Below, in pieces: positions 1-35,561 of a stretch of DNA of 35,561 bases; the first letter of the stretch is position 1; each line of letters starts with the position of its first letter. The DNA is from Candidatus Kaiserbacteria bacterium RIFOXYD1_FULL_47_14 (GTDB lineage Bacteria; Patescibacteriota; Minisyncoccia; Phycocordibacterales; Phycocordibacteraceae), in contig MFMU01000006.1 of NCBI GenBank assembly GCA_001781915.1, positions 1 to 35,561 of the forward strand. The letters run 5' to 3'. The translations under genes and the position numbers were made by a program. The notes under the pieces are model-generated. The model had not been told where the DNA came from and ran no database searches. It saw nothing but the letters and a program-made list of their open reading frames with translations.

Positions 1-698
1 ATAAGCGCGTGCACCTGTTCCTGTCGTGGCGCACCAGTCACTATTTCCACTTCCGCGCGCGTGAGCTTCTTATCAGCCGAAGCGGCAAACACTTTCTGCA
101 ATACCGAGAGTGCATCGCGATATGAGCCATCACCGAGCATCGCGATAAGCTCGGCGGCGTCGGGCGCGAGTGTGTATCCTTCTTTCTTGGCGACATTCGC
201 GGTCATTTTCGCGAGTACCGCGCGCGTTGGTTTTTTAAATTCAAACATTTGGCAACGCGATTGCACTGTCTCGGGCACTTTCTCTAATTCGGTCGTTGCT
301 AGGATAAAAACCGCATGCGCAGGCGGTTCTTCAAGCGTTTTTAAGAATGCGTTCCATGCCGACTTCGAGAGCATATGCACTTCATCGAGAATGTAGACCT
401 TATACGGCGACTCGAATGGCAGGGTGTACACACCTTCGATAAGTGCGCGAATATCCTCGACGCTGTTATTGCTCGCGGCATCAATTTCGTAGAGATCATT
501 TCCTGTGCATCCAATCTCGCTGGCGAAGATGCGCGCGACCGAGGTCTTTCCGAGTCCGCGCGTACCGGCGAAGAGATACGCGTGCCCGATTTTCTTCGTC
601 TTCGCTGCCTCCTCCAAGGGCTTTGTTACCTGCTCCTGCCCCACCACATCCGCGAACGATGCGGGACGGTGTGTTCTGTAGAGGGATTGGTGCGCCAT
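1..698 (-). CDS. dnaX: DNA polymerase III subunit gamma/tau (N-terminal AAA+ part; C-terminus beyond window)
   Basis: Manual minus-strand translation: MAHQSLYRTHRPASFADVVGQEQVTKPLEEAAKTKKIGHAYLFAGTRGLGKTSVARIFASEIGCTGNDLYEIDAASNNSVEDIRALIEGVYTLPFESPYKVYILDEVHMLSKSAWNAFLKTLEEPPAHAVFILATTE; Walker A, DEVHML, SRC motif. Absent from ORF track because it runs off the window. Confidence 0.93.
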   Translation of the reverse strand, partial: MAHQSLYRTHRPASFADVVGQEQVTKPLEEAAKTKKIGHAYLFAGTRGLGKTSVARIFASEIGCTGNDLYEIDAASNNSVEDIRALIEGVYTLPFESPYKVYILDEVHMLSKSAWNAFLKTLEEPPAHAVFILATTELEKVPETVQSRCQMFEFKKPTRAVLAKMTANVAKKEGYTLAPDAAELIAMLGDGSYRDALSVLQKVFAASADKKLTRAEVEIVTGAPRQEQVHAL

Positions 699-722
699 AA
701 GAACAGTATAAAGGTAAAAGTA

Positions 723-1730
723 TTAAGTATAAAGGCGGATAGTTTTTTCTAAATCGCTTGTATTTTCAGCTCCCATTAATTCCGCGCGGAGGTCGGCAGC
801 GCCGTCGAAGCCGGTAACGAATGCTTTAATGTGTTTTTTTAAAATAGCGAAATGTTTCGGCGGATGTATTTTTTCGAAATTATGTGCGAGTTCAACTAAA
901 GCATCCAATTTCTCCTGAAGCCCATGTGGGGACTTCGTAAGTCCCCAATCTGCAGAGGGCTTACGAAGTCCTGAAATCCCCTGAAAAATCCAAGGGTTGC
1001 CGAACATACCGCGACCAATCATAACGCCATCGCAACCGGTTTCGAGAGCGAGCCGCCTCCCTTCTTCTACACTCTCTACATCACCGTTGCCGATGAGTAA
1101 CACCTCGGGATTTATTCTGTTGCGAATTTCTACTGCTTTTTTCATCAATTCCCAATTCGCCGGTACGAGCGACATTTCTTTCCGTGTGCGCAGATGAATC
1201 GTAATCACGGCGGGCGTCGCTTCGAGAAGAATCGGAAGCCATTCTTCAAGCGATTCTTTGTTGTAACCGACGCGTGTTTTCACCGATACGGGCGTCCGCC
1301 AGCTGGCGGACGCCTCTTTCGCAGCGCGAATAATCTCCACTGCGAGTTTCGGATTTTTCATCAGCGCCGCGCCGGCGCCCTGTTTTTCAATTGCTTTATC
1401 CGGACAGCCCATATTAAGGTCGACACCATCGAAGCCGAGCTCTGCGACCAGTTTTGTTGCATACGCAATCATCTCGGGTTTATTAGAAAAAATTTGTGCA
1501 ACGATAGGATGTTCGTCTTCGCTAAACGCGAGATCGCGCATAAGCGGATTTATTTCATCTGACATTTTTTGAATTTCGCGTGTGTGATACAGACCATCCG
1601 CTGAAACGAATTCGGTCCAAAAGACATCTGGTTTGCCGCATTTTGCAATGAGCGTGCGAAATGCAGCATCCGTGACATCCTTCATCGGCGCCATCACGAA
1701 AAATGGTTTTGGTAGATTATTCCAGAACAT
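723..1730 (-). CDS. dus: tRNA-dihydrouridine synthase (DusB-like)
   Basis: FFVMAPMKDVTDAAFR, DLNMGCPDKAIEKQGAGAALM, PVSVKTRVGYN, VLLIGNGDVESVEEG, DGVMIGRGMFGNPWIF. Confidence 0.93.
   Translation of the reverse strand: MFWNNLPKPFFVMAPMKDVTDAAFRTLIAKCGKPDVFWTEFVSADGLYHTREIQKMSDEINPLMRDLAFSEDEHPIVAQIFSNKPEMIAYATKLVAELGFDGVDLNMGCPDKAIEKQGAGAALMKNPKLAVEIIRAAKEASASWRTPVSVKTRVGYNKESLEEWLPILLEATPAVITIHLRTRKEMSLVPANWELMKKAVEIRNRINPEVLLIGNGDVESVEEGRRLALETGCDGVMIGRGMFGNPWIFQGISGLRKPSADWGLTKSPHGLQEKLDALVELAHNFEKIHPPKHFAILKKHIKAFVTGFDGAADLRAELMGAENTSDLEKTIRLYT
928..973. repeat. 46-nt double-hairpin element in dus
   Basis: GGGGACTTCGTAAGTCCCC + 8-nt spacer + GAGGGCTTACGAAGTCCTG; same arm 1 as the helicase copy at 27620. 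Confidence 0.88.
1291..1314. repeat. 24-nt perfect palindrome in dus
   Basis: GGCGTCCGCCAGCTGGCGGACGCC; core resembles the tRNA-Leu-flanking GTCCGTCAGCTGACGGAC. Confidence 0.8.
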
Positions 1731-1745
1731 ATATGCACACTAGCA

Positions 1746-2585
1746 TCACTTCTTCTTCGAATACACTTTGCCGTCAAAGCGCACATCAACATACTCGAGA
1801 GAACCGTCGGCAAGATTCAGATTCGCGCGGGCGGACACGAGCGCTGTAAAAGCGTTTTGTTCATCTCCGAGTACATAGGTAATGCGGGTACCGCTCGCTA
1901 AATAATCATCGACTTCATCATTGCGAAAACTGATGCTGATAACAGGTGAACCGAGCGTCGAGAGCTGTCGTGCAAAATCAAAAGCTGAAGGAAGATCCGT
2001 TGTATTCGGAAGTGTCGAACCAACAGGAGAACTTTCGTTCGCAAAGGACTCGTACACCATAAAAGAATTTAGCGGAGTAGATGAACCTGTCGCAGTATTC
2101 ACTGCCATATAGATAAAGCCCTTCGCATCAAAAAAATAGCACTTCGGCGAAACAAGGTCGGACCTTATTTCGCCACCACACCAACGAGCGATGGGAACAC
2201 GATTGTCCGTTTTAATAGAGAGCCCGGTGAACCCATTTCTGAATACTGAAACCGCAGCAACTTCTGGATGTGCCGCGAGAAGATCAGCACGAATGTGTCC
2301 TTCAGGGAAAAAGAAAATGGAGTCGCGCGGGATGATCCCAAGATAATTTCCCTGCATCGCTTGCATCGTATAAGCAGAAAGTGAATCATCAGAACCGAAA
2401 ATTTGAACACGCGAAATGCGCACAGAACTTTGCCAAAGACCGTACACAATCACCACGAGAATAAGAAAAGCAAGAAAACCAAATGCAAAGGCGATGCGGC
2501 GGCGGCGAAGCCGCCGCCGCCATGCAAGCCGCGCACCCTGACCGAGCGAGCTACTGCGCTCCGCCGATGATGCTCTTACCGACAT
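1746..2585 (-). CDS. FtsQ/DivIB-like single-pass membrane protein (POTRA-like region)
   Basis: Basic N-terminus, one TM (AFGFLAFLILVVIVYGLW), then a VRISRVQIFGSD...-like POTRA pattern; start placed at MSVRASS (2585), overlapping the serS 3' end. Confidence 0.55.
   Translation of the reverse strand: MSVRASSAERSSSLGQGARLAWRRRLRRRRIAFAFGFLAFLILVVIVYGLWQSSVRISRVQIFGSDDSLSAYTMQAMQGNYLGIIPRDSIFFFPEGHIRADLLAAHPEVAAVSVFRNGFTGLSIKTDNRVPIARWCGGEIRSDLVSPKCYFFDAKGFIYMAVNTATGSSTPLNSFMVYESFANESSPVGSTLPNTTDLPSAFDFARQLSTLGSPVISISFRNDEVDDYLASGTRITYVLGDEQNAFTALVSARANLNLADGSLEYVDVRFDGKVYSKKK
2146..2174. repeat. 29-nt single-hairpin palindrome in the ftsQ-like gene
   Basis: GGCGAAACAAGGTC-G-GACCTTATTTCGCC, 14-1-14 with one mismatch. 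Confidence 0.82.
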
Positions 2586-3819
2586 ACGGCACCAAGACAT
2601 CAGGCACTTTAATCGTACCGTCTGCTTGCTGATAATTCTCAACAATAGAAACCAGAATGCGCGGTGTTGGAATCGCGGTTGAATTCAGAGAATGCGGGAA
2701 ACGCATATTCCCTTCAGCATCGCGATACCGGATATTGAGCCGCCGCGTTTGGAAGTCGTGGAAATACGAAGCAGAGCTTATTTCCCGATAAGTTTTTTCG
2801 CCAGGAATCCAGAGTTCAATATCAAATTTCTTAACCTGCCCGAGGCCGAGATCGCCGCCGCAGTTTACCACCGTGTGATACGGAATGTTCAGAAGTTCAA
2901 TAAACTCTTCAGTATTGCGATTCAACCACTCGTGCGTGCGCACTGATTCATCGTGCTCCGCTTTGCAGAGAACGACCTGCTCCCACTTGAAAAATTCGTG
3001 CACGCGGATGAGCCCGCCTACATCCTTCCCGTGCGCACCTGCCTCGCGGCGGAAACAAGGAGAAAAGGCGAGGAACTTTATCGGAAACGCATTCATATCA
3101 ATCGTCTCGTTCATGTGATAGCCCATCGTAGCGACCTCGGCAGTACCAGCAAGATATTCGTTGTCCTGCGTTTTATAAAGATCTTCTTCGCCTTGCGGCA
3201 AGTAGCCAGTTCCCATAAACGGTTCACGGCGCACTAAAGATGGAACCGAAAGAAGCGTCATTCCTTTTGCGGAAAAATGTTTCAGTGCCAACTGCCACAC
3301 TGCATTCGCGAGAAGTACGCCATCGCCTTTCAAAAAATACCCGCGGAAACCGGCGACCTTCACTCCCCGTTCGAAATCGGCGATATCGAGCGCCGTCATA
3401 ATTTCGACATGACTCTTCGGTGCGAATGAAAATTCGGTCGGCGTTCCCCACTTCTTCACCTCGAGATTGTCCGCATCGCTGTCGCCATCGGGCACCGACA
3501 TATCAGGAATGTTCGGCACCATCAGCATAAGATTTTGCCATTCGACCATTACTTTCTTTAATCGCTCTTCGCTCTCGGTCATGCCTTCTTTCAAGTGACG
3601 CATCGCCTCGAGCAATTTTTCGCGTTCCAGATCCTTCGCGCGTGGCATCTCGTTGCTGCGGCGAATCTGTTCATTGCGCTTCGCGTCGAGCTCTTGTCTA
3701 ATCCGTTTGCGTTCATCATCGACTTCAAGCAGATGATCAATATCCACCTCGATGTGCTTCTTCGCCGCACCGGCTTTAATAATCTCCGCATTCTCCCGAA
3801 TAAAATGTATATCCAACAT
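2551..3819 (-). CDS. serS: Serine--tRNA ligase
   Basis: MLDIHFIRENAEIIKAGAAKK; class II aaRS motifs (FSPCFRREAGAHGKDVGGLIRVHEFFKWEQV; REISSASYFHDFQTRRLNIRYR; HSLNSTAIPTPRILVSIVENYQ). Confidence 0.97.
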   Translation of the reverse strand: MLDIHFIRENAEIIKAGAAKKHIEVDIDHLLEVDDERKRIRQELDAKRNEQIRRSNEMPRAKDLEREKLLEAMRHLKEGMTESEERLKKVMVEWQNLMLMVPNIPDMSVPDGDSDADNLEVKKWGTPTEFSFAPKSHVEIMTALDIADFERGVKVAGFRGYFLKGDGVLLANAVWQLALKHFSAKGMTLLSVPSLVRREPFMGTGYLPQGEEDLYKTQDNEYLAGTAEVATMGYHMNETIDMNAFPIKFLAFSPCFRREAGAHGKDVGGLIRVHEFFKWEQVVLCKAEHDESVRTHEWLNRNTEEFIELLNIPYHTVVNCGGDLGLGQVKKFDIELWIPGEKTYREISSASYFHDFQTRRLNIRYRDAEGNMRFPHSLNSTAIPTPRILVSIVENYQQADGTIKVPDVLVPYVGKSIIGGAQ

Positions 3820-3859
3820 ATGCCGAATAGTATATCACTCCCTGGGTATGTAAATAGAA

Positions 3860-3882
3860 ATCCCGCAATTTCTCGCGGGATT
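3860..3882 (-). terminator. Possible hairpin terminator downstream of the small ORF 3902..4060
   Basis: AATCCCGC...GCGGGATT stem followed by a T-rich stretch on the minus strand; weak U-tract. Confidence 0.35.
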
Positions 3883-3901
3883 ATCTTTGTTTCTTTCGGC
3901 A

Positions 3902-4060
3902 TCATCGTGTGAAGATTGTTAAAAAATGAAGAAAAAAGAAAAAACTAACAATCGCAATAATAACGCCAATAGCGGACAATGCTTTACTCTTTTCGAACCC
4001 ACATATTGCGGTAAACACTCCCGCAAAGAACAAAAACAACGCTATAAGAACATCAAGCAT
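3902..4060 (-). CDS. Small membrane protein (52 aa)
   Basis: MLDVLIALFLFFAGVFTAICGFEKSKALSAIGVIIAIVSFFFFLHFLTIFTR; two predicted TM segments; strong AAGGAGG Shine-Dalgarno just upstream. Below the ORF-track length cutoff. Confidence 0.6.
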   Translation of the reverse strand: MLDVLIALFLFFAGVFTAICGFEKSKALSAIGVIIAIVSFFFFLHFLTIFTR

Positions 4061-4088
4061 GACGAACCTCCTTAATTATTTTGTTTTA

Positions 4089-4234
4089 TGAGTAAGGACT
4101 ACCCTTGCTCACACCTTGACTTCTGTTTCTATATTACCGCAAAAGTGTTCTGTGTCAACTATCAAAGAGTTGTCGCTATAGCTACAAGTTGTTGATAGTG
4201 TTTGAGCAATTTGAGCAAGGGTAGTCCTTGCTCA
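4089..4234. repeat. Nested inverted-repeat structure: 23-nt terminal inverted repeats flanking a 40-nt palindrome
   Basis: 4089 TGAGTAAGGACTACCCTTGCTCA and 4212 TGAGCAAGGGTAGTCCTTGCTCA are inverted copies (one difference); 4159..4198 CTATCAAAGAGTTGTCGCTATAGCTACAAGTTGTTGATAG lies inside. Confidence 0.85.
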
Positions 4235-4275
4235 TGCCAATTAATCTTCAGTGGAAGCTCGGGTATACTACGAGG

Positions 4276-5145
4276 ATGGAGATACGAGAACTGCCACGCG
4301 AGGAGTGGCCTGCACAACTGCTGGAGATACCCCAGCCGCCGAAGCGACTCTGGCTGCGCGGTGCGTTGCCGCCCGAAGGAACAAAACTTCTTACGGTCGT
4401 CGGTTCGCGTGCGATGACTCGCTACGGACAAGAAGCGTGCCAGAAATTGATTACTGGTCTCGCAGGCTATCCGATATCGATTGTGAGCGGACTCGCACTC
4501 GGTGTGGATACTTGTGCGCATAAAGCGGCGCTCGCCGCCGGACTCCACACGCTCGTCCTGCCGGGCTCCGGTCTCGATGATAATGTTCTTTATCCGCGGA
4601 GTAATCGCGCATTCGCAAAAGAAATCTTGGCGGCTGGCGGCGGGATGCTCGCCGAATACGCGCCCGAGACGCCTTCACATGTGCGCTATTTTCCGGAGCG
4701 CAATCGCCTGATGGTCGGCATCTGCGATGCAGTATTGGTTATTGAAGCAGGCGAGAAATCCGGCACGCTCATCACGGCGCGTCTCGCTTCTGAATATAAT
4801 CGCGACCTACTCTGTATTCCCCATCGCATCGGCGACCCACACTCCTTCGGCCCGCATCTCTTCATTCGTCTCGGTGCGGCGCTCATCTGCGAACCGCTTC
4901 ATATTCTCGAGGCGCTCGGAATACCACCGCGCGAGACGAGCTCTTCATGCGCGCCGACCGATCTGGAAGATGTTGAACTCGCGATTTGGACGATGCTTGA
5001 AGAGCCGAAAACACGGGATGAAATTCTCCGTACTTCGACTTCCCTCAGCACAAGCGCAGGCGCTGGCGAAGTATTAACCGCCCTCGTCGCCCTCGAACTC
5101 CGCGGACTTGTCCGCGAAGAATTCGGCGCATGGCACCGCGCATAG
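4276..5145 (+). CDS. dprA: DNA-processing protein DprA/Smf
   Basis: LTVVGSRAMTRYGQ, IVSGLALGVDTCAHKAAL, GSGLDDNVLYPRSNRAFA, FPERNRLMVGICDAVLVIEAGEKSGTLITARLA; start taken at MEIRELPREEW. Confidence 0.95.
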   Translation: MEIRELPREEWPAQLLEIPQPPKRLWLRGALPPEGTKLLTVVGSRAMTRYGQEACQKLITGLAGYPISIVSGLALGVDTCAHKAALAAGLHTLVLPGSGLDDNVLYPRSNRAFAKEILAAGGGMLAEYAPETPSHVRYFPERNRLMVGICDAVLVIEAGEKSGTLITARLASEYNRDLLCIPHRIGDPHSFGPHLFIRLGAALICEPLHILEALGIPPRETSSSCAPTDLEDVELAIWTMLEEPKTRDEILRTSTSLSTSAGAGEVLTALVALELRGLVREEFGAWHRA

Positions 5146-5146
5146 T

Positions 5147-5926
5147 ATGAACATCTATTCTTGGAACATGAAGTTTTGTAATCGTGAGCTTGATCGTGCA
5201 TTCGCATTCATTGCGCAAAGTGATTTTGATATTTTCTGCCTGCAGGAAGTTCCTGAAGAATTTCTCGGACGGCTCAACACATTGTCGTGTTCTATCATTT
5301 CTGCACCTGATGTTACCCAGAGTTTCAGAGGAACTGTTTCTACCGCATATCTGGCCATCCTTTCTCGCTATCCGATACAAAACACCACCGTTCATGATCT
5401 CCCGTCTCACACATTTCTTCCTTCTACACGCGGTAGAATATTTGCCCGCAGTATGTGCGCAACCGGATTATGGTCTAAGTGGTTAGGGAATCGTCATTGG
5501 ATTGAAGCAGCTGTTTCTGTACCGAAACTCGGCATGATCACCGTTTGTGACCTTCGTCTTCCGCTTATGAGCATCGAAGGGCGTACGGAAGAATTCGAGA
5601 CCATTCTTGCAACTCGAAATAAAAATTATCCGACAATTATGTGCGGCGATTTTAACATTCTTGAGAAGCCGCATATCACCACACTTAATTGGCTTCTTGG
5701 CGGCCGCGTGCGCGATATGCTGTTCTATCGGCGCGAACGGAATCATTTTGAAAAACGATTCGCCACCCACAAATTACTTAATGCTCTGCATGGTAAAATA
5801 ACCCACAATCTTTCCCGTTCACAACTCGATCACATCCTCATATCCAATTTATTTTCAATTAAAAATGCGGAAGTTATTTCTGATCGCGCCGGTTCCGATC
5901 ATTGCCCAATCCACATTAAAATCTAG
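5147..5926 (+). CDS. Endonuclease/exonuclease/phosphatase (EEP) family protein
   Basis: MNIYSWNMKF..FDIFCLQEVPEEF...IMCGDFNILEKPH...QLDHILIS...SDHCPIHIKI. Confidence 0.85.
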   Translation: MNIYSWNMKFCNRELDRAFAFIAQSDFDIFCLQEVPEEFLGRLNTLSCSIISAPDVTQSFRGTVSTAYLAILSRYPIQNTTVHDLPSHTFLPSTRGRIFARSMCATGLWSKWLGNRHWIEAAVSVPKLGMITVCDLRLPLMSIEGRTEEFETILATRNKNYPTIMCGDFNILEKPHITTLNWLLGGRVRDMLFYRRERNHFEKRFATHKLLNALHGKITHNLSRSQLDHILISNLFSIKNAEVISDRAGSDHCPIHIKI

Positions 5927-5994
5927 TGAGACGACAAAGCGAAAAAAGGTAGCAGGGCTTGACCATATATAGGCAGGCGCGTTATGAGTGAAGA

Positions 5995-8463
5995 ATGGCT
6001 AATCGATTGTTAATCGTAGAATCGCCGACCAAGGCGCGCACTATAGGGCATTATCTCGGCAAGGACTACACCGTTCTCGCCTCGGTTGGGCATGTGCGCG
6101 ATCTGCCGAAATCAAATAAAGACGCCGTAGATATTGAAGGCGGTTTTATTCCGCGCTATGTTATTTCCCCTGATAAGCACGAAGTGATCGAGAAGATACA
6201 GCGTGCTGCCGCGAAGGCCGATGAGATCTATCTCGCGACCGACCCCGACCGCGAGGGCGAAGCGATTGCCTGGCATATTAAAGAGGTTGCGAATCTGAAG
6301 AAGCCGAAACGCGTCGTCTTCCATGAAATTACGAAAGATGCTATTGAAGAAGCGCTCGCCCACCCGCGCCTGATTGACGAGAATTTGCGCCGCGCGCAAG
6401 AAGCGCGGCGCGTCTTGGATCGTATTGTCGGCTACGACCTTTCTGGTCTTATCTGGAAAAAAGTGAGGTACGGTTTGTCAGCGGGTCGAGTACAATCGCC
6501 AGCACTGCGCATCCTCGCAGAACGAGAACGAGAGATTAAGGCCTTTCTTCCCGTCACCTATTTCGTACTCAACGCCCTTTTTCAGACAAGGTCGAACCTT
6601 AAATCCAATCCTCAAAGTTCGACCTTAAACACCACTTGCACCGAACAACCCACAACAAAAGAAGAAGCGGAGAGAATAGTACAAGCCGGCAGAAGCGCGA
6701 AGTGGCGTGTCGCTGATGTAGGAGAAAAAGCCGAAGATCGTAATCCACGACCGCCGTTCACGACTTCAACTTTGCAACAGACCGCATCAACACGCCTTGG
6801 CTTCGCTCCATCAAGAACAATGCGTGCCGCACAAAAGCTCTACGAAGCCGGACACATTACCTATATGCGTACCGATTCAGTGAATCTTGCGAAAGAAGCT
6901 GTGGCAAAGATGGCAAGTGTTGTTGAAAAACAATTCGGCAAAGAATATCTCCAGGTTCGTGTCTATAAGACAACAAGCAAGAATGCGCAAGAGGCGCACG
7001 AAGCTGTTCGTCCGACCGATCCAAGTCAAGCACGCGCGGGCTCGACACCAGATGAAACTGCCTTGTACGAACTTATTCGTATTCGTTCGCTCGCCTCGCA
7101 GATGGCTTCTGCAAAAATTTCTCGTACCAACATAAAGATTGAAGCTCGATGCCAATGTCAAGATGACATCTTGACATCGATACCGCCATTCGTTGCGAAT
7201 GGTTCGCGAGTCCTATTCCCCGGATGGCTCGCACTCGACACAAGAGCGCGCGGCGAAGATGTCGAATTACCGAAACTCGCTACAGGCGATGCGCTTACTC
7301 TTCTCTCTCTCGGCAGTGAAGAAAAACAAACTGAACCGCCGAATCGCTACACAGAAGCAGGATTGATTAAAGAACTTGAAAAACGCGATATCGGACGCCC
7401 ATCAACCTACGCGTCTATTATGAAGACGATTCAGGATCGCGGATATGTAGAGAAACTCGCGCGCGCTCTGAAGCCGACTGCAACGGGCATGGTCGTCTCC
7501 GGATGGCTCGAAAAACATTTCCCTGAATATGTAAGTGACACCTTTACTGCTGAAATGGAAAACGAACTTGACGAAATTGCGCGCGGCGAACGCGGGTATA
7601 CCGAAACATTGACCGCATTCTACGGTCCATTCGAGAAGGCAGTACGAGCGAAAGACAAACTTCCGAAAGCGACTTCTCTCGGCGATGTCCCAAAAGAATT
7701 TTCATGTCCGCTTTGTGGAAACTCGATGGAATTCAAACTTGGTCGTGGTGGCATTTTTATGAGTTGCAAAAACTACCCAGATTGTCTTGGTGCGAGAACT
7801 GAAGAAGGTACTGAATTAAAAAGTGATGAACCAATCGGGAATGATCCCAAAACCGGCGCGCCGATTTATATAAAGACCGGAAGATTTGGTCCGTATGTTG
7901 AGATGGCACTGGAAGAACCCGCACCAAGGTCCGACCTTGAGAATTCGGATTTAAGGTCGGACCTTGGTGCGGGGAAAAGCAAAAAGAAAAGCGCAGCGAA
8001 GCGCGGCAAGGGCCGTCCGAAGACTGCAGCGAGACGCGCAAGTATCCCTACTGGTACCAATATCGCGGACATAACGCTCGCCGATGCGTTGAAATATCTC
8101 TCGCTTCCACGCGAGCTTGGAATACATCCTTCAACTGGAAAGAATGTATTCGCTTCGACTGGTCGTTTCGGACCCTATGTTGGAAGCGACGGCGAATTCC
8201 GTTCACTGAAAGCGAAGACCGGCGACCCATATACTATTACGCTTGACGAAGCACTTGCGCTTCTCGCTGAACCGAAAAAACAATCAAAAGGTGTTGAGCT
8301 GGTAAAAGAAATCGGCAAGCATCCGCGCACCGGTAAAATGCTTTCACTGTATAAATCAAAACAAGGGCTCTTCTTAAAGAAAGGTCTGCGCCGTATTTAT
8401 CTGCCCGATTCCATAAAAGCAGATTCCCTTTCTCCCGTCGACGCCGCTGAATATTTGAAATAA
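5995..8463 (+). CDS. topA: DNA topoisomerase I (type IA)
   Basis: LLIVESPTKARTIGHYLG, TDPDREGEAIAWHI, LRRAQEARRVLDRIVGYDLS, ITYMRTDSVNL, Cys4 finger CPLCGNSMEFKLGRGGIFMSCKNYPDC, TopoI C-terminal repeats. Confidence 0.97.
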   Translation: MANRLLIVESPTKARTIGHYLGKDYTVLASVGHVRDLPKSNKDAVDIEGGFIPRYVISPDKHEVIEKIQRAAAKADEIYLATDPDREGEAIAWHIKEVANLKKPKRVVFHEITKDAIEEALAHPRLIDENLRRAQEARRVLDRIVGYDLSGLIWKKVRYGLSAGRVQSPALRILAEREREIKAFLPVTYFVLNALFQTRSNLKSNPQSSTLNTTCTEQPTTKEEAERIVQAGRSAKWRVADVGEKAEDRNPRPPFTTSTLQQTASTRLGFAPSRTMRAAQKLYEAGHITYMRTDSVNLAKEAVAKMASVVEKQFGKEYLQVRVYKTTSKNAQEAHEAVRPTDPSQARAGSTPDETALYELIRIRSLASQMASAKISRTNIKIEARCQCQDDILTSIPPFVANGSRVLFPGWLALDTRARGEDVELPKLATGDALTLLSLGSEEKQTEPPNRYTEAGLIKELEKRDIGRPSTYASIMKTIQDRGYVEKLARALKPTATGMVVSGWLEKHFPEYVSDTFTAEMENELDEIARGERGYTETLTAFYGPFEKAVRAKDKLPKATSLGDVPKEFSCPLCGNSMEFKLGRGGIFMSCKNYPDCLGARTEEGTELKSDEPIGNDPKTGAPIYIKTGRFGPYVEMALEEPAPRSDLENSDLRSDLGAGKSKKKSAAKRGKGRPKTAARRASIPTGTNIADITLADALKYLSLPRELGIHPSTGKNVFASTGRFGPYVGSDGEFRSLKAKTGDPYTITLDEALALLAEPKKQSKGVELVKEIGKHPRTGKMLSLYKSKQGLFLKKGLRRIYLPDSIKADSLSPVDAAEYLK
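6585..6629. repeat. 45-nt double-hairpin palindromic element inside topA
   Basis: AAGGTCGAACCTT (6588-6600) and AAAGTTCGACCTT (6614-6626) are inverted near-copies, centre spacing 26 nt; encodes approximately QTRSNLKSNPQSSTLN. Confidence 0.85.
7155..7177. repeat. 23-nt single-hairpin palindrome inside topA
   Basis: ATGTCAAGATG-A-CATCTTGACAT, perfect 11-1-11. Confidence 0.85.
7918..7973. repeat. Double-hairpin palindromic element inside topA
   Basis: CCCGCACCAAGGTCCGACCTT ... AAGGTCGGACCTTGGTGCGGG; each AAGGTCNGACCTT is itself palindromic; encodes APRSDLENSDLRSDLGAG. Confidence 0.88.
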
Positions 8464-8467
8464 AAAC

Positions 8468-8491
8468 AGCGCATCATGAGTATGATGCGCT
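8468..8491. terminator. Hairpin just after the topA stop codon
   Basis: AGCGCATCAT-GAGT-ATGATGCGCT, 10-bp perfect stem; no T-tract, so terminator function is uncertain. Confidence 0.45.
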
Positions 8492-8790
8492 GGAATGAAA
8501 TCCAGAAAATTATTTTCAAGAAAACTATCGCAGCCGAAATACTTTTTCCATTGTTTCTAAACTCTTCAACCTATTGAGTTCGGTCGAATGCTTTGATATT
8601 TGATTCTTGTGCCAGTTTCGGACTTCCAACAGATGAATGGGATAATTGAAGAATCGGCAGAAATACATCCAAAACTTTCCACTCGCAGGAAAAGAATCTG
8701 CGGCTGAAACTACGATACGAGACCACCAAATCATATTTCCTCCTTTTGTGAATGAACCGTTTTTCTCCGTAATCTGTTATAGTACCCTCT

Positions 8791-10386
8791 ATGACGACTG
8801 TCAAGGAGATTATTGGCGAAATGTCCAACCCTTCAGAAGAGGATATCGCTCTGGTCGAGAAGGCATACGAATTTTCTAAAAAAGCGCACGAAGGCCATGT
8901 CCGCTTCTCGAACGAGCCCTATTTCGTCCACCCAGCAGCGACGGCGAAAATTCTCGCCGAATATGGAATGGACGCGACCACTATCGCCGCTGGTCTCCTC
9001 CACGACACTATCGAAGACGGCTGCGTTCCGCGCGAAGAAATCGAGAAAGAGTTCGGGAAGGAATTGCTCTTCATTGTTGAAGGCGTTACCAAGCTTGGCA
9101 AACATAAATACCGCGGCGCCGAACGCCACGCCGAATCGCTCCGCCGACTGCTTGTTGCAACCGCGAGCGATATCCGCGTGCTTATAGTGAAGCTTGCCGA
9201 CCGTAAGCATAATATGCAAACGCTTGAGCATGTGCCCGAACATAAGCGTCAGCGCATCGCACTCGAAACGCTCGAGATCTATGCCCCTATTGCCGATCGT
9301 CTCGGTATGGGCAAAATGAAAAAAATACTTGAAGATCTCTCGTTCCCTTTTGTTGATCCTGATGCTGCTCGCCATACTGCTGAAGTGCGCACCTTAAAAA
9401 GACAAGAGACCGAAGATGGTCTCGCTGAAGTACAAAAAACACTGAAGCATGAGCTCGCGAAAAAAGGTCTGACGACATTCCGTACCGATATTCGTATGAA
9501 AGGACTCTGGAGTTTGCATCAGAAATTGAGACGGAAACGCGATGATATTAGTTTAATTCACGACATTGCCGCGTTGCGCATTATAGTACCAACGGTCGAA
9601 GATTGTTACACCACACTCGGTATTGTACATGCTCTTTTTAGACCGTTGCCGGGAGAATTCAAGGACTATATCGCTTTCCCAAAGCCGAATGGCTATCAAT
9701 CACTTCACACGACCGTCGTAACACCGCACGCAGGTATTGTTGAAATCCAAATCCGCGATGAAGAAATGCACAGAAGTGCGATGTTTGGTATCGCTTCGCA
9801 TATGTCGTATAAGCAATTAGGAAAAGGCGTGGAGAAATTAGGGAAAGAGGCCCAAAAAAGCAAATTTTCAGCGCTCTCTTTTTCATGGTTCCGTTCGCTG
9901 ATTCCTTCACTTATGAAGGTCTCAAAAAATGAAGGCGGGAGAAAGATCCAAGTGAAAGTTCCGCCATGGCTCGCCGAACTAGCCGAAGCACACGCGAATA
10001 TTGCGGGCTCTGAAGAATTCGTCGATGGATTGAAGGAGGACTTCTTCTCGCATCGGGTGTTCGTCTTCACTCCGAAAGGCGATGTTATCGATTTGCCTGC
10101 CGCGTCAACGCCGATTGATTTCGCATATGCGATACATAGCGACCTCGGTAACCACCTCCAAGGAGTGAAGGTGAACGGAAAATTGGTCTCTTTTGATACA
10201 CCGCTTGATAATGGCGCGGTAGTTGAAATACTGTGGCGAGAAGCATCTCACCCTTCGGCAAAATGGCTCGAGATTGCCCGTACTTCACTCGCACGCCGAC
10301 ACATTCGTACGGCACTTGGTATGACTGAACCAGAAAAACCATCACGGAAACGACGCGCGCGTGTTATAAAAACAAAAAATAAATAA
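8791..10386 (+). CDS. RelA/SpoT homologue ((p)ppGpp synthetase/hydrolase; HD + synthetase + TGS)
   Basis: GLLHDTIEDG, LIVKLADRKHNMQTL, DIAALRIIVPT, FKDYIAFPKPNGYQSLHTTV, VFVFTPKGDVIDLPAASTPIDFAYAIHSDLGN. Confidence 0.95.
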   Translation: MTTVKEIIGEMSNPSEEDIALVEKAYEFSKKAHEGHVRFSNEPYFVHPAATAKILAEYGMDATTIAAGLLHDTIEDGCVPREEIEKEFGKELLFIVEGVTKLGKHKYRGAERHAESLRRLLVATASDIRVLIVKLADRKHNMQTLEHVPEHKRQRIALETLEIYAPIADRLGMGKMKKILEDLSFPFVDPDAARHTAEVRTLKRQETEDGLAEVQKTLKHELAKKGLTTFRTDIRMKGLWSLHQKLRRKRDDISLIHDIAALRIIVPTVEDCYTTLGIVHALFRPLPGEFKDYIAFPKPNGYQSLHTTVVTPHAGIVEIQIRDEEMHRSAMFGIASHMSYKQLGKGVEKLGKEAQKSKFSALSFSWFRSLIPSLMKVSKNEGGRKIQVKVPPWLAELAEAHANIAGSEEFVDGLKEDFFSHRVFVFTPKGDVIDLPAASTPIDFAYAIHSDLGNHLQGVKVNGKLVSFDTPLDNGAVVEILWREASHPSAKWLEIARTSLARRHIRTALGMTEPEKPSRKRRARVIKTKNK

Positions 10387-11406
10387 TTAAACCGTGAAGC
10401 CACTAACCGAATAAAGTTCATCATCAGGCGTTTCTTCGGGCGCAGCAGGCGGAACAGGATCTTCTATAATACTGTTTGTTTCCACTTCATCTATTTGTTT
10501 ATTGGCCTCAATATCGGAGCGTGGTATAAGCGACGCCGCGAGTACTGAGAGATCATCAGGCGAGAAAAAGTCGATGAGAAGACGACCGCCTTCGGCGTTG
10601 GTCTCGATAATAACGCGCGTGCCTAAAGTTTCAGTAAGCGATTTTTCGAGTTCAACCATCTCGGGTGTTTTTCTATGATACTTGCGCACGCGTTCCTGTG
10701 CGATAGATCGCGCGATGCCTTCGGCAGCGCGAACCGAGAGCCGTTTCAGCGTAATTTCTTTAAAAAGGGTCTCGAGTTCTTCTGGTTTATCGCTCAATGC
10801 GAGCAGTGTGCGCGCATGACCTTCACTTATTTCTTTATCGACAACGGAATTTTGTATATGCTCAGGCAATGAAAGGAGGCGAAGCGAGTTAGAGACATAT
10901 TCGCGACTCTTGCCGATCTTCGCTGCGGTCTCGGCATGCGAAATGCCGAAATCTTCAATAAGTTTCTTAAGCGCTTTCGCTCGATCGATAGCGTTGAGAT
11001 CTTCGCGCTGCAAATTTTCAATAATAGCGAGCTCGAGCTTCGTGAGGTTCGTATCGCCTTGACGAATCACGACCGGTACTTGCCTCAGACCAGCAATCTT
11101 CGAAGCACGCAGGCGTCGTTCTCCGGCAATGAGTTCATACAAACTCTCGAGACCTCCTTCCGGTTTCTCGACATCGGTGCGCGTTACAACTAGCGGTTGC
11201 AACACGCCATACTGACGAATACTCTCCGCAAGCGAAGAGAGACCCTCTTCGCTGAAGTTTCGGCGTGGCTGGTAGGGATTCGGTTGTATCCGCTCGACAT
11301 CAATCCAAAAAACCGAATCATATTTTGTCGGCACATACCCAGTGTCCTCATGCATGTGAGTTATTTTACCATGATGAAAATATAGATGTGAAGTGGTATT
11401 GTGCAC
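10387..11406 (-). CDS. parB: ParB/Spo0J-family chromosome partitioning protein
   Basis: IQPNPYQPRRNFSEEGLSSLAESIRQYGVLQPLVV, YELIAGERRLRASKIAGL, AIIENLQREDLNAIDRA, HTH SHAETAAKIGKSREYVSNSLRLL. Confidence 0.95.
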   Translation of the reverse strand: MHNTTSHLYFHHGKITHMHEDTGYVPTKYDSVFWIDVERIQPNPYQPRRNFSEEGLSSLAESIRQYGVLQPLVVTRTDVEKPEGGLESLYELIAGERRLRASKIAGLRQVPVVIRQGDTNLTKLELAIIENLQREDLNAIDRAKALKKLIEDFGISHAETAAKIGKSREYVSNSLRLLSLPEHIQNSVVDKEISEGHARTLLALSDKPEELETLFKEITLKRLSVRAAEGIARSIAQERVRKYHRKTPEMVELEKSLTETLGTRVIIETNAEGGRLLIDFFSPDDLSVLAASLIPRSDIEANKQIDEVETNSIIEDPVPPAAPEETPDDELYSVSGFTV

Positions 11407-11410
11407 TTAA

Positions 11411-11448
11411 GCCCTACTTCGTCCTTCAGCTGACGAACTACGAAGGGC
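11411..11448. repeat. 38-nt palindrome upstream of tRNA-Leu
   Basis: GCCCTACTTCGTCCTTCAGCTGACGAACTACGAAGGGC. Confidence 0.85.
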
Positions 11449-11451
11449 GTA

Positions 11452-11533
11452 GCCGGGATGGCGGAATTGGCAGACGCGATGGATTCAAGACCCATTGTCG
11501 AAAGACATGAGAGTTCGATTCTCTCTCCCGGCA
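11452..11533 (+). tRNA. tRNA-Leu(CAA)
   Basis: GCCGGGA...TCCCGGC-A acceptor, GGCGGAATTGGCAGACGC D-arm, loop TTCAAGA (anticodon CAA), variable arm TGTCGAAAGACA, T-arm GAGAGTTCGATTCTCTC; CCA not encoded. Confidence 0.92.
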
Positions 11534-11568
11534 CTACTTCGTCCGTCAGCTGACGGACTACGAAGTGC
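11531..11568. repeat. 38-nt palindrome directly at the 3' end of tRNA-Leu
   Basis: GCACTACTTCGTCCGTCAGCTGACGGACTACGAAGTGC; starts within the last three tRNA bases. Confidence 0.87.
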
Positions 11569-11577
11569 ATGCACCCT

Positions 11578-12444
11578 ATGACTAAAATTTTATGCATCGC
11601 GGGGCCGACTGCCTCGGGTAAGTCCGCACGCGCGGTTGGAGAAGCACTCACCAGAAATGGCGAGATAATCTCGGTTGATAGCCGGCAGGTATATCGCGGA
11701 CTCGATATCGGCACAGAAAAAATAACCTGCGAAGAAATGCATGGAGTTCCCCACCATCTTATCGATATTCGCGAGGTGAACGAGATTTATTCTGCCGGCG
11801 ACTTCGTCTCTGACGCGACGCACCTCATTGAAGAAATTTCAACGCGCGGAAAACTGCCGATTCTCGTCGGCGGAACGCATTTTTATTTTGATGCACTTCT
11901 GAAAGGTCTTCCGACAGGAGCTGACGCGAATCCGGCACTTCGCGCAGAATTAGAGAAACTCTCGACCGAAGAATTGTATGCGCGTGTCGTGCGAGCAGAT
12001 GCGCGTCGCGCAAGCGAGATTGACCCTCACAATCGCCGCCGACTTATTCGTGCTCTTGAAATTATCAAGTCGCTCGGCTCTGTCCCGCCTCGCAACCTCG
12101 TGGACGCCAGGCGTCCACAGTTGCTGTGGACGCCTGGCGTCCACACAGAATGGATTGTGATTGACCCGCCGAAAGAAGAATTGCGAACGAGAATTGATGC
12201 GCGCTTAAGAAAAGCTCTCGAACGCGGACTTATAGAAGAAGTCCACAAAGTACACGAAAAAGTTGGCGATGCACGACTCAACGAACTCGGCCTTGAATAT
12301 CGCGTCATCGGCGAATTTCTGAACTTGGAAGCGAAACACCCAAGTGGGTGTTTCGCTTCCAAGTTGCTCCCTGCGCTCTCAGCGAAACTCTGGCAATATG
12401 CACGGCACCAAAAATCGTGGCTGCGGAAATTAGGGGAAAGATGA
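11578..12444 (+). CDS. miaA: tRNA dimethylallyltransferase
   Basis: ILCIAGPTASGKSARAV, ISVDSRQVYRGLDIGTEK, VPHHLIDI, LPILVGGTHFYFDALLKGL, DPHNRRRLIRALEI; start taken at MTKILCIAG (11578). Confidence 0.95.
   Translation: MTKILCIAGPTASGKSARAVGEALTRNGEIISVDSRQVYRGLDIGTEKITCEEMHGVPHHLIDIREVNEIYSAGDFVSDATHLIEEISTRGKLPILVGGTHFYFDALLKGLPTGADANPALRAELEKLSTEELYARVVRADARRASEIDPHNRRRLIRALEIIKSLGSVPPRNLVDARRPQLLWTPGVHTEWIVIDPPKEELRTRIDARLRKALERGLIEEVHKVHEKVGDARLNELGLEYRVIGEFLNLEAKHPSGCFASKLLPALSAKLWQYARHQKSWLRKLGER
12100..12144. repeat. 45-nt double-hairpin element (19-7-19) in frame in miaA
   Basis: GTGGACGCCAGGCGTCCAC-AGTTGCT-GTGGACGCCTGGCGTCCAC; each arm is a 9-1-9 hairpin; encodes VDARRPQLLWTPGVH. 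Confidence 0.95.
12322..12365. repeat. 44-nt long palindrome in miaA 3' region
   Basis: AACTTGGAAGCGAAACACCCA-AG-TGGGTGTTTCGCTTCCAAGTT, perfect 21-2-21. Confidence 0.92.
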
Positions 12445-13452
12445 TTAAAACGGTTTGGTGCAATATCCTTTAACGGTAATATCCCAGTGAGCTGGATTTG
12501 ATTCAAGTACATATTCATTTCCATTCATCTGTCCGCATTTATCCGTATAGGCAGATCCTCCGTTATCACCAGTTCGTTGTCCAATACTTGAATTATTTGT
12601 AGTAATCATTTTACTAAGTGCTTCTGTTACACCAAGATCAACTTTATAGCCATTCTGGTGACTATAGATGCCACAGGCATGCCCTGGCTCGGTACCGCCA
12701 GTTATAACGACATATTTATTCTCGATGGTACTTTTAACTGCCCTCGCAAGAGCGATTACTTGATTGATGGTATCTTCTTTCATATTGCTTAAATTCGTAC
12801 AACCCTGTTTCGGTGTACCATCACATGAGGAAACAATCGGAACGCAATAATCGTTATTTACATCAACACCAGCAGCTGCAAATCTTTGCCGTATACTACT
12901 TTCTTGCAAAGTATCTGAAGGCGGAGAAGACGAGGCCACTTCGATATTACTCACATCTTTCTGATTCAATGTACCGTCAGGGAGCGCACCTGCTTGTTCA
13001 AGGCAGGAGCCAATGCCGCCTGAAGTGATGAGTTTCGACCAAGTGGTAGTCCATCCCGTATTCGCATCGGGCTTATAGAGCACCGCCATAATTGCATCGA
13101 CAATGAGCCACGCAGCAAGCATCACTACAATACCGACGACAACTTGAGTAATGAGTCCTTTCGCCTTAGTAACCGCTCCTGGATTCCCTGTACCAGTAAC
13201 CAGAAGAAACCCGGCATACGCAATCACAATCGGCGCAATGAAAACAATCGAGATCGTAATAACGAAGCTGATAATATTATTGATGACATCAATGAGCATT
13301 CCCCAACTCGCAGGACATACCGCCTGATTAGTTCCTTGTGGAATAATAGGACCGAAAAACGGTATTCCTCCCGCGTATACTGCACTCGGCAATGCGAGAA
13401 AGACGGATATAAGCAAAAGCGCAGACCAAGAGATGCGAGAATTCATATCCAT
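12445..13452 (-). CDS. Pilin-like (T4SS/TrbC-type) membrane N-terminus fused to an M15/D-Ala-D-Ala peptidase-like C-terminal domain
   Basis: Signal-like N-terminus, hydrophobic IDVINNIISFVITISIVFIAPIVIAYAGFLLVTGTGNPGAVTKAKGLITQVVVGIVVMLAAWLIVDAIM; C-terminal GGTEPGHACGIYSHQNGYKVDLGVTEA...NPAHWDITV (H-x6-D and HWD). Confidence 0.65.
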   Translation of the reverse strand: MDMNSRISWSALLLISVFLALPSAVYAGGIPFFGPIIPQGTNQAVCPASWGMLIDVINNIISFVITISIVFIAPIVIAYAGFLLVTGTGNPGAVTKAKGLITQVVVGIVVMLAAWLIVDAIMAVLYKPDANTGWTTTWSKLITSGGIGSCLEQAGALPDGTLNQKDVSNIEVASSSPPSDTLQESSIRQRFAAAGVDVNNDYCVPIVSSCDGTPKQGCTNLSNMKEDTINQVIALARAVKSTIENKYVVITGGTEPGHACGIYSHQNGYKVDLGVTEALSKMITTNNSSIGQRTGDNGGSAYTDKCGQMNGNEYVLESNPAHWDITVKGYCTKPF

Positions 13453-13521
13453 ATCATACCGCTCTTTGACAAGTTCAAATCGACTTTCCCCACTGCCTCG
13501 GGTCTGCTACCCTGTCTTTAA

Positions 13522-13592
13522 GGGCCTATAGTTTAGCGGTAAAACAGTGGTCTCCAAAACCACCGTCCCAGGTTCGAGTCCTGGTGGGCCCG
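13522..13592 (+). tRNA. tRNA-Trp(CCA)
   Basis: GGGCCTA...TGGGCCC-G acceptor; anticodon arm GTGGT-CTCCAAA-ACCAC; T-arm CCCAGGTTCGAGTCCTGG. Confidence 0.93.
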
Positions 13593-13597
13593 CAAAA

Positions 13598-16288
13598 TTA
13601 AAGAATCGCGAAGGCGGTTCTTCGTTTGCGATAGAAAAACTTGCGTATCTCTTCTACCAAAATGATAGAGGTGGCCACCACTATAATCATCACCCATTCA
13701 GAAAGATTGAGCGGTACCGTACGCAAGAATTGCTGGAAGAACGGCGTGTACACGGCAAGCATCTGGAAAGATATGGTTATCGCTGTTGCGCCAATCAAGT
13801 ACTTGTTAGAAAAGAAATTCATCTGGAAGAACGACTTGCTCTCGGAGCGACAGTTCCATGCATTGAACCACTGGAATACGGCTAGTGCAGTGAGAGAAAC
13901 CGTCCATGCTTTTCCAATGTCAGTTTCAAAGTATTTTTGGAACAAGAAGAGTGTTCCGAACATCATAGGAAGCGCCATAAAAATCATTCGCCGCGCCATA
14001 AGACCGTCAACGAGATATTTTTTCGGTCGTTCGAAAGTGCCTGAGAGCAGTCCGCTCTCTTTCGGCTCCATCGCCAGCGCCACATCGAGGAATCCATCCG
14101 TGACGAAGTTGAGCCAGATGATTTGGGCCGCGAGAAGCGGAAGCGGATATCCAATTATAAGCGCTCCTGTAATCGTTAATACCTCGCCAAGACTGGTCGA
14201 GAAGAGATACAAAATAACTTTCTTAATAGTCTTATAAATACTCCTGCCCTCCTCAACCGCGGAGACGATGCTCCCGAAATTGTCATCCAGAAGTACGATA
14301 TCCGCTGCTTCTTTGGCAACTTCAGTACCTATCTTACCCATCGCCACGCCAAGATCAGCGGCCGCCAGAGACGGAGCGTCATTAACGCCATCACCGGTCA
14401 TTGCGACAATCTCGCCACGCTTTTTGTAGGCATTAATGATTCGCAACTTATGCTCCGGCGTAACGCGCGCATAAACAGAAACATTCGCGACTCGCACATT
14501 AAGTTCATCATCTGACATTTCATCTATCTCCGCTCCAGTTAACAGTTCATCGCCCTCTTGCCAGATGCCCGCTTCTTTTGCGATAGCACGAGCAGTAGGA
14601 GTATAGTCGCCCGTAATCATTACAACTCTGATTCCGGCAGCTGTCGCTCGCGCCATCGCTTCAGCGACTTCCGGACGCAGAATATCTTGCATACCAAAAA
14701 AACCGACGAAAACGAGGTTTTGAATTGTCTCTGACGCAAGAACTTCCGAAAATTCCTCCCGCATTGCTATCGCCACTACTCGCAGTCCTCGATTGGACAT
14801 TTCTACAAGCATATCCTCAATTTTCTTTCGGTCTGCGCGTTCAATCAATTCATTATGACCGTTATGTCGAATGTGAGTACTAAGCGCGAGTAGCGTCTCA
14901 GGCGCACCGCTCACAATCAGAAAATTGCTTCCTTCCGCCCCCGAAACGGCAGCATGATACTTGAGCCGATAGTCAAAAGGTATCTCGGAGACGAGTGGCG
15001 ACTCATGCAACATATCGCCTCTCTTAAAACCGACTTTTTCTCCAAATACTCGTATCGCTGCCTCGGTCGGATCGCCAATCACGCGCCAACGCTTCTCAAC
15101 TTCAGAGAAAAATACTCGAGCGCTCGCGCTAAGCGCCGCCATTTTCCCAATAAGAAGCAATTCTGGATGATTGGCAGCGTCTACCACCGAGCCGCCAAAT
15201 GACACAATGCCTTCCGGCTCGTAGCCGATACCGCCAATCGAAAATGTTTTTCCTTCCGTCCAAATTTCACGAACGACAAGTTCGTTCTTCGTTATAGTGC
15301 CAGTTTTGTCGACAGCGATAATTCGTGCCTGTCCGAGTGCCTCAACCGCCTGCAATTTCTTCACGAGCGCATTCCGTTTACTCATACGCCACACACCAGT
15401 CGCGAGCACGAGCGTGATTACGATAGGTAAACCTTCCGGAATAACCGACACGGCAAGTGAAATAACCGTCGCGAAGATTGTGATTATTTTCTCACCTTTG
15501 AGTAATCCGAGTATAAAAAGTAGCACGCTAATTATTCCAACCACAGCGATAATGGCCCGAGAGAGATAACGAATGTTCGCTTTGAGCGGTATTTCTGTAT
15601 CAATAACGGAGATCTCTTTCGCAATCGTCCCGATGGCGGTGTATACTCCCGTCTTTACGACCACCGCCTGGCCATTACCGATAACGATGTTCGTACCTTT
15701 AAACACCATATTCTTTTGTTCTGCGGCTGGAAGATTCTCCTTATGTATCATGACCTCAGCAGTTTTGCCGACTGGTTCAGATTCTCCTGTGAGCGACGCC
15801 TCGTCGAGCTTCAATCCGTTCGAGAGGATAATGCGGGCGTCTGAAGAAACCTTTTCTCCTTCTCGCAACACGAGGATGTCGCCTCGCACCACTTCATAAT
15901 CTGGAATTGATATTTCCGTCCCGTCGCGCATGACAGTCGCCATCGTTTCCACATATCGTTTGAGTGCGCGAAGTGTATTCTGCGCTTTGCCTTCCTGTAT
16001 AGTGCCGACTACTGCATTGAATAAAAGTACTGCGAGGATAATCGATCCATCAGCTACTTCCCCTAAAAGAAACACTGCTACGCTTGCGGCAAACAGAAGA
16101 TAGATGAGCGGACTCTGAAATTGCCGCAGAAAAATAATTAGGTAGCCATCGGGCTTCGTCTCTGGCAGAGTGTTTGGTCCGTCTTCTTTCAGTCGTCGTA
16201 CAGCATCATCAGCACGCAATCCCGCTTCGTTCGTTTGAAGTTCTTTATAAATGACAGGCAAACTCTCGGCATGCCAAAAAAGTTCCAT
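13598..16288 (-). CDS. P-type (P2, Ca2+-ATPase-like) cation-transporting ATPase
   Basis: DEASLTGESEPVGKTA, IIAVDKTGTITKNELVV, GDYTPTARAIAKEAGI, VAMTGDGVNDAPSLAAADLGVAMG, PEGLPIVITLVLA. Confidence 0.96.
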   Translation of the reverse strand: MELFWHAESLPVIYKELQTNEAGLRADDAVRRLKEDGPNTLPETKPDGYLIIFLRQFQSPLIYLLFAASVAVFLLGEVADGSIILAVLLFNAVVGTIQEGKAQNTLRALKRYVETMATVMRDGTEISIPDYEVVRGDILVLREGEKVSSDARIILSNGLKLDEASLTGESEPVGKTAEVMIHKENLPAAEQKNMVFKGTNIVIGNGQAVVVKTGVYTAIGTIAKEISVIDTEIPLKANIRYLSRAIIAVVGIISVLLFILGLLKGEKIITIFATVISLAVSVIPEGLPIVITLVLATGVWRMSKRNALVKKLQAVEALGQARIIAVDKTGTITKNELVVREIWTEGKTFSIGGIGYEPEGIVSFGGSVVDAANHPELLLIGKMAALSASARVFFSEVEKRWRVIGDPTEAAIRVFGEKVGFKRGDMLHESPLVSEIPFDYRLKYHAAVSGAEGSNFLIVSGAPETLLALSTHIRHNGHNELIERADRKKIEDMLVEMSNRGLRVVAIAMREEFSEVLASETIQNLVFVGFFGMQDILRPEVAEAMARATAAGIRVVMITGDYTPTARAIAKEAGIWQEGDELLTGAEIDEMSDDELNVRVANVSVYARVTPEHKLRIINAYKKRGEIVAMTGDGVNDAPSLAAADLGVAMGKIGTEVAKEAADIVLLDDNFGSIVSAVEEGRSIYKTIKKVILYLFSTSLGEVLTITGALIIGYPLPLLAAQIIWLNFVTDGFLDVALAMEPKESGLLSGTFERPKKYLVDGLMARRMIFMALPMMFGTLFLFQKYFETDIGKAWTVSLTALAVFQWFNAWNCRSESKSFFQMNFFSNKYLIGATAITISFQMLAVYTPFFQQFLRTVPLNLSEWVMIIVVATSIILVEEIRKFFYRKRRTAFAIL

Positions 16289-16329
16289 ATATAGATATAG
16301 AATACCATTCCAGGCAGTTATTTTATTAT

Positions 16330-16485
16330 TTATTTCTTTGTCTCTTTGAAAACAACGCGCTTGCGGAGCGTGGGGTCAAATTTTGTCAACTCAATTTTGC
16401 GCTGTACGGTCTTTTTATTCTTACGCGTCCAAATAACATGGTTGGACTTCGTTGATTTGAGCCGAAGAAGGCGGTCTTGTGACAT
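16330..16485 (-). CDS. rpmG: 50S ribosomal protein L33
   Basis: Manual translation MSQDRLLRLKSTKSNHVIWTRKNKKTVQRKIELTKFDPTLRKRVVFKETKK; too short for the ORF track. Confidence 0.9.
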   Translation of the reverse strand: MSQDRLLRLKSTKSNHVIWTRKNKKTVQRKIELTKFDPTLRKRVVFKETKK

Positions 16486-16526
16486 ACAAAGAATCTAGCA
16501 GAAATAGCTTATTTAGGCAACGGCTC

Positions 16527-16571
16527 GTGGAAGTCAGACATCCACAGCAACTGTGGATGTCTGACTTCCAC
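16527..16571. repeat. 45-nt double-hairpin element overlapping the clpB 3' end
   Basis: GTGGAAGTCAGACATCCAC-AGCAACT-GTGGATGTCTGACTTCCAC; clpB stop TGA (16534-16536) lies within it. Confidence 0.95.
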
Positions 16572-19221
16572 GGATACGCGTCAGGCGCTTCTTCACCTCA
16601 AAATGTGGCGCATCATTTTTAATGGAGACCGTCACAGTGCCACCTTCTAACACGCCTTGCGAAACCATCATTGAAGCAAGCGGGGTGAGTATTTTATCTT
16701 GAATGGTACGGCGCAACGGGCGTGCGCCATACTGCGGATTGTAGCCAATCTGTGCGAGCCAGGTGCGCGCCTCTGGTTCTATCACGAGCGCAATGCGCTT
16801 TTGTGCGAGACGCTTTACCACTTCCTCGACTTGAAGATCGATAATCTTCATCAGTGCATCCTTCGCAAGTACATCGAAGATGATTATGTCATCCAAACGA
16901 TTAAGGAACTCTGGACGGAAATGTTCCTTCAGAGCGTCCATCACTTTTGCTTTTGTTTCTTCATAACGAGTTATCTCAGTCGCGCCCGCAGTGCCGAAGC
17001 CGATATGCGCGAGACGATCGATAAACTCTCCGCCGATGTTGCTGGTCAGCACAACAATGGTGTTCTTGAAGTTCACTTTGCGTCCTTTACTGTCAGTCAG
17101 GTGGCCAGAGTCCAGCACTTGGAGCAAAATATTAAACACTTCAGGATGCGCCTTTTCAATTTCGTCGAAAAGCACAACGGCATACGGGCGGTGTCGGATA
17201 CTCTCGGTTAGAGAGCCGGATTCTTCATAGCCGACATACCCCGGCGGTGCGCCGATAAGCTTTGCGACTGAATGCTTCTCCATAAATTCGCTCATATCGA
17301 CGCGTATAAGCGCGTCTGAATCATTGAACATAAATTCCGCGAGTTTCTTCGAGAGTTCGGTCTTTCCAACGCCGCTCGGGCCGAGAAAGAGGAATGAGCC
17401 AATCGGGCGATTCGGATCACTGATGCCGACGCGCGAGCGCTTCACGGCATCCGCTACTTTCTGTACTGCATCATCTTGACCGACAATGCCGTGTTTCAAT
17501 GACTCTTCCATACGGGAGAGTTTAGCCGCTTCTTCTTCCAACATTCGTGCGACCGGAATACCCGTCCAGTTTGAGACCACTGCGGCAATGTCTTGTTCGG
17601 CCACTTCTTCATTCAGCACGCGACGCGATTTTTGCAGTGTTTTTAGACGCTTTAGTTTTATTTCCAACTCTTTTTGAAGATGGGGGATTTTGCCATAACG
17701 AATCTCCGCAACGATTCCGAGATCGGCAGCGGCTTCAGCATTGTCCGCCTGAATCTTCAACGCTTCGAGTTCTGTTTTATCAGAGCGGATGCCGACGAGC
17801 ACTTCTTTTTCGTTTTTCCATTTAAGTTCTAGTTCGTTGGTCTTCTCTTTCAAATCAGCGACTTCAATATCAATAACTTTAATACGCTCTTTAATTTCTT
17901 TACTTCGTTCTCCTTCCAAATCCTTCTGAAGCGCCTGTTTTTCGATTTCGAGTCGGCGAATCTTTCGGTCAGTTTCTTCCAAGAGTGGTGGTTTATTTTC
18001 AAGTGCTATGCGCAACCCTGATGCTGCTTCATCGATAAGATCGATAGCTTTATCGGGTAGGAAACGGTCGCTGATATAACGCGAAGAGAGTTCGACTGCA
18101 GCGACGATTGCGCCATCGGTAATGCGTACTCCATGAAAGAGTTCATACTTGTCGCGCAACCCGCGCAAGATGGCGATGCCGTCTTCAATCGATGGCTCTT
18201 GGACAAATACCGACTGGAAGCGGCGAGTGAGCGCAGCATCTTTTTCAATATATTTCTGATATTCCTTAATAGTCGTCGCACCAATAATGCGGATATCGCC
18301 GCGCGAGAGTGCTGGCTTTAGCATATTCGATGCATCGAGAGAGCCCTCTGCACCTCCAGCACCCACTAGAGTATGAAGTTCGTCGACGAAGAGAATTACT
18401 TTCCCTTCGGCGCGTTCAACTTCTTTCATCACATTCTTCATCCGTTCTTCGAATTCTCCGCGATACTTCGTACCTGCAATCATAAGCCCAAGGTCGAGCG
18501 AGAGAAGCTCTTTGCCTTTTAACGACTCAGGAACATCGCCGCTCGCCATACGCGCAGCGAGTCCTTCGGCAATTGCGGTCTTCCCGACGCCGGCCTCGCC
18601 GATAAGCACAGGATTATTTTTGGTGCGACGCGATAGAATCTGAATCACTCGATTAATCTCCGAATCGCGACCGATGACCGGATCGAGCTTATTCTCTGCT
18701 GCAAACTTCGTGAGATTGCGCGCATACTTCGTCAATGCGCGAAACTGCTTCGGCTCGCTGATATGACCATCCTTAGAATTTCTCAATTCTTTAAGAATTG
18801 CGACTGCCGCTTGTTGTGTTATTGAAAAACGCGCGAGAATATCTGCCGCTCCGCCTGGATATTCAATGACGGCAAGAAAGAGATGCTCTGTACCTACAAA
18901 AGTGTCGTTCATACGCGCTGCAATTTTCCCTGAGGTTTCGAGCGCTTGTGCGAGATCGGGCGTGAGATAAATCTGATAGGCAGGCGAGAGTACCGTCGAA
19001 CTCTCTGGCGATTCAAGATGCTCAAGCACTGTATCAGCCAGAAGTACTGCATCAATCTCCATACGGTCGAGTATCGAGAAAACGAGCGATTCTTCTTGAA
19101 GCACGAGGGCAGCAAGCAAATGGAGCGGCGACACATGATTCTGTCCGCGTTCTATCGCAAGTTCGTGTGCACGGCGTACCGCTTCTTTTGCTTTTGCAGT
19201 GAAATTATTGAATGGTGGCAT
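16534..19221 (-). CDS. clpB: ATP-dependent chaperone ClpB-type (Hsp100)
   Basis: N-domain repeats, [44 protein letters not shown], coiled-coil M-domain, [33 protein letters not shown]. Confidence 0.92.
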
Positions 19222-19235
19222 AGAAATTACTTATC

Positions 19236-19994
19236 TTATGAGCCCTTCGGAGCTGTTGTGGTCGCCGAGAGAAGTGTGTTTATTTTACTTGCGGATATAA
19301 GAAGTCCTGGAGTCACTCCCGCACCAATACCAATGAGATTCCCGGACAGATCGACTGCAGCACTTCCTGCACCAATATCTGGCAAGGTAGTATAAATTCC
19401 TTTTTCATTCACCCGCGCTATAATGCCCGTCGCAGCAGAACCATCTGCTCCTATAGCGAGAACGGTTTGACCGAGTTTCAGTTTACTTGGGTCAATCAGC
19501 GTCGCGGCTCCCAATTTCGGTAACACAGCATTATCCGCGAACCCATAGACCGCAACACCGCCGTCCTCGCGTGCGAGTGAAGCGACCACATACGATCCGT
19601 CTGAAAATCCGATAAGCGCCTGTTTCGGTAGAGCTTCCTGTGCCGCGGTTGCGACGACACGCGACTTCGCAAGATATGTGCCAACCGATACTGCAGGCGT
19701 TGAAGTTCCAGTTTCAAATGTGTAGATAAAAACCGCACGAGTCGCACTTTCCCCAAGAGCCGTTGTAACAAGATCCTGATTAGACGGTGCTGGGGCTTGG
19801 ATAATTGCTGCAGGTGCCGCCTGAGCAACGGTCTCAATCGTGCGTTCGACCACGCGATTTACCGTCTGCGTAACAAAGGCCGGCGAATGGTCAAGGAGCG
19901 AAACCGTCAAAATACCGGTCGCGACCGATGTCACGAAATTCACAAGAATCGTGAGTAATATAAGCTGTGATTTTGATAGTTCTTCTATATTCAT
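19236..19994 (-). CDS. Membrane-anchored trypsin-like/HtrA-like protein, catalytic residues probably degenerate
   Basis: One N-terminal TM; protease-like pattern with VGTYLAKSRVVATAAQEA and GSAAVDLSGNLIGIGAGV in place of canonical TAAHV and GNSGGPL motifs. Confidence 0.5.
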   Translation of the reverse strand: MNIEELSKSQLILLTILVNFVTSVATGILTVSLLDHSPAFVTQTVNRVVERTIETVAQAAPAAIIQAPAPSNQDLVTTALGESATRAVFIYTFETGTSTPAVSVGTYLAKSRVVATAAQEALPKQALIGFSDGSYVVASLAREDGGVAVYGFADNAVLPKLGAATLIDPSKLKLGQTVLAIGADGSAATGIIARVNEKGIYTTLPDIGAGSAAVDLSGNLIGIGAGVTPGLLISASKINTLLSATTTAPKGS

Positions 19995-20008
19995 ATATGC
20001 CTATAATG

Positions 20009-21136
20009 CTACCCTTGACCGTTCCTGTCAATAAACTGTATTGCTCGCACCAGTGCCTTAGTAAAGCGTACTAATCCACTGGAATGAGTACGCGGACCCC
20101 ACGAAATACGCAGAGTTGAACGAGCGCGTTCATAATCGCCAGTAAGAGCAAAAACCGCTCGCGAGCCCTCTTCGGAGTCCGTCTCACAAGCGCTCCTAGT
20201 CGAGACAGCAAAACCTGCTTCGTCGAGAAGCGCCACCAGATAATCAGTGTCACGGCCTGGAAATGAGAGATTGATGATGTTTGGCGCTTGAACACGGCCT
20301 CCATTTATATATACCTTGGGAATTGTTTCTAAAATAATCTTCACTATTTTCGTTCTATCTTTTTCAGCAGACATACAGAATTTCTCGCGACCAAGCGCGG
20401 CGGCGCGAAGCGCCGCCGCGAATGCTTTCGCAAGTTCAGGTGATTCGCTTCCCGGCCGCAATCCTCTTTCTTGTCCGCCGCCGCGATACAACGGTTCAAG
20501 GGGAATAGTTCGATGTGCAATAAGAGCGCCCATACCACGCCCAACACTCACTTTGGAACTATCAAACGAGAGCATATCCGCGCCGAAATGTGCGCGAGTT
20601 ATTTTTTCTGTAAGCGGAGCTTGACTGGCATCGATATGCAACAAAGCTCTGTTGTTGAAGTTCGACTTCAACAGTTGCTGTTGAAGTCGAACTTCAACTA
20701 ATATCTGTGCCACCTCTCTCGTATTCCAAATAATCCCCGTCTCTCCGCAAACGGCATCCATAGTAACTAGTTTTGTCTCTGGTCGCAGCATTTTCTTTAG
20801 TTTTTCACAATCAACACGCCCTTCTTTAATCGGAAGTTCTTCAACTTTAATTCCTCGTTCGCTTAGTAATTTTATGTTCTCAATGATTGACGCATGCGCG
20901 CTTGGCAAATAGAAAATGTGATCTCCTTTTTTGGTTACACCAATAATCGCGAGCGCATTCGCTTCAGTCGCACCGCTGGTGAAGATAATATCGTCCGATT
21001 GCACTTCAACGAGACGCGCAATTTCTCTTCTCGCTTCTTCAAGCTGTTCTCGGGATTTTCGACCTTCCGTGTGCGGAGACGAAGGATTCCCACTCATACC
21101 CGCCGCAAAATCAAAATTGACTCGTCTCGTGAACAT
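20009..21136 (-). CDS. Cysteine desulfurase-like (NifS/IscS family) PLP aminotransferase
   Basis: NPSSPHTEGR, FTSGATEANALAI, HIDASQAPL, SFDSSKVSVGRGMGALI, RGGGQERGLRPGSES, STRSACETDSEEGSRAV. Confidence 0.9.
   Translation of the reverse strand: MFTRRVNFDFAAGMSGNPSSPHTEGRKSREQLEEARREIARLVEVQSDDIIFTSGATEANALAIIGVTKKGDHIFYLPSAHASIIENIKLLSERGIKVEELPIKEGRVDCEKLKKMLRPETKLVTMDAVCGETGIIWNTREVAQILVEVRLQQQLLKSNFNNRALLHIDASQAPLTEKITRAHFGADMLSFDSSKVSVGRGMGALIAHRTIPLEPLYRGGGQERGLRPGSESPELAKAFAAALRAAALGREKFCMSAEKDRTKIVKIILETIPKVYINGGRVQAPNIINLSFPGRDTDYLVALLDEAGFAVSTRSACETDSEEGSRAVFALTGDYERARSTLRISWGPRTHSSGLVRFTKALVRAIQFIDRNGQG
20654..20698. repeat. 45-nt double-hairpin element in frame in the cysteine desulfurase gene
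   Basis: GTTGAAGTTCGACTTCAAC-AGTTGCT-GTTGAAGTCGAACTTCAAC; encodes VEVRLQQQLLKSNFN. Confidence 0.95.
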
Positions 21137-21202
21137 AGCTACGCGCAGGTAAAGGCATCTCGATGTCGATGTGGCATATTAATAGTAGCAGTGTACCAGA
21201 TA

Positions 21203-21231
21203 TTGACAGCACAAGGTATGTTTGCTATCAT
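21203..21231 (+). promoter_or_regulatory. Putative sigma70-type promoter of the csp gene
   Basis: TTGACA - 17 nt - TATCAT upstream of the cold-shock ORF at 21333. Confidence 0.6.
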
Positions 21232-21332
21232 AGATATATCAACCAGCGCTGGATCCAGAGAAGTGGGATCGAGCTTCTAACTTCGGCTACTGATTTGATA
21301 CCTTAGTCACACACAATCTATCATTCACTAGT

Positions 21333-21542
21333 ATGAAAGAAGGAACAGTCATCAAGAAGAACGAGAAGGGATTCGGCTTCATCAAAGTTGCCGGAGAACC
21401 GGATGGTTCTAAGGATCTTTTCTTCCATTCCAATGAGCTTAAGAACATTTCGTTCGACGAGCTTCAGGAAGGAGACAAGGTCTCGTTCGAGGTCGGCGAC
21501 AGCCCAAAAGGTCCGAATGCCGTCAATGTTAACAAGATCTAA
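21333..21542 (+). CDS. Cold-shock domain protein
   Basis: MKEGTVIKKNEKGFGFIKVAGEPDGSKDLFFHSNELKNISFDELQEGDKVSFEVGDSPKGPNAVNVNKI; RNP1 KGFGFI, RNP2-like DLFFH. Confidence 0.95.
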   Translation: MKEGTVIKKNEKGFGFIKVAGEPDGSKDLFFHSNELKNISFDELQEGDKVSFEVGDSPKGPNAVNVNKI

Positions 21543-21558
21543 TTCGTAGATCTTCAAG

Positions 21559-21586
21559 AAAAAGCCCCGCTTCGTCGGGGCTTTTT
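21559..21586. terminator. Bidirectional rho-independent terminator between convergent csp and cupin genes
   Basis: AAAAAGCCCCG-CTTCGT-CGGGGCTTTTT with A/T tracts on both sides. Confidence 0.9.
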
Positions 21587-21973
21587 CTATTCAGTTGTTA
21601 CGCCATCGAAATGCTCTTCGTGTTCGTCCTCTTTCGTCGCTTCCACCACGCCATCTTTGTGATTCGGCGGAGTATAAACGGTATACAGTTTCAGTGCTTC
21701 TGTGCCCGTATTAATAACATTATGTCGTGCACCCTCCGGCACAACGACAGCATCACCGTCTTTCACTTCGTGCTCGACGCCATCAATAATCACTTTCCCT
21801 TGACCTGATTCAAAACGAAAAAACTGGTCAAGATGGTGCATCTCTTCGCCGATCTCGTCGCCTACCGCAATACTCATCAGCACCAGCTGGCTATTCTTCG
21901 TGGTATACAGCACCCGCCGATAATCGTTGTTCTCTTTCGTAGCATCTTCAATATGTGTTATGTATCCTTTCAT
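21587..21973 (-). CDS. Cupin-domain protein
   Basis: MKGYITHIEDATKENNDYRRVLYTTKNSQLVLMSIAVGDEIGEEMHHLDQFFRFESGQGKVIIDGVEHEVKDGDAVVVPEGARHNVINTG. Confidence 0.9.
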   Translation of the reverse strand: MKGYITHIEDATKENNDYRRVLYTTKNSQLVLMSIAVGDEIGEEMHHLDQFFRFESGQGKVIIDGVEHEVKDGDAVVVPEGARHNVINTGTEALKLYTVYTPPNHKDGVVEATKEDEHEEHFDGVTTE

Positions 21974-21993
21974 ATTTAAAAGTATAGCACGCG

Positions 21994-22671
21994 TCAAGTC
22001 CGGCGGCCGAACTTTTGCCACTCGATAAATGAGCCGGCTTTGAGTTCCATATCATCGGCGGGGCGAACGAAACGCCAATTCCCTTTCGGGACGAGATTAT
22101 AATACGGAAGCTCATCCAGCGTGTCGGCAATATTCCAGAGGTCTTTTTCTGCGGTTATCCAGTCGGTATCGAAGCGGCGCATATCGAGCGGTTTCGAGTA
22201 CTGTTCGAGCACTTTTTCCCGCGTCTCGTTGATAAACCATTCATGAAAATAAGAGAGCGCGAGTTCGCGCGGCGTGCGGTAGATCGGATCGCGAAACCGA
22301 AGGCAGGCGTGATTCGTCTTACTGATTGCGCCGAATCGCCCGCCACGCTTATAGAGTGCGACGACATGATCGAAATCGCCTCGTCCCCAGCGCGGCGAGA
22401 GATTCATAATGAGCGGCGGTTCTCCCGCTATCCAGAGTGCAGCTGCCGCGAGAAGCGCGCCTTCAATACAGTGCGCTTTCTTTTCTTTCAAAACGCGCCT
22501 CGGAGAACGATGGGTGTCGCCTTCTTCTTCCCAATTCATCGGGAGTGTATCGAGAAAGTCCTGAATCTTGATCGGCGTCGAGAGACGCGCAAGCGTCTCA
22601 TATTCATTCAATGTTAATCCGGATGATATGCGAGAGAGGTGTTTTATGGTGAGTGAGGTCGAACCATTCAT
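21994..22671 (-). CDS. Transglutaminase-like / predicted cysteine-protease-fold protein
   Basis: KAHCIEGALLAAAALWIAGEPPLIMNLSPRW...DHVVALYKRGGRFGAISKTNHACLRFRDPIYRTPRELALSYFHEW; Cys-His arrangement. Confidence 0.5.
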   Translation of the reverse strand: MNGSTSLTIKHLSRISSGLTLNEYETLARLSTPIKIQDFLDTLPMNWEEEGDTHRSPRRVLKEKKAHCIEGALLAAAALWIAGEPPLIMNLSPRWGRGDFDHVVALYKRGGRFGAISKTNHACLRFRDPIYRTPRELALSYFHEWFINETREKVLEQYSKPLDMRRFDTDWITAEKDLWNIADTLDELPYYNLVPKGNWRFVRPADDMELKAGSFIEWQKFGRRT

Positions 22672-22689
22672 ACGCCTCTCTAGGATACA

Positions 22690-23241
22690 TTATTTGAGCG
22701 CGAGGTCGCTACCACCCTTAACGAGCGCAACGAGATCCTCCTGCGTCTTTGGGAGACGGCTCGGACGAGAGATATCGACGAATCCGACTACGCGGACAGT
22801 CGCACCAGTACAAACACCGAGCACCGAGCTCGCATTTCTAGTCGTGCCGTTCGTCCTCGTATAGTTCGACTTCGTACTGAAGAGAATATCGATATAACCA
22901 GTATAACGCGCATTCATCGTATCAGCGATGACGCGATACCCAATGATTGGTTCTACGGTTTTATAGCCACAAGAACCGCCTGATTCTGCAGGGGCATCAA
23001 TTTCGATAATCGTACCGAATGGAAGTTTTTCCGCGAGATCGCGCGAACGCGCCGCGACAATCTCCGGATTTGAGTATGCGCCAGAGGCGGTCTCAAAAGG
23101 GTTTCCGTCGGTCTGTGAAGACACCGCATTATACGCAGTGATTGTCACTGGATAACTCGGCAATACCGGCGCCGATGCGGATAACGCAAGAGAGGCGCTT
23201 GGTAAAAGGAAAAAGCCCATAAGGGCTCCTAGGGTTGTCAT
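22690..23241 (-). CDS. Secreted 3D-domain protein (RlpA/MltA-like double-psi barrel)
   Basis: Signal peptide; VTITAYNAVSSQTDGNPF...LPFGTIIEI...YRVIADTMNARYTGYIDILF. Confidence 0.7.
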   Translation of the reverse strand: MTTLGALMGFFLLPSASLALSASAPVLPSYPVTITAYNAVSSQTDGNPFETASGAYSNPEIVAARSRDLAEKLPFGTIIEIDAPAESGGSCGYKTVEPIIGYRVIADTMNARYTGYIDILFSTKSNYTRTNGTTRNASSVLGVCTGATVRVVGFVDISRPSRLPKTQEDLVALVKGGSDLALK

Positions 23242-23316
23242 AGAATGTAATTACCGAAATAGCGAGTAGCTACCTCGTTATTTGTATACTAGCATATTGA
23301 CAATCTTCTGTCAATA

Positions 23317-24588
23317 GTGCGAAGAATGAACTTTTGTACCGATTCATACGCCCGAAAAAGCTTGTGTATTATCGCATTTTTCTGTGTTGCAGGAATGGTA
23401 TTATTACGAGAGTTGCTTCCTATGAACTTCCATTTCTTAGTGAATATTATCGCATTGCTCTTTTCCTTCTTTGTTGCAGGAGTGCTTCTGGGTGCAATTT
23501 TCTCTGAGTCCATTCAACTTAGGATCGCAAAACTTCTCCATCTTCAACATCTCTTGCTCGACCGGTATGCACGCAATCCGATTCTGAGACCGGGAACACG
23601 CCCCTGGAATGCGGAAGCTGTTCTTAACCCGGCGGCCGCCGTACTCGGCGGCCGGACGCATCTTATCTATCGCGCTGTCGGTACGGACGGCGTCTCGCGT
23701 CTCGGCTATGCGAGCAGTGCTGACGGCATTGTTTTTGATAAATTACTACCATATCCCATTTATGCAGCACAAAATCCGGGCGGTACGCTTCCCAGCTCGC
23801 AACGCCGTTATTCTCCGGTTATGTATCCTTCTGGTGGTAGTTGTGGCGGTTGTGAAGATCCGAGAATGGTTCTCCTTGACGAGCGCATCTATGTCACCTT
23901 TAATATGTTTGACGGTTGGAATTCCATTTGCGTCGCGGTTATTTCAATTGCACAAGATGATTTTCTCGCCGGACGATTTGGAGAATGGAACGGACCGCAT
24001 ATTTTATCGAAACCGCACGAAATCCAAAAAAATTGGGTGCTCTTCCCAGAAAAAATCGACGGCCGATTTGCAATTCTACACAGCATCGCGCCTGAAATAG
24101 AAATCGCCTATCGCGATTCTCTCGAAGAGGTCGGCACGACCGAACCATTCATTACCAGCTGGATCGGTTCGCGCAACGACTTGCCAGCGCGAGATGGTTG
24201 GGACAGTTTTGTCCGCGGTGCAGGGCCGCCGCCCGTGCGAACCGATATCGGGTGGCTTCTTCTTTATCACGCATTCAACGAATATGATAAAGGAACGACA
24301 GTTGGCTATCGGGTCGGCGCGATGTTGCTCGATCTCGTTGACCCGACCAAGGTTCTATATCGCGCCGTCGCACCAATTCTCTCGCCAGACGAAACATACG
24401 AGAATGAGGGCAAGCCCGGAGTCGTCTATGCCTGCGGCGCGGTCGTCCGAGACGAAAAACTTTTCGTTTATTATGGCGGAGCGGACAAGGTTGTTTGCGT
24501 CGCAACTGCCTCCCTTCAATCTTTTCTTGATGCTCTAACAGAAGGAGGTCGTCCTACTCTTACCCCCCAGAAAACTCAAACTATGTAA
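23317..24588 (+). CDS. GH130-family glycosidase/phosphorylase-like protein with N-terminal membrane segments
   Basis: ARNPILRPGTRPWNAEAVLNPAAAVLGGRTHLIYRAVG...GGCEDPRMVLLDERIYVTFNMFDG...ENEGKPGVVYACGAVVRDEKLFVYYGGADKVVCVAT. Confidence 0.85.
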   Translation: MRRMNFCTDSYARKSLCIIAFFCVAGMVLLRELLPMNFHFLVNIIALLFSFFVAGVLLGAIFSESIQLRIAKLLHLQHLLLDRYARNPILRPGTRPWNAEAVLNPAAAVLGGRTHLIYRAVGTDGVSRLGYASSADGIVFDKLLPYPIYAAQNPGGTLPSSQRRYSPVMYPSGGSCGGCEDPRMVLLDERIYVTFNMFDGWNSICVAVISIAQDDFLAGRFGEWNGPHILSKPHEIQKNWVLFPEKIDGRFAILHSIAPEIEIAYRDSLEEVGTTEPFITSWIGSRNDLPARDGWDSFVRGAGPPPVRTDIGWLLLYHAFNEYDKGTTVGYRVGAMLLDLVDPTKVLYRAVAPILSPDETYENEGKPGVVYACGAVVRDEKLFVYYGGADKVVCVATASLQSFLDALTEGGRPTLTPQKTQTM

Positions 24589-24589
24589 C

Positions 24590-26536
24590 ATGTTTGTCAT
24601 TCGCCGAGATCTTGACAACCCGATTCTCTCGCCTCGCCGCGAACATCCGTGGGAGGCACTTGCTGTATTTAATCCGTCTGTTATTCGCGAGAAGAACGGT
24701 TGGAAGATGTATTATCGAGCACTCTCAAATCCATCGGCACTGGTCTCTTCGTACGCAGGACAATCAACCATTGGCGAAGCATTTTCCGAAGACGGCACTC
24801 ACTTTAATGTACGACGACAAATACTTGTTCCGGAACAATCATGGGAATCATTCGGTTGCGAAGATCCGAGAGTTACTATCTTTGAAGGCGTTTCGTACCT
24901 CTCCTACACAGCACTCGGCGGATATCCCTTTTCAAAAGATACGATAAAAGTCGGTATCGCCGTCGCACGAGATGGAAAAAATTTTACTGAACGGCATCTC
25001 GTCACGCCTTTTAATGCAAAAGCATTCGCTCTATTCCCCGAACGCATCGATGGCAAAGTTGCAGCACTTTTGACTATTCATACTGACGAACCACCTGCCG
25101 AAATATGTTTGGCATATGCCGACCATATCAATGACTTCTGGTCACCAGATTTCTGGAACGAGTGGTACACAAGTTGGCAATCACACAAACTCTCATTCAA
25201 ACGCAATAACAACGACCATATTGAAGTTGGGAGCGTTCCGATACTCACCAAGGATGGTTGGCTCATCTTCTATTCCTATATAGAAAATTATTTCGGTGGC
25301 AGCGAACGGGTCTTTTCGGTTGAAGCGGCACTTCTCGATCGCGACGATCCGTCAAAAATCATCAATCGCACTGAATCAATTTTCGTCCCTGAAGAAATCT
25401 ATGAACTGTATGGTCTCGTACCTAATATAGTTTTCCCCACCAGCGCAACCATTCTTCGTGGAAGCCAGGCGTCCACAGCAACTGTGGACGCCTGGCTTCC
25501 ACAGCAAGACATGCTTGAAATATGGTATGGAGCAGCGGACACCGTTTGCGCAAAAGCAAGTGTGAAATTAAACGATTTGTTGCGGGACTTGGATCCAGAA
25601 AAACCAGCGCGCACCTTCACGCGTTCCGAAAAAAATCCAATTCTTGCTCCTCATGGCGATGGATTCGAGAGCCACGAGGTGCTGAATGCTGCCGCGATTG
25701 ATATCGACGGCTCGGTCTATATTCTCTATCGCGCGATGGATGCCGCGAATACTTCTACCATCGGACTCGCGATTTCTCATGACGGCATCACTATTAATGA
25801 GCGCCTGCCAGAACCAATTTATGCGCCGCGCGCCGATTTCGAAATGAAGAAAGGCAGCGCCACTGGCAATTCCGGCTGCGAGGATCCGCGCATCGTGTGC
25901 ATTGGCGACACACTTCATATGACCTACACTGCCTATGATGGAGTGCATGTGCCGGCAGGAGCTATCTCCTCTATCAGCGTTGAGGACTTTCTTGCACGAC
26001 GATGGGAAAAGTGGAGCGTACCTTTCATCCTCACTCCCGAGGGCGTTGATGATAAAGACCTCGCTCTCTTGCCTGAAAAAATCGGCGAAAATTATCTACT
26101 CTATCATCGTATCAATAACCAGATTTGTGCTGATCTCCTTCCTGATCTCTCCTCGGGTAAATGCGCGAGCCGTTGTATCGAAGTTATCGCGCCGCGACTT
26201 GGTATGTGGGATGGACTGAAGGTCGGCAGTACGGCACCGCCGATTAAAGTCGGCAATAATTGGCTGATGATTTACCATGGCGTCTCGCGCCACGGAACCT
26301 ATCGCCTTGGCGCCGTACTCTTGGATGCTTCAGGTACTTCTGTCCTTGCTCGTACTGCTGACCCGATCTTCGAACCAATAGAAAAATACGAGCACGAGGG
26401 AGCAGTCGCGAATGTTGTCTTTTCCTGCGGTACAGTTGTCCGCGGCGACACTATCTTTCTCTACTACGGCGCCGCCGATAAAGTGCTTGGCGTCGCGACC
26501 GCTTCGCTAGCGCACATTGTTGATGCACTGACATGA
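24590..26536 (+). CDS. Tandem two-module GH130-family protein
   Basis: Module 1 NPILSPRREHPWEALAVFNPSVI...FGCEDPRVTIFEG; module 2 NPILAPHGDGFESHEVLNAAAI...SGCEDPRIVCIGD...LGVATASL. Confidence 0.88.
   Translation: MFVIRRDLDNPILSPRREHPWEALAVFNPSVIREKNGWKMYYRALSNPSALVSSYAGQSTIGEAFSEDGTHFNVRRQILVPEQSWESFGCEDPRVTIFEGVSYLSYTALGGYPFSKDTIKVGIAVARDGKNFTERHLVTPFNAKAFALFPERIDGKVAALLTIHTDEPPAEICLAYADHINDFWSPDFWNEWYTSWQSHKLSFKRNNNDHIEVGSVPILTKDGWLIFYSYIENYFGGSERVFSVEAALLDRDDPSKIINRTESIFVPEEIYELYGLVPNIVFPTSATILRGSQASTATVDAWLPQQDMLEIWYGAADTVCAKASVKLNDLLRDLDPEKPARTFTRSEKNPILAPHGDGFESHEVLNAAAIDIDGSVYILYRAMDAANTSTIGLAISHDGITINERLPEPIYAPRADFEMKKGSATGNSGCEDPRIVCIGDTLHMTYTAYDGVHVPAGAISSISVEDFLARRWEKWSVPFILTPEGVDDKDLALLPEKIGENYLLYHRINNQICADLLPDLSSGKCASRCIEVIAPRLGMWDGLKVGSTAPPIKVGNNWLMIYHGVSRHGTYRLGAVLLDASGTSVLARTADPIFEPIEKYEHEGAVANVVFSCGTVVRGDTIFLYYGAADKVLGVATASLAHIVDALT
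25458..25502. repeat. 45-nt double-hairpin element in frame in the GH130 tandem gene
   Basis: GTGGAAGCCAGGCGTCCAC-AGCAACT-GTGGACGCCTGGCTTCCAC; encodes GSQASTATVDAWLPQ. Confidence 0.95.
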
Positions 26537-27306
26537 AGCTTATTATTTTCGATTTAGACGGGACACTCGCCGAGAGTAAACAACCGCTCACCAGTGAGAT
26601 GGCAGCGATCGTCGCGAAACTTCTTACTCATACCAAAGTCGCGGTCGCTTCAGGTGGCGCTCTTCCACAATTTATAAAACAAGTAGTTGACCGATTGCCG
26701 AGTGATACTAATCTCGCAAATCTCTATTTCCTGCCCACCTCCGGTGCCGCACTCTATGAATTCCACCCCTCGACTTCGCTCGGGGCAGGAAATAGCAATT
26801 GGAATAAGATTTATGAAGAACGCCTTTCAGAAAAAGAAGCTCACACTATTGAAACGGCAATGCGCGAAGCAGCCGCCGAGACCGGACTTATCGATTTTTC
26901 AGAACCTGCGTACGGAGAACGCATTGAATATCGCGGCGGCCAAGTAACTTTATCAGCACTCGGGCAAGAAGCACCTCTCGCAGAGAAAAAAATGTGGGAT
27001 CCTGAACATATCAAACGACATCTGCTCCAAGCAAATATTTCAGCACGACTGCCGGAATTCTCGGTCGGTATTGGCGGCTCCACGAGTATTGATATTTCTA
27101 AACGCAATATCGATAAGGCCTACGGCATTCGACAGCTCTGTAATCGTCTAGACATCGATGAATCAGATGTACTCTATATCGGCGACGAACTTGAAGCGGG
27201 AGGTAATGATGAAGCCGTCTACAAAACTAATGCGGAAACGAAAAGTGTCACTGGTCCCACAGAGACCGCACAATTTATCGAAAATCTCCTAAGTAAAGAT
27301 GTCTGA
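26533..27306 (+). CDS. HAD-superfamily (type IIB) phosphatase/phosphomannomutase-like protein
   Basis: MKLIIFDLDGTLAESKQPLTSEM, FSVGIGGSTSIDISKRNIDKAYGI, YIGDELEAGGNDEAVYKT; layout matches eukaryotic-type PMM. Confidence 0.8.
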   Translation: MKLIIFDLDGTLAESKQPLTSEMAAIVAKLLTHTKVAVASGGALPQFIKQVVDRLPSDTNLANLYFLPTSGAALYEFHPSTSLGAGNSNWNKIYEERLSEKEAHTIETAMREAAAETGLIDFSEPAYGERIEYRGGQVTLSALGQEAPLAEKKMWDPEHIKRHLLQANISARLPEFSVGIGGSTSIDISKRNIDKAYGIRQLCNRLDIDESDVLYIGDELEAGGNDEAVYKTNAETKSVTGPTETAQFIENLLSKDV

Positions 27307-27311
27307 CCTCT

Positions 27312-29018
27312 TTATTGGCGCATAAGACGCACGAGGCGGATGATTTCAAAAGAGTGGCGACCGCCAAGCGAATGAAAGACGGGAGAAAGTTTATCGCCGC
27401 TTGTCGCAGCGAGCGCTTCGTGAATCTCGCCGACACTATCAAATGGCACGAGATGCGCGAAGTCGGTGCGGGTTAACTTCCCTATTTCGGCGAGTTCTTC
27501 CAGATGCTTTACGATAGTTGACGCAGTGAGCCCGCGCGCTTTTGCGACCTCTTTTAATGTTTTTGAATCTCGTGCGGCCTGGAGTGTTTCTGCCAATCTT
27601 CCCGGCAATCCTGTTATGTGGGGACTTCGTAAGTCCCCATTTGATGTTGACTTACGAAGTCCTAACTTCGATTCGGATTTCGTGCTTGTATCAAACCACG
27701 CCCCGCCCATCGCTTTCACAAATTTTTTCTGCATACTCGTTACTTCTGTTTCTGACATCTCTGCGAATGCATCCCGCGCCGCGTCTGACGCGGCGCGAAA
27801 ATCCCGATCCTTCTCGAGAATCTCCGGATGTACTTCGAGTGCGCGCTGATTCAATCCAGTAAGATACACTCCAGAAAGCCGCCGCACGCGCGAAAGCGCG
27901 ACATATCCCTGCCCATATTCAAACGCTTTCGATAGATCCATAATCGCGGCATCCATACTCATTCCTTGGCTTTTATGCACCGTCATCGCATAGGCGAGCC
28001 GAAGCGGATACTGTGAGACACTTGCTTTTACCTTACCCTGTTCTTCAAGCTGCCACTCCATCGGCTCAGTCGTTATCCTCAAACCATCTTTTGTTTTAAT
28101 AATCGGCGAGCCATCAGCATCCCATCCAATGACGACACCAAGCGTCCCGTTCACGAATCTCCCTTGCGGAGAATTTTTGGTAAACATCACTGTCGCGCCA
28201 TCTTTTAATTCCAAAATTTCTGGTGAGAGGCATCCGCGTTTTAATCCTTCGACAAATGAGTCCTTCCCTTTCGAATTCATAGTAAATTTCTTTGACTTGC
28301 CGGAAAGCTTTTCGAGTTCACTCGCATTAATACGGTCGACATCGGCGTTATGCGAAAATAATTTTGGTACGGAGGTTTCCAAGGTCCGACCTTGGAAATC
28401 TATTCGACGCTTCATTAAAAGTTCGTAATGCATCTCTTCAACATTCCCTGAGCGAATCGCCGAGAGCACGCCGAGAAACTCATTGTCATCTTGCCGGTAT
28501 TGCTCCGTGAGATAACAGGTCAACAAATTCAGCTCGCGCCACACTTTCGATTCATAGGCGAATTTCACTTCGCGATCTCTTGAAATAGGCGGCAGTTGGA
28601 AGAAGTCGCCGACGAGAATAACCGAGAGCCCGCCAAAGGGCGCATCCATACGCCGTACCTCGCGACATATCTTGTCAGCCATTTCGAAGGTTGCCGCTGA
28701 GAGCATCGAGATTTCCTCTATAATGAGCACTTTCGCTTTCATTATGCGTTTCGCGATATGCTCTTTACTCGCGATGCGATCCACATCAGCTGGCGAAAGC
28801 GAGTCGCTAATGCCAATACCGCTCCAAGAGTGGAGCGTCATACCAGCGACATGCGTCGCCGCGATGCCCGTCGCCGCGGTTACCGAGGGTTCAATACCCG
28901 AAGCGCGCAGCCACGCAACAAATTCATTTATCGTGTGCGTTTTCCCGCTCCCCGGCTCGCCGGTGAGGAATACATTCGCGCCTGTCTTCAGTATAGTGAG
29001 CGCCTCGCATTGTGTCAT
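27312..29018 (-). CDS. PIF1/RecD2-like superfamily 1 DNA helicase with C-terminal HTH
   Basis: NVFLTGEPGSGKTHTINEF, VTAATGIAATHVAGMTLHSWSGIG, VLIIEEISMLSA, LVGDFFQLPPI, LTEQYRQDDNEF, AYAMTVHKSQGMSMDAAIMDL, VALSRVRRL. Confidence 0.93.
   Translation of the reverse strand: MTQCEALTILKTGANVFLTGEPGSGKTHTINEFVAWLRASGIEPSVTAATGIAATHVAGMTLHSWSGIGISDSLSPADVDRIASKEHIAKRIMKAKVLIIEEISMLSAATFEMADKICREVRRMDAPFGGLSVILVGDFFQLPPISRDREVKFAYESKVWRELNLLTCYLTEQYRQDDNEFLGVLSAIRSGNVEEMHYELLMKRRIDFQGRTLETSVPKLFSHNADVDRINASELEKLSGKSKKFTMNSKGKDSFVEGLKRGCLSPEILELKDGATVMFTKNSPQGRFVNGTLGVVIGWDADGSPIIKTKDGLRITTEPMEWQLEEQGKVKASVSQYPLRLAYAMTVHKSQGMSMDAAIMDLSKAFEYGQGYVALSRVRRLSGVYLTGLNQRALEVHPEILEKDRDFRAASDAARDAFAEMSETEVTSMQKKFVKAMGGAWFDTSTKSESKLGLRKSTSNGDLRSPHITGLPGRLAETLQAARDSKTLKEVAKARGLTASTIVKHLEELAEIGKLTRTDFAHLVPFDSVGEIHEALAATSGDKLSPVFHSLGGRHSFEIIRLVRLMRQ
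27620..27664. repeat. 45-nt double-hairpin element in the helicase gene
   Basis: GGGGACTTCGTAAGTCCCC-ATTTGAT-GTTGACTTACGAAGTCCTA; encodes GLRKSTSNGDLRSPH. Confidence 0.9.
27775..27797. repeat. 23-nt single-hairpin palindrome in the helicase gene
   Basis: CGCGCCGCGTC-T-GACGCGGCGCG, perfect 11-1-11. Confidence 0.85.
28376..28398. repeat. 23-nt single-hairpin palindrome in the helicase gene
   Basis: TTTCCAAGGTC-C-GACCTTGGAAA, perfect 11-1-11. Confidence 0.87.
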
Positions 29019-29037
29019 TCAGACACTTTATCAGAAA

Positions 29038-29084
29038 ACTTGTAGGTGAGACACCCAAGTTGCTTGGGTGTCTCACCTACAAGT
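29038..29084. repeat. 47-nt intergenic palindrome with the AGTTGCT spacer
   Basis: ACTTGTAGGTGAGACACCCA-AGTTGCT-TGGGTGTCTCACCTACAAGT, perfect 20-7-20. Confidence 0.93.
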
Positions 29085-29088
29085 AAAA

Positions 29089-29460
29089 TTATCCGATATA
29101 GAAGAGCGACAAACCGGCAACAATCGCGACAAGACCGTAGATGTTGAGCGCACCGAGAATCTTCTTGTTGACCATCTTATGAAGCGTTTCCGGAATGAAG
29201 ATGTAGGCAATGCCTTTCAACAAAACCAGCCATGCGAAGATGGTGATAGCGGTGCGCCACGAGCCGTCCCAAACATTATTCTGGATAATCAAGAGCGACG
29301 ACAAGAAGATTAGAATAACACCGGTGAGATACACGATTGCCGGATGGCCGAAGAAATCCTTGAGCAAATTCGGAATTGTCTTTCCGCGGAAGATAAGGAA
29401 CAGACCGCTGATAACTAGATAGGTTCCTAATATCTTTGCCGCAACGAGTGAAATATCCAT
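29089..29460 (-). CDS. Hypothetical multi-pass (about 4 TM) membrane protein
   Basis: MDISLVAAKILGTYLVISGLFLIFRGKTIPNLLKDFFGHPAIVYLTGVILIFLSSLLIIQNN... Confidence 0.8.
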   Translation of the reverse strand: MDISLVAAKILGTYLVISGLFLIFRGKTIPNLLKDFFGHPAIVYLTGVILIFLSSLLIIQNNVWDGSWRTAITIFAWLVLLKGIAYIFIPETLHKMVNKKILGALNIYGLVAIVAGLSLFYIG

Positions 29461-29502
29461 AACGAAAATATCAATAATGGTTAATGTTTATAGTATAGCA
29501 TC

Positions 29503-30423
29503 TTAATTTAACTGAACAGCACCAGATACCACAGAGCTTATCAGAAGTGCTCCTATAATACACATGAGTAACAGAGCCCCGCCAATAATGACATTTCGAT
29601 GTTGATTTCTACCTCGCACAAAGAAGACCGTTATAAATGAAATCGCGATAACAGCGAGAAGAATCGTGAGGATATTTGCGAGCGTTCGTTGCGGCGAAGC
29701 GAGCATTCTCGCGAACCAGTTTGGCGAAGCGGGAGTTTGTGTACTAATTTGGCTACCAAGCACTTGCGCGGGAATTGCGGAGGTCTGACCTCCGCTGACT
29801 TGTTCCTGTGGAGGTTTAACCTCCGCAGGAACAGCAGCGATTTCAGCAGGCGTCGCGAAGAATTCAACCACGAATGTTGTCTCTTTCCCTTCATAGATGC
29901 CATTCGCCGTACCGAAACCGACCTGCGTATAGTGTGGCTTCACGATATTCGCGCGATGCGTCGGCGAATTCATCCACGCGGTCTCGACATTCTCTGAATC
30001 GGTGAAGTTCACTGCGAGATTCTGCCCTGCATAGCTATATTTGTAGCCAGATTGGTCGAGCCAATACCAAGGGGTCTTCCCATCTGGAGAATTGTGAGCG
30101 AAGTACCCGTTCGCCGCCATATCTTCTGCGGCCGCCTGGGCCGCTTTATCGAGAAGCGGATTCTCAGTAACGCCAGACAGGCCTAGTGCCACACGATCCT
30201 GATTCGTGAGCGCGACGAGCGCACCTGGCAGGACCGACGCGAGGAAATCGGTCTTCAAGAAAACAACCTTCGTCTGCACCAAATACCCTGCTTCGAACAC
30301 GATAATCGCGAGTGCGAGCGCTACGACTGAAGTAACACTGAAAAGATTTGGGCAATGATTATTGCGCGAATGCGGGAAGAAATAGTCGCAGAGATGATGC
30401 GTCAGCGGTTTCCTTTGAGCCAT
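29503..30423 (-). CDS. Membrane-anchored CAP (SCP/PR-1) domain protein
   Basis: LVALTNQDRVALGLSGVTENPLLDKAAQAAAEDMAANGYFAHNSPDGKTPWYWLDQSGYKYSYAGQNLAVNFTDSENVETAWMNSPTHRANIVKPHYTQVGFG. Confidence 0.93.
   Translation of the reverse strand: MAQRKPLTHHLCDYFFPHSRNNHCPNLFSVTSVVALALAIIVFEAGYLVQTKVVFLKTDFLASVLPGALVALTNQDRVALGLSGVTENPLLDKAAQAAAEDMAANGYFAHNSPDGKTPWYWLDQSGYKYSYAGQNLAVNFTDSENVETAWMNSPTHRANIVKPHYTQVGFGTANGIYEGKETTFVVEFFATPAEIAAVPAEVKPPQEQVSGGQTSAIPAQVLGSQISTQTPASPNWFARMLASPQRTLANILTILLAVIAISFITVFFVRGRNQHRNVIIGGALLLMCIIGALLISSVVSGAVQLN
29777..29831. repeat. Pair of adjacent hairpin palindromes in the CAP gene
   Basis: GCGGAGGTC-T-GACCTCCGC (29777-29795, 9-1-9) and TTCCTGTGGAGGTT-T-AACCTCCGCAGGAA (29803-29831, 14-1-14 with one mismatch). 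Confidence 0.85.
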
Positions 30424-30439
30424 GTTCTAACGATAGCAC

Positions 30440-33400
30440 TTATTTCGTGAGGATTGCGCGAACTTTATTGATAATCGCTTCATCAGCATTAAAGGCATGA
30501 AGCGCTGTGGCAACTGAATTTATTTCCGAGATGGTAAGGTCTGAACTGGAAGAACCTTTATTGAGTTCTGCGCGTGTGAGCTGGCCAACGAATCCTGTAT
30601 TCGCTACACCTTTCGCCTTTTGAAATGCTCGTACGGCTTCTTTCGTCTGCATTCCAAAATATCCTGTCGCGCCAGCTGGAATAGCATATCCGCCGTCAAT
30701 TAGGAACTGCTGGAGCGCCATCACATCAGCTCCGCGCGAGCCGACTGCGAGATTATTCACGAAATTATACACCGCAACACCGAGCACTTGACCTTGTGCA
30801 TGAGTCGGTGTCACGGCAGTTGCAACGGCTTGAGAGCAAGACATCTTGTCAGGATTCCAGACGAAACCATAACCGCAGGCATTTCCTCCGCTGCTTCCGG
30901 CAAGAATATTTGTCGTTTGTGTGTAAGAAGCAAACTTCGTGAAGTGTTTCGTCCAGATCACAAGATCTGATCCGACATCGATTTTACATTCGCTGTCTGC
31001 AGCGAGAGTGTTACCAGTCGCCTGATTATCAGCGGTACAGGTGTTCGTAATTTCAGTGAAGTCAGTTCCCGGTCTCGAATACCCTGCTCTCTTACCTGCC
31101 TGATTCGGAAGAAGAATTCGTACTGCTTCGTCGAACGACAATTTAGCACTGGCAAATCCAACTTCAATAGCTGCGCCCAAGGTCTTCGTCTCTCCTGAAG
31201 TTACCGGCAAATCTACCGTCGTTACTGTCGGAGCGGAGATAACACCGTTCCAAGTAGCGTCCGCGCTCGTGACCTTCGTCGCCGGGATCTCTATCGTTGC
31301 GGCTGCAGCATTCCCCGAACCGGCAGTAGAAGTAATCGTTATCTTCGGAATATCGCCCATTCCGCTACTAATGAACGAACTTACATCGATTTTTGCATCG
31401 GTCGTTCCGCTGCTGATCGTAACCGCTACATCCTGAGTCGGGTTGGTGATAACTACCTGTGGCTTTGTGGAATCAACATTCGCAGAACCGGTATTATCCG
31501 GAGCAACTTGCGTCGCCGCCAAAACAGTAACGGTTACTATGTAGCCCTGTGTCGTTCCGTTCGCCGCTGTAACTCGATATGTTTTTGTTGTGGCGAAATT
31601 ATTTGCCGTCGTTGCGCTTATCTGTGTCGTCTCGCCAATTGATACTCCAGCTCCCGTAGTGACGAATGTCGCAATAAGTACTGTAACATCTGTACCGTTC
31701 GGCACATTTACCGAGATTGTGTGGTTGATCTCATTGATAACTCCTGTGGCTGCCGGAGTTGCGAAGTTGAAAGCTGTAATTGCTTTGGCTGGATTAAGAG
31801 CTACTGTTACAGTAACATCATATGTTTGAGTTGTTCCGTCAACAGCAGTGACCGTGTAAGTTACTAGGTTAGTGAAATCTTGCGCGACTCCAAAAGATGG
31901 ACTCACCGATACTCCAGTCATTGTGATTGTTGGAATAAGGGCAGTAACATTTGTTCCAAACGGAACAGTTATTGCGACTGTTTTTGCGGTTTCATTAACG
32001 ATGCCTGTAGCGGCCGGAGTAGCGAAATTGAAAACAGTAATCGCTTTAATGTCGCTCAGCGTTGTCTTTGTGTCATCAATGTAATACGGCTTATAGGTCA
32101 CATTACCGTTCGCAGAAATCTTTGCTATAACATCTGCTACTACCGCAGTGCCCCACCAGTTATTCGTCGCATCGATCAAAACTCCGTTTCTGTTATCTAA
32201 CGCTTGTCCAGAATCTAAAAACTTGTTTTCGCGTATACCCGATACGGTAACGCCGGCTTTGTGAATAAGTAACGCTCTGCTGTCCCAGTTGTTGAAAGTG
32301 TTACCGCTAATAGTAACGGCTCCCATAGTTGCTGTCCCTGAGGTTTTTAAGTTGGTTGTGAACACGACCATAGAACCGCCGCCAGCACCATTACCTTGCA
32401 CATCGTTATTATTGAAGGTGACTGCGCCAGTTAACGCGTTGTCGAGTTCAGCTCCGATAAATACACTGCCACTGCCGCCAGAACCGGATGGTTCAAAGAT
32501 GTTATTGCTTATATCAACACCATCAACATTGTAGAGTTCAAGATTCGTTCCGACAGGTGAGTTGAATGTGTTGTGGGTAATGCTCCAGTTTGAATGAACA
32601 GTGGCAACCCAAGATGCATACATCGCCGTGGAGTCACCACTCAATGTAATAGTATTGTGGGTTACGGTCAGACCTGTGGAATTTGGGTATCCGGGTCCAT
32701 TAGTGCTCACGCCCCGTACTAAGATACCCATATTTTGACCTGCGGTAGTGATAGTGTTGTTGCTAATCGTTATATTGTGAGTCGCAACGGGGCTACCAAC
32801 ACTGCCGATAACTATGCCTTGAGCAGAATCCAAAGCACTGCCTTGGGGAGTAATGGTAAAACTGTCAACAGTAACCGGATGATCTGCTGGCGACGCATCT
32901 ATTTCTACACCAGGGCCTGTTGTTGGAGCGATGGTGGCTCCGGCAGTGCCCTGCAAGGTTAGACCTTTATCAATAACTACATTTTCAGCATAAGTACCCG
33001 CAGCAACATTAATTGTGTCCCCAGCAGACGCGGCAGTAACAGCCGCCTGAATAGTGTCATAGCCCACACCGGTCGTTACATTGAGGACCTTCTTGGTCTC
33101 AAAAGTAGTGAAGTGGCTCGCATCGAAAGTAAGAGTACCGTCATGAGTCGCCGCGTCGTAAGTAATACCTGAAAGTGTTGGATAATTTGTGCCGTCTGTC
33201 GAGGGAATTACTGTGCCAGCATCATTTTTAACAACAATGTTCGGCACATCAGTAAAGCCGAGTGCGTTAAGACCGTATATCTTGATTTGTGCTCCGGCGT
33301 TCTTCAAGAGATAAGCCGTCTGAGCATCGAACTTCATACTGCCTGCCGATGCTTCCATTTTGCTACCAAGTCCCTGCAGAAAAGTATTTGTTGACGAAGC

Positions 33401-34093
33401 AGTAAGGTCCATAGATGCACTGAATGTTACGCGTCCCTTGTCTGTCTTCTCAAAATAGAGTCCCGAACAGCCAGTCGGGACAGAAGCACAGGTGTCGATA
33501 TTAGTATCAATCTCCTGTCCTGCGAGAGTCGTCTTAATATCACCAAATATCGCCGTATAATCAGGACCATTTCCTCCTCCGCCTCCTTCGCCATTAGACG
33601 CATTTTTGGTAGGGCTACTAGAAATTGACCAATTTGTCCCATCAAACGAGCCCGATTGTACGGCCGTAGGTACCGTTCCGAGTCCTGTTGTGGTTGGATA
33701 GTTATCACCAGCTACAGTACCGTAGATTATCCTATGTATAAGAACTGGTGTACCACTATTATCGTAAAGCCCGATGGAATCGCCTGAGTTATTTAATTTG
33801 TCAGTTCCAACATCAAAAGCTAAGACACCGCCAGCTGAAATTGTACCCGATAGCAAAAGTAGATCCGCTTGAACTGGCGTTCCTGATGGGTTAGTAAGTT
33901 CAGTTAATTTCCACCCAGCAAGATCTATTGAACTTCCTGTTGTATTTAAGAGCTCAACCCACTCTGTGGCCGATGCCGAAGAAAATTCATTAATGATAAT
34001 CGACGGAGCGTCAGCAAATACGCTCGGAGCAGCGATACCAAAAACAAGAATAGAGAAAAGAAGAGGTACAGAAAAACGCAAGACCTTATTCAT
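30440..34093 (-). CDS. Large secreted surface protein: lamin-tail domain, right-handed beta-helix, two cadherin-like/DUF5018-like repeats, C-terminal PG_binding_1 domain
   Basis: IIINEFSSASATEWVELLNTTGSSIDLAGWKL; parallel beta-helix stretch (ITISNNTITTAG..., ISNNIFEPSG...); repeated KAIT.FNFATPAATG...; VGSRGADVMALQQFLIDGGYAIPAGATGYFGMQTKEAVRAFQKAKG. Confidence 0.85.
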   Translation of the reverse strand: MNKVLRFSVPLLFSILVFGIAAPSVFADAPSIIINEFSSASATEWVELLNTTGSSIDLAGWKLTELTNPSGTPVQADLLLLSGTISAGGVLAFDVGTDKLNNSGDSIGLYDNSGTPVLIHRIIYGTVAGDNYPTTTGLGTVPTAVQSGSFDGTNWSISSSPTKNASNGEGGGGGNGPDYTAIFGDIKTTLAGQEIDTNIDTCASVPTGCSGLYFEKTDKGRVTFSASMDLTASSTNTFLQGLGSKMEASAGSMKFDAQTAYLLKNAGAQIKIYGLNALGFTDVPNIVVKNDAGTVIPSTDGTNYPTLSGITYDAATHDGTLTFDASHFTTFETKKVLNVTTGVGYDTIQAAVTAASAGDTINVAAGTYAENVVIDKGLTLQGTAGATIAPTTGPGVEIDASPADHPVTVDSFTITPQGSALDSAQGIVIGSVGSPVATHNITISNNTITTAGQNMGILVRGVSTNGPGYPNSTGLTVTHNTITLSGDSTAMYASWVATVHSNWSITHNTFNSPVGTNLELYNVDGVDISNNIFEPSGSGGSGSVFIGAELDNALTGAVTFNNNDVQGNGAGGGSMVVFTTNLKTSGTATMGAVTISGNTFNNWDSRALLIHKAGVTVSGIRENKFLDSGQALDNRNGVLIDATNNWWGTAVVADVIAKISANGNVTYKPYYIDDTKTTLSDIKAITVFNFATPAATGIVNETAKTVAITVPFGTNVTALIPTITMTGVSVSPSFGVAQDFTNLVTYTVTAVDGTTQTYDVTVTVALNPAKAITAFNFATPAATGVINEINHTISVNVPNGTDVTVLIATFVTTGAGVSIGETTQISATTANNFATTKTYRVTAANGTTQGYIVTVTVLAATQVAPDNTGSANVDSTKPQVVITNPTQDVAVTISSGTTDAKIDVSSFISSGMGDIPKITITSTAGSGNAAAATIEIPATKVTSADATWNGVISAPTVTTVDLPVTSGETKTLGAAIEVGFASAKLSFDEAVRILLPNQAGKRAGYSRPGTDFTEITNTCTADNQATGNTLAADSECKIDVGSDLVIWTKHFTKFASYTQTTNILAGSSGGNACGYGFVWNPDKMSCSQAVATAVTPTHAQGQVLGVAVYNFVNNLAVGSRGADVMALQQFLIDGGYAIPAGATGYFGMQTKEAVRAFQKAKGVANTGFVGQLTRAELNKGSSSSDLTISEINSVATALHAFNADEAIINKVRAILTK

Positions 34094-34377
34094 AAGTATG
34101 AGTTACATATCACAATTAATAACCTCGCTGACGCCCGTCAACGGATATTAGAATAATCTTCTTGCCCAGACACCTTGTCAACATATAGACACAGATTATC
34201 TTTGTGCCGTAACTCTTTAAAAATATAAAATGCCAAAAGTATACCACTTTTAATTTGCAATGATATGCCTAAAGCGCGGCGCCAATTATTCGCTTATTCG
34301 CGCGAATTAGAGAACATCAAACACATCACTTGCGGATAGAGCGAAAACGCGGCAGTTCTTCTTCAGACATATGAATT

Positions 34378-35274
34378 TCATTGTCTGTACTCCAATAACT
34401 TTTCTTCAGGCGAAAAGCCGTCTAAGATTTTATGGGGAAAATAATTCCATGCATCATTAACGGTTTCTAGAATATTTTCTAATTCACCTGCGCCTTTCCC
34501 CGTATCAAATAGCATAACAATATCGGTTAAATCATCTGTTCCATCTTCGTTATAAATAATCTGTTTTATATCTTCCACATCAAAATTACTTTTAACCTCT
34601 TTCAGTTTATTTTCCAGTTCGTTTTCAATTTCTTTTCTTCTCATGAAAATTTCGATCGGAATCGGACGCGATTGTTCGACAATTCTGCGATACACCGGTG
34701 AATCCGTAAACCGACACCAGAATAATTGGAGTGTTTTGTTCACCGACGGTTTTAATTCATCGACATATTCCGAAGAATCGTCAAAATCATCATAGTAATC
34801 AATCAGCGCTTCAATTTCTGCGACAAAATCAGCATATTGTTTACGCGCAAGCGTCTGTTCACTTTTTTGTTTCTCAGTAAGAGGAGTATCTTTTGGGTGC
34901 ACAAACGGTTCAGCCCGGCTTGTGAGCGACATATAGAGCCATTCGCCCGTCTTCCGTGCCGCCTCGCGCACGCGCCCATCGGAATCCTGGAGATTTTTAA
35001 CGATAAATTTTTTAAACTCATCAAAATGCTCATCTGCCAATACGATGAGGAAAATGCCCATTCCTGAAATGACAGCGGCTTTATGTTCGGCATCTGGAAT
35101 ACCGTCAAAATCGCCGATAACTTTCAGAACAATATCGCTGGTTCGTTTAAATATCTTGTCATCCTCCCGCCACATCTTTTCAATCAGCTTTTTGGCATTC
35201 TTTATCTCATCTTTCGTGCCTGTCGCCAATACAGCAAAAAGCTCTTTGAATTCTCTCATTCTTTCTTTAGACAT
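34378..35274 (-). CDS. Hypothetical protein, mostly alpha-helical, HEAT-like
   Basis: MSKERMREFKELFAVLATGTKDEIKNAKKLIEKMWREDDKIFKRTSDIVLKVIGDFDGIPDAEHKAAVISGMGIFLIVLADEHFDEFKKFIVKNLQDSDGRVREAARKTGEWLYM. Confidence 0.7.
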   Translation of the reverse strand: MSKERMREFKELFAVLATGTKDEIKNAKKLIEKMWREDDKIFKRTSDIVLKVIGDFDGIPDAEHKAAVISGMGIFLIVLADEHFDEFKKFIVKNLQDSDGRVREAARKTGEWLYMSLTSRAEPFVHPKDTPLTEKQKSEQTLARKQYADFVAEIEALIDYYDDFDDSSEYVDELKPSVNKTLQLFWCRFTDSPVYRRIVEQSRPIPIEIFMRRKEIENELENKLKEVKSNFDVEDIKQIIYNEDGTDDLTDIVMLFDTGKGAGELENILETVNDAWNYFPHKILDGFSPEEKLLEYRQ

Positions 35275-35340
35275 TGCTATAGAATACCAGAAAATACTTC
35301 TCGGCGAATTGCTTGAAGGATGTCTGACTTCCCTCACCTG

Positions 35341-35380
35341 CTATCCAAGAGTTGTCGCTATAGCGACAAGTTGTGGATAG
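35341..35380. repeat. 40-nt palindrome, second copy of the 4159..4198 element
   Basis: CTATCCAAGAGTTGTCGCTATAGCGACAAGTTGTGGATAG, near-identical to CTATCAAAGAGTTGTCGCTATAGCTACAAGTTGTTGATAG. Confidence 0.93.
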
Positions 35381-35561
35381 CTAAATTAGTTCTTCTTTTT
35401 TCGCATGATGCGCGCAAAAAAGCTCGCCTATTATATCTGTTTCCATTACCTGAAAATCACTTGCATCGGCGGCATACGCTCCGTCTTTGCCTAATTTCCA
35501 TACCATAAATCCCGGCTGTATGCCGTACCGAGCTGGTTTGCCACAAATGTTGCATACCGCC
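35381..35561 (-). CDS. Partial CDS, zinc-ribbon-like small protein (N-terminus beyond window)
   Basis: Manual translation ...AVCNICGKPARYGIQPGFMVWKLGKDGAYAADASDFQVMETDIIGELFCAHHAKKEELI*; CxxC...CxxH. Confidence 0.65.
   Translation of the reverse strand, partial: AVCNICGKPARYGIQPGFMVWKLGKDGAYAADASDFQVMETDIIGELFCAHHAKKEELI

What the first reader, a model, noticed from the sequence alone, without database searches (positions are those of the whole stretch)
12100..12144. Archetype 45-nt nested palindrome in miaA
GTGGACGCCAGGCGTCCAC-AGTTGCT-GTGGACGCCTGGCGTCCAC: perfect at both levels (arm hairpin and arm-to-arm). It encodes exactly 15 codons (VDARRPQLLWTPGVH) between PPRNL and TEWIVID, where I would expect no such segment in MiaA.
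Basis: partly seen in the sequence, partly recalled or inferred. Interest (0 to 1): 0.75.

Follow-up and report, generated by a model that had tools for sequence, protein, structure and literature searches.

The report
In-frame mobile palindrome inside miaA
A tiny 45-letter mobile hairpin, most likely copied around by a dedicated hairpin-cutting enzyme encoded elsewhere in this ultra-small bacterium's genome, has inserted in frame into a tRNA-modification gene, and relatives carry different hairpins in the same floppy protein loop.

Summary
Confirmed and largely explained. The 45-nt nested palindrome at 12100-12144 is real: a 21-bp stem with a 3-nt loop, each arm itself a 9-bp hairpin. It encodes MiaA residues 175-189. 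It is one of a dispersed family in this Kaiserbacteria (Patescibacteria) genome: two inverted palindromes separated by AGTTGCT/AGCAACT. Other copies sit in clpC, a cysteine desulfurase and a glycosidase in the window, and a close variant in enolase elsewhere.

The arm is identical to the inverted palindrome pair flanking a Y1/HUH (RAYT-like) transposase gene at C3:44138, one of 11 such genes in 628 kb. Across the genus, 37 of 47 such genes have a matched flanking palindrome pair, against 2 of 300 mismatched pairings. The element is therefore best read as a REPIN (inverted REP doublet) mobilised by a RAYT.

The 15 aa are absent from most MiaA proteins, but the same loop carries different palindromes in about 15 relatives, on a tree needing at least 4 changes. 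AlphaFold gives that loop as the only segment with pLDDT<50. Frame conservation favours translation over RNA excision.

In-frame intragenic REP dimers are already known (Rickettsia, O. terrae). New here are the RAYT-REPIN repertoire in a streamlined Patescibacterium and its repeated colonisation of the same loops. Mobilisation itself is inferred.

The parts
12100..12144 (+). REPIN: two inverted 19-nt REP-like palindromes with 7-nt spacer AGTTGCT; encodes MiaA residues 175-189
12100..12118 (+). left REP arm GTGGACGCCAGGCGTCCAC, identical to the palindrome downstream of the RAYT at C3:44138
12119..12125 (+). spacer AGTTGCT (AGCAACT in the other orientation), shared by the four copies in the window
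12126..12144 (+). right REP arm GTGGACGCCTGGCGTCCAC, identical to the palindrome upstream of the RAYT at C3:44138
11578..12444 (+). miaA, host gene (TIGR00174 189 bits, IPPT Pfam)
12322..12365 (+). second palindromic insert in miaA (21-bp stem), at a second loop that also carries palindromes in relatives
16527..16571 (-). same-family REPIN at the 3' end of clpC; it supplies the stop codon. Arms match the palindrome upstream of the RAYT at C9:2761 at 18 of 19 bases
20654..20698 (+). same-family REPIN in frame in the cysteine desulfurase gene (20009-21136, - strand), in a length-variable loop
25458..25502 (-). same-family REPIN in frame in a glycosidase-like gene (24590-26536, + strand)
7918..7973 (+). 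REPIN of another family in frame in topA; a sister copy with a similar spacer is at L019:795-836

Best explanation
The element is a REPIN: a non-autonomous mobile DNA unit made of two inverted REP-like palindromes. It is most likely mobilised as single-stranded DNA by a Y1/HUH transposase of the RAYT (TnpA-REP) type; the candidate is the gene at C3:44138, flanked by the same palindrome on both sides. Shown: structure, dispersal, arm identity to a RAYT-flanking pair, absence from most MiaA orthologues, recurrence of different palindromes in the same loop, and arm-to-arm compensatory variation between copies. Inferred: that this RAYT cuts and moves it. Insertions in frame at tolerant loops are kept because they are translated as short disordered peptides that do little harm; out-of-frame or structurally harmful insertions are lost by purifying selection. 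The peptide probably has no selected function.
For: Arm identical to both palindromes flanking the RAYT at C3:44138. The RAYT matches PF01797 above cutoff and carries an NHFH (HUH) motif. 37 of 47 genus RAYTs have a matched inverted flanking pair vs 2 of 300 mismatched pairings. G002 has one Y1 gene, whose palindrome matches its own MiaA insert. Seven related REPINs: 100% of stem cells paired, 10 of 21 pairs changed on both sides, 0 of 500 shuffles. MiaA palindromes concentrate at residues 170-189 (17 hits) and 240-259 (6) among 82 proteins. 16 inserted MiaAs are scattered on the tree, 15 changes, at least 4 forced. The loop has pLDDT<50. In-frame copies of this or other REPIN families also in enolase, RNase HII, topA and cysteine desulfurase.
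Against: No movement has been seen, and no close pair of genomes with filled and empty site was available (nearest MiaA about 76% identical), so exact ends and any target duplication are unknown. In G003, G017 and G019 the MiaA element matches a RAYT flank best in another species, and G005 has no convincing match. Most RAYT palindromes in the genus lack a clear GTAG tag. Copy number is low, about ten or fewer seen. At miaA the loop is only about 9 residues longer than usual rather than 15, so it was not a clean insertion or was trimmed later.
Confidence: 0.82

Rival explanations
1. The palindrome arose in place by template switching at a replication fork, with no transposase involved.
For: Perfect arm-to-arm matching with imperfect inner hairpins (e.g. 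25458-25502) suggests that one arm can be copied from the other.
Against: The same arm and spacer occur at unlinked genes and the arm matches a RAYT-flanking pair, which in-place formation does not predict. Template switching may still keep the arms matched after insertion.
Confidence: 0.08
2. The segment is removed from the RNA or bypassed by the ribosome, so MiaA is made without it.
For: A 21-bp RNA hairpin in mRNA could in principle be excised or skipped; hairpin-linked bypass elements exist in other organisms (own knowledge).
Against: Frame is always kept: no stops inside miaA in the 36 genomes where it was found, although the L134 and G019 elements are open in only 1 of 6 frames; multiplying the open fractions of ten MiaA elements gives about 0.004 that all would be open in the used frame if frame did not matter. 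The loop tolerates variable length in relatives without palindromes.
Confidence: 0.03
3. The elements are functional: domesticated regulatory hairpins (mRNA stability, attenuation) or selected peptide loops.
For: They recur in core genes (miaA, enolase, RNase HII, topA) and REPs elsewhere have been proposed to affect mRNA stability (abstract of PMC3733652).
Against: Sequence, orientation and presence differ from species to species; presence in MiaA is scattered on the tree; most orthologues lack it.
Confidence: 0.07

Closest known systems
REPINs and RAYTs (Bertels and Rainey 2011, PMC3116915; TnpA-REP, PMC6006769, PMC8266576)
   Same: Inverted doublet of palindromes forming a hairpin; sequence-matched Y1/HUH transposase genes flanked by the same palindrome; generally one palindrome type per transposase; compensatory changes
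   Different: Compact (45 nt, 7-nt spacer, against a 71-bp distance between the conserved 16-mers in SBW25), few copies, mostly inside genes in frame, mostly without a clear GTAG tag; many transposase types in one 628-kb genome
Intragenic REP dimers of O. terrae and other species (PMC3733652)
   Same: REP dimers inserted in frame in protein genes, encoding 20-30 aa, argued to lie in flexible linkers or loops
   Different: Those families are GTAG- or CGTC-tagged and mostly intergenic; recurrence of unrelated palindromes at one loop across a genus was not described in the passages read
Rickettsia palindromic elements (Ogata 2000; reviewed in PMC10969869)
   Same: Palindromic selfish DNA in frame inside unrelated protein genes of a reduced genome
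   Different: RPEs are about 150 bp, and the CGTC-type REPs that include RPE-4 and RPE-6 apparently lack a dedicated transposase (PMC3733652); here a matched candidate transposase is present

Membership tests
REPIN | Two REP palindromes in inverted orientation able to form one long hairpin | tested here: met
   21-bp stem; seven relatives 100% paired with 10 covarying pairs
REPIN | Repeated at dispersed places in the genome | tested here: met
   Copies in C3, C6 and C7, but only about ten, not hundreds
REPIN | Associated RAYT gene flanked by the same palindrome | tested here: met
   RAYT at C3:44138 with identical inverted pair; 37 of 47 in the genus vs 2 of 300
REPIN | GTAG/GTGG tetranucleotide at the foot of the palindrome | tested here: inconclusive
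   GTGG is at the foot in this family but is part of the stem on both sides; many other RAYT palindromes in the genus start otherwise
REPIN | Extragenic location | tested here: not met
   Doublets examined lie in miaA, clpC, a cysteine desulfurase, a glycosidase, topA, enolase, rnhB and other ORFs; 29038-29084 is intergenic. Location is typical, not strictly defining: intragenic REPs are known
RAYT (TnpA-REP) | Y1 transposase domain with HUH motif and catalytic tyrosine | tested here: met
   PF01797 34 bits vs cutoff 23; NHFH and downstream tyrosines visible; which tyrosine is catalytic was not tested
RAYT (TnpA-REP) | NCBIfam REP_Tyr_transpos equivalog above cutoff | tested here: not met
   NF047646 hit at 26 bits against a cutoff of 80: a divergent relative, so 'RAYT-like'
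RAYT (TnpA-REP) | Binds and cleaves the cognate single-stranded REP | not testable with these tools
   needs biochemistry
Rickettsia palindromic element | About 100-150 bp palindrome with a conserved encoded peptide, no dedicated transposase | tested here: not met
   45 nt, read in different frames with different peptides in the four window copies, candidate transposase present

The most novel reading that the evidence does not exclude
In Kaiserbacteria a large repertoire of divergent RAYT-like transposases drives short REPINs that live mainly inside genes as in-frame mobile peptide cassettes, repeatedly colonising the same tolerant loops of essential proteins and so acting as a main source of loop-length variation in a streamlined genome.
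Probability: 0.4. Interest if true: 0.65.

Novelty: new variant of a known kind. Interest (0 to 1): 0.52.

Why it matters
In-frame palindromic selfish DNA was mainly known from Rickettsia, without a known mover. Here the inserts can be paired with candidate transposases in a minimal genome, so their movement, target choice and effect on proteins become testable. It also warns that odd loop insertions in Patescibacteria proteins may be mobile DNA rather than adaptations.

Tried and rejected
RNA excision or bypass was rejected from frame conservation. A depletion of stops beyond expectation in unused frames was not claimed: the window element is open in all six frames, but so are 43% of arm-shuffled versions. 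A shared insertion target could not be established: 12100 and 25458 share a similar flank (AGAATGG), with too few cases. Palindromes near MiaA codon 139 recur in many species and look like ordinary coding sequence. The RAYT was not folded, since loci from the genome search are not on that tool's list. No paper found in the held library links RAYT or REPIN to Patescibacteria, which is weak evidence of novelty because the library is partial.

Full report
Observation. The gene is a sound miaA, and the element encodes residues 175-189.

A family, not a singleton. The same architecture and the same 7-nt spacer occur at 16527-16571, 20654-20698 and 25458-25502 in the window. A pattern scan of the 628-kb genome finds the arm at a few further places. 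Apart from the RAYT-flanking copies and weak single hits (C7:7054, C6:29777), these are doublets, mostly with 26-nt start-to-start spacing. Seven aligned copies (four from the window, one from contig C3, two from relatives) have different arms but are 100% paired in the long stem, with 10 of 21 pairs changed on both sides and no shuffle of 500 reaching this. One end base of the G003 copy was entered as C where the locus reads T, so its outermost pair should be left out of that count. The inner hairpins are less well kept (91%), so the long arm-to-arm pairing is the better preserved level.

The candidate mover. The genome holds 11 Y1_Tnp genes, the most among 59 genus genomes surveyed. The gene at C3:44138 is flanked by TGTGGACGCCTGGCGTCCACA upstream and TGTGGACGCCAGGCGTCCACA downstream: the two arms of the miaA element. 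The gene at C9:2761 has TGTGGATGTCCGACTTCCACA upstream, matching the clpC element at 18 of 19 core bases; its 3' part is cut by an assembly gap. The other nine each have their own palindrome pair by eye. Over the genus, 37 of 47 parsed RAYTs have a matched inverted pair scoring at least 14, against 2 of 300 pairings of an upstream flank with another gene's downstream flank. This is the REPtron arrangement of the literature (PMC6006769). In G002, which has a single Y1 gene, the flanking palindrome is the best match to its MiaA insert; G003, G017 and G019 elements match RAYT-bearing loci of other species of the genus best; G005 has no convincing match. The protein itself is divergent: PF01797 above cutoff, REP_Tyr_transpos far below cutoff, so it is called RAYT-like.

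The host site. In MiaA of the genus (named relatives are mostly Candidatus Kaiserbacteria) the stretch between the conserved VP and the following Ile-Asp/Asn is usually 14-16 residues, and 24 here. Of 82 MiaA proteins, 17 palindromes of score 12 or more map to residues 170-189 and 6 to residues 240-259, the second site being that of the window's 12322-12365 insert. The palindromes differ between species. On a MiaA tree without these columns the 16 rows treated as inserted are scattered: 15 changes, at least 4 forced by well-supported branches (the tree is weakly resolved). AlphaFold places 174-186 as the only segment with pLDDT below 50 in an otherwise confident MiaA fold. The cysteine desulfurase shows the same pattern: a loop of variable length filled differently in each relative. 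In-frame doublets also sit in enolase, RNase HII and other ORFs of this genome.

Mechanism. Most likely the RAYT recognises the REP hairpins on single-stranded DNA, cuts, and the REPIN is copied or pasted elsewhere, as proposed for REPINs (PMC3116915; cleavage shown for other TnpA-REPs in PMC8266576). Movement here is inferred, not seen. Insertions that keep the frame and fall in loops persist. Translation through the element is favoured because miaA is open in all 36 genomes where it was found, although some elements have stops in five of six frames.

What is known. Intragenic, in-frame REP dimers encoding 20-30 aa were described for O. terrae, R. conorii and others, with loops suggested as tolerant sites (PMC3733652), and RPEs are the classic case (PMC10969869). 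The kind is therefore known. The variant differs in compactness, low copy number, mainly intragenic location among the copies examined, the many RAYT types in a minimal genome, and repeated occupation of the same loop.

Limits. No near-identical empty site was available, the genome was not read whole, and the literature library is partial.

Noticed in passing
G000 contigs C2, C3, C4, C9, C10, C13, C19, C20 (L005-L012, L022, L027, L028): Eleven RAYT-like genes in one 628-kb genome, each with its own flanking palindrome; the highest count among 59 genus genomes.
   Followed up: yes
930-971 and 27622-27662: A REPIN-like unit GGACTTCGTAAGTCC...CTTACGAAGTCC occurs within both dusB and a helicase gene; no cognate RAYT recognised in this assembly.
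   Followed up: partly
4088-4111 and 4212-4235: Inverted pair of palindromes matching those flanking the RAYT at C2:26819, with a 40-nt palindrome between them (4159-4198) that recurs at 35341-35380.
   Followed up: partly
29038-29084: A 22-bp-stem palindrome with the same AGTTGCT core but different arms, intergenic just upstream of the helicase gene.
   Followed up: no
11411-11448 and 11531-11568: Two copies of a 38-nt palindrome on either side of what looks like a tRNA gene (not checked with a tRNA finder).
   Followed up: no
26533-27306, protein segment PSTSLGAGN: A short coding insert resembling PSTDSGS-type segments seen in the MiaA loop of G013 and others; possibly another repeat family.
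   Followed up: no
5995-8463 (topA), protein segment RSNLKSNPQSST: An 8-residue insert in TopA shared only with G003 among the relatives aligned.
   Followed up: no
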